This document shows, piece after piece, positions 1-59,749 of a DNA stretch of 59,749 bases; position 1 is the first letter of the stretch; each line of letters begins with the position of its first letter. The translations under genes were made by a program, and so were the position numbers. The notes under the pieces are model-generated. The model was given only the letters and a program-made list of their open reading frames with translations, was not told where the DNA came from and did no database searches. Source of the DNA: Carboxylicivirga marina (GTDB lineage: Bacteria > Bacteroidota > Bacteroidia > Bacteroidales > Marinilabiliaceae); the NCBI RefSeq assembly GCF_016612505.1, contig NZ_JAENRR010000032.1, positions 1 through 59,749 on the forward strand, read 5' to 3'.

Positions 1-1244
1 CGAAGACAACAAAATCTTCAGGCTAATAGAAATGCAGCTTTCAAGTGCTGCCTAATAGACATGGGAAATGTCAGTTACAGCACTTTATAAGTGAATCCAC
101 TTGGGATGCCAGAGCTGTAATTGATCAGGTATCCATGAAAGTTAGTGGCATGATGCCACACGATGCACTTACTGGTTTGTTAATTGATGAAAGTGGTTGG
201 GTGAAAAAAGGGACAAAAAGTGTAGGTGTAGCACACCAATATTGTGGAAATGTGGGTAAAACAGGCAACTCTCAGGTAGCTGTTTTTGGTTGTCTGTGTA
301 ATAAGAAGTACGCTGCCTTAGTTGACACCAGGCTTTATCTTCCCAAAGGTTGGATTAGTGATAGAGCCCGCTGCCAGGAAGCGGGGATACCTCATGAAGA
401 ACAAGTATTTAAAACTAAACCAGAGCTGGCGTTGGACATCATTAAGCACCAATTGTCAATGGGTGTCAAGTTTGACTATGTCGGAGGAGATGGTTTGTAT
501 GGAAACGATATAGCTCTTGCCCGTGGCGTCAATTCGTTAGGTTGCATATACATGTTTGATATCCATTCAACCCAGCAAGTCTACCTTGAGAAACCAGAGT
601 TGTACTTGCCTGAACGAAAAAGCAAGAAAGGACCTGCTCCCAAACGGCTAAAAGCAGCACTGAATCGATTAAGGTTAAAGAGTATCTGAAATCGCTTGCA
701 GCCTCAGATTGGCAGAAGATAAAAATCAGACATTCGGCAAAAGGTATACTAAAGGGACTGTTTCATTATCAAAAGGTTTACATCTGGGATAAAAACATTA
801 ACTCCGTAGAGGAGCGCCTTTTGGTCATTTCAAAACGACAAACCAAAGAGGGAGAAGAAATAAAGTACTCATTTACAAATGCCAGTGCTTGCACTGTATA
901 CAGAGCAAGCACTGGCCCAGATGCAAGCACAACGCTTTTTTATAGAACACAATTTCAAAGAGCAGAAGCAAATAATTGGCCTTGATCAATTTCAAACCAG
1001 AAAGTGGCTGTCATGGCATCACCAGGTCGCACTCAATATGCTAATAGGTAGCTTTATGCTAAAAGAAAAGCTTCAATGGAAAGACGATATCCCTTTATTG
1101 TCGGCACGAGACATTATGGACTTTCTGGTATTTAAGTTCTACAAAGAGATGACTGAAGACAGGTTAATTGACCAGATCATGCAACGGCATCGTAAGAGGC
1201 AGAAAGATATAAACTACTGTTATTCAAAAGATGAAAAGTGGTAA
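1..1244 (+). mobile_element. Decayed IS701-family insertion sequence, left end outside the window
   Basis: The first 1.2 kb is occupied by one transposase gene and nothing else, as in a single-gene IS701-type element. The left end lies before base 1, so only the right part can be judged. I could not identify a terminal inverted repeat with confidence; the long hairpin that follows at 1265 looks like a host terminator rather than an IS end. With its reading frame broken three times, the copy cannot make its own transposase. Confidence 0.7.
1..1244 (+). pseudogene. IS701-type DDE transposase, frameshifted remnant
   Basis: The translated pieces match the IS701/DDE_5 transposase pattern: LLIDESGWVKKGTKSVGVA carries the first catalytic Asp, GGDGLYG the second, and RFFIEHNFKEQK the Glu near the C-terminus. 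The pieces lie in different frames. Frame 1 (RNAAFK, to about base 45) passes to frame 3 (45-660), then to frame 2 (about 662-880, ESIKVKEYLKSLAASDW to YSFTNAS), then back to frame 3 (about 885-1244, ALYTEQALAQMQAQRF to the stop). That makes three breaks in about 1.2 kb with homology continuing across each, so this is an inactivated gene and not several small ones. No slippery heptamer sits in the right phase at these points, so programmed frameshifting is unlikely. The N-terminus is cut by the window edge. Confidence 0.85.
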
Positions 1245-1264
1245 AGTAGAATTATATTCCAGTT

Positions 1265-1322
1265 AAATAATTGAGACATTAAAAAACCGGCCTTGGCCGG
1301 TTTTTTAATGTCTCAATTATTT
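1265..1322. terminator. Long perfect hairpin, bidirectional terminator
   Basis: Two perfect 28-base arms (1265-1292 and 1295-1322) enclose a 2-base loop. The core CCGGCC/GGCCGG is flanked by A6 and T6, so it reads as an intrinsic terminator in both directions. It lies between the IS remnant and the minus-strand DUF3109 gene and includes that gene's stop codon (1317-1319). Confidence 0.85.
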
Positions 1323-1901
1323 GAGCATACCTTTATTTTTCAATGTTTTTTCAACATCCTCCATTTCATTGTAAAAGGCTTCTCCATATTTTCGGATGAT
1401 TGGTTCCTTCAGGAATTTGTATACAGGTACGCCCAAATGGCTGCCAAGCTCACGTGCCGGATGGCATATTGGCCAGGTATGATAGTTTAGTCCTTCAAAA
1501 TCGGGATACTTCGTGACGCGAATAGGATAAAGGTGGCACGAAACAGGTTTTTTAAAATCGATTAAACCCTCTTGATAAGCTTTGTCAATGGCACATTTAC
1601 ATATGCCTTCTTCATCAAAATAGGTATAAACACACTCACGACCATTAATAATTGGCGTTACTTTGTCGCCATCTGAGTCAATGATCCATTTGCCTTGCTT
1701 TTCAATTTCTTCAATGGCTTTAGGTGTGAGATAAGGCTTTACTATCGGATAGATTTCCTCAATTTTTGCTGTTTCATCATCTTCTAAAGGGGCGCCCGAT
1801 TCTCCTTCAACACAACATTCGCCCTTACATTTATCCAAATTACAAACAAACCTTTTTTCAAAAATATCGGTGCTTATAATTTTATCATCAATCTGAATCA
1901 T
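1317..1901 (-). CDS. DUF3109 family cysteine-rich protein
   Basis: A 194-residue protein with the DUF3109 signature near its start: FVCNLDKCKGECCVEGESGA places Cys at about 20, 25, 29 and 30. More Cys lie in RECVYTY, GICKCAID, PVSCHLYP and WPICHPA. The clustered cysteines suggest a metal site (Zn or Fe-S), as in the related YkgJ-type CxxCxxxCC proteins; the biochemical role is not known to me. ATG start. A TATCTTTG box lies about 30 bases upstream on the minus strand. The gene is monocistronic, and its stop codon sits inside the long hairpin at 1265-1322. Confidence 0.85.
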   Translation of the reverse strand: MIQIDDKIISTDIFEKRFVCNLDKCKGECCVEGESGAPLEDDETAKIEEIYPIVKPYLTPKAIEEIEKQGKWIIDSDGDKVTPIINGRECVYTYFDEEGICKCAIDKAYQEGLIDFKKPVSCHLYPIRVTKYPDFEGLNYHTWPICHPARELGSHLGVPVYKFLKEPIIRKYGEAFYNEMEDVEKTLKNKGMLK

Positions 1902-1927
1902 CTATCCTAATTTTTTATTGAGTGCTG

Positions 1928-1935
1928 CAAAGATA
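1928..1935 (-). promoter_or_regulatory. Bacteroidota -7 box for the DUF3109 gene
   Basis: On the minus strand this reads TATCTTTG followed by C, a perfect match to the Bacteroidota -7 consensus TAnnTTTG. It is about 27 bases before the ATG at 1901. No clear -33 TTTG at 19-bp spacing was found. Confidence 0.6.
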
Positions 1936-1987
1936 GAAAAATCAAATAAGTCACTTTTATGCGTTTTCACCGAAGTTTTTAACTCCT

Positions 1988-2980
1988 TTAATTGAGTCCT
2001 ACAAACGAAAGTGTTGCAATAATGATTAGGCCAAGCAGCCAAACAAATCCATACATCATCCAGATGAGAGTCATTTTAACAAAGCTGTTAAACCATTTGC
2101 GTTTGTAAATGCGTTTGGCACCAACAACTTGGTAAAGAGGCACTAAAAAATACAGATAGCCAATCCGAGCTACTGATTGGTTTTTGAATATAATGTTAAC
2201 TGCCAGGACAATGGCACTAATGGTAAAAATAAACGAATGGATATTTAGCGAAAATATTAGGTGGCCAATAAATAGTTTTTTGCTTCGATAAAAAGAAATC
2301 CATAATAGAAACGCAAAAATTGGCATAAACAGGAATAAAGACCAGGAAGTGAATTGATACAGTTTGTTAATGTACAATTCAGGATAATCTTGTATCATTT
2401 TAATGGTTTTACCATACTTCGAATCATCGTTCTCTATTTTTTCTACTGCGTTTTCGAAGTTTGATATAATTTCATCAACACTAACAATGTCACTGGAATC
2501 TATCTCTGCACTATCTAGTTCGGCCTTAATGACCTTGCGGGTGGCTACGTAAATTGAATCGTTGCTGTTTTGGACAGAGTCAACTGTAGCGCTCACCACA
2601 TTTTTTATATTTTTTGCTTCTTCTTTTGTTGGCTCATAGTTATCATGAATTGATTTATTGGTAACAATAGACATGAGCAGAAACATTACAAAACTTATAA
2701 ATAAATAAAACCTAAAAGGTGGCATGTATCGTGCTCGTCGGCCAGCCAGAAAGTCTATAGTAAGATAGCCGGGCTTGAATAGTATGGTTACTAAGGTTTT
2801 AGCCAATCGCGTGTCAAAGGTAATTATGGTACCCATAAAATCGGCAATCATAAAACGAATGGGGCGTTCTAGTTCTTTGACCGATTGGCCGCAATTGGAG
2901 CAATATTTACCGCTAAATCGATGATCGCAATTTTTGCAATTGATTAGTTGTGGTTCGGTAGAAAGATCTGGGGTGTTCAT
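1988..2980 (-). CDS. DUF3667 family membrane protein with N-terminal zinc ribbon
   Basis: I place the start at the ATG at 2980, rather than the TTG three codons earlier, giving 330 residues. The N-terminus has a zinc-ribbon of two CxxC pairs (CKNCDHRF, then CSNCGQ). The DUF3667 core follows (FKPGYLTIDFLAGRRARYMPPFRFYLFISFVMFLL), ending in the first membrane segment. A long soluble loop, acidic and helical, comes next, followed by about four hydrophobic segments to the C-terminus. The cellular role is unknown to me; the family is common in Bacteroidota. It is a single gene between the DUF3109 gene and the divergent cobalamin operon. Confidence 0.8.
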   Translation of the reverse strand: MNTPDLSTEPQLINCKNCDHRFSGKYCSNCGQSVKELERPIRFMIADFMGTIITFDTRLAKTLVTILFKPGYLTIDFLAGRRARYMPPFRFYLFISFVMFLLMSIVTNKSIHDNYEPTKEEAKNIKNVVSATVDSVQNSNDSIYVATRKVIKAELDSAEIDSSDIVSVDEIISNFENAVEKIENDDSKYGKTIKMIQDYPELYINKLYQFTSWSLFLFMPIFAFLLWISFYRSKKLFIGHLIFSLNIHSFIFTISAIVLAVNIIFKNQSVARIGYLYFLVPLYQVVGAKRIYKRKWFNSFVKMTLIWMMYGFVWLLGLIIIATLSFVGLN

Positions 2981-3164
2981 TTTTTTCAATAAGTGGGTTT
3001 GGAATTGGCATTAAAGATAAATTTATTTGTTTAATCCTCGATTTAATGCGATAAAATTCCAACGATAATATATCGGTATGTGAGCGCTGAATCAATTATG
3101 ATATGTCATTTGTGAGCGTATTTATGAGAACAAGTAATCGCAGTAATCAAACCATTATTATTCT

Positions 3165-3172
3165 TATATTTG
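3165..3172 (+). promoter_or_regulatory. -7 box before the cobalamin operon
   Basis: TATATTTG followed by CG fits TAnnTTTG and lies 23 bases before the cobQ ATG, so the leader would be only 10-15 bases. That leaves no room for a cobalamin riboswitch between this promoter and cobQ. The -33 region is not recognisable. Confidence 0.5.
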
Positions 3173-3194
3173 CGCAAATTTCAGCCCCTGACTT

Positions 3195-4673
3195 ATGCAA
3201 GAATCAAAGCCTATAATGTTTGTTGGCACTTGTTCTGATGCTGGTAAAAGTGTGATTAACACTGGTGTTTGTCGAATATTAAAACAAGATGGATATACCC
3301 CGGCGCCGTTCAAAGCTCAAAATATGTCCTTAAATAGCTATGCAACTCCCGAAGGCTATGAAATAGGAAGAGCTCAGGCTACCCAGGCCGAGGCATGTGG
3401 TATCGCATGTCATACAGATATGAACCCTGTATTACTTAAACCAAGTGGTGAAATGATGTCGCAGGTAATCCTTAATGGAAAGCCAATTGGGAATCGTTCG
3501 GCCTATGAATACTTTCGGAAGGATGATAATGCCAAACTATTCGATGAAGCTACTCTTGCTTTTGAGCGATTAAGTAACCGTTATTCACCCATTGTTATGG
3601 AGGGAGCAGGCTCTATCTCGGAGCTTAACCTTAAAAAAAGAGACATTGTTAACATGCGCATGGCCAAAAGAGTTGGTGCTGATGTGTATTTAGTGGCTGA
3701 CATTGACAAAGGTGGTGTTTTTGGTAGTGTTTATGGTTCTATAATGTTGCTCGATGAGGATGAGCGACAATTAATCAAAGGAATTATCATTAATAAGTTC
3801 AGGGGCGATGTTCGTTTGTTTGATGAAGGACGAAAGATTATTGAAGACTTAACTGGTATTCCTGTTATTGGCGTGGTTCCTTATTTTAAAGATATCTACA
3901 TTGAAGATGAAGATTCCGTAGTGCTTGATAGTCGAAATGGCGAGGCTAAAGAGGGTAAGGTAAATGTGGCCATTATTAAGCTACCTCAGATGTCTAACTT
4001 TACTGATTTTAATGCTCTACAATTCGATAACCGTGTAAACGTGTATTATACAACTGTTTTATCGCAGATTGAAAAGGCTGATATTGTTATCCTACCTGGA
4101 TCCAAAAGTACTATCAATGATTTAGAATTTATTCAATCGAAAGGCATCCCATCGCTATTGAAAGAAATGTACCAACAAGGCAAAACGGTTATTGGTATTT
4201 GCGGTGGATATCAAATGATGGGGGAGAAGATTACCGATCCGAAACAAATTGAAGGAACAACTGAGGTTATTGATGGCATTGGTTTGTTACCAATGGAAAC
4301 AATTATCACAGAAGAGAAAAAAACAGTTCAGCAGCAATTTAAATTTCGTGATGGAGATGAGGTTTGCGAGGGGTATGAAATACACATGGGGAAAAGCGAG
4401 TCATTGACCGATGTTACTCCTTTGGTGAAAACACTTGATGGACACGATGATGGTATTTACCGTGATGAACGCTGCTGGGGCTCGTATATGCATGGGATTC
4501 TTGATAACGTATCAGTTATCAATCATTTACTATCTCCTTATGTCGATGAGGAATCGAGCGAGTTTAGCTATAGTTCATTTAAAAATACTGAGTACGACAA
4601 ACTGGCTCAGCATCTTCGTCAGCATATTAATATAAAAGCAATCTATGAAAGTGCCAGTTGCTCAAAGAAGTAA
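3195..4673 (+). CDS. cobQ: Cobyric acid synthase
   Basis: Amidates the b, d, e and g side-chain carboxyls of adenosylcobyrinic acid a,c-diamide, using glutamine and ATP, to give adenosylcobyric acid. The 492-residue length is typical of CobQ/CbiP. The N-terminal dethiobiotin-synthetase-like ATP domain begins FVGTCSDAGKSVINTG and continues with FKAQNMSLNSYAT. The C-terminal class I glutaminase-like domain has the nucleophile Cys in VIGICGGYQMMG and the His in SYMHGILDN. First gene of a tight operon: the next gene starts 29 bases inside its 3' end. Confidence 0.96.
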   Translation: MQESKPIMFVGTCSDAGKSVINTGVCRILKQDGYTPAPFKAQNMSLNSYATPEGYEIGRAQATQAEACGIACHTDMNPVLLKPSGEMMSQVILNGKPIGNRSAYEYFRKDDNAKLFDEATLAFERLSNRYSPIVMEGAGSISELNLKKRDIVNMRMAKRVGADVYLVADIDKGGVFGSVYGSIMLLDEDERQLIKGIIINKFRGDVRLFDEGRKIIEDLTGIPVIGVVPYFKDIYIEDEDSVVLDSRNGEAKEGKVNVAIIKLPQMSNFTDFNALQFDNRVNVYYTTVLSQIEKADIVILPGSKSTINDLEFIQSKGIPSLLKEMYQQGKTVIGICGGYQMMGEKITDPKQIEGTTEVIDGIGLLPMETIITEEKKTVQQQFKFRDGDEVCEGYEIHMGKSESLTDVTPLVKTLDGHDDGIYRDERCWGSYMHGILDNVSVINHLLSPYVDEESSEFSYSSFKNTEYDKLAQHLRQHINIKAIYESASCSKK

Positions 4674-5694
4674 AGTCAGTCAGTTTCATCATGGAAATGA
4701 TGCTTATCGTTTTAATAGTGAGATAAAGGCCGATTTTAGTACCAACACCTGGTATTTGGGTCCGCATCCGCAATTGATTGAATACCTTAAAGATGAATTG
4801 GGTTGTGTTGCTAATTATCCCGAATTGCAAGGTGAGACGCTAACGGCTCAATTGGCAGATTGTCATCATGTAGCCGAGGACCAGATATTGGTGTGTAATG
4901 GAACCGCCGAAGCCATTTTCTTTATCGCGCAGAGCTTCCAAAATGGTGCTAGTCGTATAATTACTCCAACCTTTTCTGAATATGAACATGCATGTCAAAT
5001 ATACAACCATCAGATAAGCTATTGTGGAGCTAATTTTATGGCTGAAGGTATGAATACGCGTGAGGGTTTGTTTTGGTTATGTAATCCAAACAATCCTACA
5101 GGGCAAATTTTTTCGCGCGAATTGTTACTCGATTTACTTAAAAACAATCCACAAACAATATTTATCATCGATGAGGCTTATGCCGAGTTTTGTATCGATG
5201 ATATTTCGATGGTGCCATTTGTTGGCAAGTATAAAAACTTATTGATTCTGAAGTCAATGACAAAGAATCATTGTTTGCCAGGTTTGCGTTTGGGATATTT
5301 ATTAGGACATCAGGCGCTTGTTAAAAAAATAGCCATGCACCGTCCTCCATGGGCGGTTAACAGTTTGGCTCTTAAGGCTGGTTCATTCTGTTTGAAAAAT
5401 CCAGTGATTAATACAGATGAACGCATACAATATTTAGCTCTGTCGCGCGAGCTAATGATGCAGTTGAGTGAACTTAATGGCTTAGAAGTTTTCCCTTCAT
5501 CTACAGGCTATTTTTTGATAAAAACGCCAATGTTAGCGGCCGATTTAAAGTATTTGCTTATTGAGGAGTTTGGTTTGCTGGTGCGTGATGCTTCTAATTT
5601 CAGAAGTTTAAGTGATTACCATATTCGAATAGCTTCATTAACGCGTGATAAAAATAGGAGTATTGTCAATGCCTTTAAAGCAATATTTGAGTGA
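4645..5694 (+). CDS. cobD: Threonine-phosphate decarboxylase (PLP-dependent, CobD/CobC type)
   Basis: A fold-type I aminotransferase-like protein of 349 residues. In this setting it most likely decarboxylates L-threonine O-3-phosphate to (R)-1-amino-2-propanol phosphate, the linker for the nucleotide loop. Seen: N-terminal FHHGNDA, in place of the HGGN usual in this family; CNPNNPTG; an FIIDEAYAEF Asp/Tyr pair; and KSMTKNHCLPGLRLGY carrying the PLP lysine. Histidinol-phosphate aminotransferase is the main look-alike. The flanking cobQ and cbiB, with overlaps at both ends (29 bases with cobQ, one base with cbiB), favour the cobalamin role. Confidence 0.88.
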   Translation: MKVPVAQRSKVSQFHHGNDAYRFNSEIKADFSTNTWYLGPHPQLIEYLKDELGCVANYPELQGETLTAQLADCHHVAEDQILVCNGTAEAIFFIAQSFQNGASRIITPTFSEYEHACQIYNHQISYCGANFMAEGMNTREGLFWLCNPNNPTGQIFSRELLLDLLKNNPQTIFIIDEAYAEFCIDDISMVPFVGKYKNLLILKSMTKNHCLPGLRLGYLLGHQALVKKIAMHRPPWAVNSLALKAGSFCLKNPVINTDERIQYLALSRELMMQLSELNGLEVFPSSTGYFLIKTPMLAADLKYLLIEEFGLLVRDASNFRSLSDYHIRIASLTRDKNRSIVNAFKAIFE

Positions 5695-6635
5695 TGGATG
5701 GATTGTTTATCTATACGAGTTCTGCTATTGTAATCGCGTATATATTTGATTTATTGTTGGGTGATCCTCTCTGGCTTCCTCATCCCATTGTATGCTTTGG
5801 TCGTGTTATTAGTTTTATCGAAAAGCACCTGAATAAAGGTCGATATAGATTACTAAAAGGGGCGCTGTCCAGCCTCTTTTTGGTAGGCTTAACTTTTTTG
5901 GCTTTCTATTATATGTTAAAGTGGGCGGGTTCATTCGGTTTAATGTTTGGTACTATTGTTACTGGCTTGTTTTTCTTTTTTGGTTTGGCAAATAAAACGC
6001 TGATAAAAGAAGGGTTTGCTGTTTTTAAAGTGCTAAACGAGGAAGGGGTAGAAGCAGGCAGAAAGCAGGTTAGTCGAATTGTTGGTCGTGATACCTCACA
6101 GCTAAATGAACAGCAAATTAGAAAAGCGGTTCTCGAAACAATGGCAGAGAATTTAAGTGACGGAGTTGTAGCGCCGATTTTTTGGTATGTATTGTTGGGA
6201 GTTCCGGGAATGATGGCTTACAAAATGATTAATACTTTAGATTCGATGATAGCTTATAAAAATGAGCGTTATATTTATTACGGAAGAGTGGCTGCTTATA
6301 TCGACGATGTAGCCAATTATATACCAGCTCGTTTAACGGCCTTGTTCATAGTTATTGTAAGCATGTCCTTTCGTGCTATGAGTTTTGTATTTCTATATGG
6401 ACGCAAGCATAGTAGTCCTAATGCAGGATATCCCGAGGCTGCATTGGCTGGTGTATTGAATGTGCAATTTGGTGGCCCCAATGTGTATCATGGTGAACTC
6501 ATCCAAAAGCCTTTTATTGGTAAAAACGAACGACTAATTACACACGCAGATATTTATAAAGCAAAATACCTTAACCATGCAGTATGTTTACTAAGTATAA
6601 TACTTTGTGTCGCACTGCAGCTAATAATACATTAA
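5694..6635 (+). CDS. cbiB: Adenosylcobinamide-phosphate synthase
   Basis: A polytopic membrane enzyme that joins cobyric acid to aminopropanol (phosphate). The N-terminal DLLLGDPLWLPHPIVCFGR matches the family signature, and ETMAENLSDGVVAPIFWY, NTLDSMIAYKNERY and DDVANYIPAR are conserved loop motifs. About five hydrophobic segments are visible. I take the ATG at 5694, which overlaps the preceding stop as TGATG; a GTG one codon earlier (5691) is the alternative. About 313 residues, normal for CbiB. The stop overlaps the next gene's ATG by one base. Confidence 0.95.
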   Translation: MDGLFIYTSSAIVIAYIFDLLLGDPLWLPHPIVCFGRVISFIEKHLNKGRYRLLKGALSSLFLVGLTFLAFYYMLKWAGSFGLMFGTIVTGLFFFFGLANKTLIKEGFAVFKVLNEEGVEAGRKQVSRIVGRDTSQLNEQQIRKAVLETMAENLSDGVVAPIFWYVLLGVPGMMAYKMINTLDSMIAYKNERYIYYGRVAAYIDDVANYIPARLTALFIVIVSMSFRAMSFVFLYGRKHSSPNAGYPEAALAGVLNVQFGGPNVYHGELIQKPFIGKNERLITHADIYKAKYLNHAVCLLSIILCVALQLIIH

Positions 6636-7702
6636 TGACAAAACTTGATAACATACATATCGATGCGCTTCGTGTTGATATGGAGGAGCAATTACAATAT
6701 AAAATTGATCAAAAGGCCAAGCCGATTGGTTCCTTAGGTCAGATGGAAGATATTGCGAAGAAAATAGGGTTGATACAAGGTACCTTATCACCAGTTTTAA
6801 ACAAGCCCGTGATGTTAACCGTTGCAGCTGATCATTGCATTTGCGAAGAAGGCGTGAGTCCTTGCCCTGTTGAGATAACCTGGCAACAATGTTTGAATTT
6901 TCTAAATGGCGGCGGCGGAATTGGTCTGTTTTCTAAGGTTTATGGCTTTGATTTACGTGTTGTTGACGCCGGCGTTGATTATGATTTTCCTGACCACCCA
7001 AAGTTAATCGATGCCAAGGTTAGGAAAGGCACTCGTAACTTTTATAAAGAACCGGCTATGACGACGGATGAATGCTTACAGGCATTGAATAACGGTCGGA
7101 AAATTGTAGCTCAAATAGCTGAAGAAGGTTCTAATGTTGTAGGTTTTGGTGAAATGGGAATTGGAAATACATCACCGGCATCGGCTTTATTATCTGTATT
7201 TGCTGGAGTTGATATTGAATCGGCCGTAGGTCCGGGTTCAGGTTTGGATGCTGAAGGAGTAAGAAATAAAGCGCGTATTATAAAAGCAGCCATTGAAAAG
7301 CATGGTATTTCAGATAATGCCATTGAAAATCTGGCGCGTTTTGGAGGTTTGGAAATTGCAACTATTGCAGGTGGAATGCTCGAGGCAGCTAGTCGTAGGA
7401 TGGTGATTATTACTGATGGATTTATAACTACTTCAGCTCTGTTGGCAGCACATGCCATCCATTCAGGAGTAGTTGATTATGCGTTCTTTTCTCATCAATC
7501 TAAGGAGCAGGGACATAAAAAGATGGTGGATTTTCTGAATGGAGAACCAATTCTTAATTTAGGTTTTCGGCTCGGAGAAGGAACGGGTTCTGCAGTTGCT
7601 TATTCGGTAATTAAAGGAGCTGTGGCCATGTTAAACGAGATGACATCTTTTGATGAAGCTGCTATATATAATACGGCCAATGATGGAATTCGAATTGAAT
7701 AG
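6635..7702 (+). CDS. cobT: Nicotinate-nucleotide--dimethylbenzimidazole phosphoribosyltransferase
   Basis: Makes alpha-ribazole phosphate, the lower-ligand nucleotide of cobalamin. Motifs: KPIGSLGQMEDIA at the N-terminus, VAADHCICEEGVS, GEMGIGNTSPASAL and VGPGSGLD in the middle, and FRLGEGTGSAVA near the end, which holds the catalytic Glu. I choose the ATG at 6635, which overlaps the cbiB stop by one base and gives 355 residues, close to the family norm. An upstream ATG at 6584 would overlap cbiB by 52 bases and add a non-family extension. Last gene of the operon, closed by the hairpin at 7721. cobS, cobU and cobC are not in the window. Confidence 0.95.
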   Translation: MTKLDNIHIDALRVDMEEQLQYKIDQKAKPIGSLGQMEDIAKKIGLIQGTLSPVLNKPVMLTVAADHCICEEGVSPCPVEITWQQCLNFLNGGGGIGLFSKVYGFDLRVVDAGVDYDFPDHPKLIDAKVRKGTRNFYKEPAMTTDECLQALNNGRKIVAQIAEEGSNVVGFGEMGIGNTSPASALLSVFAGVDIESAVGPGSGLDAEGVRNKARIIKAAIEKHGISDNAIENLARFGGLEIATIAGGMLEAASRRMVIITDGFITTSALLAAHAIHSGVVDYAFFSHQSKEQGHKKMVDFLNGEPILNLGFRLGEGTGSAVAYSVIKGAVAMLNEMTSFDEAAIYNTANDGIRIE

Positions 7703-7720
7703 GTTTGATTTTAGGATATG

Positions 7721-7754
7721 AAAAAAGGGAAAGATTTTCATCTTTCCCTTTTTT
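7721..7754. terminator. Bidirectional terminator between cobT and the tRNA-Phe genes
   Basis: A perfect 15-base stem (7721-7735 with 7740-7754) with a 4-base loop, A6 on the left and T-rich on the right. It can end cobT on the plus strand and the tRNA transcript on the minus strand. Confidence 0.85.
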
Positions 7755-7756
7755 TG

Positions 7757-7829
<73 letters not shown>

Positions 7830-7940
7830 GAGTTACTTTTACCTAAGTAAAAATAACATAAACAATAACCCTTTACCCTTGAATTAATAACCTGTCCCCA
7901 CAGGCTATTAATTTAACCCTAAAATCAGCCTTACGACTGG

Positions 7941-8013
<73 letters not shown>

Positions 8014-8072
8014 AATCTTCGCCAAACCCCGCGTATCGGGACTTTTAGCAACATCTCTTCCGAAATGCGAGT

Positions 8073-8103
8073 GCAAATATAGGCAAAGATTTTATTCCAC
8101 AAA
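8073..8103 (-). promoter_or_regulatory. Promoter of the tRNA-Phe pair
   Basis: The minus strand reads TTTG, 18 bases, then TATATTTGC. This matches the Bacteroidota housekeeping promoter (-33 TTTG, about 19 bp, -7 TAnnTTTG). The -7 box ends 59 bases before the first tRNA. Confidence 0.75.
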
Positions 8104-8166
8104 AACATTTTTTCATTTTTAGTGTTCCTTTTGTTTGTCAATTGTGTGAATTTGCCTGATGTTTAG

Positions 8167-8174
8167 TATTTTTG
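8167..8174 (+). promoter_or_regulatory. -7 box before the M16 peptidase gene
   Basis: TATTTTTG followed by C matches TAnnTTTG and lies 18 bases before the ATG at 8193. It overlaps the TTG at 8172, which argues against that TTG as the start codon. Confidence 0.55.
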
Positions 8175-8192
8175 CACCTTCAAAAAAAATTA

Positions 8193-9413
8193 ATGGATTA
8201 TCAGATACACACCTTGCGAAATGGAATTCGCATAATACACAAGCAAGATAAGTCGCCTGTTGCTTATTGTGGCTTGATTATTAACACTGGTTCGCGCGAT
8301 GAAAAAGAGGAAGAGCATGGAATGGCTCATTTTATTGAACATGTCATTTTTAAGGGAACCAAAAAACGAAAAGCTTATCACGTCCTAAGTCGGCTTGATG
8401 ATGTGGGAGGTGAACTAAATGCCTACACAACCAAGGAGGAGACTTGTATCTATGCTTCCTTTCTTAAGCAGGATTTCGAACGTGCAATTGAATTGATTCA
8501 TGATATTACTTTTAATTCAACGTTCCCAGAAAAGGAATTGGCCAAAGAAAAGGAAGTCATTGTTGATGAAATAAACTCGTATAAAGATAGCCCGGCAGAA
8601 TTAATTTTTGATGAGTTCGAAGAAATGTTGTTCAAGAATGATCCAATGGGGCGAAACATATTGGGTACTGAAAAAAAGCTCAAGGCATTCGATGAAGATA
8701 TGATTCGGACTTTTATGCGTTCAAACTACAGTACCGATCAAATGGTGTTTTGTTCAGTTGGCAATGTGTCCTTCAAAAAGGTGGTTAAATGGGCTGAAAA
8801 ATATTTTGGACAGCAAGAAGAAAACCTTCGTGACTATGACCGTCCAGCTGTTAATTTGTATGTGCCCGAATCTCAAACAATTGAAAAAGACACGCATCAA
8901 TGTCATGTTATTATTGGTAATGTGGCATATGATTATAAGCACGATAAGCGCTTGCATTTGCATCTGCTAAATAATTTGCTTGGTGGTCCGGGTATGAACT
9001 CACGTCTTAATATGGCGTTAAGAGAAAAAAATGGTATTGCATATAATGTAGACTCCAGTTATGCACCTTATTTTGGCACAGGAGTATTTAGTATCTACTT
9101 TGGTACCGATGAAGAAAACCTGATTCGCTCATTTAATATTATCGATAAAGAATTGAAACTTTTGCGTGAAAAACCATTAGGTTCTTTACAACTATATAAG
9201 GCAATCAGGCAATTAAAGGGGCAAATGACGATTTCGAATGATAATCGTGAAAACTTGATGTTGTCAATGGGTAAAAGCTTTTTGTTATACGATCAGGTTG
9301 ATTCTCTGGAGAAGATTTATAAAAAAATAGATGGGATAAAGTCGGCTGATTTACAGGGTGTTGCCAATGAAATTTTAAGTCCCGATAAGTTGTCATATTT
9401 AATTTATCAATAA
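8193..9413 (+). CDS. M16 family zinc metallopeptidase
   Basis: A processing-peptidase/PqqL-like protease of 406 residues, about half the length of pitrilysin. The inverted zinc motif HxxEH is intact (His46-Phe-Ile-Glu49-His50, in HFIEHVIFKGT), with the downstream metal Glu probably within KELAKEKEVIVDEINSY. The C-terminal half has the substrate-binding LLGGPGMNSRLNMALREKNGIAY typical of family M16B. No signal peptide, so probably cytoplasmic. I start at the ATG at 8193 because the upstream in-frame TTG lies inside the -7 box. Its stop overlaps the ATG of the methyltransferase gene (TAATGA). Confidence 0.9.
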   Translation: MDYQIHTLRNGIRIIHKQDKSPVAYCGLIINTGSRDEKEEEHGMAHFIEHVIFKGTKKRKAYHVLSRLDDVGGELNAYTTKEETCIYASFLKQDFERAIELIHDITFNSTFPEKELAKEKEVIVDEINSYKDSPAELIFDEFEEMLFKNDPMGRNILGTEKKLKAFDEDMIRTFMRSNYSTDQMVFCSVGNVSFKKVVKWAEKYFGQQEENLRDYDRPAVNLYVPESQTIEKDTHQCHVIIGNVAYDYKHDKRLHLHLLNNLLGGPGMNSRLNMALREKNGIAYNVDSSYAPYFGTGVFSIYFGTDEENLIRSFNIIDKELKLLREKPLGSLQLYKAIRQLKGQMTISNDNRENLMLSMGKSFLLYDQVDSLEKIYKKIDGIKSADLQGVANEILSPDKLSYLIYQ

Positions 9414-10054
9414 TGACTAATTATTCGATTGATTTAGAGCAATATATACTTAATCATATTGAGGAGGAGGATGGTGTTCTAAAGGAGCTAAATCGTCAAA
9501 CGCATATACAGATGTTGCAGCCACGGATGTTGAGCGGTCATTTGCAGGGGCAAATTTTAAAGATGCTGTGCCAAATGATGAATCCGTCAAATGTGCTTGA
9601 AATAGGTACTTTTACCGGATATTCAGCTATTAGTATGGCAAAAGGTTTATCTGAAGGTGCTCATATTGATACGATTGAGGTAAATGATGAAAATGAGGCG
9701 TTTATTCAATCTTTTATTGATAAGGCCCATTTAAGCGATGTTATAAGTTTGTACATAGGTAGTGCTATTGATGTTATTCCTAATCTGGATAAGAAATACG
9801 ATCTTGTATTTATGGATGGCGACAAAAGGCAATACAGTAATTACTATGATTTGGTGTTCGATAAACTCAATAAAGGTGGATATATATTAGCTGATAATGT
9901 GCTTTGGGATGGTAAAGTTGTAGATGAATTACAACCTAATGATTCGTATACCAGAGAAATATTGGCATTTAATAAAAAAGTTAAAGATGATACGCGAGTT
10001 GAAAAGGTTATCTTGCCTTTCAGAGATGGTATTACACTTATTCGTAAAAAGTAA
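9413..10054 (+). CDS. Class I SAM-dependent O-methyltransferase (family 3, YrrM/COMT-like)
   Basis: 213 residues. The SAM motif I is VLEIGTFTGYSAISMA, followed by the acidic IDTIEVNDE and the metal-binding block YDLVFMDGDKRQYSNYYD. GGYILADNVLWDGKV is also typical of the caffeoyl-CoA/catechol O-methyltransferase family (Mg2+-dependent). The natural substrate cannot be read from sequence. It is translationally coupled to the M16 peptidase upstream (one-base overlap). Confidence 0.9.
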   Translation: MTNYSIDLEQYILNHIEEEDGVLKELNRQTHIQMLQPRMLSGHLQGQILKMLCQMMNPSNVLEIGTFTGYSAISMAKGLSEGAHIDTIEVNDENEAFIQSFIDKAHLSDVISLYIGSAIDVIPNLDKKYDLVFMDGDKRQYSNYYDLVFDKLNKGGYILADNVLWDGKVVDELQPNDSYTREILAFNKKVKDDTRVEKVILPFRDGITLIRKK

Positions 10055-10103
10055 ACTTTTTATTGGAATTAGTGTTATTTGAACTGAACTTCATTTTTAC
10101 GAT

Positions 10104-10592
10104 ATGCAAACTGCAATACTTTTTGGCTCATCTTTAGGTAACACACAATTTGTTGCCGAAAAAATACACAAACATATTCCAAATGCAACATGCTTGCCGG
10201 TTAATGATTTATCGGTAGCCCAAATTACATCGTTTGATAATTTGGTTTTAGGAACCTCAACTTGGGGAGTGGGGAATTTACAGGATGATTTTGAGCTGTT
10301 TGTAGACTTGCTGTTGACACTCGATATGTCAAAAACAACATTTGCTTTGTTTGGTCTTGGAGATCAGTATACATACCCTGATACGTTCTGTAATGGTATG
10401 GGAAAATTATACCACCTGTTGAATGATAAGGGATGGAGAATTGTTGGTTCAACATCAGTTGATGGATATGATTTTTCAGAATCAGAAGCACAAATTGATG
10501 AGCAATTTGTTGGCTTAGCTTTAGACGAAGATAATGAACCCGACTTAAGTGATATTCGTATTGAAAAGTGGGTAAAAAACCTTCCTTTTTAA
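10104..10592 (+). CDS. fldA: Flavodoxin
   Basis: A short-chain electron carrier of 162 residues. The N-terminal FMN phosphate loop is FGSSLGNTQFVAEKI, a variant of the usual T/S-x-T-G-N-T. The isoalloxazine loops are GTSTWGVGNLQDDFE and FGLGDQYTYPDTFCNGMG, as in long-chain flavodoxins of the NifF/FldA kind. It is 49 bases after the methyltransferase gene. A redox partner cannot be inferred from the neighbours. Confidence 0.92.
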   Translation: MQTAILFGSSLGNTQFVAEKIHKHIPNATCLPVNDLSVAQITSFDNLVLGTSTWGVGNLQDDFELFVDLLLTLDMSKTTFALFGLGDQYTYPDTFCNGMGKLYHLLNDKGWRIVGSTSVDGYDFSESEAQIDEQFVGLALDEDNEPDLSDIRIEKWVKNLPF

Positions 10593-10724
10593 ATGTCGAT
10601 TTGGATGTTAATCTAAAAAAAAGCGACGATAGTCTTACTAAAATGGTCATAAATCAATTTTCGCTGCATATTTAATTTATTCACCCTACTTTTATTTGTT
10701 CAAAGAACAGAAGAGAGGGACTTT

Positions 10725-12197
10725 ATGTATCTTAATAAGCAGATGATTTATCGAGGTATCACCAATCGGGAAGCCTTTTATTTTTTGATGGATAAGAAAG
10801 GGGAGATCAATAAATCACATGGTGATTTGTTTGATAAGGGTATTCTGGTGCATGAAAATTCCATTCTAAAAGTAATGCCTTTGAATGTTCTTGTAATTTT
10901 TAATGAATTTATCAACTCAACAAATAAGGAAGCCCATATTGAAATGGTTTCATGTAGCGATGATGATGCCAGTACTATTGATTGTAAAATAGTAAGAAAG
11001 GAGACTGATGAATTCGAAATGGTGGGCTATTATAAGCATGTTGATGTGCCTGGCCAAATTTCGATAGACAAACTGCCTTATCCTATTGCAATTGTTAAAA
11101 AGGATGGTGAAATCATCAATCTCAATCGTTCATTTATTGATTATTTTCTTGAAAGTCGCATCGTCGTAAAGCCCATCTTTATTCAGGATATAATTAAAAC
11201 CAATGTTTATTCTCCTGAAAAGTTTGATTACCTAAAAATGATCGAATCTGATGCTAATTCGCGTGCTGTGTTATGTCATTTTAAAGGGAGTGAGAATAAT
11301 CAGACATTCTTACTTAATTTAATCCCAATAGTTTCAGGGCGGAAAGAATGTTATTTAGCAGCTGTTAAGGATTTAACGCAATTTATTGATGTTCAGCAGA
11401 ACTTAGAAAATCAAAACGAAGAGCTGAGAAAACAAGTACAGGAGGAGTTTGAAATCAATAAGGCATATGAGTTAAAGTTGTTGAAGAAGAATCGGTTGGA
11501 GTCATTGGGTGAAATAGCATCAGGTATCTTTCATGAACTCAATCAACCTTTAACTCACCTAAGTCTGAAAATTGATAATATGCTAGATAAGTGGCATGCG
11601 GGGACAGTGACGGAGCTGTATCTATTAGAAAAAACTGAACAAATTCAAAGGCAGATTCTCAGAATGCGTGGCATTATCGATGAGATGAAGCAATTTTCCT
11701 CTGTGCCTGATAGTAAAGATGAACTGGTTAATGTTCAATCAGTTTTGAATTGTGCGTTGGATGATATTAGTTACATACAGGTGAAGGGCTTGATATTAGT
11801 CGTTAAGCACGTCGAGGAAATATGTATCAAGGGTTCTTCTAATGAATTGGAGCAGGTGTTTGTAAATATATTAACTAATAGTCTGGAGTCATTGCAATTG
11901 AAGCTTAGTGCTAATGAAAATCTAAAGCCTAAGTTGAAAATAGCAATAGAACAAAGTGATGAACTTGTAACAATTACTTTTGTAGATAATGGTTTAGGTG
12001 CAAGCGAAGGTGATTTGGGTAATATATTTAAGCCCTTCTTTACCACTAAAAAAAGCATTGGAGGAACCGGCTTAGGTTTATTTATTATAAACAATCTCAT
12101 GCGAAAGATGAATGGAACCATTGACGTAACATCAAAGAGTGGTAATTTTTTTAAGACCGTATTGACATTTCCTGTCTTAAAAAATATTGAAAACTAA
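10725..12197 (+). CDS. Soluble PAS-domain sensor histidine kinase
   Basis: 490 residues with no hydrophobic segment, so cytoplasmic sensing is likely. A PAS-like region runs from about 113 to 225 (LPYPIAIVKKDGEIINLNRSF), then a coiled coil at about 222-258. The phospho-acceptor helix GIFHELNQPLTHL has His270. The ATPase domain has an N box (EQVFVNILTNSLESL), G1 (VDNGLG), an F box (FKPFFTTK) and G2 (GGTGLGLFI). The HELNQPL box is typical of NtrB-like kinases that partner sigma-54 activators. The cognate regulator follows after 24 bases. Confidence 0.92.
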   Translation: MYLNKQMIYRGITNREAFYFLMDKKGEINKSHGDLFDKGILVHENSILKVMPLNVLVIFNEFINSTNKEAHIEMVSCSDDDASTIDCKIVRKETDEFEMVGYYKHVDVPGQISIDKLPYPIAIVKKDGEIINLNRSFIDYFLESRIVVKPIFIQDIIKTNVYSPEKFDYLKMIESDANSRAVLCHFKGSENNQTFLLNLIPIVSGRKECYLAAVKDLTQFIDVQQNLENQNEELRKQVQEEFEINKAYELKLLKKNRLESLGEIASGIFHELNQPLTHLSLKIDNMLDKWHAGTVTELYLLEKTEQIQRQILRMRGIIDEMKQFSSVPDSKDELVNVQSVLNCALDDISYIQVKGLILVVKHVEEICIKGSSNELEQVFVNILTNSLESLQLKLSANENLKPKLKIAIEQSDELVTITFVDNGLGASEGDLGNIFKPFFTTKKSIGGTGLGLFIINNLMRKMNGTIDVTSKSGNFFKTVLTFPVLKNIEN

Positions 12198-12221
12198 GAT
12201 TAAGCCAATAATAACCTAAGA

Positions 12222-13577
12222 ATGAAGTATACAATATTACTTTTTGAAGATGAACCTGAATTAAGGCAGGAAATTAAAGATTGTATTGCCTTTGATAGTG
12301 TTGAAGTGTATGCTTTTGAGTCATGGGCACAATACAAAGAAGCAAAAATAGATTATGTGCCACGTTTGGCAGTTTTAGATATTAACCTGTTAGATATGGA
12401 TGGCTTAACCGTATTTCAAGGGTTGAAAGAACGTTATCCTGATATTGAAGGGATTGTAATAACAGGGCAGGCGAGTCTTAAAAATGCAATCGAATCCTTA
12501 AAACTAGGCGTCATGGATTATATTGAAAAGCCATTTCGTTCAAAAGATATAAGAAGTGCAATTGAAAAGTGTGAGAGTTATAAGCAGTTTAGGGTTAAGA
12601 ATTATGTAGTCGATCGGCAATTTGAAGAATCTCGTAAAAAATTTGAGGCGCACTGGGGAATTGAGTTTATTGGTATCAGTCAGCCTATTAAGGAAATTAA
12701 TACGCTAATGAAACGTGTGGCTCAGGCAGATATGACTTCAGTGATGGTCACTGGCGAAAGCGGAAGTGGGAAGGAGTTAATAGCGAGAGGGATTCATAGT
12801 ATGAGCGATCGAAGTGGAGCGCCATTCTACCCAGTTAATTGTACCGCAATTCCCGATACTTTGTTTGAAAGTGAATTTTTTGGTTACCAAAAAGGAGCCT
12901 TTACTGGTGCTCTGTCAAATCATGAAGGTTGGTTTGAACATGCCAACGGTGGTACATTGTTTTTGGATGAGATAGGTGATATGAACCTGGCTTTGCAATC
13001 TAAACTATTACGAGTTTTAGATGAAAGGAAAGTGACGCGCATAGGTTCACACGATATTATACCTGTAAATACACGAATTGTTTGCGCGACTAATAAAGAC
13101 TTAAAACAGATGATTGAAGATGGTCAGTTTCGCCTAGATTTATACCATCGCTTAAATTCATTTCATATTCATATACCGCCTCTTCGCGAAAGAAATGAGG
13201 ATATACCGGTCTTGGTGAATCATTTTGTGCGACATTTTGCCGAAATGCATAATAAAGGAATTGTAAGTATGCATTCAAAAGCCATGAATTTATTGGTGAA
13301 TCATCATTATCCAGGCAATATACGAGAGCTAAAGAATGTTATTGAGCGTGCCATTCTGATGTGTGATACGAATGTTATTAAAGCTCACCACCTGAACTTT
13401 ACCGAGCAAAGTGAAAATGGGAAAGTTCAGGTTGATTATAGTCTTGAATCTATTGAAAGAGAAACTATTATAAAGGCGATGAAAGCCTGTAGTCACAATA
13501 AGACACATACGGCTGAAAAGCTTAATATAACACGGCAGGCTTTGAATAGAAAACTTAAAAAACACGGTATAGAATAA
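12222..13577 (+). CDS. NtrC-type sigma-54-dependent response regulator
   Basis: 451 residues in three parts. The receiver (about 1-120) has acidic residues FEDE and phospho-acceptor Asp53 in VLDINLLDMDG. The AAA+ domain (about 145-380) has Walker A GESGSGKE, the sigma-54 contact loop GAFTGA, Walker B GGTLFLDEIGD and the R-finger region. The C-terminal Fis-type helix-turn-helix contains NKTHTAEKLNITRQALNRKL. All signatures needed to open sigma-54 promoters are intact. It is co-transcribed with the kinase. Likely target (inference): the curli operon about 1 kb downstream, which has a sigma-54-like element at 14520. Confidence 0.95.
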   Translation: MKYTILLFEDEPELRQEIKDCIAFDSVEVYAFESWAQYKEAKIDYVPRLAVLDINLLDMDGLTVFQGLKERYPDIEGIVITGQASLKNAIESLKLGVMDYIEKPFRSKDIRSAIEKCESYKQFRVKNYVVDRQFEESRKKFEAHWGIEFIGISQPIKEINTLMKRVAQADMTSVMVTGESGSGKELIARGIHSMSDRSGAPFYPVNCTAIPDTLFESEFFGYQKGAFTGALSNHEGWFEHANGGTLFLDEIGDMNLALQSKLLRVLDERKVTRIGSHDIIPVNTRIVCATNKDLKQMIEDGQFRLDLYHRLNSFHIHIPPLRERNEDIPVLVNHFVRHFAEMHNKGIVSMHSKAMNLLVNHHYPGNIRELKNVIERAILMCDTNVIKAHHLNFTEQSENGKVQVDYSLESIERETIIKAMKACSHNKTHTAEKLNITRQALNRKLKKHGIE

Positions 13578-13578
13578 G

Positions 13579-13605
13579 AGGCGACCATAAGGTTGCCTTT
13601 TTTTA
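13579..13605 (+). terminator. Terminator after the two-component operon
   Basis: Stem AGGCGACC/GGTTGCCT (one G-T pair), loop ATAA, then T7. It starts two bases after the regulator's stop codon. Confidence 0.8.
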
Positions 13606-14122
13606 TTTTCTCTTTTCTGTAATTAGTCAAACAGTATCTTAAAATTCAATTGTAGAGGTGAGTCTGTGTGCCAGCCTTGTGTTTTGCTCGTATCATGCAA
13701 GGCGTATTTTTTCAATACTCCTTCGATGTTTGCTCAATGTTTTTTCTGTTAATATAGATAAAGTTATGTGTTAATTATGAGTTATTTAGAAGAATGCCTG
13801 AATGTGACTCGAGAATACACCGAAGCAGATATTTGCAGGGTTGATTAATAGATGTTAAGGCACAATAAATTAATTTTAACTTTCGTGACATCTATAATTG
13901 TTGTGTTATGGATGGTTATGAGGTTCCTGGGAAATATTGTAGATTAATATCTATTTTAATGGGGGGTGAATCAAGAAAGTAATCGCTTAATGTGTTGGAA
14001 GCAAGTGCTTAGGGATTTAAAATCTTAGAATGGGCTAGGGGATTGTAATTAATAACTAAACGATTATAGAATCAATATAGGAGCTTGATTGAGAGTATAA
14101 GGAAAACCATATAATATATGAG

Positions 14123-14148
14123 GCGACCATTTTCGGTCGCTTTTTTTT
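14123..14148. terminator. Hairpin with T-tract in the spacer
   Basis: GCGACC/GGTCGC stem with a 6-base loop followed by T8. No gene lies immediately upstream on the plus strand, so it may end an unrecognised small transcript. Confidence 0.6.
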
Positions 14149-14204
14149 ATCTCATTTTTATTTCCTTTTTTTCTATTATTTTTTCACTCAATTTAGGCTT
14201 TGAG

Positions 14205-14390
14205 TTATGCAAGTTTATTCGTCAACAAAATTTCCATTTTAGTCTTTAAATTAAGCTCTTCTATCCATGTTGTGAATTTTGACGATTGTCCGTTTTTAAT
14301 ACGATTTCCAATAGAAAATGGAATAAAATCTACAGCCGACCATTTTAGGACATTTGCTAATAATTGCTTGTTGTCTTCTGTAATACTCAG
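14205..14390 (-). pseudogene. Possible remnant of a short unknown gene
   Basis: The minus strand has an open stretch of about 61 codons without a good start, containing LLANVLKWSAVDFIPFSIGN and then RIKNGQSSKFTTWIEELNL. The composition looks protein-like, unlike the overlapping plus-strand frame, and the frame is closed by an in-frame stop immediately upstream. I do not recognise the family. It may be the tail of a lost gene. Confidence 0.25.
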
Positions 14391-14519
14391 TTATTCAGTG
14401 TCATACGTATTTTTGCTAGAGAGTGGTTTTTCTCTTGACGACCGAAAGTGGTCGCTTACGGCATGGATATTTTGCTGTTCATTTTATTAACGGTCAGTAA
14501 ATCAGACGAATGTAATTAA

Positions 14520-14535
14520 TGGCATTCAAGTTGTA
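14520..14535 (+). promoter_or_regulatory. Sigma-54-like promoter element before the curli operon
   Basis: TGGCATTCAAGTTGTA has the TGGCA half-site and the TTG half-site at the correct spacing of TGGCACR-N4-TTGCW. The -12 dinucleotide is GT instead of GC, and the sixth base is T. It is flanked by an 8-bp inverted repeat, ACGAATGT (14506-14513) and ACATTCGT (14536-14543). The first curlin ATG is 30 bases downstream. The upstream NtrC-type gene makes this plausible, but the imperfect -12 keeps confidence low. Confidence 0.35.
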
Positions 14536-14565
14536 ACATTCGTAATCGACCTAAAACACATAAAA

Positions 14566-15366
14566 ATGAAACAGCACACATTTGTATTAGTTTTATTACT
14601 TCTTATTATGGTATTATTTCCAGAAAATATATTGTCTCAAGTCGGAAATAGTGCATTGTCATCTCAAGTCGGAAATGGTAATAGGGTATTGGTTGGTCAG
14701 GTTGGTACCATGAATATGAATGATGTTTTACAACTAGGTGACGATAATAAACTGGTCACTTTGCAAGTAGGAAGTTCTAATAACATAAATACACAAGCAA
14801 CAGGTTCAAATAATAGCGGAATTCATATGCAGGTTGGTGAATTGAATATGCTTGATGTAAGTCAGACTAACGATGGGCATTCGGCGATCACTCTTCAATT
14901 GGGAACTGAAAATGAAATAGAGCTGAAGCAAAGTGATCGATGGAATAGAGGAGGAAATGAAGCTGTGATTCTTCAGGGAGGAATAGAGAATAAAACAAAA
15001 GTTAACCAGCGATTAAGAAATAGTCGGGTTTTTATAACTCAGGTAGGTGAAAAGAATGAAATTGACGTCTATCAATATGGTAGTGGAAAATATGTGAACA
15101 ATGAAGCTTATATGCTACAGATGGGAAAAGGAAATATAGCTGAAGTAGATCAGTTTCGGAGTGATCAGACTGTAGTAATTGGACAATTCGGAGATTCCAA
15201 TGAAGTTGAAACCATGCAGAAAAATGGAAGTGGCAATGTTGCCAATGTACTACAATTAGGGACATCTAATAATGCAAGTGTCGATCAGTTGGGAAATAGA
15301 AATAGAACAAATACTATTCAAATAGGAAATAATAATAATGCTTTGGTCGAGCAAATAAATAATTAA
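14566..15366 (+). CDS. Curlin-repeat fibre protein (CsgA/CsgB-like), first paralog
   Basis: A secreted protein of 266 residues. Signal peptide of about 25 residues (hydrophobic VLVLLLLIMVLF, cleavage near ILSQ). The rest is a chain of degenerate curlin half-repeats of about 11-15 residues of the form xxVxxQxGxxN, for example VLVGQVGTMN, VTLQVGSSNN, AYMLQMGKGN, ANVLQLGTSN and ALVEQINN at the end. Such repeats stack as a beta-solenoid amyloid. It has more charged and Asn-rich strands than the large paralog that follows 38 bases later, so it may be the nucleator, but that assignment is a guess. First gene after the sigma-54-like element. Confidence 0.85.
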   Translation: MKQHTFVLVLLLLIMVLFPENILSQVGNSALSSQVGNGNRVLVGQVGTMNMNDVLQLGDDNKLVTLQVGSSNNINTQATGSNNSGIHMQVGELNMLDVSQTNDGHSAITLQLGTENEIELKQSDRWNRGGNEAVILQGGIENKTKVNQRLRNSRVFITQVGEKNEIDVYQYGSGKYVNNEAYMLQMGKGNIAEVDQFRSDQTVVIGQFGDSNEVETMQKNGSGNVANVLQLGTSNNASVDQLGNRNRTNTIQIGNNNNALVEQINN

Positions 15367-15404
15367 TTATAAAAATTTTAATGTTTTACCTAAAACAAAC
15401 AATC

Positions 15405-16919
15405 ATGAAAAAGTTACTCTTTAGTGTAGCGCTAAGCGCTTTTACAGTAGTTGCATTTGCACAAACTAACACTTCAACAATCAAACAAAATTCTTCAGGA
15501 GTTGGTCATGTAGCAGTTGTTACTCAAAGTGGTGCTACTGTTAATGGAAATACTTCACTTATTAGACAAAAAGGTGAAGAACAAACTGCTTTTGTAGATC
15601 AGGTAGGAAATGGAAACGAATCAGTGGTTAAGCAAAATCAGGATATCGTTGGTGAGAAGAATACAGCTATGGTTACACAGGTTGGTGATGATAACTCATC
15701 TAAGATTCTTCAAACAGAGGAAAGTAATTATGCCTCAGTAACTCAAATGGGTAATGATAATAAAGCAGTTGTTGACCAAAAAACTTCAGGTGGCTGGGTC
15801 GATGAAAATAATGAAGCTATCATCTATCAAGATGGAGATGATAACACTGCGAGAATTGCTCAGGATGGTACCTATCTTGGTGCATGGGTGAATCAGACCG
15901 GAAATGACAATAAAGCTACAGTTGATCAGACAACAAGGCCTGGTGCTACATCTCCATACAGACATGAGGCAACTGTTAATCAATATGGTAATGAAGGCCG
16001 TGTTGGAGTTACTCAAACTGGTCGTTTTAATGTTGCTACTGTTGATCAGGGTGGATTGAAAAATAAGGCATTTGTAGATCAGAGTGGTAGACGTCATACT
16101 GCTTATGTAATGCAGGACGGTGAAAGAAATAAGACCTTCGTAGATCAATCAGGAAGATGGAATGATGCTACTGTATATCAGACTGGTGATAGAGGTTATG
16201 TTGAGGTAGATCAGTCGGGAAGACGTAATACTGCAATGGTTGCTCAAACAGGTCTTAAAAATGAGGCAATGGTAGATCAGAGTGGTAATGGTAGTTTAGC
16301 ATTAGTAACTCAAAGCGGTGGTAAGAAAAATGTTGCAGATGTTGACCAGAGTGGTTTTGGAGGTATCGCTGCTGTAGCTCAGCTTGATGGTAAGCGAAAT
16401 ACTACTGAAGTAACTCAGGAAGGTGCGTTCCAGATTGCAGCTGTTGCTCAGGATGGTGGACGTGATAACTTAGTTGCTGTTGAACAGGCTGGTATGTTTG
16501 AAGCTGCTATAGTTGGGCAAAGAGATAATAAAGAAACACAAGCATTGGTTTTCCAATATGATGGTATGTTAAATCTTGCTCTAGTTGGACAGGAAGGTAA
16601 TAAGAATTCAATGGCTTATGTACGTCAATTTAATGGTATCGGTAACTTTGCTGGTATTGGTCAGACTAATTCAGAAATGTCGTTGGCTGCTGTTGTTCAG
16701 GAAGGTAGTTTAGGTGCACAGTCTGGTATTTACCAAAATAACCAGTATGGTAGTACAGCAATAAGTTATCAGACTGGAACAGGTGGACATATGAGTCAGA
16801 TTAATCAGTATGGTGGAGTTAATAATCATGCATGGACATTCCAAATTGGAGGTGCAACACAGAATTCATTAGTTGATCAGGTTGGTGATAATAATGTTGC
16901 TTTAACTATTCAATACTAA
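15405..16919 (+). CDS. csgA: Large curlin-repeat amyloid subunit (CsgA-like)
   Basis: 504 residues from the ATG at 15405, which begins a clear signal peptide (KKLLFSVALSAFTVVAFAQ). An ATG-less upstream extension was ignored. I count about forty strand units of roughly 11-13 residues, alternating AxVDQSGxxN and AxVxQxGxxN (KAFVDQSGRRH, TAYVMQDGERN, TAMVAQTGLKN, VALTIQY at the end). That equals about twenty canonical curlin repeats, against five in E. coli CsgA. The middle units, rich in VDQSG, are the most regular. The protein is expected to be exported by CsgG and to polymerise on the cell surface as the main fibre. Codon use is like the neighbours. Confidence 0.9.
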   Translation: MKKLLFSVALSAFTVVAFAQTNTSTIKQNSSGVGHVAVVTQSGATVNGNTSLIRQKGEEQTAFVDQVGNGNESVVKQNQDIVGEKNTAMVTQVGDDNSSKILQTEESNYASVTQMGNDNKAVVDQKTSGGWVDENNEAIIYQDGDDNTARIAQDGTYLGAWVNQTGNDNKATVDQTTRPGATSPYRHEATVNQYGNEGRVGVTQTGRFNVATVDQGGLKNKAFVDQSGRRHTAYVMQDGERNKTFVDQSGRWNDATVYQTGDRGYVEVDQSGRRNTAMVAQTGLKNEAMVDQSGNGSLALVTQSGGKKNVADVDQSGFGGIAAVAQLDGKRNTTEVTQEGAFQIAAVAQDGGRDNLVAVEQAGMFEAAIVGQRDNKETQALVFQYDGMLNLALVGQEGNKNSMAYVRQFNGIGNFAGIGQTNSEMSLAAVVQEGSLGAQSGIYQNNQYGSTAISYQTGTGGHMSQINQYGGVNNHAWTFQIGGATQNSLVDQVGDNNVALTIQY

Positions 16920-16932
16920 TTTTATAATACAT

Positions 16933-16957
16933 CAAGGGGGTGCATTGCGCTCCCTTG
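16933..16957 (+). terminator. Hairpin directly after the large curlin gene
   Basis: CAAGGGGG/CTCCCTTG stem (one G-T pair) with a 9-base loop and a T-rich tail, 13 bases after the stop. It may act as partial terminator or mRNA 3' stabiliser inside the operon. Confidence 0.6.
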
Positions 16958-16987
16958 TTTTATTTAGTTGTTAATTAGCAACTGTTA

Positions 16988-17027
16988 ATCTATAAATATC
17001 TGACAGTAGTCAAGTATATTTATAGAT
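16988..17027 (+). terminator. Second hairpin between curlin genes
   Basis: Perfect 12-base arms (16988-16999 and 17016-17027), 16-base loop, then ACC and a run of T9. AT-rich stem but a strong U-tract. It is followed by a short palindrome, ATGTAC-ATTA-GTACAT, near 17040-17056. Together with 16933 it gives two successive stop signals before the third curlin gene. Confidence 0.6.
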
Positions 17028-17097
17028 ACCTTTTTTTTTATGTACATTAGTACATGCGCTTTTTTAACGAAAAGCAATGAATTTAAAACCAATACCT

Positions 17098-17706
17098 ATG
17101 AAGTCGTTACTAATTGTTTCAGCATTGTTTTTTGCCTTAGCGCTGTGCAATGCTCAAGATAGCGAGAATCTGGCAAGGGTTCGGCAGGTAAACTTCGATC
17201 AGGGAGGTAAAGGAAATATTGTTTTTATGACCCAGATTGGTCAGGGTAACCAGATTGAGATTTCTCAAAAAGGAGAAGGTAATGTAGTTGTTGCATCTCA
17301 GATTGGTGATAATAATACTTTCAAATCTGAGCAGATTGGGAATAGGAATCGTATTCGACATAACTCATACTACAATGATAATGTTGTAAATATTCTTCAG
17401 GCAGGAGATCTAAACCTGGTTGAGAATGAAGATCTTTATGGAAGTGGTAAATTAACTGTGACCCAGAATGGAAATAAAAATGGTGTAATGAACAAGAGCT
17501 TTGGAAACAATGTTAATGTAAATGTTATGCAATTGGGCTCTGGTAATGAGGTTACAGGTTCATTTTACGGAACTGACAGAAGTGGAGGAACTGCTTCAGT
17601 AGTGCAGAATTCAAATAATAATAAATTAGATTTTAAAAAGTATAATAACAAAGATATTCAAATAAGCCAAAGGAATGGAGCAAGTGCTGCTGTGATTCAA
17701 TATTAA
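17098..17706 (+). CDS. Curlin-repeat protein, third paralog (CsgB-like minor subunit)
   Basis: 202 residues from the ATG at 17098, which opens a signal peptide (KSLLIVSALFFALALCNAQ); an upstream ATG at 17077 would only add seven residues before it. The mature part carries about fifteen degenerate strand units (VFMTQIGQGN, IEISQKGEGN, VVASQIGDNN, VNVMQLGSGN, AAVIQY at the end). They are more basic and more irregular than those of the 504-residue paralog. Size and divergence suit a nucleator or tip subunit; I cannot prove which of the three paralogs does this. csgE follows after 7 bases. Confidence 0.82.
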   Translation: MKSLLIVSALFFALALCNAQDSENLARVRQVNFDQGGKGNIVFMTQIGQGNQIEISQKGEGNVVVASQIGDNNTFKSEQIGNRNRIRHNSYYNDNVVNILQAGDLNLVENEDLYGSGKLTVTQNGNKNGVMNKSFGNNVNVNVMQLGSGNEVTGSFYGTDRSGGTASVVQNSNNNKLDFKKYNNKDIQISQRNGASAAVIQY

Positions 17707-17713
17707 TAATTAA

Positions 17714-18253
17714 ATGATAAAAGGTTTAGTATTTATTATTGTTGCAGCTTGTTCATTGTGCGGGCTTCTGGCTCAGCAAGTTTCAACAGATACTGTTGGA
17801 GCTAAAAGAGACAGTTTAAAAAAAGAGGTTCCGCAGGCTATATTGGATTTGGTTAAAGAATATGACCGACAAATTAAAGAACAAAAGCAGAAACAACAGA
17901 AACAGCTCATAGAGCCTCCAACACTTGAGATTGATGGAATTGTAATGGATGAAACAATGTCAAAATCTGGTCGGGAGTTTTATGAACTGTTTTTTTCATA
18001 TTGGAGAAAACCTGTTGGATATAAAAATTACTTTATAAAGATTAAAGAACGGCCCTTTAGGATGAATAATACGGTTATTGAAGTTTATTTGAAAGAACAA
18101 TTACTGTATCAACAGATGATGAGGCGTCGTTATGATGAGGTTGAAATGATGGCCAAACAGGCTGTTGGTGTCGTCGAGCAGCAAATAATCCGTGAGATTA
18201 TTGCGCAGCAAGCATTGATTCGTCAGCAGCAACAATTAAAGCAAAATAAATAA
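17714..18253 (+). CDS. csgE: Curli assembly factor CsgE
   Basis: A periplasmic gatekeeper for the CsgG channel, 179 residues, longer than the about 130 of E. coli. Signal peptide at the N-terminus (GLVFIIVAACSLCGLLAQQ), then a Lys/Gln-rich linker (about 40-60). The CsgE core follows: LEIDGIVMDETMSKSGREFYELFF, SYWRKPVGYKNYFIKIKERP, and FRMNNTVIEVYLKEQLLYQQ. The tail is Gln-rich (QQALIRQQQQLKQN). It lies between the third curlin gene and csgF, the usual order. Confidence 0.9.
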   Translation: MIKGLVFIIVAACSLCGLLAQQVSTDTVGAKRDSLKKEVPQAILDLVKEYDRQIKEQKQKQQKQLIEPPTLEIDGIVMDETMSKSGREFYELFFSYWRKPVGYKNYFIKIKERPFRMNNTVIEVYLKEQLLYQQMMRRRYDEVEMMAKQAVGVVEQQIIREIIAQQALIRQQQQLKQNK

Positions 18254-18270
18254 GCCTAACACTTTATATT

Positions 18271-18672
18271 ATGAAAACAGTACTCTTTTTATTCGTCGGA
18301 ATGTTGTATACTACAATGTGTAGTGCACAAGATTTTGTTTATAAACCAGTAAATCCTGCTTTTGGTGGAGATTCGTATAATTATTCATGGCTTCTGAGTC
18401 AGGCCGAATCTCAAAATAAATTCAAAGATCCAGATGCTCTTGATAATTCTGATCCATTAGCCTCTTTTCAGGAGGATTTAAATCGTCAGATTTTATATCA
18501 GTTAAGTCGCAAGTTGGTCGATAATCAATTTGGTGAAGGTGATTTGCAACCTGGTGTTTATGATGTGGGAGATTATCATATTCAGGTTAATGAAGGTGCT
18601 GATGGTGTAAATGTCTCCATCTTAGATATAGTAAATGGGGGGCAGACCAGTGTAACTGTTCCAAATCAATAG
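18271..18672 (+). CDS. csgF: Curli assembly factor CsgF
   Basis: A secreted partner of CsgG, about 133 residues. After a signal peptide ending CSAQ, the mature N-terminus FVYKPVNPAFGGDSYNYSW is the conserved CsgF segment that plugs into the CsgG barrel. LLSQAESQNKFKDP follows, as in other CsgF proteins. The C-terminal half (YDVGDYHIQVNEGADGVNV) resembles the usual beta-rich tail. csgG starts 20 bases downstream behind a strong AGGAGG ribosome site. Confidence 0.93.
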   Translation: MKTVLFLFVGMLYTTMCSAQDFVYKPVNPAFGGDSYNYSWLLSQAESQNKFKDPDALDNSDPLASFQEDLNRQILYQLSRKLVDNQFGEGDLQPGVYDVGDYHIQVNEGADGVNVSILDIVNGGQTSVTVPNQ

Positions 18673-18691
18673 AAATCAGAATTCAGGAGGC

Positions 18692-20086
18692 ATGAGATTT
18701 AATCTTTTTTATTTTGTGTTGATAATTGTTTGTCTTGGGGGATGCAGTCCAACAATTCATCAAACACATAAAACCGAACCCGCTCGATTGGGGGCAGAAA
18801 CGCCATTCCATTCTGAGTTAATGAATTTACCGCCGCCGCGAGATAAGTTGGTTGCAGCTGTATATAAGTTTAGAGATCAAACGGGACAATATAAGCCATC
18901 GGATTATGGTTCAAGTTGGTCGACAGCAGTAACGCAAGGGGCAACAACTATCTTAATCAGAGCCCTGGAAGAATCAGGCTGGTTTACTCCGTTAGAGCGA
19001 GAGAATCTTGGGAATCTTAGTGCAGAACGTCAGATTATTACAAATACCTTGGCAGCCTATGAAGGCAAGGGGCAAACGGCATTAAGTCCATTGTTATTTG
19101 CTGGTATAATCCTTGAGGGTGGGATAATCTCATATGAAACAAATGTAAGAACTGGAGGAGCAGGGCTTAGGTATTTTGGGACAGGTGCTTCAGGACAGTA
19201 TCGCGAAGATAGAGTTAGTATTTACCTGCGTGCTGTATCAACCAAAAATGGTGAAATACTTAAAACAGTTTATAGCACCAAATCTATTTTATCGCAAAAA
19301 ATTGACTTCTCTGTATTTAGATATGTGAAGTTTAAACGTCTGCTAGAGGCGGAAACAGGTGTTACCTATAATGAACCATCAGAGATGGCAGTTACAGAGG
19401 CTATCGAGAAAGCTGTGTATAGCTTGGTTGTAGAGGGGATAAAAGAAGGACTTTGGATGTCAAATGGTAATGTGGCACATATAGAAAGTGTTGTTAATGA
19501 TTATATTAATGAGAAAAATGAAAACCTTAGCATCGATCATTTAGGGCGACAACTAAACGATTCAAGAAGTATGGTAAGTGCTGGTATTATCAGTGGTGTT
19601 ACATATCCGGATTTAGATACGGAAGATGCCGGTGTAGGATTTAGTACTGGTGTCAATTTAAATATCAGGCTTTCACCAACAATATCATTCGATAATGAAT
19701 TTGTATATGGGCAAATGGATTCAAAGGTGATTGGTGATAATCAATATATTTCATATACACCATCGCTACGTTTTGATTTATTACCTAAGGAAAATATGTC
19801 TCCTTATATAAAGGTTGGCTATGGTATGCTGTCCAATGAATTAATGGCAGATGATTTAACTGTGAAAAATCGATTTACATACGTAGGTAGTGCAGTGGGG
19901 TTAGATTTTGTGTTGTCTAAGAGAGTAAAAATAGATATGTCAATTGCAAATAAGTTTTTTACATCTGATGATATAGACGGACAAAAACATGGTTCTTATA
20001 ATGATATGTCATGGGAAGGTAGAATTGGACTGAGCTACCAGTTTGGAAGTGGTTGGTTTAATAAAACACTGATAAAAAGAAAATAA
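18692..20086 (+). CDS. csgG: Curli secretion channel CsgG with extra C-terminal beta-barrel domain
   Basis: A lipoprotein that forms the outer-membrane curlin export pore. The signal peptide ends with a lipobox (IIVCLGGCSP). The CsgG domain (about 30-265) shows PPPRDKLVAAVYKFRDQTGQY, then SSWSTAVTQGATTILIRALEESGWF, EREN, and the membrane-hairpin and AVEKAV-type helices. At 464 residues it is nearly 190 longer than E. coli CsgG. The surplus (about 285-464) reads as a small porin-like barrel with alternating hydrophobic strands (VGFSTGVNLNIRLSPTISF, YIKVGYGML, GRIGLSYQFG). The start is set by an AGGAGG site six bases upstream. Confidence 0.92.
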   Translation: MRFNLFYFVLIIVCLGGCSPTIHQTHKTEPARLGAETPFHSELMNLPPPRDKLVAAVYKFRDQTGQYKPSDYGSSWSTAVTQGATTILIRALEESGWFTPLERENLGNLSAERQIITNTLAAYEGKGQTALSPLLFAGIILEGGIISYETNVRTGGAGLRYFGTGASGQYREDRVSIYLRAVSTKNGEILKTVYSTKSILSQKIDFSVFRYVKFKRLLEAETGVTYNEPSEMAVTEAIEKAVYSLVVEGIKEGLWMSNGNVAHIESVVNDYINEKNENLSIDHLGRQLNDSRSMVSAGIISGVTYPDLDTEDAGVGFSTGVNLNIRLSPTISFDNEFVYGQMDSKVIGDNQYISYTPSLRFDLLPKENMSPYIKVGYGMLSNELMADDLTVKNRFTYVGSAVGLDFVLSKRVKIDMSIANKFFTSDDIDGQKHGSYNDMSWEGRIGLSYQFGSGWFNKTLIKRK

Positions 20087-20089
20087 CAG

Positions 20090-21568
20090 ATGGCTAAGTA
20101 TTCTATATTATTAAGCGTAATTATTTTAACATTAGTTTATTCTTGCGAGGATACAATTGATGAAAAACATAATGGTACAATAACCGGGATAGTTGAGAGT
20201 AAAGTTACCGGTATGCCATTGGAAGGAGCTGTGATTAGTACTAATCCACCAAGTTTATCTGTCAAGACGAATGTAGAAGGTAAGTTTACTATTGGTGAAC
20301 TGGAAGAGGGCGATTATGTTGTGAGTGCTTCGAAACACGAATATGCCAATGGCTCCACAACGGTGAAGGTTATTGAGGATAAAGTAACTACTATCGTGAT
20401 ACAGTTAGAAGACGGAGATTTGGCTGCTAATACGGTTAAGTTTGCCGACCCATCACCTGTTCAAAGTCAGGAAGATGTTGGTGTTCCTGTAACATTCTCA
20501 TGGAATTATACTGGAGTGAGTGATTCAAGCGATATTGCATTTGAATTGAATGTGTATACAAACGAATCAGAAGGTCCGATAATTACAGAAACGGAGTTGA
20601 CTGATACTTTTTATGTTGCAGAAAATCTAAGTTATTCAAAAAAACACTTTTGGACACTTACAGCAAAAAAAAACGACGAGAAGGTTGGGCAGAGCGAACT
20701 ATGGAACTTTAATACTATAAGTAGTTCAAGCTTGCCCTATTTGTTTAGCAGTGTTAGCGATGCCAATATATATTTATCAGGTGAAAAAGAAGGTTCCAGG
20801 CATCGTTTGACGCAAGAAACTATATCAAATAATTTTCCTCGAGCTAATCCGGTGACTGACGAGGTTATTTATTCAGCCACCTATAATTCACAGAATTACA
20901 TTTATTTGGTTTATGGCGAAGAGCAAATTACAAAACGCGTTTCTCCTCTTCCTGTGGATGGTAACCACAATTCAGGGGCCGGTTTTTGTTGGTCTCCTAC
21001 TGGCGATCAGATTCTTTTCTGTCATTATGACAAATTGTACCGTATCAATAAAGACGGTAGCGGATTGTTTACTGTTTCGACTGCACCGGCAGGACGAAAC
21101 TACGTTTTTGTTGATTGGTCGGGGCAGTCCGGAAAATTAGTCGTACAATCAAGAGGTGTGAATATTTATGATAGTGAGATATACCTGATGAATCCAGATG
21201 GAAGTGATTTAACGATGATTGTTGATAATACTGATGGTAGAACTGAGAATCCTAACTTTAGCATCGATGGCAAATTGGTAGTTTATACACATGATAATGC
21301 CAATGTTAATGATCCTTATGGACGAATGTTTGATTCACGTATCTATACGTACGACATTGCATCAGCTACTATAACGGATATTTCAGGCACAAATAAGACA
21401 AATGGAACTAATGATTTACAACCTCGTTATTCTCCAGATGGTTCTAAAATTATTTTTGTAAATACATCTAACACAGGTACTGGTCAGAAAAATATATATG
21501 TAATGGATGCTGGTGGAGGAAGTCGTGAGTTGTATTTCGAAAATGCTGAAATGCCAGAATGGCGATAA
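20090..21568 (+). CDS. Lipoprotein with carboxypeptidase-like and beta-propeller domains, curli-linked
   Basis: 492 residues. Lipobox at LVYSCED, so probably anchored in the outer membrane. Residues about 25-105 form a carboxypeptidase-regulatory-like (CarbopepD_reg_2) beta-sandwich (GTITGIVESKVTGMPLEGAV, SVKTNVEGKFTIGELEEGDY). About 115-210 looks fibronectin-III-like (VTFSWNYTGVSDSSD, KHFWTLTAKKN). From about 230 the protein has TolB/PD40-type blades (GAGFCWSPTGDQILF, NPNFSIDGKLVVYT, QPRYSPDGSKIIFVN). It starts 3 bases after csgG, so it is very probably part of the curli system. Its exact role is unknown: surface adaptor or fibre anchor are guesses. Confidence 0.8.
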   Translation: MAKYSILLSVIILTLVYSCEDTIDEKHNGTITGIVESKVTGMPLEGAVISTNPPSLSVKTNVEGKFTIGELEEGDYVVSASKHEYANGSTTVKVIEDKVTTIVIQLEDGDLAANTVKFADPSPVQSQEDVGVPVTFSWNYTGVSDSSDIAFELNVYTNESEGPIITETELTDTFYVAENLSYSKKHFWTLTAKKNDEKVGQSELWNFNTISSSSLPYLFSSVSDANIYLSGEKEGSRHRLTQETISNNFPRANPVTDEVIYSATYNSQNYIYLVYGEEQITKRVSPLPVDGNHNSGAGFCWSPTGDQILFCHYDKLYRINKDGSGLFTVSTAPAGRNYVFVDWSGQSGKLVVQSRGVNIYDSEIYLMNPDGSDLTMIVDNTDGRTENPNFSIDGKLVVYTHDNANVNDPYGRMFDSRIYTYDIASATITDISGTNKTNGTNDLQPRYSPDGSKIIFVNTSNTGTGQKNIYVMDAGGGSRELYFENAEMPEWR

Positions 21569-21573
21569 CAGAG

Positions 21574-21828
21574 TTAATCAGAAATTAATCGATCCAGATC
21601 TTGTTTCTCAAATAGAGTGGGGTAATCATCCAGAAATTGCTCCATAACCACGCGCATAACAGCTTCTCGCATGAACTTAGATTTATTGCCAATTTTATAC
21701 CTTTTGCAATAGATACTCACCGCATCTTTCTCTTTGTCATTAAGTAAAAATGTAGCTCTATGCTTGCGTCGAAGTGCTTGTTCGCGAGAGATTACTTTTT
21801 GGTGGTCCTTTTTTGCTTTTTTTGCCAT
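21574..21828 (-). CDS. Small ribbon-helix-helix-like protein
   Basis: 84 residues, basic N-terminus (AKKAKKDHQKV), then RATFLLNDKEKDAVSIYCKR followed by KIGNKSKFMREAVMRVVMEQF. This resembles the strand-helix-helix pattern of Arc/MetJ-type DNA-binding proteins such as MobC-like accessory factors. The acidic C-terminus is short. ATG start at 21828. It is convergent with the curli lipoprotein gene, with only five bases between the two stops, so no free terminator separates them. DNA binding is inferred. Confidence 0.6.
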   Translation of the reverse strand: MAKKAKKDHQKVISREQALRRKHRATFLLNDKEKDAVSIYCKRYKIGNKSKFMREAVMRVVMEQFLDDYPTLFEKQDLDRLISD

Positions 21829-22016
21829 TAAGAATTTGTGATTACAGTTGCAAAAATAATAAAATTAGTCAATTGTACTCTGACAATAACTCGGTTAAAG
21901 AAGACAAAAGAGGATTATTTTCAATTAAGGAGTCAGATAAAATTGAAAGGATTACTAGATATATTAAAAATCCCTTATAAATTTGCCAAATATTAAAATG
22001 AAGAATTTATTAAGAA

Positions 22017-22727
22017 ATGGGACGCGCATTTGAATACAGAAAAGCCTCTAAGCTTAAGCGCTGGGGTACGATGGCAAAAACTTTTACGAAAATTGGCAAA
22101 CAGATAACCATGTGTGTGAAAGAAAGCGGACCAGATCCGTCGAGTAATTCACGATTGCGTGTGTTAATTCAAAATGCTAAAGCAGCCAACATGCCTAAGG
22201 ACAACGTTGAGCGTGCTATTAAAAAAGCATCAAGTAAAGATACAGCAGATTATAAGGAGGTAGTATACGAAGGATACGGGCCATTTGGTACAGCTTTTAT
22301 GGTTGAGACGGCAACAGATAATACAACTCGAACTGTGGCTAATGTTCGCTCATACTTTAATAAGTATGGTGGCTCTTTAGGAACGAGTGGTTGTGTTGAT
22401 TATATGTTTGAGCATAAATGCAACTTTAAAGTCGAATTGAAGGAAGGTCTTGACCTGGAAGAGTTGGAGCTTGAGTTGATCGACTTTGGTGTTCAGGAGA
22501 TCTTCGAGGATGATGGATTCATTATGATCTATGGTGATTTTGAAGGATTTGGTCCAATTCAAAAATATCTTGAAGATAATGATTTCAAAATTGAAAATGC
22601 AGAATTTGAGCGTATACCACAAGACTCTAAAGAGTTGAATGATGAGCAAATGGCTGAGATTGATAAGCTATTGGCTAAGTTTGAAGAAGACGATGATGTA
22701 ACGAATGTTTTTAATAATATTAAGTAG
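22017..22727 (+). CDS. yebC: YebC/TACO1 family protein
   Basis: 236 residues, the normal length. Begins MGRAFEYRKASKLKRW, continues with ITMCVKESGPDPSSNSRLR and NAKAANMPKDNVERAIKKAS, then VVYEGYGPFGTAFMVE, and NVRSYFNKYGGSLGTSGCVD. These are the conserved blocks of the family. Members were first described as transcription factors (PmpR) and more recently as helpers of ribosomes stalled on proline stretches. Monocistronic, closed by a hairpin at 22752. Confidence 0.95.
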   Translation: MGRAFEYRKASKLKRWGTMAKTFTKIGKQITMCVKESGPDPSSNSRLRVLIQNAKAANMPKDNVERAIKKASSKDTADYKEVVYEGYGPFGTAFMVETATDNTTRTVANVRSYFNKYGGSLGTSGCVDYMFEHKCNFKVELKEGLDLEELELELIDFGVQEIFEDDGFIMIYGDFEGFGPIQKYLEDNDFKIENAEFERIPQDSKELNDEQMAEIDKLLAKFEEDDDVTNVFNNIK

Positions 22728-22751
22728 TTACATTTTATATAAAAAATTGAG

Positions 22752-22785
22752 GCGGTAACCTGAACAATTCGGGTTACCGCTTTTT
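22752..22785 (+). terminator. Terminator after yebC
   Basis: GCGGTAACCTGAA pairs with TTCGGGTTACCGC (one G-T pair), 3-base loop CAA, then T5. Confidence 0.85.
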
Positions 22786-22904
22786 ATTTTAATGAGTTTT
22801 GTCAATTAATGCCTATATGGGATGAAAGCATGAGTTTTATTCTTGCTTATTGATGATTAGATATGTACTTTTCAAACAGAATTTTAAATAATAACTATAA
22901 TATC

Positions 22905-24272
22905 ATGCAAGATTTAAAACAATACATTGAGGATAACAAGCAACGCTTCTTAGACGAGCTGTTTGGGTTAATTCGTATTCCATCAATTAGCTCGAAGCCT
23001 GAGCATAAAGATGATATGTACAAATGTGCTGAGCACTGGAAGCAACTATTACTTGATGGTGGCGCCGACAAGGCTGTTATAATGGAAACAGAAGGTAATC
23101 CTGTTGTTTACGGAGAGAAAATTCTGGATCCATCATACAAGACTGTTTTGGTATATGCTCACTATGATGTTCAGCCAGCTGAGCCATTGGAATTGTGGAA
23201 GTCACCTCCTTTTGAGCCTGAAGTACGCGATGGTAAAATCTATGCTCGAGGTGCTGACGATGATAAAGGGCAAGGGTTTATGCATACAAAAGCATTTGAA
23301 TACCTTGTCAAAACTAACCAGCTTAAATGTAACGTTAAATTTTTAATCGAAGGAGAAGAAGAAGTTGGCTCGCCTAGTTTACCTAAGTTCTGTGAAGACA
23401 ATAAGGAGTTATTAAAGTCTGATGTGATTGTAGTATCAGATACGGGTATGATTGCTCCTGATGTTCCTACTATAACAACCGGGTTACGAGGTTTGTGTTA
23501 TTGGGAAGTGGAAGTAACAGGACCTAACCGTGATCTTCACTCGGGATTATTTGGCGGTGCGGTTGCCAATCCAATTAATGTACTGGCTAAGATGATTACG
23601 CAAATGGTGGATAAAGATGGGCATATTACTGTTCCAGGATTCTACAACGATGTGGTTGAAGTGTCGGACGATGAGCGTGCAATGATGGCAAAGGCTCCAT
23701 TTAGCGAAGATGAATATAAAAAGGCTCTTGATGTTGAAGAGTTAGCCGGAGAGAAAGGGTTTAGCACCAATGAGCGTACAGGTATTCGCCCATCGTTTGA
23801 TGTATGTGGAATTTGGGGTGGATATACTGGCGAAGGTGCAAAGACAGTATTGCCATCAAAGGCATATGCTAAGATTTCATCTCGTTTAGTGCCCGATCAG
23901 GATCATACCAAAATTGCTGAGTTATTCTGCAAGCATTTTGAATCTATTGCACCAAAGAGTGTTAATGTGAAAGTGAAACACTTACATGGTGGTCAGGCAT
24001 ATGGTTGTCCAATTGATTTGCCAGCGTACCAGGCTGCCGAAAAAGCATGTGAAACAGTATATGGCCAGCGTCCGGTGCCTGTACGCAGTGGTGGTTCTAT
24101 TCCTATTATATCTGATTTTGAAAGAATCTTAGGTGTTAAGTCTGTCCTAATGGGCTTTGGATTGGAAGCAGATGCGATTCATTCACCAAATGAAAATTAT
24201 CCATTAGAGCAGTTCTACAATGGTATTAACACGATACCTTATTTCTTCAAATATTATTCAGAAATGAAATAG
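22905..24272 (+). CDS. M20 family dipeptidase
   Basis: A cytoplasmic zinc peptidase of the CNDP/PepV group, 455 residues. Metal and catalytic motifs are present in order: VYAHYDVQPAEP, YARGADDDKGQG, IEGEEEVGSPSL, VSDTG, DLHSGLFGGAVANP in the lid domain, and a C-terminal IISDFE with DAIHSPNENYP. I choose the ATG at 22905 (MQDLKQYIEDNK, the common family start). The ATG at 22863 would add 14 uncharacteristic residues. Monocistronic. Confidence 0.93.
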   Translation: MQDLKQYIEDNKQRFLDELFGLIRIPSISSKPEHKDDMYKCAEHWKQLLLDGGADKAVIMETEGNPVVYGEKILDPSYKTVLVYAHYDVQPAEPLELWKSPPFEPEVRDGKIYARGADDDKGQGFMHTKAFEYLVKTNQLKCNVKFLIEGEEEVGSPSLPKFCEDNKELLKSDVIVVSDTGMIAPDVPTITTGLRGLCYWEVEVTGPNRDLHSGLFGGAVANPINVLAKMITQMVDKDGHITVPGFYNDVVEVSDDERAMMAKAPFSEDEYKKALDVEELAGEKGFSTNERTGIRPSFDVCGIWGGYTGEGAKTVLPSKAYAKISSRLVPDQDHTKIAELFCKHFESIAPKSVNVKVKHLHGGQAYGCPIDLPAYQAAEKACETVYGQRPVPVRSGGSIPIISDFERILGVKSVLMGFGLEADAIHSPNENYPLEQFYNGINTIPYFFKYYSEMK

Positions 24273-24335
24273 TGAAGGTTGAGTTTATGGGGGTATTTAT
24301 TAATGACCCTTTGTAAATATCATATAATTATTCTT

Positions 24336-24370
24336 AAAAGCTACCCTGGTGAAATTGGGGTAGCTTTTTT
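24336..24370 (+). terminator. Terminator after the dipeptidase gene
   Basis: AAAAGCTACCC/GGGTAGCTTTT, perfect 11-base stem with an 11-base loop and a T-tract. Confidence 0.85.
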
Positions 24371-24539
24371 TATGGCCTGTTTTAATGTTTTATTTGTGGG
24401 GTTGAATAAAATGGGGTGAATGTTCGATAAAAAATATAAAATATCACTAAAAGCCATCAAAAAACGACTGTTTGTCAATAAAAAGTGAAATAATATTCAT
24501 TTTTAGTACTAAAAGTGATGGTGGATGTTTAAAAAAGTA

Positions 24540-24547
24540 TATTTTTG
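24540..24547 (+). promoter_or_regulatory. -7 box of glnN
   Basis: TATTTTTG followed by C matches TAnnTTTG, 31 bases before the ATG. The rest of the 24371-24539 spacer is AT-rich and shows no other element I can name. Confidence 0.55.
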
Positions 24548-24578
24548 CTCCTGCTAACTCGATAAAAAATTAAACACT

Positions 24579-26768
24579 ATGGCACAATTAAGATTTCAGG
24601 CTCTATCAGAACTAATGAACAGAGAGCCAAAAGAAGTGGTTTTTCCTTCAACAAAAGCAACTGATTATTATGGCGAATTAGTCTTTAATAAAGACTCAAT
24701 GGCCAAATACTTATCAGGTGATGCCTATAAGGCTGTTAAGGTTGCTATGGAAAAAGGAGAATCGATTGACCGTAAAATTGCCGATACTGTAGCTTCGGGG
24801 ATGAAAGCTTGGGCGATGGAACATGGCGCAACGCATTACACTCACTGGTTTCAGCCACTAACAGATGGAACTGCTGAAAAGCACGATGGCTTTATTGATT
24901 ATGGTGACAATGACACAATGATCGAGGCATTCTCAGGTAAACTGTTAGCTCAACAGGAGCCAGATGCTTCATCATTCCCTAACGGCGGAATCAGACAAAC
25001 ATTCGAAGCACGTGGTTACACAGCTTGGGATGTATCCTCACCAGCTTTTATTATGGGAACAACATTATGTATTCCTACGGTATTTATTTCATATACAGGT
25101 GAAGCTTTAGATTATAAAACACCATTCTTGAAGGCATTGTCAGCTGTTGATAAGGCGGCCGTTGGTGTTGCACAATATTTCGATAAAGATGTACGTAAAG
25201 TACATACTAACTTAGGTTGGGAGCAAGAGTATTTCTTAATTGATCAGGCTTTATACCAGGCTCGTCCTGACTTAATGATTACTGGTCGTACTTTGATGGG
25301 ACATTCTTCATCAAAAGATCAGCAATTAGATGACCACTATTTTGGTTCTATTCCTGAGCGTGTATCTAAATTCATGATTGAATTAGAGATAGAATCGCAT
25401 AAGCACGGTGTGCCTGTTAAAACGCGTCACAATGAGGTAGCGCCAAACCAGTTTGAGTTAGCGCCAATTTATTCTGAGGCTAACTTAGCGAATGACCATA
25501 ACCAGTTGGTAATGGATTTAATGAAACGTATTGCACGTCGTCATAAATTCGAAGTGTTGCTTCACGAAAAACCATTTGCCGGTATCAACGGTTCGGGTAA
25601 GCACAATAACTGGTCATTACAAACAGATAAAGGAGTTGTATTATTAGCTCCGGGTAAAAATCCTAAAGGTAACCTTCAGTTCTTAACATTCGTTGTGAAT
25701 GCAATTGCAGCTGTATATAAGAGTCAGGATTTATTACGTGCAACTATATTAACAGCATCTAACAGTCACCGTTTAGGAGCTAACGAAGCACCTCCTGCTA
25801 TTATTTCGGTATTTACAGGGTCGCAGATTGCTGATATGCTTGATAATTTAGCTGAGCGTATTACCGACCAGAAGATGACGCCGGATGAGAAGACAGCGCT
25901 TAAATTAGGTATCGGTCGTATTCCTGAAATTCTTCTTGACAATACCGATCGTAACCGTACATCGCCATTCGCCTTTACCGGAAACCGTTTTGAGTTCCGT
26001 GCTGTTGGTTCGATGACGAACTGTGCCGCTCCATTAACAGCTTTAAGTGCTGCTATGGCTGTTCAGTTAACTGAATTTAAGAAAGACGTTGATGCCTTAA
26101 TCGAAAAAGGAGTTAAGAAAGACGAAGCTATCTTCCAGACAATTAAGAAATTAATTCTTGAGTCGGATCCTATTCGATTTAATGGCGATGGTTACTCTGA
26201 TGAGTGGAAAGATGAAGCTGCTAAGCGTGGCTTAACAAATATTACATCGGTACCTGAGTCACTAACCAAATACCTTGATAAGGCAAGTAAAGATACCCTT
26301 GTTGGTACTGGTGTGATGTCGGAGCGTGAGCTTGAAGCCCGTGTTGAGGTTGAAATGGAGAAATTCACTATGAAGATACAGATTGAGGCACGTGTTCTTG
26401 GTGATTTAGCTATCAACCACATTGTGCCTACAGCCATTCAGTATCAAACAGAATTGATACACAATGTACAGGGGATGCGTGATATCTTCGATGAAAAAGA
26501 ATTTAATGAATTAGCAGGTGCTCGTAAAGAATTGATTAAAACCATTTCAGGTCATATCACATCTATCAAAGCTAAAGTGGCTGATATGATTGAGGAACGT
26601 AAGAAATGCAATGTAATCGAGTCGGAAACTGAGAAAGCATTTGCTTACGATAAGCAGGTACGTCCTTACCTGGATGATATTCGTTACCACATTGATAAAT
26701 TGGAGCTAATTGTTGACAATGAAATGTGGCCATTACCAAAATATCGCGAATTACTATTCAACAGATAG
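24579..26768 (+). CDS. glnN: Glutamine synthetase type III
   Basis: Makes glutamine from glutamate, ammonia and ATP in the cytoplasm. The 729-residue length is characteristic of the dodecameric GSIII form of Bacteroidota and cyanobacteria. Motifs: NGGIRQTFEARGYTAWD near the N-terminus, NLGWEQEYFLID (metal Glu), VKTRHNEVAPNQFELAPIY, FAGINGSGKHNNWS (ATP/glutamate site), NRTSPFAFTGNRFEFRAVGS (Arg/Glu). A C-terminal helical extension (about 600-729) is typical of GSIII. Monocistronic with its own promoter and terminator. No regulator such as GlnB is in the neighbourhood. Confidence 0.97.
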   Translation: MAQLRFQALSELMNREPKEVVFPSTKATDYYGELVFNKDSMAKYLSGDAYKAVKVAMEKGESIDRKIADTVASGMKAWAMEHGATHYTHWFQPLTDGTAEKHDGFIDYGDNDTMIEAFSGKLLAQQEPDASSFPNGGIRQTFEARGYTAWDVSSPAFIMGTTLCIPTVFISYTGEALDYKTPFLKALSAVDKAAVGVAQYFDKDVRKVHTNLGWEQEYFLIDQALYQARPDLMITGRTLMGHSSSKDQQLDDHYFGSIPERVSKFMIELEIESHKHGVPVKTRHNEVAPNQFELAPIYSEANLANDHNQLVMDLMKRIARRHKFEVLLHEKPFAGINGSGKHNNWSLQTDKGVVLLAPGKNPKGNLQFLTFVVNAIAAVYKSQDLLRATILTASNSHRLGANEAPPAIISVFTGSQIADMLDNLAERITDQKMTPDEKTALKLGIGRIPEILLDNTDRNRTSPFAFTGNRFEFRAVGSMTNCAAPLTALSAAMAVQLTEFKKDVDALIEKGVKKDEAIFQTIKKLILESDPIRFNGDGYSDEWKDEAAKRGLTNITSVPESLTKYLDKASKDTLVGTGVMSERELEARVEVEMEKFTMKIQIEARVLGDLAINHIVPTAIQYQTELIHNVQGMRDIFDEKEFNELAGARKELIKTISGHITSIKAKVADMIEERKKCNVIESETEKAFAYDKQVRPYLDDIRYHIDKLELIVDNEMWPLPKYRELLFNR

Positions 26769-26875
26769 TAAGAGTAGAATGCTAGACTATTAGAAACTAG
26801 ACAATAGATGATTTACATTGTATAGAGAATGATAGTTTAGTAAGCTATACAAAAAAAGGAAAAAAATCTACACAC

Positions 26876-26910
26876 AAAAAAGGTTGCAGCGTAAGTTGCA
26901 ACCTTTTTTT
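26876..26910 (+). terminator. Terminator after glnN
   Basis: A6GGTTGCA pairs with TGCAACCT6 around an 8-base loop, then more T. The stretch 26769-26870 before it is degenerate, with CTAGAC-like words repeated. Confidence 0.75.
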
Positions 26911-27144
26911 TATGTTGTTGGCTATAAGCCAGAAGTATTCAAATAATGTTTGATTACACCAACTTTAAACCCGCAATATGCATTAGAAAATCTATTACAC
27001 ATTGAAATTGCTTCAAAACAAGTCACTTCGTTGTTTTATTGCACTTTCAATGTTCATGACGACATTCTAATACATAATCCGGGCAATGTCGTTTAGTTAA
27101 GGAATTATATACTCTTGAGTGAACATTACACAGTCTAGATTTTT

Positions 27145-27267
27145 TTCCCCATCGCCTGCGGCACTTCCCCATGGGGAAGATTTGATTGGCAGTTGGGCAT
27201 ATATTCCAAAAATGCAAGCTGTACATAAATGCTCCCCTTGGGGAGCTACCCAAAGGGAGAGGGGGAA
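27145..27267. repeat. Inverted pair of C-rich intergenic repeats (REP/MITE-like)
   Basis: The left unit starts TTCCCCATCGCCTGCGG (27145-27181). The right unit, read on the minus strand, starts TTCCCCCTCTCCCTTTGG (27267 down to 27229). After these segments the units continue CTTCCCCATGGGGAAGAT and GCTCCCCAAGGGGAGCAT, so they align over about 38 bases. They face each other around about 47 bases. There is no open frame of note. The shape fits a non-autonomous repeat of the kind scattered between genes in this phylum. The rest of the 26911-27277 spacer shows nothing I can name. Confidence 0.6.
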
Positions 27268-27277
27268 GAACTTATAA

Positions 27278-27934
27278 TTACACCATATCCAACACTGCCT
27301 TCACCACATTGTCGGCACCTTCTGCAATCTGAAGAATGTTAGCATCCAACATATAACATGGCGTAGTGGCAATTTTGTTGGCCTCATCTATAATAACTTC
27401 GCCATGATTCGTCGTCATGTGGTTAGCGCCCATGGCTTCAATGGCCTGAGCAGTGCCTTCGTCCTGGCCAATAGTAACCGTTACCTCTCCTAATATTTTG
27501 GCGATAACAGCTGGCGCAATGCACAATGCTCCAATGGGTTTATTGGCTGCATGTGTTTCTTTAACGGCGCGTTCGGTTTCAGTGTCAACCATGCACTTAG
27601 GGCCATCAAAAGCAACTGTACTCAAATTCTTGGCTGCACCAAAACCACCCGGGAGGATTAAAGCATCAAAATCAGCAGCATTATATTCCGATAGTGGCTT
27701 TATGTCACCACGAGCGATACGAGCCGCCTCTACCAACACATTACGTTTCTCTTCTGTAGGCTCACCTTTGATGTGATTAATGACGTGGTATTGCTCCACA
27801 TCGGGTGCAAATAGGCTGTATTCAGCACCTTGTTTTGCGATGGCCAGCAATGTTAGTACTGATTCGTGAATCTCTGCTCCATCGTATACGCCGCATCCTG
27901 ATAGGATAACAGCTGTTTGTTTTTTATTTGTCAT
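27278..27934 (-). CDS. elbB: Isoprenoid biosynthesis glyoxalase ElbB (DJ-1/PfpI-like)
   Basis: 218 residues, DJ-1/PfpI fold. Blocks: VILSGCGVYDGAEIHESVL at the N-terminus, FDALILPGGFGAAKNLST, and GALCIAPAVIAKIL with the nucleophile Cys after the strand. Glyoxalase activity has been reported for the E. coli homolog; the link to isoprenoid synthesis is by name only. ATG start at 27934; no partner gene nearby. Confidence 0.93.
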   Translation of the reverse strand: MTNKKQTAVILSGCGVYDGAEIHESVLTLLAIAKQGAEYSLFAPDVEQYHVINHIKGEPTEEKRNVLVEAARIARGDIKPLSEYNAADFDALILPGGFGAAKNLSTVAFDGPKCMVDTETERAVKETHAANKPIGALCIAPAVIAKILGEVTVTIGQDEGTAQAIEAMGANHMTTNHGEVIIDEANKIATTPCYMLDANILQIAEGADNVVKAVLDMV

Positions 27935-28084
27935 GGTAATTGAATTAAAATGAAGATTAAAAATAAGATATTTTGTGGAGTCTTGCTTTAATAAAATCTG
28001 AGTTGTGTAAATTTAATCAAACTCAGGGCTATCCCTTTTTAAATTTTATTGTTCTAAGCTTATTTCCTCAAGCCGGAATGGCTT

Positions 28085-28160
28085 CTACTTTTTGCCTCCA
28101 GCCCAAAAAGTAGACAAAAATGCCGTCGACTAAAGCATTCGCTTACCCATTACGTCATTG
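28085..28160. repeat. Dispersed intergenic repeat, copy A
   Basis: Begins with an inverted pair, CTACTTTTTG and CAAAAAGTAG, eight to nine bases apart, and runs on as ACAAAAATGCCGTCGAC. A related stretch occurs in opposite orientation at 32635-32712 (CAAAAAGTAAACAAAAAGG when reverse-complemented). It carries no frame. The remaining spacer (27935-28084 and 28161-28297) shows nothing else. Confidence 0.5.
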
Positions 28161-28297
28161 TTACGGGAAAAATTTAAAGATTCACAAATCATGCATCAAA
28201 TTTTTCTTCCCTCCACATATGACGATGGGTCCCAAGCTACATTGCTTAGGTCGATATTTCTTAAAAGCAATTTTCCTGAAATCAAACTCGCGTTAAT

Positions 28298-28331
28298 AAA
28301 AAAAAAGCCTGTCTAATTGTTTAGGCAGGCT
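28298..28331 (-). terminator. Terminator after the AhpD-like gene
   Basis: AGCCTGTCTAA/TTAGGCAGGCT (one wobble pair) with loop TTGT. The A-run on its left becomes the U-tract on the minus strand. Confidence 0.8.
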
Positions 28332-28357
28332 CATATGAGTAATGTGTCACGAAGTAA

Positions 28358-28753
28358 TCAAGCAGCTTCTGCATGTGCTTCTTTAACAAATGCGCACATC
28401 TTTGTAATTTCATCTTTAAATTGTTCAAAGTCGAGCTGCAATCCGTTAACATAGGCACTCCATCCTGCAGTGTGTTTCGCATAATGTATGGCTTCTTCAA
28501 TTTCTTCAGCAGTTGCACCAAAGAGAATGGCTAACTGTGTATGGAAGAAAATACAATATTGACATTTTGTGGTTGCTGAAATTCCGATACCGATTAATTC
28601 TTTATACTTGTTTGGAATGGCATGCTCCTCAACGCCTATCTTTTTCATTAAATTCCATTCCAGCTCCAGTGTATCATCCGGCACCATTTTTAAGAATGTT
28701 GGTACTATACCAAACATTGACTTAATTTCTTGGTAAACTTCTTCTTTGTTCAT
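28358..28753 (-). CDS. Carboxymuconolactone decarboxylase / AhpD-like protein
   Basis: 131 residues from the ATG at 28753 (MNKEEVYQEIKSMFG); an upstream start would add 15 non-family residues. The AhpD core is NKYKELIGIGISATTKCQYC, then IFFHTQLAILFGAT. It holds a CxxC (CQYC), an upstream Glu and the HxxxA His, the residues used for thiol-disulfide peroxidase activity in AhpD. So a small alkylhydroperoxidase-like reductase is likely, substrate unknown. Single gene. Confidence 0.85.
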   Translation of the reverse strand: MNKEEVYQEIKSMFGIVPTFLKMVPDDTLELEWNLMKKIGVEEHAIPNKYKELIGIGISATTKCQYCIFFHTQLAILFGATAEEIEEAIHYAKHTAGWSAYVNGLQLDFEQFKDEITKMCAFVKEAHAEAA

Positions 28754-29171
28754 ACGCCTTTGTTTATTGATGTATAAGTAATATACGACCACTAGCATGA
28801 TAAGGGAATAGCATTTGCGTTAAAAAAAGATAAATAGGTCTTTAATTAATAGTAATGAGCACTTCAAGCTATTGCTCAAATCTTAATATGTGATGGAATG
28901 CACGTAGCTGTTTTTATGATTGAGATTATTGTTAACTAAGGGCCGTTTATTCGTCTCGAAAAACCGGTCATTCATCCTTTAATTCGGTTGTTTCGTCAAG
29001 GAAATGGAAAATAGTGTTATAAAAAGGTGTTACGTTTTCGCCTTTCTGCAATTAACTGATATAACCTAATTGTTTTCGAATAATGACCAAACTTAAAATC
29101 TACACAGCTCTTCTGCATGTATTTGCAAACGACACTTCATGTATATCATCGATTTTTTACTTAGTGGAGCC

Positions 29172-29392
29172 GATACAACTTGTATTTGCTTGTTTAAGCA
29201 GTAAAAAGTGTCGATACCCTTTGGTATTGGCCCCACCCAGTATTAAAAAGTGTCGATACCAAAAGGTATTTGAAAGAATAAGCACTAAAACACCACAATA
29301 CCATTTGGTATTCACTCCGCTAAGTAGTTAAACTCACCGATACCATTTGGTATTGAGAAAAAAATAGAAAAGCATCGATACCAAATGGTATC
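29172..29392 (+). repeat. Array of six palindromic repeats with about 42-bp period
   Basis: Five copies of GATACC-N4-GGTATT at 29213-29228, 29255-29270, 29297-29312, 29339-29354 and 29377-29392, and a degenerate one at 29172-29187 (GATACAACTTGTATTT). Centres are 41, 42, 42, 42 and 38 bases apart, about four helical turns. A tract of the form AGYANTAAAA-n-GTGTC precedes most copies, so the repeat unit is about 32 bases with about 10 variable bases between units. Outer pairs are G-T, G-T, A-T, G-T and G-C, all pairable in plus-strand RNA. The array ends 48 bases before the DUF6261 start codon. Nothing is recognisable in 28754-29171. Confidence 0.85.
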
Positions 29393-29440
29393 GGGATAAA
29401 GCAACTAATCCCCAATTATCAAGTAGAAATTTAAATTTTT

Positions 29441-30166
29441 ATGAAAATGAAAAAAATACCAAGAATCCTAACCAACACCCGTGTTAGTGAAGTCAATGGT
29501 TTGTTTCGGCAAATGATTGATGAATTTACAAAGGGTGATTACAGCGGTGATGCTTATTTGAGCCATACATTTGGGCAAGTCACCGATATGAACGAACAAT
29601 TAGGCATTGCCATTATGCGCGATGCGGTAGAGTCGGATTTAGCCGATTTAGATGATGTGACTGATCAAATATTTACTTTGTTGCATGGCCTTGTTAAAGG
29701 TTATACCTGCCATCCGGATGAGGCCATTGCCAATGCGGCTATTTGGCTTTTTAAGATGATTGAAAAGTATGGTCTTGAAGTAAAGAATAAGAGTTACCGT
29801 GAGGAGTATCCTTTGTTGGCCTCTATGATAGCTGAGCGTAAAACGGAAGACTATCAGACCTGTGTAGCTCAGCTATCGGGTTGCGATATCCGTTTTAACC
29901 AGCTCGAAACAGCTGTGGACAACTTTAATGCCAAGCAAAACGATTATTACTCGGTGAAAGATGACCGTAAGGAGTTGGAAACAGCTTCGGTAATTAAAAA
30001 ACGATTGATTGATTTGCTCAACGACGATGTAGCACCTTACATGGTGGTGATGAGCAAAGTGAATGCGGAAACATATGCTGAATTAGCACAGTTTATAGTG
30101 AACCGTATTGACGAAAGCAATGCGCTGGTGCGTCAGCGTAAATCAAAAGTTGAAACAATAGATTAA
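29441..30166 (+). CDS. DUF6261-like helical protein of unknown function
   Basis: 241 residues, no signal peptide, no membrane segment, almost entirely helical by eye. It looks like the DUF6261 family, which I know from Bacteroidota; this is pattern memory and not a search result. Visible segments: FRQMIDEFTKGDYSGDAYLSH, LADLDDVTDQIFTLLHGLVK, CHPDEAIANAAIWLFKMIEK, FNQLETAVDNFNAKQNDYYS. No catalytic motif is evident. A second ATG is at 29447. The palindrome array lies directly upstream and a clean terminator downstream, so gene and array form one self-contained unit. Confidence 0.7.
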   Translation: MKMKKIPRILTNTRVSEVNGLFRQMIDEFTKGDYSGDAYLSHTFGQVTDMNEQLGIAIMRDAVESDLADLDDVTDQIFTLLHGLVKGYTCHPDEAIANAAIWLFKMIEKYGLEVKNKSYREEYPLLASMIAERKTEDYQTCVAQLSGCDIRFNQLETAVDNFNAKQNDYYSVKDDRKELETASVIKKRLIDLLNDDVAPYMVVMSKVNAETYAELAQFIVNRIDESNALVRQRKSKVETID

Positions 30167-30188
30167 ATAAAAATGGGAGATTAGTTGT

Positions 30189-30214
30189 AGCCCCGCAGAA
30201 ATGCGGGGCTTTTT
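30189..30214 (+). terminator. Terminator after the DUF6261 gene
   Basis: AGCCCCGCA/TGCGGGGCT, perfect 9-base stem, loop GAAA, then T4. Confidence 0.9.
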
Positions 30215-30426
30215 AGTAAGTGTTTTAATAAGAATGCATAAGCAGAGGAGATGCTTGTATGAATAGCTGTTTTTACTAATTTAGAAGAGTATTAACATAT
30301 AATAGCCACTTAATAGAGCAAAAAAGCTTGTTATGTGGTAAAACGAACGATGCACAAAGCAGATATATCGGCAATATGCTCGTGGATATAGGAGAGTTGT
30401 GTGGCATAAAACAAACCATATAATCA

Positions 30427-31091
30427 TTGAATAAACTGTTTAAACATATTAAGAATCGCAAGTTGATATTGATACTAATTATTATATCGTTTGTGGCGAC
30501 TGTGATTTCGTTATCATTTAAATTCTTCTTGAAAGCATATTTGCCATGGAATTTGGGAGACTATAATACCACTTTGTATTCACTTCTTCTTGTCTTTCTG
30601 ACCAGTGTTTTAATTAGTTGGTTTATAATCTTATCAAAAATTCGATTCACATTAAAGGGATTTATAATTCCTGCTATTCTAATTTTAAACTTTTATGTTT
30701 CAGCCAAAGTTGGACATGTTTTAACTAATCAAGCAGTTAAGGCATTTTGCCATTTGAACGAAGATAAGTTTATTGAACTAAAGCAAATTTTAGAGGAAGG
30801 AAATATAAAAACAATCTCTAGAATTCCATTAAATAGTCATTTCACAATAAGGACTAATGAAGGAGAATATATTACACATAAAAGATTGGTTGACCTTGCA
30901 AAACAACTAGGTTTTCTAAGTGCAAACCGACAAAAAACATTAAGATTATATATCAATTCTCAATGTGGGGAGGCTATGGCTTAATATTAGCAGACGAAGA
31001 ACAAAATAATACTGTCCAAGTGGAATTCGGTGGAGAGATTACAAAGTGGCAAGAAATCAATACTAATATTTACTATTATGAATTTGAATAA
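30427..31091 (+). pseudogene. Frameshifted small membrane protein gene, unknown family
   Basis: The first part (30427-about 30960) encodes three hydrophobic helices (LILILIIISFVATVISLSF, YSLLLVFLTSVLISWFIIL, GFIIPAILILNFYV) and a soluble domain. It then falls out of frame, ending at 30984. From about 30960 another frame continues with protein-like sequence MWGGYGLILADEEQNNTVQV and ends EINTNIYYYEFE at 31091. A single shift near 30955-30970 would join them to about 220 residues. The only in-frame start is TTG right after a stop. Both facts point to a degraded gene, or to a sequence error at one base. Confidence 0.5.
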
Positions 31092-31445
31092 ATTACGACA
31101 CACAACACGCTAGTATAAAGCAATTGTCGTTCGTGAGCAATTAAAAGTTCAGTTGGTTAATTGACCACCGCCAAATATTTGATTTATGATCAAAGTGTTT
31201 GTCTTTTTAAGGCGTTCATGATTTTACAATTGACTTTTGAAAAGTTACAACCAAATACAGCGCTTTGGCTTTGGCCATTTTAGGAAATGAAACCAGTTGA
31301 ATATATACTAATGCTTCCTACCGGCGTAGCTAAGCAATAATATTCTTAAATGAATTGTATCAGCCATTGTTAAAGGTGTGGTTATTTCGGATATTGTATG
31401 ATTATGATACCACTAGGTTATTTAACCGCCAAATTTACCTTTAAT
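31092..31445. other. Intergenic stretch without recognisable content
   Basis: About 350 bases, AT-rich, with no gene, clear hairpin or repeat that I can support on either strand. Confidence 0.5.
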
Positions 31446-32555
31446 ATGAAAAAGATTCTGCTGATTGTTATGTGCTCTATTATCAGTATATTAACGCACT
31501 CCCAAAAGAAAACCTCCACCTTTAGAGATACAATTGATAATGCCATTGATTTAAGTAAGTTCTTAACTGAGAAGAAGGGTGTACTTCCCATTCCTACCAT
31601 TATAACAGAGCCTGCTGTTGGCTTGGGTGCTGGTTTAGCCATAGGTTACTTTCATGGTTCAATATTGGAAACAGGTAATATACCGGATATAACAGTGGCT
31701 TTTGGTGGGTTTACAGATAATGGAACCTGGTTTGGCGGGATGGCTCACAAGGGCTATTGGAAACAGGATAGAATCAGGTATACTGGCTTACTGGCTAAAT
31801 CCTATATTAACATTGATTACTATGGCCCCAATAATGTATTGGATGACCCAATCGAAATGAACCTTGATACCTGGATTTTTTTGCAGCAGATTAAATTCCG
31901 CTTTAAGCAATCAGATTTTTTTGTAGGAGCACGCTATTTCTTATATGATGGTATCAATACCCTTGAATTACCCATTGACTTACCAGAATATACAGGTAGT
32001 GAATTTAGCTCAACACTAAGTGAAGTATCTTTAATGGTTGATTATGATACGCGCGACAATGTTTTTTCTCCATCCAAAGGTTTTTATGCTCATGTTGCCG
32101 GTACTTATAGCGATGAGTGGTTGGGAGGTCCTGATTTGTATGGACGATTAAAAGGCGTGTTGCTAGGCTTTGGTGAGCTTAGTGAGAAAGCAACTGTTGG
32201 TGTGCGTATTGAAACACTTTATGCTAGTGAGAATACACCGTTTTGGGCCATCCCGAGTATAACCATGCGAGGCGTTCCGGCTGCTAAGTTTCAGGGTAAT
32301 AATGTGAATGTGTTGGAGGCACAGCTCAACTATAAACTTAATTATCGGTGGGAGATGGTGGGATTTACCGGCATTGGTACAACAGCTCCGGTGGGAGATG
32401 GCTGGTTAGAAACTTCTCAATCGGTTCGCACGGTGGGGGCAGGTGTTCGCTACATGATGGCGCGTGTTTTTGGTTTAAATGCAGGAATGGATTTGGCCTG
32501 GAGTGCTGATGATTTTGGTTTTTATTTTGTGGTAGGTCATGCCTGGGCACGTTAA
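31446..32555 (+). CDS. Omp85-superfamily (BamA/TamA-like) outer membrane barrel without POTRA domains
   Basis: 369 residues from the ATG at 31446, which begins a signal peptide (KKILLIVMCSIISILTHSQ). The remainder is a beta-barrel of the bacterial surface antigen type: VDYDTRDNVFSPSKGFYAHV, SITMRGVPAAKFQGNNVNV, LEAQLNYKL, and a final VGHAWAR. No room for POTRA repeats (BamA has five). The substrate is unknown; lipid or protein export and porin-like roles are possible. It is flanked by repeats on both sides and seems to stand alone. Confidence 0.8.
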   Translation: MKKILLIVMCSIISILTHSQKKTSTFRDTIDNAIDLSKFLTEKKGVLPIPTIITEPAVGLGAGLAIGYFHGSILETGNIPDITVAFGGFTDNGTWFGGMAHKGYWKQDRIRYTGLLAKSYINIDYYGPNNVLDDPIEMNLDTWIFLQQIKFRFKQSDFFVGARYFLYDGINTLELPIDLPEYTGSEFSSTLSEVSLMVDYDTRDNVFSPSKGFYAHVAGTYSDEWLGGPDLYGRLKGVLLGFGELSEKATVGVRIETLYASENTPFWAIPSITMRGVPAAKFQGNNVNVLEAQLNYKLNYRWEMVGFTGIGTTAPVGDGWLETSQSVRTVGAGVRYMMARVFGLNAGMDLAWSADDFGFYFVVGHAWAR

Positions 32556-32634
32556 ATATTTAAATTTACTGAGGTCAGTAGTTAATTACTTATAATAAGA
32601 ATTGACTGATGCACTGTTTTTAGTGCGTTGGCCA

Positions 32635-32712
32635 GTCAAAAAGGCGGGCCGGCGATGGCTGGCGGGAAGAAGCATCTTTTTGACTAGACCTTTTTGTTTA
32701 CTTTTTGCGGCA
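32635..32712. repeat. Dispersed intergenic repeat, copy B
   Basis: AGTCAAAAAG (32635) pairs with CTTTTTGACT (about 32676), enclosing a G/C-rich centre unlike the flanks. The right part, reverse-complemented, reads CAAAAAGTAAACAAAAAGG and resembles copy A at 28104 (CAAAAAGTAGACAAAAATG). No gene lies in 32556-32882. Confidence 0.45.
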
Positions 32713-32882
32713 ATGGCAATTATTGCGAATAGTGAAAACAGAGCCAAGTGTGCTTGAGCTATGTTGAGCTGAGCAATAATGCGATAGAAAAAGTAAAAGC
32801 CCATCCGGCTAGAGGATTAGCAAATCACGTGAATTTTCAATTGGGTCAGTAGGTATCTGCCGACCACTATAAATTTAAATGA

Positions 32883-33425
32883 ATGGAAAAGCGAAACAAA
32901 GTATTTATTGCGACGAGCCTTGATGGTTATATAGCCGATAAAAATGGTGGCTTAGATTGGTTACACAGTATTCCTAACCCTGAACAGGTTGATATGGGGT
33001 ATGGGCCTTTTATGGATGAGGTAGATGCTATTGTAATGGGACGTAGGACTTTTGAAACAGTATGTGGTTTTGATTGTCCGTGGCCGTATGCCAAGCCGGT
33101 ATTTGTGTTGAGTCGAACAATAAAAAGCATTCCTGAAGAATATGCTGATAAAGCTGAGTTAGTAAAAGGTAGCCTTATAGAAGTAGTGGAGCAAATCAAT
33201 GGTAGGGGATTTAATCAATTATACATCGATGGCGGTACAACCATTCAAAGCTTTTTAAAAGAAGATCTGATTGATGACTTAATTATGACCACTATTCCGG
33301 TGCTCTTAGGGGGCGGTTCGTCATTGTTTGGTGATTTAGATAAGCCACTTGATTTTGAGTTTGTTTCATCACAAGTATACCTCGATAAAGTTCCTCAGGT
33401 ACGATACAAGCGCATAACAACCTAG
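32883..33425 (+). CDS. Dihydrofolate reductase family protein (RibD C-terminal-like)
   Basis: 180 residues, cytoplasmic. FIATSLDGYIADKNGGLDWL is the N-terminal signature of the YyaP/YwjB group. DAIVMGRRTFETV, LYIDGGTTIQSFLKEDLID and TTIPVLLGGGSSLFG form the NADPH and pterin/pyrimidine binding blocks. The family includes RibD reductase domains, but this small stand-alone type has no settled substrate. Monocistronic. Confidence 0.9.
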   Translation: MEKRNKVFIATSLDGYIADKNGGLDWLHSIPNPEQVDMGYGPFMDEVDAIVMGRRTFETVCGFDCPWPYAKPVFVLSRTIKSIPEEYADKAELVKGSLIEVVEQINGRGFNQLYIDGGTTIQSFLKEDLIDDLIMTTIPVLLGGGSSLFGDLDKPLDFEFVSSQVYLDKVPQVRYKRITT

Positions 33426-33465
33426 CTTATTAATATTGATGAGTTGTTGGTTGAAACACTAGAAA

Positions 33466-33672
33466 ATGTACCCGTATCACAACAAAATAAAGCAGCGCAT
33501 TAGGAATGACGAATTGATTGCTTATCAATTCGTCGAGGTATATAATTCAATTAGTCCTTGTTTGCTTCTGTTTTTTTCAACTGAGCCTGTTATTCGGCCT
33601 ATTCGTCAGCATCGTTTCGATGAGTATTTATTGATTTTACCAAAGGAACTCCAAAAGGGTAAAGACTTATAA
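33466..33672 (+). CDS. Small protein of unknown function
   Basis: 68 residues: starts MYPYHNKIKQRIRNDELIAY, middle LLLFFSTEPVIRPIRQHRF, end DEYLLILPKELQKG. Basic and compact, with no membrane segment apart from a short hydrophobic SPCLLLFF. It reads like a conserved small Bacteroidota protein that I cannot name. ATG start, purine-rich bases just upstream, terminator downstream. It could still be a chance frame. Confidence 0.45.
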   Translation: MYPYHNKIKQRIRNDELIAYQFVEVYNSISPCLLLFFSTEPVIRPIRQHRFDEYLLILPKELQKGKDL

Positions 33673-33723
33673 GGACACATTATTTTGAATTAATAATGCA
33701 GTTGTTGCAAGTTGATGAAAAAA

Positions 33724-33748
33724 AAAGGCAACCAAAATGGCTGCCTTT
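33724..33748. terminator. Bidirectional terminator
   Basis: AAAGGCAACC/GGCTGCCTTT stem with one A-C mismatch and loop AAAAT, preceded by A-run and followed by T-rich bases. It lies between the small plus-strand gene and the minus-strand peptidase. Confidence 0.75.
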
Positions 33749-33771
33749 CTTAGTATACTGTTTTTTAAGGA

Positions 33772-36585
33772 TTAGTCCTCTTGCGGAACGAATACCACTT
33801 CTATTTTATCGGCTTTCTTAAAGAATTTCTTCGCTAATTTTTTAATGTCCTTAGCGCTCATGTTTTCTACAATTTCTTCGTAGTTTTCTGCCAGGGTCAT
33901 GTTAATGCCATTTACATAGTAGCTGCGAATGTTACCCATCCAGTAGCCGTTCTGTTCTTTTCCTTCGGCGCGACTCTTTAAGATGTTCAAACGTGTTTTA
34001 TCCAAATCTTCAGTGGATGCCCCTGTTTTTATCATCTTGTCAATTTCGGCATATACCAATGGAATTAAGTCGTTAGCGCGCTCAGGGTCGCAATCAAACT
34101 GAATCATTACAGAACCTTCTGCTTCTGGATAATGAGTCGTTGAAGCACTAACACCTACGCCATAAGTTCCACCTTCTTTTTCGCGAATGCTTTCAGTGTA
34201 ACGTAAACGTAATACCGCACTGATGAATGACATCGCAATTCTGTTCTCTGGAGTGTAATCCAATTCACTATTGTAGATGATCTGAACGGTAGCTTTAGGT
34301 TCTGCTAGTTTTACCGGAATGGTTTTCTTCGTCAATCCTTCAGGACCATTAACGTTGTTATCTCTCCAGTTTTCTTTTGTGTCGTTCGATGAGATGGCGC
34401 CAAGGTATTTAGCTGCCATGGCTTTGGCTGTTTCCTCTTCGATATCACCTACAATAAAGAATGTAAAGTCAGCAGCATTGTTAAAGCGCTCTTTGTAAAT
34501 CTCTTCCATGCGGTTAAATGATACCTTTTCAAGGTATTCAGGGCCAAATATTAAATTACGTTCATGGTAGTTTGAACGAATTTGGCTAATGCTGTCACGC
34601 ATAATCTTCTTAGGGTCGTCACCCATATTGGCTACATAAGCTTTGTAACGAGCCATTAAAGCATTAAAGGCTTCTTCATCAAAACGTGGCTGCTCAAAAT
34701 GAAGGTAAGCCAACTGCATCATGATTTCAAAGTCTTCAGTACGACTGCTTCCTGAAATGTATTCGGATAAACCACTGATGTTGAACTCAACATTTGCTTT
34801 TTTGCCTGTTAAAGCTTTTTGAAGAGAAATGGCATCGTAATCACCTATTCCAAAGGCAGGCACAAAGTCTGAAGCCATGCTTGCTGAAGGTAAATCAGCC
34901 ACCTCATATAACGATGAACCACCTTTACTGTAACTGCTTAATGCTACCTGGTTTTTGTTGTAGTTAGCATAGCGGTATACCACTTTTGTATTATTGTTTA
35001 AAGTCCACTCTACAGCATCAAACTCAGGTAAAGCTCGCTCCGAAACAACTTTACCTTCAACTGGTAATTCTTCAACCAACGATGAGCTTACTACTTCATC
35101 AACATAAGCGGTAATGCTTGCATTGTTTTCAACTTTTTCAATAATCGCGAAAGCTTCGTCTTGGTTTAAGTGCGAAATACCTTCTTTTTCCGGACCAGTA
35201 ACGATGACTACACGGTTTTCTTTCGTGTACATGCTGTTAAAGTAGGCTTTTAATTCTTCAGTTGTGATTGAAGGAATGATGGCCTGAGCAAATTTGAATT
35301 CGTACTCGATGCCTGGCATGGGCTCATTTTCTAAGTACAAATTCGCAAGTTCTTTACAATAACTATCGTGATTTATTTTATCGCGTTGCTTGTAATAGTT
35401 CTCGTAGCCCATTAACATTTGTGCCTTAGCACGCTCCAATTCTCCTTCTGCAAAACCAAAACGCTTAACACGCTCTACTTCTGTTAATATCGCTTCAAAA
35501 GCTAAGGCCTCCTCATTTTCTTTGGCAGTTGAAGCTATGCTCATCAATGATACAGTTCGTGGGTAGTCTGAGAAACTAATATAGCCATTAATAAAAGGAG
35601 GATTTCCTTTTTGTAATAACTCGTTAATACGTGTACCTATCATCATTCGGATAAGGTTACGCTTATAGTTAGTTTTTAATGTATTGTGATTTTTGTCACC
35701 TGCATCTTCCGCTTGGTGACGTACATACATTGATACGCTTGATTGTGTGTTCTCTTTGTCTGTAGCAAGCTTGAAGGTTGTTTCTGCTCTTGGTTCCACC
35801 TTAACTTCATAGCGCTCTTTCGGGTTGTCTACAGCCGGTATTTTTGAAAATAACTCAATCACCTTTTGTTCCATTTCAGCTGCGTCAAAGTCTCCAACTA
35901 CAGCAATTGCCTGTAAATCGGTACGATACCAGTCATGATAAAAACGACGTAGTTCGTCGTATTCAAAGCCTTTGATAACATCTAATTCACCAATCACATC
36001 GCGTTCGCCGTACTTTGAGTTATTTAATAATGCCGGCATCGTTTGGTTGCGTGTTCTAAAACCAGCATCACGACGTGTACGCCATTCTTCAGAAATAACA
36101 CCACGCTCAGCATCAATTTCTTCTTCTTCCAATGCCAGGTAGTTTGACCAATCGTGTAAAACTAGTAAACAAGTATCCATTAATCCGTTTGGAGCAACAG
36201 GAACGTTTGAAATGTTATATACCGTTTCATCCTGAGCCGTGTAGGCGTTAATGTTACGGCCAAAGGCAATACCATGCTTTTCAAGTGATGAAATAACACC
36301 TTTACCAGGGAAATGCTTTGTTCCGTTAAAAGCCATGTGCTCTAAAAAGTGAGCTAATCCATCTTGTGAATCATCCTCAAGGATACCACCTACATTTTGT
36401 ATAATGTAGAAGCTGGCACGTTCTTTTGGTTCTTGATTATGACGGATGTAATATGTTAATCCATTATCCAAAACGCCAGTACGTATCTCCGGATCGATTG
36501 GCACAGGTGAATTTAAATCAATCTGTGCTGTTGCTGAACTTCCCAATAAAAAGAAAGCTAAGGCAAAAAATAAAAATTGCTTCAT
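33772..36585 (-). CDS. Large M16 family (pitrilysin-like) zinc protease, exported
   Basis: 937 residues: two tandem M16 halves. The N-terminal half has the active HFLEHMAFNGT zinc motif (HxxEH) and EERG-type downstream Glu block; the C-terminal half is inactive and substrate binding (KEGGTYGVGVSAS). Signal peptide (KQFLFFALAFFLLGSSATAQ) from the ATG at 36585, so periplasmic or outer-membrane associated. An upstream start at 36630 is discarded because it would precede the signal peptide. A -7 box lies at 36708. Confidence 0.93.
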   Translation of the reverse strand: MKQFLFFALAFFLLGSSATAQIDLNSPVPIDPEIRTGVLDNGLTYYIRHNQEPKERASFYIIQNVGGILEDDSQDGLAHFLEHMAFNGTKHFPGKGVISSLEKHGIAFGRNINAYTAQDETVYNISNVPVAPNGLMDTCLLVLHDWSNYLALEEEEIDAERGVISEEWRTRRDAGFRTRNQTMPALLNNSKYGERDVIGELDVIKGFEYDELRRFYHDWYRTDLQAIAVVGDFDAAEMEQKVIELFSKIPAVDNPKERYEVKVEPRAETTFKLATDKENTQSSVSMYVRHQAEDAGDKNHNTLKTNYKRNLIRMMIGTRINELLQKGNPPFINGYISFSDYPRTVSLMSIASTAKENEEALAFEAILTEVERVKRFGFAEGELERAKAQMLMGYENYYKQRDKINHDSYCKELANLYLENEPMPGIEYEFKFAQAIIPSITTEELKAYFNSMYTKENRVVIVTGPEKEGISHLNQDEAFAIIEKVENNASITAYVDEVVSSSLVEELPVEGKVVSERALPEFDAVEWTLNNNTKVVYRYANYNKNQVALSSYSKGGSSLYEVADLPSASMASDFVPAFGIGDYDAISLQKALTGKKANVEFNISGLSEYISGSSRTEDFEIMMQLAYLHFEQPRFDEEAFNALMARYKAYVANMGDDPKKIMRDSISQIRSNYHERNLIFGPEYLEKVSFNRMEEIYKERFNNAADFTFFIVGDIEEETAKAMAAKYLGAISSNDTKENWRDNNVNGPEGLTKKTIPVKLAEPKATVQIIYNSELDYTPENRIAMSFISAVLRLRYTESIREKEGGTYGVGVSASTTHYPEAEGSVMIQFDCDPERANDLIPLVYAEIDKMIKTGASTEDLDKTRLNILKSRAEGKEQNGYWMGNIRSYYVNGINMTLAENYEEIVENMSAKDIKKLAKKFFKKADKIEVVFVPQED

Positions 36586-36707
36586 TTGGTTAGTTTTAAA
36601 GCATAGGCTTTCGGTAGACAGCCAATGCATATCATTAATTTTAACTGTTTTGCAAGTTAAAGGTCAACAAAATGGGACAAGTATAAGTAGGTACTTATTG
36701 TTGAGCA

Positions 36708-36715
36708 CAAATATA
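36708..36715 (-). promoter_or_regulatory. -7 box of the M16 protease gene
   Basis: The minus strand reads TATATTTG, a full match to TAnnTTTG, giving a leader of about 115 bases to the ATG at 36585. Confidence 0.5.
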
Positions 36716-36810
36716 TCTTTTTTAGTTTTATCCTAAACATGATAATTTGCACTTAAGCGCCCTGTATGCCAATTTTTGGGTTAAATAAGGTTAATGGTAT
36801 ATACATAAAG

Positions 36811-36850
36811 CAGAGGGCGACTATATGCATTGTGATATAGTCGCCCTCTG
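36811..36850. terminator. Hairpin after the cytochrome operon
   Basis: Perfect 15-base stem CAGAGGGCGACTATA with a 10-base loop, 16 bases beyond the octaheme gene's stop. The U-tract is weak, so it may act by stabilising the 3' end. Confidence 0.65.
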
Positions 36851-36866
36851 TGTAAGGATAATGTTT

Positions 36867-39176
36867 TTATTGTAACTGCTCAATCACCTGATTTAACTCT
36901 TCTGCTTCCGGATAATCCTTCTTCATTTGAGTGGCCAATTGCAAGGCTTGTTGTTTCATCTGGTTGTTAAGATAAAAACGTAACAATTCTCCATTACTGT
37001 TATAATTGTCAATCAGCTCAACTTCCTTTTTAAGATAGGCTTCAGCTTTGGCTTTATTTCCTCTGAAATCAAACATCATGGCAATATTATGCGCCACTCT
37101 TGGGCGTTCTGGTTGTAAATTGTATGATTTAACCATGTAGGTTAATGATTCATCATATTTTTGCAATTCAGATAATAGCAAGCCAAAAGAATACATAGCT
37201 ACCGCATCTTCCGGTTCATGCTTGAGGTAATCGCGGAACAGTAGTTCGGCCTTATCGTTCTTTTTGATTTTGTTATAAAGGTAAGCCAGGTTAAGTTTTA
37301 TAAAATGCAATTCTTCATCTTGCTTTAAGGCCCGCAGATAGAAAGTTTCGGCATCGGTATAATTATCCTGATTATAATAGTAGTTTGCCAGATTGAATTT
37401 GCCAATTGGGAAATCAGCATTGTAAATCAATATCTCTTCATATTCTTTAATGGCTTTATCGTATAGCTTTCTGTGTTTTTCAGGTATCTGTTCTAACCCG
37501 GCTGTAGACAGTATTCGAGCAGCCTCAGTTCGTATTGCTTTAGTATCATCTCTCAGCATCGGGTAAAGCAAGTTCAGATCCTCTTCACCTGTTAATTGAA
37601 TCGCACGTACGGCTGCCAGTCTCATGTCAGGATATAGATTACCCAAATAATTCTCTACTTCTTGTTTTAACGAATCCTGAAAGTAATTACCCATGTACTG
37701 GATCGATAAACCACGAATGTTATGTGGGTAAAGCTCATCGTTGGCAATGGTTTTTAAGCGTTGCAGAGCTTCTTCATTGCCATTACGTGCATCGTCAAAT
37801 GCTTGTGCAAAATGGTAGGTTCTGCTTTTACCGTACCATTTAGTAATGTAGTTTTCAGACCACTGGTTGCTTTTGTCAGCATGGCATTGGTTACATGCAT
37901 TTGGTACATCATACTTGATGGATAAGTCGGGGCGTGGTACTCTAAAGCTATGATCGCGACGATAATCAACACCCATATAATAACCCCCATGCATATGGCA
38001 ATTGATACATAGTGTGCCTGAACCTACTTCGTAAGTTATTCCATCGTACGATGTAACAGCCTCACCAGGCATGCCTTCTGCCTTATGGAAATGGTGGTCT
38101 GGCGTATCGTATACATCGCCTGTATGGCACTGTAGGCAAAGGGCATTATAATCATCGCCAAACAGCAATTTACCGCTGTGTACATTGTGGCAATCGTTAC
38201 ATTGCACTTCACGTTCCTTGGTATACATTTTACTTTGAGTAAACGAGGCATAAACGTAGTCTTCATCCAGAATTTGCCCGTCGAGGTGCCAGGTTGGAAC
38301 ATCGGGTAAATTAGGTATGATGTGATTATGAATATTGTGGGTGGTATAATCAAAATCACCTAATGAGCTTCGTCGCGAATGACAACGTGCGCAATTATCG
38401 ACATATTGCTCATTATTGATGCCACTTGTTTTAATTGGCAGGCCATAGTTTTCAAAATCGTCGCGAGCATATTCAGGTAATTCGGCCCACTTCAGGTGAT
38501 TCGATGATGGTCCATGGCACGCTTCGCAACTCACATCAATTTCTGACCAGGTAGTATTGTAAGTGTCGTTAATGTGGTCGTAATTTTTCTGAAGGTTAGT
38601 TGAATGGCAATCAGCACACATACTATTCCAGTTTTGTGCCTGATTCGTCCAGTGTAACCAATTGTTATGGTGTATGTCCTGATTGCTATACACAGAATCA
38701 ACCATGTGATACCAGGTGCTGTCAAGTGTATTCCAGGTAAGAGGCAGAGTTTGCAATCGTCCACCATCAAACTCAACGAGGAATTGTTGAAGAGGAGTAA
38801 AGCCGAATACGTACTTTACTTCAAAGTCTTGCATCGTACCATCTTCACCATCAGTATTCACCATGAACTTACCATCCTTCATAAAAGCACGATGAGTCAT
38901 GCCGTTTCCTTCGATGCTAACATTATTAAAGTTAGCCAATACAGTTGTGTCATTGGCTATATCCATGGCACGATCGTGGTGCGAACCAACCCAGTCATTG
39001 TATTCAGGCAAGTGGCATTCAATACATGTTTCGCGACCAACAAAATGAGGTGTATCATCTAATTTATCCGACGATGCTGAACTGTAAGTTTTAACCAGTA
39101 AATAAGTTGGGAAAAGCACAATCAATGCTCCTATCAGAGCCAACATCATATTATTATATAGTCGCGTATTAATCAT
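36867..39176 (-). CDS. Octaheme c-type cytochrome with C-terminal TPR repeats
   Basis: 769 residues. An N-terminal hydrophobic stretch (MMLALIGALIVLFPTYLLV) anchors or exports it to the periplasm. Eight CxxCH heme motifs are present: CIECH, CADCH, CEACH, CARCH, CNDCH, CLQCH, CINCH, CNQCH. From about 570 on, helical TPR units follow (AETFYLRALKQDEELHFIKL, AMYSFGLLLSELQKYDESLT, KAKAEAYLKKEVELID). Its ATG touches the Rieske gene's stop, so it is the last gene of the operon. Expected role: accept electrons from the cytochrome b/Rieske pair. The TPRs suggest docking to another complex. Confidence 0.9.
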   Translation of the reverse strand: MINTRLYNNMMLALIGALIVLFPTYLLVKTYSSASSDKLDDTPHFVGRETCIECHLPEYNDWVGSHHDRAMDIANDTTVLANFNNVSIEGNGMTHRAFMKDGKFMVNTDGEDGTMQDFEVKYVFGFTPLQQFLVEFDGGRLQTLPLTWNTLDSTWYHMVDSVYSNQDIHHNNWLHWTNQAQNWNSMCADCHSTNLQKNYDHINDTYNTTWSEIDVSCEACHGPSSNHLKWAELPEYARDDFENYGLPIKTSGINNEQYVDNCARCHSRRSSLGDFDYTTHNIHNHIIPNLPDVPTWHLDGQILDEDYVYASFTQSKMYTKEREVQCNDCHNVHSGKLLFGDDYNALCLQCHTGDVYDTPDHHFHKAEGMPGEAVTSYDGITYEVGSGTLCINCHMHGGYYMGVDYRRDHSFRVPRPDLSIKYDVPNACNQCHADKSNQWSENYITKWYGKSRTYHFAQAFDDARNGNEEALQRLKTIANDELYPHNIRGLSIQYMGNYFQDSLKQEVENYLGNLYPDMRLAAVRAIQLTGEEDLNLLYPMLRDDTKAIRTEAARILSTAGLEQIPEKHRKLYDKAIKEYEEILIYNADFPIGKFNLANYYYNQDNYTDAETFYLRALKQDEELHFIKLNLAYLYNKIKKNDKAELLFRDYLKHEPEDAVAMYSFGLLLSELQKYDESLTYMVKSYNLQPERPRVAHNIAMMFDFRGNKAKAEAYLKKEVELIDNYNSNGELLRFYLNNQMKQQALQLATQMKKDYPEAEELNQVIEQLQ

Positions 39177-39650
39177 CTATGCGTATGTTATTTGTGAGCG
39201 ATTATGCTTGTTTCGTTTAACTGGATTTGCCGTATCAACCATTACCTTATCGTTGCTGATAGTAATAGGGAATAAGTCAAGGGCTCTGGTAGCTGGGGGA
39301 GCTAATACTTCTCCATGTTTGTTAAACGCTGAGGCATGACAAGGGCATAAAAATTTGTTGTCGCTATTTTTAAATTGTACAGTGCAACCCAGGTGTGTGC
39401 ATTTTGTCGAAATAGCCAGGAATCCACCATCTTTCAATCGAGATAGGTAAAAACGTTCGGTATTAAATGGATACACTTTACCATTTTCAAAAGTGTCGAT
39501 CTCACCAGCGTCAAACAGCTTTGACGTTTCTTGTGAATCATTACCCTTCTTTAATAGATTAACAAAAACGTAAATCAATTCTAAAGACACGATGGTAATA
39601 ATAGCCCTTTTAATGAAACTACGTCTGGTTATTTTTTTAATAAAACTCAT
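39177..39650 (-). CDS. Rieske [2Fe-2S] protein, Tat-anchored
   Basis: 157 residues. The N-terminal TRRSFIKRA twin-arginine motif followed by a hydrophobic IITIVSLELIYVFVNLL acts as Tat signal anchor. Cluster ligands: CTHLGC and CPCHASAFN (the usual second box is CPCHGS, here Ala replaces Gly). Transfers electrons from quinol to a c-type cytochrome in bc/b6f-type complexes. Stop codon adjoins the octaheme gene's start. Confidence 0.92.
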   Translation of the reverse strand: MSFIKKITRRSFIKRAIITIVSLELIYVFVNLLKKGNDSQETSKLFDAGEIDTFENGKVYPFNTERFYLSRLKDGGFLAISTKCTHLGCTVQFKNSDNKFLCPCHASAFNKHGEVLAPPATRALDLFPITISNDKVMVDTANPVKRNKHNRSQITYA

Positions 39651-39661
39651 AATCTAAATAT

Positions 39662-40936
39662 TTATGCAAACAAGTGCATGCCTTCGCCTCTTAGTAAACT
39701 TCCAACAAATGTCATTACCAGATAAGCGCATAGTAATATTGTAACCAGGCTTACTATTAATTCTATCTTGCCCGCTTTTAGTTTATTTTGTAAGAAATAA
39801 ATAAAACCATAGGTTGGTAATATATATATCAATAAAGGAAATAAGCCAGTGGTGATAAGAACCGGTACATCTGGCATCCAGTTTTGAAATTTAAGAAGAT
39901 ATTCAGTGCCAACGATAATAAGCATTGTAAAAACAATGGCATAAACTGCCGACCAAATAGTAATTGTTTTGCCTGTTTGAGAATTAAACCAGACACCTAC
40001 ATTAACTTCTGTTCCTTTTGTATAAGGTATATAAATCAGAAATGCAGTAACTAAAACAGGTACAATGAATATGCCAAAGCCTGGATGCATATGTAACAAG
40101 AGCTCCTGAAATCCCATGAAGTACCAAGGTGCCTTACTTGGGTTTGGACTTTCCAATGGGTTCGCTTTATCCAGTAATGGCGCATCAATTATCATCGAGA
40201 ACAGAATCAGTAAAAGAATAAGTGATAGTGCCACTACTATTTCTTTAAATACTAACTCAGGATTGGTTTTCACCATTTCTTTATTAGATGAATCGGCTAC
40301 AGATACACCCTTTGCTTTTCGTACCAGCCAAAAGTGAATGCTCATGACAAAAACCATTAAAAGAGGTAATAAGCCGGTGTGAAAGTGATAAAAACGCAGT
40401 AATGTACCTTCATTTACTTCAGACCCTCCTCGCACTAATGAGGCCAAACTATCGCCAATTACCGGAATGTAGCTAAGCATATTGGTCATGATGGTTACTG
40501 CCCAATAAGCCAATTGATCCCATGGTAATAAATAGCCAGTAAAGTTAGACATGATAACCAGAAACATCAGCAACAAGCCATATAGCCAGTTTTTTCTTCG
40601 TTCATTATATATTGATTGGCTGTAGAAAACCCTAATCACATGTAAAAAAGAAACGATAACCAACAGCATGCCGCACCAGTAATGCATATTTCTCAAAAGC
40701 TGCCCGAATAATACTTCCTGTTGTAAGTATACAATTGAATCATAAGCACCTTTCTCTGATGGTACATATACAAAGCGTAACAACATGCCGGTAATAAACA
40801 GTAACACAAATAGGAGTGCTGCAATACCACCTAATCCAAATGTACGTGTATACTTAATTGCCTGAGCATTAACTCTGGGAGGATGGAGGTGTAAAAGAAA
40901 CCTTGAGATTGCTTTATTGGTATTTTCGTCACTCAT
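39662..40936 (-). CDS. Cytochrome b (b6 plus subunit IV fused) of a quinol oxidoreductase
   Basis: 424 residues from the ATG at 40936; the in-frame TTG at 40954 is less likely. The b6-like half carries four heme-ligand His in two helices (NMHYWCGMLLVIVSFLHVIR and FYHFHTGLL with SIHFWLVRKA). The subunit IV-like half contains NPSKAPWYFMGFQELLLHMH. About eight to nine membrane helices in total. Together with the Rieske and octaheme genes directly downstream it forms the membrane core of a menaquinol-oxidising complex (inference). Confidence 0.92.
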   Translation of the reverse strand: MSDENTNKAISRFLLHLHPPRVNAQAIKYTRTFGLGGIAALLFVLLFITGMLLRFVYVPSEKGAYDSIVYLQQEVLFGQLLRNMHYWCGMLLVIVSFLHVIRVFYSQSIYNERRKNWLYGLLLMFLVIMSNFTGYLLPWDQLAYWAVTIMTNMLSYIPVIGDSLASLVRGGSEVNEGTLLRFYHFHTGLLPLLMVFVMSIHFWLVRKAKGVSVADSSNKEMVKTNPELVFKEIVVALSLILLLILFSMIIDAPLLDKANPLESPNPSKAPWYFMGFQELLLHMHPGFGIFIVPVLVTAFLIYIPYTKGTEVNVGVWFNSQTGKTITIWSAVYAIVFTMLIIVGTEYLLKFQNWMPDVPVLITTGLFPLLIYILPTYGFIYFLQNKLKAGKIELIVSLVTILLCAYLVMTFVGSLLRGEGMHLFA

Positions 40937-40978
40937 ATTATTTGATTTATGCAATATTTTCTACTTATCAACTATTGA

Positions 40979-41746
40979 TTAACCTTTGTTTTGCCAATGT
41001 ATTGTGTGTCGTAAGGTCAACTGAAAAATATGTTTGACAAGCGGATCTATATCTTTAGATACTTTTGAATGTTCATAGCAATAATTAAAGTCGCCTTTCA
41101 GCTTTGAATTAAATTGGTAACCCAGGCCGGCCCAATACCTGCCTCGTATCCAAAACAGATCATCGGCTTCTTCGTATATGTTAAAATTAAATTCAGCAAA
41201 AGCTCTGTAATAGAGCGATTTTGGAGCTATTGGTTTGCCGTCGAATCGCCCCTGATGTTGTACAAGATAACGCAATCGGATCGAAAAATCTCGTATATTC
41301 TCATGGATGTGATCAAATATCCTCTCTTCTAATTGTAAGCGATGGCGTAAAGCCGAAGACTTGAATCGCGGATAATTGACTATTAATGATTGCTGCGGTC
41401 GATATTCATGGCGGGTTAGTTGAGCCCTATCATCTGGGTCTTCCCACTCTTCTATCTCTTCATAAACAGTTGTTTTATTATACATAAAACCAACAGCAAC
41501 TGTGTAAAAATCTGAGACTTTCCGTTGAAGGTTGCCTCTGAACCCCCACCTTACCCACTCATTAGTGCCAACACCTAAGTATGAACCTGCATCAAAGTTG
41601 AAAGTATACTTATCATTAATGCGGTGTCGTTGAAGATATATAGTACGCAATTCACCTCCTATGTCAAAAAGGGTGTAATCGGTTTGCTGCGACCAGCTTT
41701 GAAATGAAATAAATAATAAAAGCGAGAGTAGTACGTTTCTTTTCAT
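40979..41746 (-). CDS. DUF2490-like outer membrane barrel protein
   Basis: 255 residues from the ATG at 41746, which starts a signal peptide (KRNVLLSLLLFISFQSWSQ). The mature part has repeated amphipathic strands (WVRWGFRGNLQRKVSDFYTV, FSIRLRYLVQHQGRF, GLGYQFNSKLKGDFNYCYEH) as in DUF2490 barrels. First gene of the operon with cytochrome b, Rieske and octaheme cytochrome; whether it helps electron transfer across the outer membrane is unknown. Confidence 0.7.
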   Translation of the reverse strand: MKRNVLLSLLLFISFQSWSQQTDYTLFDIGGELRTIYLQRHRINDKYTFNFDAGSYLGVGTNEWVRWGFRGNLQRKVSDFYTVAVGFMYNKTTVYEEIEEWEDPDDRAQLTRHEYRPQQSLIVNYPRFKSSALRHRLQLEERIFDHIHENIRDFSIRLRYLVQHQGRFDGKPIAPKSLYYRAFAEFNFNIYEEADDLFWIRGRYWAGLGYQFNSKLKGDFNYCYEHSKVSKDIDPLVKHIFQLTLRHTIHWQNKG

Positions 41747-41802
41747 TTTGTAAAAAATCTTCAACCCAAATGGACGTCGATTGTTATAAATTATAAAGAA
41801 CA

Positions 41803-41810
41803 CAAATATA
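41803..41810 (-). promoter_or_regulatory. -7 box of the electron-transfer operon
   Basis: TATATTTG on the minus strand, 56 bases before the ATG at 41746. It sits within the divergent spacer shared with the FAD oxidoreductase. Confidence 0.5.
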
Positions 41811-41848
41811 TTAATTATCATTTTTAATTAATGTACAAATACTAAGAT

Positions 41849-43072
41849 ATGAATTCGATTGAATACCAAATAATAGCTATAGGTGCCAGTATAGCATCAA
41901 TTAGTTTTATCCGTACGCTTCGTGAGAATAATAATGTTGAGAAAGTCCTGTTGGTTCATGGGGAAGACCGCCTCCCATACAAACGGACAAAAATTAATAA
42001 ACACATGGTTAGAGGCTTCGACAAAGAGGAGTTTAGGATAGCCGATGAGCTATGGTATGCTGATAATAATGTTGATCTTATTTATGATAGAGTTATCAAT
42101 GTTGATGCCGAAGAGAAGGTGGTCAGTACAAAGAGTGGGAAAGTGTATAGCTATAATAAGTTATTGCTAGCTACCGGAGCAGCATCAGTTATTCCTAAAG
42201 TGTTAGGCCTTGATAATGACGAAATTCATGGTGTGCAAAATGCTCACGATGTTGATAGAGTGTTGGATACCTGTTCAGAAAAGCAAAGATTCTTAATTGT
42301 TGGAGGAGGAGTGGAGAGTGTTGAAACGGCAGACCAGTTAATTCGAAAGGGTAAACAAGTAATATTAGCAGGAAGAACGAAATTTCCTCTTCAGAAACTT
42401 TTTCCTGAAAACTTGCTGACTGTACTAGTGAATAAAATGCATCAAAAAGGCGTTAAGCTGTTTTCTGGCGTTTCGGTCAATCATATTAAAAAGCAAGGTG
42501 ATAGTTACATGACAAGCCTTCAGGGAGAAACAATTGAATTTGATGTTGTTATTGCATGTGCTGGAGCTGTCCCTAATACAGAACTGGCCATTAAAGCAGG
42601 CTTGAAAGTAGAACGAGGTATTGTGGTTAATGAATATTTACAAACGTCAGATAAAGATATTTTGGCTGCTGGTGATGTAGCTCAGCATGCACGTGGTATT
42701 GTAACAGGTCTATGGCATTCAGCAGAGCATCAGGGCAAGCTAGCTGCGCTCAATGTTCTTGGAAAGCCTCAAAAACATACGCTTCCTCCCTATCGATTAA
42801 AAACCGAGGTGTTTGATTTGTTTATGTTTTCAGGAGCTTATGAAAATGTGATGCCTGGTGTTGATGAGGCAGTTGAAGAGACCTATGGAGATATTTGTCG
42901 TACCATGTACTATGTCGAAGACAGATTAAATGCTGCTGTGTTTATCAACGATAAGGATAGAGCAAAGGTTTATCAGCAGGCTTTATTTGAAAGGTGGAAT
43001 AAAGATATGGTTAACGAACAATTGCCATTGCCACCAAAGATGAGTTTTGCCTTTGGAGCCAGTTTGGCTTAG
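41849..43072 (+). CDS. FAD/NAD(P)-dependent oxidoreductase (nitrite/rubredoxin reductase type)
   Basis: 407 residues, pyridine nucleotide-disulfide oxidoreductase class I fold. N-terminal FAD site IIAIGASIASISFIRTL (a variant of GxGxxG), then LPYKRTKINKHM, LLLATGAASVIP, NAD(P) site LIVGGGVESVETADQLIRKG, and the second FAD motif DILAAGDVAQHA. No redox Cys pair, so of the ferredoxin/rubredoxin-reductase kind. It is divergent from the cytochrome operon, sharing about 100 bases, which hints at common control. Confidence 0.85.
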   Translation: MNSIEYQIIAIGASIASISFIRTLRENNNVEKVLLVHGEDRLPYKRTKINKHMVRGFDKEEFRIADELWYADNNVDLIYDRVINVDAEEKVVSTKSGKVYSYNKLLLATGAASVIPKVLGLDNDEIHGVQNAHDVDRVLDTCSEKQRFLIVGGGVESVETADQLIRKGKQVILAGRTKFPLQKLFPENLLTVLVNKMHQKGVKLFSGVSVNHIKKQGDSYMTSLQGETIEFDVVIACAGAVPNTELAIKAGLKVERGIVVNEYLQTSDKDILAAGDVAQHARGIVTGLWHSAEHQGKLAALNVLGKPQKHTLPPYRLKTEVFDLFMFSGAYENVMPGVDEAVEETYGDICRTMYYVEDRLNAAVFINDKDRAKVYQQALFERWNKDMVNEQLPLPPKMSFAFGASLA

Positions 43073-43176
43073 TGAATGAGTATTTATTCAGGTAACTGTA
43101 TTTTTATGCATTACTGACTAATGCTGAATTATTTAAAGAAGTGCATTCAATCATTTTTTTAATTGAAGATGGTTTT

Positions 43177-43184
43177 TAAATTTG
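43177..43184 (+). promoter_or_regulatory. -7 box of the arginine deiminase gene
   Basis: TAAATTTG followed by C, 39 bases before the ATG at 43224. Confidence 0.5.
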
Positions 43185-43223
43185 CGACGAAGAAGAAACC
43201 AAATAAATTAAACCATTTTGTCC

Positions 43224-44486
43224 ATGATTAAGACCATTGATACTGGTGTGTTCTCCGAAATAGGAGAGTTGGAAGGTGTAATATTGCACACGCCGGGCAA
43301 AGAAGTGGAGAACATGACGCCCTCTAATGCAGAGCGTGCCTTGTACAGCGATATATTAAACCTGTCAGTTGCTGTCGACGAATATAAACAGTTTTCTGGG
43401 GTGCTTGAAAAAGTGACTCAAACCTTTCAGGTAAAAGACTTGTTGGCCGAGATTCTTGAGCAGCCAAAGATCAAACTGAGTCTGATTGAAAAAATCTGTA
43501 CCTACGAACAGGTTCTAAATATCAAAGAGGATTTGCTTGAGCTACCTACTCATGAATTAGCCCGTCAGCTTATAGAGGGTGTAAATCTGAAGAAAGACTC
43601 ATTAACGACCTTTTTGACAGATGACAGGTATTCGTTACGTCCCTTGCATAACTTCTTTTTTACACGTGATGCCAGTGTGACGATGTACGACCAGGTATTA
43701 ATTTCCAAAATGGCCAATAAAGTGCGTGAGCGAGAAGCCATTGTGATGGAAGCGATCTTTAATCATTCTGCTCGTTTTAAAACACAAACGGTAAATCCGC
43801 TTAACTTCTATAATGTTGGGGCCGAAACGATGATAGAAGGTGGAGATGTACAGATTGCGAGAGAAGATATTTTGGTAATTGGTAGTAGTGCACGTACCTC
43901 ATCTCAAGGTATTGATTTTATCATTAACCAGTTAAAGCAGAAGAATAAACGCCATCATGTAGTTGTACAACAACTGCCTGATACGCCTGAGTCATTTATT
44001 CATCTTGATATGGTATTTACCTTCTTGGATAAAGATGCGTGTATGGTGTATGAGCCTTTAATTATGAAGGACAGTCGATACAGTACCATTCTGATTGCCG
44101 TAGATAACGGTGAGGTGGAGTCGATTACAAAAAAGGAGAATCTTGTGACATGCTTAAAAGATTTAGGCATGGATATGAAACCAATATGTTGTGGTGGTTC
44201 AAGTGATATTTGGACACAAGAGCGTGAGCAGTGGCACAGTGGGGCTAACTTTTTTGCCATGGGGCCTGGCAAGGTGCTAGGATATGCTCGCAATGTTTAT
44301 ACCATGGAAGAGATGAATAAAAATGGTTTTGAGATAATCAAAGCGAATGATGTAATCAGTGGTCAGATTGATTTATCGGACTATGAAAAATATGTTGTTA
44401 CAATTGGTGGGTCAGAGCTTTCTCGTGGAGGAGGAGGAGCGCGTTGTATGAGTATGCCTGTGCGACGTAAGCCTGTAAAATGGTAG
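43224..44486 (+). CDS. arcA: Arginine deiminase
   Basis: Hydrolyses arginine to citrulline and ammonia. 420 residues from the ATG at 43224; a TTG two codons earlier is rejected. Guanidino-modifying fold motifs: GELEGVILHTPGKEVENMTP, FFTRDASVTMYD, MIEGGDVQIAREDIL, HLDMVFTFLD (catalytic His and Asp), GGGGARCMSMPV near the C-terminus with the nucleophile Cys. Monocistronic; the other ADI pathway genes (arcB, arcC, arcD) are not in the window. Confidence 0.93.
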   Translation: MIKTIDTGVFSEIGELEGVILHTPGKEVENMTPSNAERALYSDILNLSVAVDEYKQFSGVLEKVTQTFQVKDLLAEILEQPKIKLSLIEKICTYEQVLNIKEDLLELPTHELARQLIEGVNLKKDSLTTFLTDDRYSLRPLHNFFFTRDASVTMYDQVLISKMANKVREREAIVMEAIFNHSARFKTQTVNPLNFYNVGAETMIEGGDVQIAREDILVIGSSARTSSQGIDFIINQLKQKNKRHHVVVQQLPDTPESFIHLDMVFTFLDKDACMVYEPLIMKDSRYSTILIAVDNGEVESITKKENLVTCLKDLGMDMKPICCGGSSDIWTQEREQWHSGANFFAMGPGKVLGYARNVYTMEEMNKNGFEIIKANDVISGQIDLSDYEKYVVTIGGSELSRGGGGARCMSMPVRRKPVKW

Positions 44487-44506
44487 TAACAAAATTAGCA
44501 TAATAC

Positions 44507-44545
44507 AAAAAGAGGGATTGTTCATCATGAGCAATCCCTCTTTTT
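44507..44545. terminator. Bidirectional terminator between arcA and sucC
   Basis: AAAAAGAGGGATTG/CAATCCCTCTTTTT, perfect 14-base stem with an 11-base loop, serving the two convergent genes. Confidence 0.9.
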
Positions 44546-44561
44546 AATATTTGCTATTCTG

Positions 44562-45752
44562 TTAGTTTACAATTTGCTGAACAAGGTCAGATGCTTCTTT
44601 CAATGTGATGGCTGAAAATACCTTTAAGCCAGATTCATCAATAATTTTCTTTCCACCTTCAGCGTTAGTCCCTTGTAATCGAACGATGATTGGAATTTTA
44701 ATTTCTCCAATGTTCTTATAGGCTTCGACAACACCATTTGCCACACGATCACAACGAACAATACCTCCAAAGATATTAATCAAAATTGCTTTCACATTCT
44801 GGTCGTTGAGTATGATTTTAAGACCGGCTTCAACAGTAGCTGCATTGGCACCTCCACCAACATCAAGGAAGTTTGCTGGTTCGCCACCAGATAGTTTAAT
44901 AATATCCATAGTTGCCATTGCAAGTCCGGCACCGTTTACCATACATCCAACATTACCGTCTAGCTTTACAAAGTTAAGGTTGCTCTTGGCAGCTTCGGTT
45001 TCAGCCGGATCTTCTTCGCTTAAATCTCTCATAGCCGCATAGTTTGAATGGCGGAACAAGGCATTGTCATCCAAATTAACTTTGGCATCAACAGCTAATA
45101 TCTTGTTATCCGACGTCTTCAATACCGGATTAATCTCAAACATGGATGAATCCGTTGAGACGTATGCTTTGTACAATGCAGAAACGAACTTCGTCATCTC
45201 TTTAAAAGCCTTACCGGATAAACCTAAATTAAAAGCTATTTTGCGAGCTTGAAATCCCTGAAGTCCAACACCAGGATCTACTTCTTCTTTATGAATCAAA
45301 TGAGGTGTTTTTTCGGCCACATCTTCTATGTCCATGCCACCTTCAGTTGAGTACATAATAATGTTTTTGCCAGTCTCACGATTAAGCAATACACTCATGT
45401 AATATTCGCTGGTTTCACTTTCGCCAGGGTAATAGACGTCTTGTGCAATTAAAACTTTGCTAACTAATTTACCTTCAGGACCTGTTTGGTGTGTAATCAG
45501 GTTCATGCCAATTATATCGGAGGCACGTTCTTTTACTTCAGTCAATGTTTTAGCTAACTTAACACCGCCACCTTTACCTCGACCACCTGCATGAATCTGT
45601 GCCTTTACAACCCACCAGCCAGTGCCGGTTTCGTCCTTAAGCTTTTGAGCAGCATCAATAGCCTTTTCAGGAGTTTCGGCAACAATGCCTTCTTGTATAG
45701 CAACGCCAAATGATTTGAGTATTTCTTTGCCTTGATATTCGTGTATATTCAT
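44562..45752 (-). CDS. sucC: Succinyl-CoA synthetase, beta subunit (ADP/GDP-forming)
   Basis: 396 residues; ATG at 45752 rather than the TTG at 45758. [18 protein letters not shown], the ATP-grasp block [29 protein letters not shown], then [35 protein letters not shown], and [17 protein letters not shown], all typical of SucC. It makes succinyl-CoA or runs in reverse in the TCA cycle. The alpha subunit gene sucD is not adjacent, so the two subunits are encoded apart here. Confidence 0.96.
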
Positions 45753-45825
45753 ATTCAATAGGGATTTAGTATTCCAATAAAGGGTACGATTATTAATTAA
45801 TTATCTATAAAAACAGGAATAGTGC

Positions 45826-45833
45826 TATTTTTG
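45826..45833 (+). promoter_or_regulatory. -7 box of the SpoU methyltransferase gene
   Basis: TATTTTTG matches TAnnTTTG, 18 bases before the ATG at 45852. Confidence 0.5.
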
Positions 45834-45851
45834 TTGTCAAAATTATCGTGA

Positions 45852-46382
45852 ATGAGAAAATTAAGAACGAGCGAGCTTAATCGTTTAACAGTAGAAGAGT
45901 TTAAGAATAGTGCTAAAGTGCCCATCACTGTTGTGATGGATAATATTCGAAGTCTAAATAACGTTGGCTCAGTTTTTAGAACATCTGACGCTTTAAAAGT
46001 GGAGAAGATTGTATTGTGTGGTATAACAGCATGTCCTCCTAATAAAGAAATTCATAAAACGGCTTTGGGAGCAGAAGATGCTGTCGATTGGTCGTATGTT
46101 GCAAAAACGGAGGATGCCATTGCTCATTTAAAAGATGAAGGATGGCTGATTTGTAGTTTAGAGCAGGTTGAAAATAGTACTTCACTACTTGATTTTAGTC
46201 CTGGTGAAGGACAGAAGATTGCGTTAGTGCTGGGAAATGAAGTAAAGGGAGTTCAACAGAAAGTGATTGATGTGAGTGATGTTTGCCTTGAGATTCCACA
46301 GTATGGCACTAAGCACTCTTTTAATGTCTCGGTAAGTGCCGGTATCGCTTTATGGGAAATATTCAGGAAAATAAACCATTAA
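45852..46382 (+). CDS. SpoU/TrmH family RNA 2'-O-methyltransferase
   Basis: 176 residues, catalytic SPOUT domain only, no substrate-binding extension. Motif 1 NIRSLNNVGSVFRTSDAL, motif 2 LVLGNEVKGVQQ, motif 3 EIPQYGTKHSFNVSVSAGIA form the knotted SAM site. The target is probably a tRNA or rRNA ribose; TrmH (Gm18 of tRNA) and TrmL are the closest analogs by size, but I cannot decide. Convergent with the OmpA/TPR gene across a long hairpin. Confidence 0.9.
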   Translation: MRKLRTSELNRLTVEEFKNSAKVPITVVMDNIRSLNNVGSVFRTSDALKVEKIVLCGITACPPNKEIHKTALGAEDAVDWSYVAKTEDAIAHLKDEGWLICSLEQVENSTSLLDFSPGEGQKIALVLGNEVKGVQQKVIDVSDVCLEIPQYGTKHSFNVSVSAGIALWEIFRKINH

Positions 46383-46385
46383 TAT

Positions 46386-46457
46386 TAATTGATATTACAA
46401 TATATAAAAAGGGTGAATCTGACGATTCACCCTTTTTATATATTGTAATATCAATTA
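46386..46457. terminator. 72-bp perfect hairpin between convergent genes
   Basis: Two perfect 34-base arms (46386-46419 and 46424-46457) with a 4-base loop, TGAC. The inner part AAAAAGGGTGAATC/GATTCACCCTTTTT is a bidirectional intrinsic terminator; the outer 20 bases pair as well, and the right arm ends on the stop codon of the minus-strand gene (46455-46457). Confidence 0.9.
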
Positions 46458-48179
46458 CTGAACGATAGACTTGAAAGTTGCATCTTCGAAGAATTTAGCA
46501 AATTCCATATCTGAAGTAGCAGCAGCTTTGAATTTAGCATCAAGCTCACAAGCTTTACGTAAACTGTCAAACATCATGTCATTCTCAGCAGTTCTTGCTC
46601 CAACAATCGCTTTTAAGTAGTATTTGAATCCTACTTCCATTGTGTTAGCGTTAATTGTTGATAATGCAGCATCATATTTAGTAGCTAAGATTTTAGCTAG
46701 AGCAGCATTACAGTTAGTGCTGTTTCCGAAGTAACGGATAGCAGCATCGTAATCACCTTTGTGGATAGAAACAATACCTAAGTTATTGTCCAACTCAGCA
46801 CCAGCACCAGCAGCAGCACCAAAGAATTCTTCAGCTTTAGCTACATCACCTTCGCGAAGGGCGATAACACCTAAGTTGTTGTTTACCTCAGCTACACCAT
46901 CTTTAAGACCATTAGCTTTTTCAAATGCAGCTTTAGCACCAGCTATATCACCTTTTGCATATAATACACAACCGATGTTGTTTTGTGCTCTCCAGCACTG
47001 AGTGTGGTTAGAAGAAGCAGCTTTGTAAATTGTTAACTGCTCATCTAAATCTTCAGTTAAAGTAGCGGCATAAAGAATTTCTTCTAGGTTCAACTCACTT
47101 GGGTTGTTAGCAGCTAATTCTTTAATTTCCTCGTCTGTTTTACCAATTACCTCAGCATTGATAGCCATTTGTGAACGACGTAGTTTAGGTAGAATCTCAT
47201 CAGCAATTACACTGAAAGTTTCAGACATATTTCTGATTTCACGCTCACGTACTTCAGGATCGCTATACATAGAAAGTACACGTAAGATAAGCTCTTTGTC
47301 CTGTACGTCAGAGTTAGCCATCAATTCCTGGAAACCTTCCCAGTCTTCAGGAGTATTTTTTAAAGTGTACATGGCATCATCAGTACCACCTTCAACTTTA
47401 GCTTTTTTCATTTCGCGAGATAGGTAGTCTTTTGCTACTTTTTCACGACGAGTTGCTAATTTGCTGTTTAAGTCAGCTGGTCCGTCAGGAGAAGCATAAG
47501 CAGTAATGTCAACACCTTTGAAGTTTACATTTTCAGTAGCTTCAATTTCTTTCATCCACTCTTTTAAAGCAGCAACATCTTCTTTTCTTAGTTCAGAACC
47601 ACGAATGTTAGTCTGCTGAATTAAGAAGAAAAGGTCAGCTGTTTTAGCTTGAGCAATGATGCGTTGGAAAGCATCTTCACCTATAGCAGACTGAGCACCT
47701 TGGTCAGCCACTAATTCAGATGTAGAAATTACACCATCAGCAATTTTGTAATCGTCGAATTCTTTCGTTGTACCTTTTTTAGTTGCTTTAATACGAACAA
47801 CTAAATCAGAAACACGCATGTTTTCGTTGTAAGGTACTGAGTTGCTATAAGTGAATGTACCACCTGTAGCGTTTGAAATTACTTTATCATTACCATCAAC
47901 ATTTTCACCTTGCACGCGATAAGAAGGGAAAGCAGTTTCGCCTCCTTCGTATACCAATACAGGAGTCGCTTCAATGCTTACATTTTTATCGAAGTATTTT
48001 TCAGGGAACTGAACAGTCACATCAAGATCTACTTGTCCAGCGTGTGCTTCTAATACTGGAGGATTGACTGAATAACTAACGTCCTTAGCACCTTTGTTCA
48101 TTTTGTCTAAACCTGAACAGCTAGCTAACAAAGCTGCTACGGCTAGAGATGCAATTAGAGAAATTCTAATTCTTTTCAT
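46455..48179 (-). CDS. Lipoprotein with OmpA-like and TPR regions
   Basis: 574 residues with lipobox LLASCSG. The first 150 or so residues are beta-rich (VSYSVNPPVLEAHAGQVDLDV). Residues about 180-270 look like a modified OmpA domain (ADLFFLIQQTNIRGSE, GVDITAYASPDGPADLNSKLATRREK), though longer and divergent. The C-terminal third has TPR-like repeats (AQNNIGCVLYAKGDIAGAKA, EVNNNLGVIALREGDVAKAEEF, ELDNNLGIVSIHKGDYDAAI). A peptidoglycan-linked scaffold in the periplasm is likely. -7 box at 48229. Confidence 0.85.
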   Translation of the reverse strand: MKRIRISLIASLAVAALLASCSGLDKMNKGAKDVSYSVNPPVLEAHAGQVDLDVTVQFPEKYFDKNVSIEATPVLVYEGGETAFPSYRVQGENVDGNDKVISNATGGTFTYSNSVPYNENMRVSDLVVRIKATKKGTTKEFDDYKIADGVISTSELVADQGAQSAIGEDAFQRIIAQAKTADLFFLIQQTNIRGSELRKEDVAALKEWMKEIEATENVNFKGVDITAYASPDGPADLNSKLATRREKVAKDYLSREMKKAKVEGGTDDAMYTLKNTPEDWEGFQELMANSDVQDKELILRVLSMYSDPEVREREIRNMSETFSVIADEILPKLRRSQMAINAEVIGKTDEEIKELAANNPSELNLEEILYAATLTEDLDEQLTIYKAASSNHTQCWRAQNNIGCVLYAKGDIAGAKAAFEKANGLKDGVAEVNNNLGVIALREGDVAKAEEFFGAAAGAGAELDNNLGIVSIHKGDYDAAIRYFGNSTNCNAALAKILATKYDAALSTINANTMEVGFKYYLKAIVGARTAENDMMFDSLRKACELDAKFKAAATSDMEFAKFFEDATFKSIVQ

Positions 48180-48228
48180 AATGTTTACCCAATTATTTGT
48201 TTTTGACTTTAATCTACAGTGTTTCCTG

Positions 48229-48236
48229 CAAAATTA
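48229..48236 (-). promoter_or_regulatory. -7 box of the OmpA/TPR lipoprotein gene
   Basis: TAATTTTG followed by C on the minus strand, 49 bases before the ATG. Nothing else stands out in the 48237-48458 spacer. Confidence 0.5.
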
Positions 48237-48458
48237 AAAATGTTTTTAAAAATTTGAATACAGAATAACAATAAATGATGTATTATTCGACTAAAGATAA
48301 TTAAATAACACAATATTTGACCTTTAATCATGAAAAACATGTCGTTAATATTGTTTAATTACCAATTTTGTCAAATTGTGTTGGCTATACTTTAGTCATA
48401 ATTCCATGGAAGTAATGACTATTCATGTTTTCACACAGTTATCATTATAGGAATTGAT

Positions 48459-48938
48459 TTAATAGAGCTTATTTAATTGTCCAAGCTTTTTTTCTTTTAG
48501 TTTACCTATCGAGTACCCGAACAACATGCCAATGGCCCATCCAATACTTAAGCCACCCAGAATATTGTTATTGTTAATGAAGTAACTTATTAAAAAAGCA
48601 ATGAATGTTCCAATAGCCATACCAATGGTAGTATAGGTTGAAGATATTTGACCTCGGGGATGTTGCTTGTGAGTGGCTTTTAAGTGCTTTTTGGACGAGT
48701 CGACCCATCGTTCAAACTCCTTGATGAATCTAATATCTTGCTCAAAGAGTGGCCTGATGTCATTTACATAGTTATCGCCTTGTTGCTCGTGTTTTTTACA
48801 TGATGGGCAGTTGTTGCTGTTCTCATGTAAGGTGTTGATTAACCTTGGGAGAACCTCAAGGCTCATTGAGCGAATTTGAGATTTTGATACGTCACTGAGC
48901 TGACTGTTAAGGATATCAAATGCTTCTTGCTGCTTCAT
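48459..48938 (-). CDS. Small membrane protein with C-terminal hydrophobic pair
   Basis: 159 residues from the ATG at 48938 (the TTG at 48959 is rejected). The N-terminal 100 residues are soluble and helical with a single CxxC (CPSCKKHEQQG). The C-terminus has two hydrophobic segments rich in Gly (TIGMAIGTFIAFLISYFI and GLSIGWAIGMLFGYSIG), then a Lys-rich tail. I do not recognise the family. Confidence 0.65.
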   Translation of the reverse strand: MKQQEAFDILNSQLSDVSKSQIRSMSLEVLPRLINTLHENSNNCPSCKKHEQQGDNYVNDIRPLFEQDIRFIKEFERWVDSSKKHLKATHKQHPRGQISSTYTTIGMAIGTFIAFLISYFINNNNILGGLSIGWAIGMLFGYSIGKLKEKKLGQLNKLY

Positions 48939-48987
48939 TGCTGATGTTTTATGCTTCAAAAGATAGAAAGAATAATAAGATCAAAAA

Positions 48988-49010
48988 AGGTCGACTCAAT
49001 GAGTCGACCT
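48988..49010 (-). terminator. Terminator after pnp
   Basis: AGGTCGACTC/GAGTCGACCT stem with a 3-base loop and an A-run on the left (U-tract on the minus strand). Outside it AATAATAAG (48971-48979) and CTTATTATT (49011-49019) also pair. Confidence 0.8.
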
Positions 49011-49031
49011 CTTATTATTGAACGTTAATTG

Positions 49032-51176
49032 TTAGTCTTTCTTTGGTCTTTCCTTACGTTCAGGCTTAGGTAATAATACTTTACGAGAAAGTTTTAGTTT
49101 GCCAGAACGCTGGTCTACCTCAATAAGTTTTACTTCAACTTCTTCACCTTCTTTAAGAGCATCTTCTACTTTTTCAAGGCGTCTCCATTCAATTTCAGAG
49201 ATATGAAGTAATCCATCTTTACCTGGTAAAATTTCTACAAATGCTCCAAAAGGAACAATTGATTTTACTTTACCGCGATAAACTTCTCCTACTTCTGGTA
49301 CGGCAACAATTGCTTTAACCTTTGCAACAGCTGCATCAATTGATTCTTTATTAGAAGCTGAAATAGCAACGTGCCCAACATCTCCATCTTCTTCAATGGT
49401 AATAACAGTTTCGGTTGTTGCCTGAATTTCCTGAATGATTTTACCACCAGGGCCGATTACTGAACCAATCATGTCCTTAGGAATGTCCATGCTGACAATA
49501 CGTGGTGCATGTGGTTTGTAATCTTCGCGTGGTTCGGTAATTGTTTCCTCAAGTTTGTCAAGGATATGCATTCTACCTGCTTTCGCCTGGTTTAATGCTT
49601 GCTCTAAAACTTCGTATGATAAACCATCTACCTTAATGTCCATTTGAGTAGCGGTAATACCTTCGCGAGTACCAGTTACTTTAAAATCCATATCACCTAA
49701 GTGATCTTCATCACCAAGGATATCTGAAAGTACAGCAAATTTACCTGATTCAGTATCAGTGATTAATCCCATTGCAATACCAGAAACAGGCTTTTTCACA
49801 GGAACACCAGCGTCCATTAGAGCTAATGTACCGGCACAAACTGTAGCCATTGATGAAGAACCATTTGATTCAAGTATATCCGATACAATACGAACGGTAT
49901 AAGGATATTCTTCTGGCATCATGCGCTTAAGTGCACGGTAAGCCAAGTTACCATGGCCAATTTCACGTCGGCTGATACCACGAGCAGGTCGTGCGTCGCC
50001 AGTTGAAAATGGAGGGAAGTTGTAATGTAACAAGAAGCGGTCGTAGCTTTTGTTCATAACATCATCAACTAATTTCTCATCCATTTTAGTACCTAAAGTC
50101 ACCGTTGTTAATGACTGAGTTTCACCACGTGTAAATACCGCTGAACCGTGAGGTCCTGGTAAATAGTCAATTTCACTCCAGATAGGTCTGATTTCGTCAG
50201 TCTTACGACCATCTAAACGAACCTTCTCTTCTAAAACAACTTTACGTACGGCTTCTTTTTCAACGTCGTGGTAATATTTTTTGATTAATCCTGTTGGGAT
50301 CTCATCTTCCTCAGCGTTATAGTTATCTGCAATAAATTCTTCACAGATAGCACCGAATCCATCAATGCGCTCGTGCTTGTTTGGGTTAGCTGACTTGGCT
50401 ACTTCGTAGGCTTTGTCATAAGTTGCTTTCCAAACTTTCTCACGTAACTCTTCATCGTTTTCTTCATGACAGTATTCGCGCTTCTCAGTTTTACCAAGAG
50501 CTTCCATCATTTCGATTTGTGCCTGACACTGAACTTTAATAGCCTCGTGCGCCACTTTCATACCTTCCAATAGGTCAGCTTCTGATACTTCAGACATTTC
50601 ACCTTCTACCATCATGATGTTATCAAGTGTAGCGGCAACAATAATATCCATGTCTGCGTCAGCCATTTCACTAATGGTTGGGTTGACTTTCATCTCTCCG
50701 TTAATACGAGCAACGCGACACTCAGAGATAGGACCGTTAAACGGAATGTCTGAAACAGCCAATGCAGCTGAAGCAGCTAATCCTGCCAATGCATCTGGTG
50801 CAATTTCGCTGTCAGCTGAAATTAAGTTAACAGTAACAAATGTGTCAGCATGATAATCCTCTGGGAAAAGAGGTCGTAATGCGCGATCAATTAAACGCGA
50901 TACTAATATTTCATAATCTGATGGACGAGCCTCTCTTTTCTGGAAACCTCCAGGGAAACGCCCTACAGCAGCATATTTTTCCTTGTATTCAACAGTTAGC
51001 GGCATAAAATCTACATCAGGCTTTGCATCCTTTGCAGAAGTAACTGCTGCTAATAAATAGGTATCACCCATTTTAACGACTACCGAGCCGTCAGCTTGTT
51101 TAGCTAATTTACCAGTTTCAATGGTAATTGTTCTGCCATCACCTAGTTCAATAACTTTTTCTAATGGTTTAATCAT
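49032..51176 (-). CDS. pnp: Polyribonucleotide nucleotidyltransferase (PNPase)
   Basis: Phosphorolytic 3'-5' exoribonuclease, 714 residues, full length. Two RNase PH domains ([19 protein letters not shown] in the first, [20 protein letters not shown] and [18 protein letters not shown] in the second), KH domain ([17 protein letters not shown]), and S1 domain ([20 protein letters not shown]). The tail is basic. It lies downstream of rpsO as in many bacteria, but here with its own -7 box at 51218 and a terminator between. Confidence 0.98.
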
Positions 51177-51217
51177 GACAATTTTCTTATCTTTTTTTAT
51201 CCTTCTATTATCACAGC

Positions 51218-51225
51218 CAAAGATA
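51218..51225 (-). promoter_or_regulatory. -7 box of pnp
   Basis: TATCTTTG on the minus strand, 41 bases before the ATG at 51176. Confidence 0.55.
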
Positions 51226-51335
51226 TGTATTAAACTTTGATTACGATAAAAAAGAGGGGGAATGTTTTAGTTTACACTCAATAATTTAAGCAAAATGAGT
51301 GCTTTAAAGGGGAGTGTTTAATAGGTGTAAAAAAA

Positions 51336-51367
51336 AGAAGGCAACTACCATATGATAGTTGCCTTCT
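51336..51367. terminator. Terminator after rpsO
   Basis: AGAAGGCAACTA/TAGTTGCCTTCT, perfect 12-base stem with an 8-base loop, A-run on one side and T-run on the other. It separates rpsO from pnp. Confidence 0.85.
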
Positions 51368-51385
51368 AAATTTTTTCGCAGTTGC

Positions 51386-51655
51386 TTACTTACGGATTCC
51401 AAGTTCAGCAATTAATGAACGATATCTTACGATATCTTTTTTCTTTAAGTAGTCAAGTAAGCTACGACGCTTACCTACTAACTTAATTAATGCGTGCTGC
51501 GTGCTATAATCTTTACGATTTGACTTTAAGTGTTCAGTCAAATGAGCAATACGGTATGAAAATAATGCAATCTGGCCCTCAGTTGAACCAGTATCAGTAT
51601 TCGACTTTCCGTACTTCTCGAAGATCTCTTGCTTTTTTTCTGCTGTTAAGTACAT
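51386..51655 (-). CDS. rpsO: 30S ribosomal protein S15
   Basis: 89 residues, the standard size. Binds 16S rRNA in the central domain. KSNTDTGSTEGQIALFSYRI, LTEHLKSNRKDYSTQHALIK and VGKRRSLLDYLKKKDIVRY are the conserved blocks. Preceded by a textbook Bacteroidota promoter (51687-51717). Confidence 0.98.
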   Translation of the reverse strand: MYLTAEKKQEIFEKYGKSNTDTGSTEGQIALFSYRIAHLTEHLKSNRKDYSTQHALIKLVGKRRSLLDYLKKKDIVRYRSLIAELGIRK

Positions 51656-51686
51656 AATACTCTATTTAAATATATTTTAGCGAGCG

Positions 51687-51717
51687 CAAAGATAGGTAAT
51701 AATTTGTTTGTAGCAAA
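51687..51717 (-). promoter_or_regulatory. Promoter of rpsO
   Basis: The minus strand reads TTTG, exactly 19 bases, then TATCTTTGC. This is a full match to the Bacteroidota housekeeping promoter at both boxes. Confidence 0.8.
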
Positions 51718-51838
51718 TAGATGAATATTAGTTTTTTACAAAAAAGACAGGCTAGCTATCGTTAACCTGTCAAATTTCTTTGTCAAAACTAAGTATCAGA
51801 GTGCACTCTGTTTTGATTTTGCTTATTGTATTATGGTT

Positions 51839-52426
51839 TTAGAACCCACGTTCTTCAGCCATTTTTTGCATTTCCTGATTGAAGATTTCTTCAAATTTAG
51901 CTTTGTCGTAATCAACCTGAAGCTTTTGGTTGTTTGTAAGTTTATTGTTAATGCCATTTAAGATGTCATCTTTACTGACTTCAACAGCTACAAAACCTCT
52001 GTACTTACCATTAGGAAGCACACTTTTCTTTTGACACGCTACCACTACATTAGAGATTGTTTCGTCAGCCACTTCTCTGGTTAAGTTTTCAAATTTAGCT
52101 TCAAACTCAGAACCTTCGCCAAATTCTCTTTCATTTACATAGCGATCAGTTACTGATTTGGTATTGGAGCTAATTAAAGTCACCAATCGTTGTTTGGCAT
52201 TTAATAAGGCTTTCTCCTCGGCTAAACTAAGGTCTGAGCTGGTCGCCATTGCGCTGGCACGAAAATAGTTTTTATCTGAACGCCCTTTGTCTTCACATGG
52301 CATGTCTTCTAAAATCTGACCTACTTCGCTGTTAGTGGCTACTTTTTCTTTCGACTTACAGCTGTTAAAACCAACTAGAACTGTAAGTGTTAAAACTACT
52401 GCTCCTAAAATTCTTCTAGTATTCAT
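51839..52426 (-). CDS. Lipoprotein of unknown function (LPP20-like)
   Basis: 195 residues with lipobox VGFNSCKS. The mature part starts acidic (VGQILEDMPCEDKGRSDK), then YFRASAMATSSDLSLAEEKA followed by LLNAKQRLVTLISSNTKS, a pattern seen in LPP20-type lipoproteins. A second Cys pair (MPCED and VACQKK) might form a disulfide. Function unknown. Own gene, about 180 bases from the channel gene upstream. Confidence 0.7.
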   Translation of the reverse strand: MNTRRILGAVVLTLTVLVGFNSCKSKEKVATNSEVGQILEDMPCEDKGRSDKNYFRASAMATSSDLSLAEEKALLNAKQRLVTLISSNTKSVTDRYVNEREFGEGSEFEAKFENLTREVADETISNVVVACQKKSVLPNGKYRGFVAVEVSKDDILNGINNKLTNNQKLQVDYDKAKFEEIFNQEMQKMAEERGF

Positions 52427-52609
52427 AATTTATAAGTATTTGGGTTTCCAAAATTATATTACGACGAAACTTATATCAAAAAGCGAACCAAAAATTAACA
52501 GTGATTAACAAATATTTAAAGTTAACGCCATTTTTTATATACTCTTTTTGCTTGAAAAGGTTATTGTTTATAGAGTGTGATGTCTGTTAAAGATACTCTG
52601 TTCAGGTAT

Positions 52610-53677
52610 CTAACCTATACTAGATGTGCTATTTACTGAATGTTCAGATCCACTTAATATTTGTTCGAACTGCTCAATTTGATTCGGAGAGCCAAGGACA
52701 AATAATTTATCGGCTGGTGTAATTTCAATGTCAGGCGAAGGATTAAATAAATATGCACCTTCGCCGGTTTTAATTCCCACCAGATTGGCACCTGACTTTT
52801 CGCGTAACCTCAATTCACGTATGGTTTTCTTATTGTTTTCAACAGCTAATTTGTTACAGTCGATTTCCATAAGTTGCACATCTTTTGAGCGTTGTAATAA
52901 GATGTATTCAATGAACTCAACAACATCGGGTTGTGTAACCAGCTTGGCCATTCTCTGGCCTCCAATTCTATCGGGCATTATTACATTGGTGGCACCTGCA
53001 CGACGTAATTTAGTGTCTGACCTAAAGTCACTGGCACGACTAATGATTTTAAGTGCCGGATTCATTTCGGCAGCTGTTAATACAACAAACATATTATCAG
53101 CGTCATTGGGAAGTGCTGTAATAAGGGCTCTGGCTTTACGTATCTGAGCAGCATCCAGTACTTCTTCAGAACTGGCATCACCCTGGACATATAATAGCTC
53201 TGGATTTTCAACAATTCGTGTTACAACATGATCTCGTTTTTCCACGATTACAAATTGTTCGCCATGTTCGGCTAATTCAACACATGCCTGATAGCCATTA
53301 CGACCAAATCCGCAAACGATTACATGATCTTCTAATTTGACAATCTTCTTTCTCAATTGATAAGCTTTATATGATTGATGTAATACGCCTTCGAAAATTA
53401 TTCGCGTTACCTGTGTTATCACGTAACCGAAAATTCCTAAGCTAAAAATAATAAGAAAAACGGTAAAAATCTTACCTGGATCGGTTAAAGGCACAACTTC
53501 ACGAAATCCCACAGTTGCCATGGTGATGACAGTCATATAAACAGCGTCGACAAACCGGTAGCCCTCAATAAGCATAAAGCCGCCTGAGCCTATGGCTATT
53601 GTCAACACCAGTAGGCCTCCCGCTGTTAAAAGGGCTTTAATAGTGTCGTGATATACTGTGTTTTCTACGTTTTGCAT
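52610..53677 (-). CDS. Potassium channel-like protein with RCK (TrkA-N/C) domains
   Basis: 355 residues. Two membrane helices (TIKALLTAGGLLVLTIAIG and IFTVFLIIFSLGIFGYVITQ) flank a pore loop MTVITMATVGFREVVPLTD. The RCK N domain has the GxGxxG fold (VIVCGFGRNGYQACVELAEHG), and a TrkA-C domain ends the protein (KTGEGAYLFNPSPDIEITPADKLFVLG). The selectivity filter reads TVGFRE, where classic channels have TVGYGD. Its start overlaps the 3' end of the DUF2851 gene by 13 bases. Confidence 0.88.
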   Translation of the reverse strand: MQNVENTVYHDTIKALLTAGGLLVLTIAIGSGGFMLIEGYRFVDAVYMTVITMATVGFREVVPLTDPGKIFTVFLIIFSLGIFGYVITQVTRIIFEGVLHQSYKAYQLRKKIVKLEDHVIVCGFGRNGYQACVELAEHGEQFVIVEKRDHVVTRIVENPELLYVQGDASSEEVLDAAQIRKARALITALPNDADNMFVVLTAAEMNPALKIISRASDFRSDTKLRRAGATNVIMPDRIGGQRMAKLVTQPDVVEFIEYILLQRSKDVQLMEIDCNKLAVENNKKTIRELRLREKSGANLVGIKTGEGAYLFNPSPDIEITPADKLFVLGSPNQIEQFEQILSGSEHSVNSTSSIG

Positions 53678-54933
53678 AATACTTCATGGCCAATATGGCA
53701 GCTTAAACACTTTTTTTGTTTGCAATATTTACTCTTTAAATGGATAAGCGATTGTGCAGTCGCTTCACTTTCTGGAGTGATGCCAACTGCCTTCCATTTG
53801 TCTATAATAGCATTCTTCTCTGGTGGCTGCTGATAAAGATAATCAATGATTTTTTCTTTTTGTTCTTCGTTGTTGTGTTTTACTGCATATATAAACAGGT
53901 AGGGTATAATTGTGTTGTAAATTATACGTAATTGAGATGATTTTCCTAAACTTTTTGTTTTTGACGATGAGGCCTCTATGTCCAGCCGATAATGTGTCTT
54001 CCAATATTTTGAAGGCTCAACATTTAAAAGCTCTAATAATGTTTTTTTATCGTGGATGCATAATAATTTATCAAATTGACCTTTACTTTTGGAGATTACG
54101 CTTGTTAATTGTGCAATACGAATGGTAGGGAAGTTATTTGGTCGTAATCTTAAGAATTTCCAAAGGTGGTTATTGATTGGTGTTAAATCGTATTTTGTTT
54201 TTAAGAAATCGTATTCTTTCTTTAATGAGATTGAATATGTGACTTTTAGTTCATTTTTCAGAAAACCCGCTTGCCCAAATAAAATGGCTTCCAGCTGAAA
54301 TGGATTGTCTGCATGCTTTAGTAATATTGTAAAGGGCGTTTGGCGAGCCATGAGCTCAAAGGGCAAACCATTGATACCGAAACCGAAGCTACGGCATAAT
54401 AAAACGAAAAATACTTGATCCCAATTATTATTTGATTCTATTAGTAGCTGCTCAATCCATTCATTTTTTTCTTCCAAGCGTTCAATTAATAAGCGCTCAA
54501 TCCATTGCTTAAGTGTAAATGTATCGACATTTGCAATGTCATGTTCACAAGGAATCCATAGCTCGTTAAATTGAAGTTGCTGGTATTTGAGCCTTAATTC
54601 TTCATTTATCTGTATTTGACAAACTGGTATTTCTCTCTTTTTTGAGTTGATGGTATTTGAACCATTTTGCTGAACAACGTGTAAAATGACATTGTCGTAG
54701 GCTGAATCGAGATGGTGCTGATGCATATACCATTCTTTTTCATCGTAATGGATTTCGACATTGCCAGCCCAAAGAGTATTGCCAATTTTTATTTTAGCAT
54801 TAAAAAAATCAGGACCGCCATCTGTATTTTTTGTGCCAGGATGAATCACCTCGATGCGTTGTTCATCTGTGGTTATAAGTTCTGGCTTATAGAGTTTGTG
54901 TTGCCAAATGTAATGTAGAAATTCTTCGTTCAT
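53665..54933 (-). CDS. DUF2851 family protein
   Basis: 422 residues. N-terminal LHYIWQHKLYKPELITTDEQ, IEVIHPGTKNTDGGPDFFNA, WAGNVEIHYDEKEWYMHQHH are the signature blocks of this Bacteroidota family; the D-x-N and E-I-H residues look enzyme-like and recall a nuclease fold, but that is only an impression. The C-terminus has four Cys/His in CKQKKCLSCHIGHEVLC, a possible metal site. Operon with the potassium channel gene (13-base overlap). Confidence 0.85.
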   Translation of the reverse strand: MNEEFLHYIWQHKLYKPELITTDEQRIEVIHPGTKNTDGGPDFFNAKIKIGNTLWAGNVEIHYDEKEWYMHQHHLDSAYDNVILHVVQQNGSNTINSKKREIPVCQIQINEELRLKYQQLQFNELWIPCEHDIANVDTFTLKQWIERLLIERLEEKNEWIEQLLIESNNNWDQVFFVLLCRSFGFGINGLPFELMARQTPFTILLKHADNPFQLEAILFGQAGFLKNELKVTYSISLKKEYDFLKTKYDLTPINNHLWKFLRLRPNNFPTIRIAQLTSVISKSKGQFDKLLCIHDKKTLLELLNVEPSKYWKTHYRLDIEASSSKTKSLGKSSQLRIIYNTIIPYLFIYAVKHNNEEQKEKIIDYLYQQPPEKNAIIDKWKAVGITPESEATAQSLIHLKSKYCKQKKCLSCHIGHEVLCKT

Positions 54934-55005
54934 AGAGGTCTGGTTTGCACTATGAAATTAATTTCTTTTGTTATGAACTGCAAGTTGAATTAACAACTGA
55001 ATAGA

Positions 55006-55035
55006 AAAGCCCGAAACTATTCAGCTTCGGGCTTT
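55006..55035 (-). terminator. Terminator after pyrF
   Basis: AAAGCCCGAA/TTCGGGCTTT, perfect 10-base stem with a 10-base loop, between pyrF and the DUF2851 start region. Confidence 0.75.
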
Positions 55036-55057
55036 CAATTATTTTTTGAGATAGGGT

Positions 55058-55885
55058 TTAAATTAAACCATGTTCTTTTAATAGTTTCGCCATGTCTTGC
55101 TGAACAACAATGGCATTCTCGCGAGCTTTATCAGCGAAATCTTCAGCATCGCTGGCGTAAATAATGCCGCGGCTCGAGTTGACTAATAATCCGCATTTGC
55201 TGTTCATTCCGTTTTTTGCCACTTCTTCCAGACTTCCGCCCTGCGCACCCACACCAGGTACCAATAAGAAATGATTTGGTATGATTTGACGAATATCGGC
55301 TAACATTTCAGCTTTGGTAGCACCAACCACATACATGAGGTTTTCTTCTGTTCCCCACGTAGCACTTGTTTTTATCACCTTTTCATATAGCTTCTCGTTA
55401 TTTTCCTCCATAAATTGGAAGTCGAAAGCACCTTTGTTAGAGGTTAAGGCTAAAAGAATCACCCATTTGTCAACGTGTGTTAGAAATGGTTTTACTGAAT
55501 CTTCGCCCATATATGGCGCCACTGTTACCGAGTCAAATTCCATGTGGTCGAAAAATGCTTTGGCATACATGGCTGAGGTATTACCAATATCACCACGTTT
55601 AGCATCGGCGATAATGAAAATATCCGGGTGATTGTATTTGATGTAGTTAACGGTTTTTTCTAATGAGTTCCAACCATTCACACCCAGGCTTTCGTAAAAA
55701 GCAAGGTTAGGCTTATAAGCCACAGTTACATCATGAGTCGCATCAATAATCTGCTTGTTGAAAGCAAAGATTGGGTCAGTTGTGTCTAATAAATGACGTG
55801 GAATTTTGTTGATGTCGGTATCAAGTCCAACACATAAAAAACTCTTTTTCTTTTTAATGTTTTCAAAAAGCTCTTGTGATGTCAT
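55058..55885 (-). CDS. pyrF: Orotidine 5'-phosphate decarboxylase (group 2)
   Basis: Last step of UMP synthesis. 275 residues, the longer type 2 enzyme. [16 protein letters not shown] at the N-terminus, [20 protein letters not shown] with the catalytic D-x-K-x-x-D, [20 protein letters not shown] and [12 protein letters not shown] for phosphate binding. It lies downstream of prfA, a common pairing, separated by a degenerate repeat. Confidence 0.96.
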
Positions 55886-55977
55886 GTTTTCTAAGTATCA
55901 AGTATTAAGTATCAAGATTTAAGATTTATCGCCGTCTCCGGTCTTTTGTCTTGCGTCTTATATCTTATTTCTATTTT
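55886..55977. repeat. Degenerate low-complexity repeat between prfA and pyrF
   Basis: A patch of near-repeated words, AAGTATCAAGTATTAAG, TATCAAGATTTAAGATTT, then GTCTTTTGTCTTGCGTCTTATATC. It resembles simple repeats commonly seen between genes in Bacteroidota. No gene or hairpin. Confidence 0.5.
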
Positions 55978-57063
55978 TTACATTTCGCTGGCCTTCATGC
56001 GTTCAGCGTTCTCTTCAACGATTAGTTTGTCGATAATTTGCTGAATATCACCATCCATTATTGCAGGCAAGTTATAAAGTGTCAGGTTAATACGATGATC
56101 GGTTACACGTCCTTGCGGGTAGTTGTAAGTACGTATTTTAGCTGAACGGTCGCCTGATGATACCAATGTTTTACGCTGAGAAGAAATTTCATCCAAATGC
56201 TTTTGGTATTCCAGGTTGTAAAGGCGGGTTCGTAATTCAGTCATCGCTTTATCTAAGTTCTTTAGCTGCGATTTTTGATCCTGACAAGTTACTACAATGC
56301 CTGATGGAATGTGCGTAAGTCGAATAGCCGAGTAAGTTGTGTTTACCGACTGGCCACCAGGTCCTGATGCACAGTATGTATCTTTTCGAATGTCTTCGGT
56401 ACGAAGCTCGATGTCAAACTCTTCCGCTTCGGGCAGTGCAGCCACGGTAGCAGCAGATGTATGTACACGTCCTTGCGTTTCTGTTTGTGGAACACGTTGC
56501 ACACGATGAACACCCGATTCATACTTCAAAATGCCATAAACGCCGTTACCTGTCACATTCATTACAATTTCCTTGAATCCGCCAGATGTACCTTCGTTAC
56601 TATTAGTGACTTCCACGCGCCACCCTTTATCCTGACAGAATTTGGTGTATAAACGAGCTAATTCGCCCGCAAAAATACTGGCTTCGTCACCACCTGTACC
56701 TGCTCTAATTTCAAGTACTGCATTTTTAGCATCCTGAGGATCGGCCGGAATCAAGAGTACTTTGATCTCTTCTTCCATTACCGGAAGTTTGGCTTCTAAT
56801 TCGTCCAACTCCATCTTGGCCATCTCCTTCATCTCAGGGTCGGTCTCTTCCTTAAGCATCTCCTTGGTCGATTCGATGTTCTTAAGGGTATTTTCGAATT
56901 CATTACGAACTTCTACGACTTTTTCAAGTTCGGCGTACTCTTTGTTGAGCTTTACATATCTTTTGGTATCTGCAATTACTTCCGGATTGGTAATCTGTTC
57001 AGATACCTCCAGAAAGCGTAATCGTAGACCTTCGAGTTTATCCAGTAAATCGTGTTGTGCCAT
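55978..57063 (-). CDS. prfA: Peptide chain release factor 1
   Basis: Reads UAA and UAG and frees the finished protein. 361 residues. The codon-recognition loop is near VPQTETQGRVHTSAATVA (RF1 has PxT-type recognition), and the catalytic GPGGQSVNTTYSAIR carries GGQ. N-terminal coiled-coil region (LDKLEGLRLRFLEVSEQI). Followed by pyrF. Confidence 0.96.
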   Translation of the reverse strand: MAQHDLLDKLEGLRLRFLEVSEQITNPEVIADTKRYVKLNKEYAELEKVVEVRNEFENTLKNIESTKEMLKEETDPEMKEMAKMELDELEAKLPVMEEEIKVLLIPADPQDAKNAVLEIRAGTGGDEASIFAGELARLYTKFCQDKGWRVEVTNSNEGTSGGFKEIVMNVTGNGVYGILKYESGVHRVQRVPQTETQGRVHTSAATVAALPEAEEFDIELRTEDIRKDTYCASGPGGQSVNTTYSAIRLTHIPSGIVVTCQDQKSQLKNLDKAMTELRTRLYNLEYQKHLDEISSQRKTLVSSGDRSAKIRTYNYPQGRVTDHRINLTLYNLPAIMDGDIQQIIDKLIVEENAERMKASEM

Positions 57064-57138
57064 ATCTAAATTGTTGACAATCGTTAAACAATCGATAGAT
57101 GTGTCTTAATCTATCATTCACAAAAGCATCAACGATGC

Positions 57139-58308
57139 CTAGTATTCGAATGTGCCAAATTCACTTTCGATGGTCAATTTCTTACCTTCATGTGCTTCAA
57201 CTCTTCCAACGATTTGAGCATCGATATTAAATGACTTGGCAATTTCGATTATGCTATCTGCCTTTTCAGGCGAAAGGTATATTTCGTAGCGATGTCCCAT
57301 GTTAAATACTTTGTACATCTCTTTCCAATCCGTCCCTGATTCTTCGTGGATGGTTTTGAAAAGAGGTGGAACATCAAACATATTGTCTTTGATGATGTGA
57401 ACCTTATCGACAAAATGCAATACTTTGGTTTGTGCACCGCCTGAGCAGTGAACCATACCGTGGATATCGCTTCTCATCTCGTCCAATACTTTCTTAATAA
57501 CCGGCGCATAAGTTCTGGTTGGAGATAATACCAATTTACCAGCATCAAGCGGTGAATCTTTAACGCTATCGGTTAGTTTATAGTTACCTGAGTAAACCAG
57601 GTCAGAAGGTACTGAGCCATCAAAGCTTTCAGGATACTTTTCTGCTAAATATTTTGCAAATACATCATGGCGGGCCGATGTTAAACCGTTACTTCCCATA
57701 CCACCATTGTATTCTTTTTCGTAAGTAGCTTGTCCTGATGACGAAAGGCCAACTATGACATCGCCTGGTTGGATGTTGTGATTTGAAATAACATCAGAGC
57801 GTTTCATACGACAAGTTACCGTACTATCGACGATGATGGTTTTTACTAAATCACCTACATCGGCTGTTTCACCACCGGTAGGGTAGATGCTGATGCCCAT
57901 TTCGCGCAATTCGGCTAATAACTCATCTGTTCCATTGATGATGGCTGAAATTACTTCGCCAGGAATCAGATTCTTGTTACGACCAATGGTTGATGAAACC
58001 AGAATGTTTTCGGTTGCTCCAACACACAATAGGTCGTCAACGTTCATAATAATTGCATCCTGTGCAATGCCTTTCCAAACAGACACATCACCAGTTTCTT
58101 TCCAATAAAGGTAGGCCAGTGAAGATTTGGTTCCGGCACCATCAGCGTGCATGATGTTACAATAATCATCATCACCACCTAGTATATCAGGAACAATCTT
58201 GCAGAATGCCTGCGGGAATACGCCTTTATCAATGTTCTTGATAGCGTTATGTACGTCTTCTTTTGAGGCTGAAACGCCACGTAGGTTGTATCTCGAATCT
58301 GAGCTCAC
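57139..58308 (-). CDS. purM: Phosphoribosylformylglycinamidine cyclo-ligase (AIR synthase), long form
   Basis: Fifth step of purine synthesis. 389 residues, longer than the about 345 of E. coli and typical of this phylum. N-terminal YNLRGVSASKEDVHNAIKNI, then HADGAGTKSSLAYLYWKETG, AIIMNVDDLLCVGAT, YPTGGETADVGDLVKTIIVD and DVIVGLSSSGQATYEKEYN (phosphate/ATP site). The start is GTG at 58308 (MSSDSRY); no ATG gives a better fit. -7 box at 58348. Confidence 0.94.
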   Translation of the reverse strand: MSSDSRYNLRGVSASKEDVHNAIKNIDKGVFPQAFCKIVPDILGGDDDYCNIMHADGAGTKSSLAYLYWKETGDVSVWKGIAQDAIIMNVDDLLCVGATENILVSSTIGRNKNLIPGEVISAIINGTDELLAELREMGISIYPTGGETADVGDLVKTIIVDSTVTCRMKRSDVISNHNIQPGDVIVGLSSSGQATYEKEYNGGMGSNGLTSARHDVFAKYLAEKYPESFDGSVPSDLVYSGNYKLTDSVKDSPLDAGKLVLSPTRTYAPVIKKVLDEMRSDIHGMVHCSGGAQTKVLHFVDKVHIIKDNMFDVPPLFKTIHEESGTDWKEMYKVFNMGHRYEIYLSPEKADSIIEIAKSFNIDAQIVGRVEAHEGKKLTIESEFGTFEY

Positions 58309-58347
58309 AAGTATTAATTTATCAGTTTTTTAACCTATTTCGGAGTG

Positions 58348-58355
58348 CAAAAATA
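58348..58355 (-). promoter_or_regulatory. -7 box of purM
   Basis: TATTTTTG followed by C on the minus strand, 40 bases before the GTG start. Confidence 0.55.
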
Positions 58356-58519
58356 GTACAATCTTTCGGCATCATCAAAAAAGATGGATTATTAGTTTGT
58401 AATTGGGTTTTTCAGTTTTGACTAAGTCCTGTTGAATTTAAATAGGAGAGTTCAAGATTTAAGGCTTTTTGTATTTTAGCCGAACAAAAGGGCAGGGCCT
58501 GTTTATTAATTTACGTAAG

Positions 58520-59503
58520 ATGAAAATGTTGAAAAAGATAGATGGATTCATCGTTAGTTTGATGTTAATGATCGTTTTAGCCTGGTTTTTTCCTCAGGCA
58601 GGCGTGTACAATGGTGCCCTTAACCTCGAACTTCTGACAGATATTGGTATAACTCTCATTTTCTTTTTTTACGGATTAAAGCTGAGTCCCAAACAAATGA
58701 AGGAAGGGTTAAGTAATTACCGCCTTCATATTCTGGTACAGTTAACAACCTTTGTTTTGTTTCCGTTATTAATAATTGCCTTTAAACCGCTTATTCAAAC
58801 CGAAGAACAAGGTGTTATATGGTTAGCGATGTTTTTTCTGGCTGCTTTGCCTTCTACCGTTTCGTCTTCTGTTGTGATGGTAGTTTTGGCAAAAGGAAAT
58901 GTGGCAGGAGCTATTTTTAATGCCAGTGTATCAGGGCTGATAGGTGTTTTTTTAACGCCATTGTGGATGGGGTTGTTCTGGAGTGTGGATGGAGCTTTTG
59001 ATTTTTCAGAGATAATTGCAGATTTGCTATTGAAGATATTGTTGCCTATAGTATTGGGCTTATTGTTACATAGATACTTTGGTTCTTTTGTGAAAAAACA
59101 CCTTAAGAAATTAGCGTGGTTTGACAAAACTGTGATTCTATTAATCGTGTATAAAAGTTTCAGTAAATCATTTACAACCGGACTGTTTGATGAGATATCC
59201 TGGGGCGATTTGCTGTTAATTGGAGCGGGTGTGCTGATTCTGTTTTTTGTTGTCTATGGTATTGTTGGTTTGATTTCCAGGTTATTGAACTTTAATCGTG
59301 AAGACAAGATTGCAGCACTCTTTTGTGGTTCGAAAAAGTCATTGGTTCATGGAACAGTATTTTCAAAAGTAATGTTTGAGAACGCAGCCGGCCAAGGATT
59401 GTTTTTAGTTCCCATTATGATTTATCATGCTTTTCAACTGATTATAATAAGCTTCATTGCTCAGAAAATAGGTAAAGCATCAGTAGAAAAGGACCTGGAT
59501 TAA
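58520..59503 (+). CDS. Bile acid:sodium symporter-like transporter (SBF/YfeH type)
   Basis: 327 residues from the ATG at 58520 (MKMLKKIDGFIVS; 58526 is also possible); the upstream ATG at 58469 adds a non-family tail. About nine to ten hydrophobic helices. ITLIFFFYGLKLSPKQMKEG and LAALPSTVSSSVVMVVLAKGN are conserved in the YfeH/SBF-like family, and FCGSKKSLVHGTVFSKVMF near the end is the second crossing motif. A Na+-coupled organic anion carrier is likely, substrate unknown. Confidence 0.9.
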   Translation: MKMLKKIDGFIVSLMLMIVLAWFFPQAGVYNGALNLELLTDIGITLIFFFYGLKLSPKQMKEGLSNYRLHILVQLTTFVLFPLLIIAFKPLIQTEEQGVIWLAMFFLAALPSTVSSSVVMVVLAKGNVAGAIFNASVSGLIGVFLTPLWMGLFWSVDGAFDFSEIIADLLLKILLPIVLGLLLHRYFGSFVKKHLKKLAWFDKTVILLIVYKSFSKSFTTGLFDEISWGDLLLIGAGVLILFFVVYGIVGLISRLLNFNREDKIAALFCGSKKSLVHGTVFSKVMFENAAGQGLFLVPIMIYHAFQLIIISFIAQKIGKASVEKDLD

Positions 59504-59749
59504 ACTTCATAAACATAGCAGGTTAACTATTGAACATGAATGTCCACCATGTGATGGTGATTGTTGATATATTTGAATGCATCAAACAGCCAATTATCCT
59601 AAGTCGTAGCTAATTGATGATATGAAAAAATGAACAGTTATGAGACATTATGTATCAATGTCGTTTAGTTAACATGACTTTATAATCGTTTGTAATTCAT
59701 AGAGTAAGACTTCTTTGGTTTCTTTTTTCTTTCAAATAATCTATTGGGT
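59504..59749. other. Window end, intergenic
   Basis: About 250 bases after the transporter with no gene or hairpin that I can support. The next gene lies beyond the window. Confidence 0.4.

Follow-up and report, generated by a model that had tools for sequence, protein, structure and literature searches.

The window, the whole 59,749-nucleotide stretch of Carboxylicivirga marina DNA analysed here, contains six palindromes at positions 29172-29392, upstream of a gene for a DUF6261 protein (PF19775). The original prediction of a phased palindrome array in front of such a gene is thus confirmed by direct reading of the sequence. The first palindrome, GATACAACTTGTATT (29172-29186), is degenerate. 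The other five, found both by reading and by a pattern count, are GATACC-CTTT-GGTATT (29213-29228), GATACC-AAAA-GGTATT (29255-29270), AATACC-ATTT-GGTATT (29297-29312), GATACC-ATTT-GGTATT (29339-29354) and GATACC-AAAT-GGTATC (29377-29392). Centre-to-centre distances are 41.5, 42, 42, 42 and 38 bp, the last being that between palindromes 5 and 6. The last four agree with the predicted spacings, but the first had been put at 41 bp. The outermost pairs of palindromes 2 to 6 are G-T, G-T, A-T, G-T and G-C, exactly as claimed. A second conserved tract had been said to precede most copies, and both reading and a repeat search place it at half spacing on the plus strand ahead of four palindromes: AGCAGTAAAAAGTGTC (29197-29212), AGTATTAAAAAGTGTC (29239-29254), AGCACTAAAACACCAC (29281-29296) and AGTAGTTAAACTCACC (29323-29338). 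Ahead of the last palindrome the tract is reduced.

Allowing at most one mismatch, the motif ATACCN4GGTAT has eight matches in the whole window, five of them perfect, and all five perfect matches fall within the array. Shuffled versions of the window contained 1.41 matches on average, and none of 100 shuffles reached eight. The repeat search recovered four copies of the array unit at spacings of 42, 42 and 42 bp. Tandem Repeats Finder at its default score did not report the array, probably because the copies are too diverged.

The downstream gene lies on the plus strand at 29441-30166, with a second ATG at 29447, and encodes 241 amino acids. PF19775 is the sole Pfam match of its product (E 1.1e-13; 51.9 bits against a curated cut-off of 27). 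Six neighbouring proteins in the window were also scanned. Five belong to the CMD, DJ-1/PfpI, Omp85-like, RibD_C and glutamine synthetase families and one matched no family; there was no ParA or ParB among the six. The genome of C. marina (5.65 Mb, 206 contigs) has 11 PF19775 matches, counting the window gene. The family occurred in 17 of the 40 genomes in our search of relatives (own genome counted) and in five of 295 genomes sampled from the whole class (C. marina itself and a relative counted). One copy, L088 (G011:C44:192634-193053), has three in-frame stops, so broken relatives exist.

The AlphaFold2 monomer model of the window protein is all helical (pLDDT 87.7, pTM 0.68) apart from a non-helical basic N-terminal segment, residues 1-12. 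The protein as a whole is acidic (net -11). It resembles sensor domains and other bundles, but only with the Z scores that helical bundles ordinarily give, and no DNA-binding domain, whether ribbon-helix-helix or helix-turn-helix, was evident among the 50 structural matches listed (Foldseek top chains). The window protein had no match in phage and plasmid collections, and a DUF6261 alignment (A2) had none in viral contigs. PADLOC models of anti-phage defence gave no match at E <=0.1 for three of four DUF6261 proteins, including that of the window; the fourth, L043, had one weak match (E 0.057).

We then looked for a period of about 42 bp upstream of other DUF6261 genes, as the original prediction had proposed. 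Of 101 non-redundant proteins, we used the 94 whose start was reliable and whose upstream sequence reached 250 bp or more. An array was called where 10-base windows agreed at 8 of 10 positions at a lag of 41 or 42 bp and again at 82-84 bp. By this rule, 57 of the 94 upstream regions contain an array, compared with 0-2 of 94 at each of 15 control periods, none of the 94 DUF6261 ORFs themselves and 18 of 1963 random windows of the C. marina genome (0.9%). The remaining 37 upstream regions fail the rule. They include all ten members of one subfamily (at least 32% identical to L082; the next protein is 23% identical), so DUF6261 loci without an array, named beforehand as grounds for calling the repeat a chance minisatellite, do occur in part. 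The rule is conservative, since some of the 37 have an array visible by eye, such as the window ortholog L105 with its visible palindromes. Direct repeats at 41/42 bp are a commoner upstream signal than palindromes, which make a stricter detector: 29 of 94 regions exceeded all 40 of their shuffles by palindromes alone. Arrays extend to other Bacteroidia families: six loci were read in G060 and G146, and five of them (L134 and L141; L135, L137 and L140; not L138) possess one, mostly with different palindromes. There was no array upstream of L136 in G071, and L130, from Draconibacterium, has an upstream repeat at 40 bp.

In an alignment-free count over the 94 loci, palindrome centres were more often 20-21, 41-42 or 61-62 bp apart than at adjacent distances or in shuffled sequence. 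Under a strict palindrome rule, 27 loci with 126 palindromes gave 99 spacings with a mean of 41.50 bp (sd 0.55), or four turns of 10.4 bp each. In L031, nine palindromes stand in a row exactly 42 bp apart in nearly identical units. Two different palindromes alternate at 20.5 bp in L029, L043 and L056, and L074 has one interposed site at 21 bp. A spacing of 41.5 bp is kept across loci with different palindromes, which strongly supports the prediction of a DNA array whose sites lie on one face of the helix. A helically phased DNA lattice at DUF6261 loci is well supported. Around the 126 strict-array sites, A- and T-tracts are scarcer within 13 bp of a palindrome centre than at ~14-20 and 22-28 bp, where most of them lie, a placement that may reflect intrinsic bending between sites.

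The palindrome itself differs between paralogs, and even between orthologs. That of L008 is TTCCGC-N4-GCGGAA and that of L028 is TTTCCAAACGTTTGGAAA; L008, L028 and L029 are related proteins with different arrays, although L028 and L029 have one palindrome type in common. Among eight orthologs of the window gene, four (L001, L104, L105 and L106) have RATAC- or mixed RATAY-type palindromes and four (L099, L108, L110 and L112) have the TNACTA type. Palindrome similarity rises weakly with protein identity (Spearman 0.27, 351 pairs), from a mean of 0.29 below 30% identity to 0.55 at 50% or more. Beneath this variation lies a roughly constant frame, TT-NNN-Y-A-NN-T-R-NNN-AA. T stands second from the palindrome centre in 11 of 15 protein clusters that are less than 50% identical to one another, a purine stands third in 13, and A stands seventh in 10 and eighth in 12; these positions were picked after viewing the 27-locus table, and p values are uncorrected. 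The shared frame points to a single family of reader proteins, with a core that varies.

One candidate for the reading segment was the N-terminus. Residues 1-10 differ at a relative rate of 1.69 in 14 pairs with differing palindromes and 0.84 in 11 pairs with agreeing ones (p 0.003), for pairs that were sorted by hand and are non-independent, with L001/L104 omitted as intermediate, and as one of 46 overlapping windows. Residues 186-195 score alike in the same test, and in a partial correlation over all pairs (26 loci; L083 dropped as off-register) residues 213-220 came first and 5-12 eighth. We therefore dropped the N-terminus as specificity reader.

Arrays also occur away from DUF6261 genes. 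Scanning 1.82 Mb, about a third of the C. marina genome (G000), revealed 19 peaks at the 41/42-bp period, compared with 0-2 at each of 16 other periods. Seven peaks lie at DUF6261 genes, one is coding, one is of low complexity and ten are unlinked (one of them weak). Seven of the ten DUF6261 genes in the scanned part carry an array peak, and the eleventh, L008, which lies outside it, also has an array. The unlinked arrays form two classes: three are palindromic, with 5-8 palindromes and no 21-bp signal, and seven have a 21-bp signal. These seven, together with L276 in G012, have 21-bp signals of 13-70 and 0-2 palindromes. By the same rule, the seven DUF6261-linked arrays have 21-bp signals of 0-4 and 1-6 palindromes, four of them holding only one or two clear ones; a plainly palindromic make-up is thus not general among the linked arrays.

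All three palindromic unlinked arrays of the scanned part match the palindrome of one of two resident DUF6261 loci. L118 is flanked by lolA and an acyl-CoA carboxylase gene, and L173 by genes for a beta-lactamase-fold protein and a LiaF-like protein. L186 separates two convergent genes, whose products are a chemotaxis-type protein and a zinc-finger protein of the DksA/TraR type. Taking at least three sites in 300 bp as a cluster, palindromes of the window type cluster in the scanned part only in the window array, in L118 (six sites) and in L186 (three sites). The unit of the window is thus present at two sites without DUF6261, so the second sign proposed for a minisatellite, a unit unrelated to the gene family, is also found in part. 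L186 contains, besides these three sites, GATACAA-type sites resembling palindrome 1 of the window; GATACAANTTGTATC clusters there. L118 is laid out approximately as a mirror image of the six window sites, with distances of 38, 41, 42, 42 and 42 bp. L005-type palindromes cluster only at their own locus (L176) and in L173, where five sites lie 42 bp apart. L003-, L004- and L008-type palindromes cluster at their own loci only (scanned part), and the patterns tried for the L016 and L006/L007 palindromes gave uninformative searches.

The array beside lolA is found in two more species, G007 and G011, both of which have a RATAC-type DUF6261. In G007 the cis and trans arrays have the same mixed palindromes. 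In G011 the trans array has ATACC and the cis array ATACA, the outer bases being common and the inner arm base different. Of the 13 relatives, the other 11 showed no such array in up to 560 bp past lolA. Among them, the contigs of G003 and G013 run out before that distance, and G001, G002, G005 and G006 have another gene next. G004 possesses a RATAC-type DUF6261 gene, yet other sequence and no array follow its lolA. In the eight of 13 genomes that have the orthologous gene, 760 bp were read beyond it and the L173 array was not found. A profile search for hidden DUF6261 genes beside the unlinked arrays gave none. Two trans arrays, in two species, are adjoined by a similar TTAAACCCGCAATATGCATTAG-like sequence (L173:8675-8790; in L248, downstream of lolA), perhaps a small mobile or repetitive element.

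The 21-bp arrays have about 6-10 conserved bases by eye, are mostly intergenic and have no DUF6261 nearby. They include L196:2340, L206:7492, L215:6258, L243:12817, L185:13298 and L171:6084, and L276:582 in G012. Two genomes have no credible DUF6261, namely G006 (no match) and G012 (best E 0.72). The 160 kb scanned in G006 gave one peak, by eye repetitive coding sequence, and the 200 kb scanned in G012 gave one array of the 21-bp type. Since the class is present in G012, we do not ascribe it to DUF6261. About 1 kb beyond the L243 array, at L243:14086-14703, lies a gene for a DUF2806 protein with a weak, below-cut-off Abi_alpha match.

The original prediction favoured a string of hairpins in the leader transcript of the DUF6261 gene. 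Such a leader RNA could be bound by the DUF6261 protein or act as a riboregulator. Selection as an RNA hairpin predicts that plus-strand G.U mismatches exceed A.C. In the window array alone there are four plus-strand G.U pairs against none on the minus strand, which explains the earlier inference, but over the 27 strict loci the asymmetry is gone (47 plus-strand vs 51 minus-strand). By locus, seven lean one way, 14 the other and six are even, and a looser strand test over 55 loci counted 108 G.T vs 114 A.C. In 240 terminator-like hairpins of the same genome the count was 112:50 (p 1e-6), showing that the test is able to detect RNA. The window array folds better as plus-strand (z -9.2) than as minus-strand RNA (z -5.4). 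However, strong folding on both strands is expected of palindromes, and the predicted fold mainly joins neighbouring palindromes to each other. Rfam gave eight matches at E <=1 in 28800-30400, none above its gathering score. A consensus promoter scan with TAnnTTTG was uninformative. B-DNA helical spacing is unexpected for RNA, and the trans arrays adjoin other genes, in one case between convergent genes. On the strand counts, Rfam and folding we rejected a leader RNA as the main reading, and consider it highly improbable.

Functionless tandem duplication at 41/42 bp would account for copies that are alike in their linkers too, for the near-identical units of L031 and for the fast sequence turnover between orthologs. 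We nevertheless regard a minisatellite as very unlikely: the period is unique among the 16 tested upstream and the 17 of the genome scan, the frame is kept while sequences differ, L029, L043 and L056 alternate two palindromes at half period, and arrays are concentrated at DUF6261 genes far above the genomic background. Partial as the association is, unlinked copies share the palindrome of a resident gene, which speaks against the chance origin that such exceptions had been taken to indicate. It is possible, though we give it less credence than binding by DUF6261 itself, that unlinked DNA-binding proteins other than DUF6261 use the arrays as operators, and that DUF6261 is cargo under their control, such as a structural or sensor protein, without binding DNA itself. 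The predicted acidic, helical protein would fit this role, as would its likeness to sensor domains, albeit at Z levels usual for helical bundles; the 21-bp arrays further show that arrays exist apart from DUF6261. Conversely, several unlinked regulators would have to track the paralogs and their differing palindromes, yet the frame is common, and palindromes of resident DUF6261 loci recur in all three unlinked palindromic arrays from the scanned part of G000. A further proposal, which is compatible with binding by DUF6261 but which we consider unlikely, is that DUF6261 complexes bridge distant cis and trans arrays, or load a larger machine, at centromere-like or chromosome-organising sites. 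The trans arrays do lie in intergenic regions of unrelated genes, and the layout parallels that of F-plasmid parS/sopC, which PMC6238139 describes as twelve 43-bp tandem repeats with ten 16-bp inverted repeats. DUF6261 arrays, with 41.5-bp units and palindromes of ~14-18 bp, resemble this ParB/SopB-bound centromere in layout only. Unlike it, they are chromosomal and linked to DUF6261, and a single genome has many different palindromes. The window protein matched no plasmid, and the lack of ParA/ParB among its six scanned neighbours and the small number of trans arrays in the scanned third of the genome argue against a centromere-like role.

We lean somewhat towards an explanation in which every paralog of DUF6261 has a helically phased lattice of its own, in the promoter region of its gene and at a few distant loci, on which the paralog or a partner linked to it assembles. 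The array would be double-stranded DNA with several binding sites four helical turns apart, on which bound dimers would align along one face and assemble cooperatively. Each paralog, or its specific partner, would recognise its own palindrome within the family-wide frame. Its action at its own upstream array would most likely be autoregulation, and it would also act at the few distant arrays bearing the same palindrome; it may thereby regulate or tether loci. DUF6261 as the lattice reader is the most economical reading and, in our judgement, a fairly probable one; the acidic all-helical model and the lack of an evident DNA-binding domain in its 50 listed structural matches are points against it. 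The proposal as a whole also has against it the 37 upstream regions that fail the rule, the linked arrays with few clear palindromes, the cis-trans difference in G011 and the trans arrays not found after lolA in G004 and at the orthologs of the L173 locus. More speculatively, and with rather low probability, the paralogs could be mutually orthogonal 'address' proteins, each nucleating on the lattice beside its gene and on matching ones elsewhere, and so linking or jointly silencing these loci. A constant structural frame and a freely evolving half-site core of 3-4 bp would then let new addresses arise quickly.

Several known systems share part of this design. MetJ is a cooperative autoregulator whose metboxes are neighbouring palindromic sites, helically phased, upstream of its own gene. 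DUF6261 arrays have the same arrangement, but differ in the 41.5-bp (and 20.5-bp) lattice, the paralog-specific palindromes and the lack of a recognised DNA-binding fold in the model. Plasmid iterons repeat at roughly two helical turns, and the unlinked 21-bp arrays resemble them, whereas DUF6261 arrays have a four-turn period, are mostly palindromic and are chromosomal. REP/BIME elements with their RAYT genes likewise combine intergenic palindromes with a linked protein family, but DUF6261 arrays have fixed helical spacing and are few per palindrome type (scanned part), and the linked protein matches no Pfam family but DUF6261. Our literature search found no description of DUF6261 function or of phased or tandem palindromes in Bacteroidetes; most subscription papers lay outside it, which leaves this absence unproven. 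As far as we have searched, DUF6261-linked phased palindrome arrays are a real, undescribed pattern.

A family without known function thereby gains a testable one, sequence-specific multi-site DNA assembly, and the trans arrays provide concrete candidate target loci. The 11 paralogs of this single genome, whose palindromes vary within one frame, are a natural experiment in how specificity for DNA shifts. A DUF6261 that binds these sites would contain a DNA-binding module missed by the family models searched. Should the paralogs indeed read addresses, their orthogonal multi-site assemblies on DNA would be a naturally occurring toolkit, and the mode of binding would fall outside known folds.
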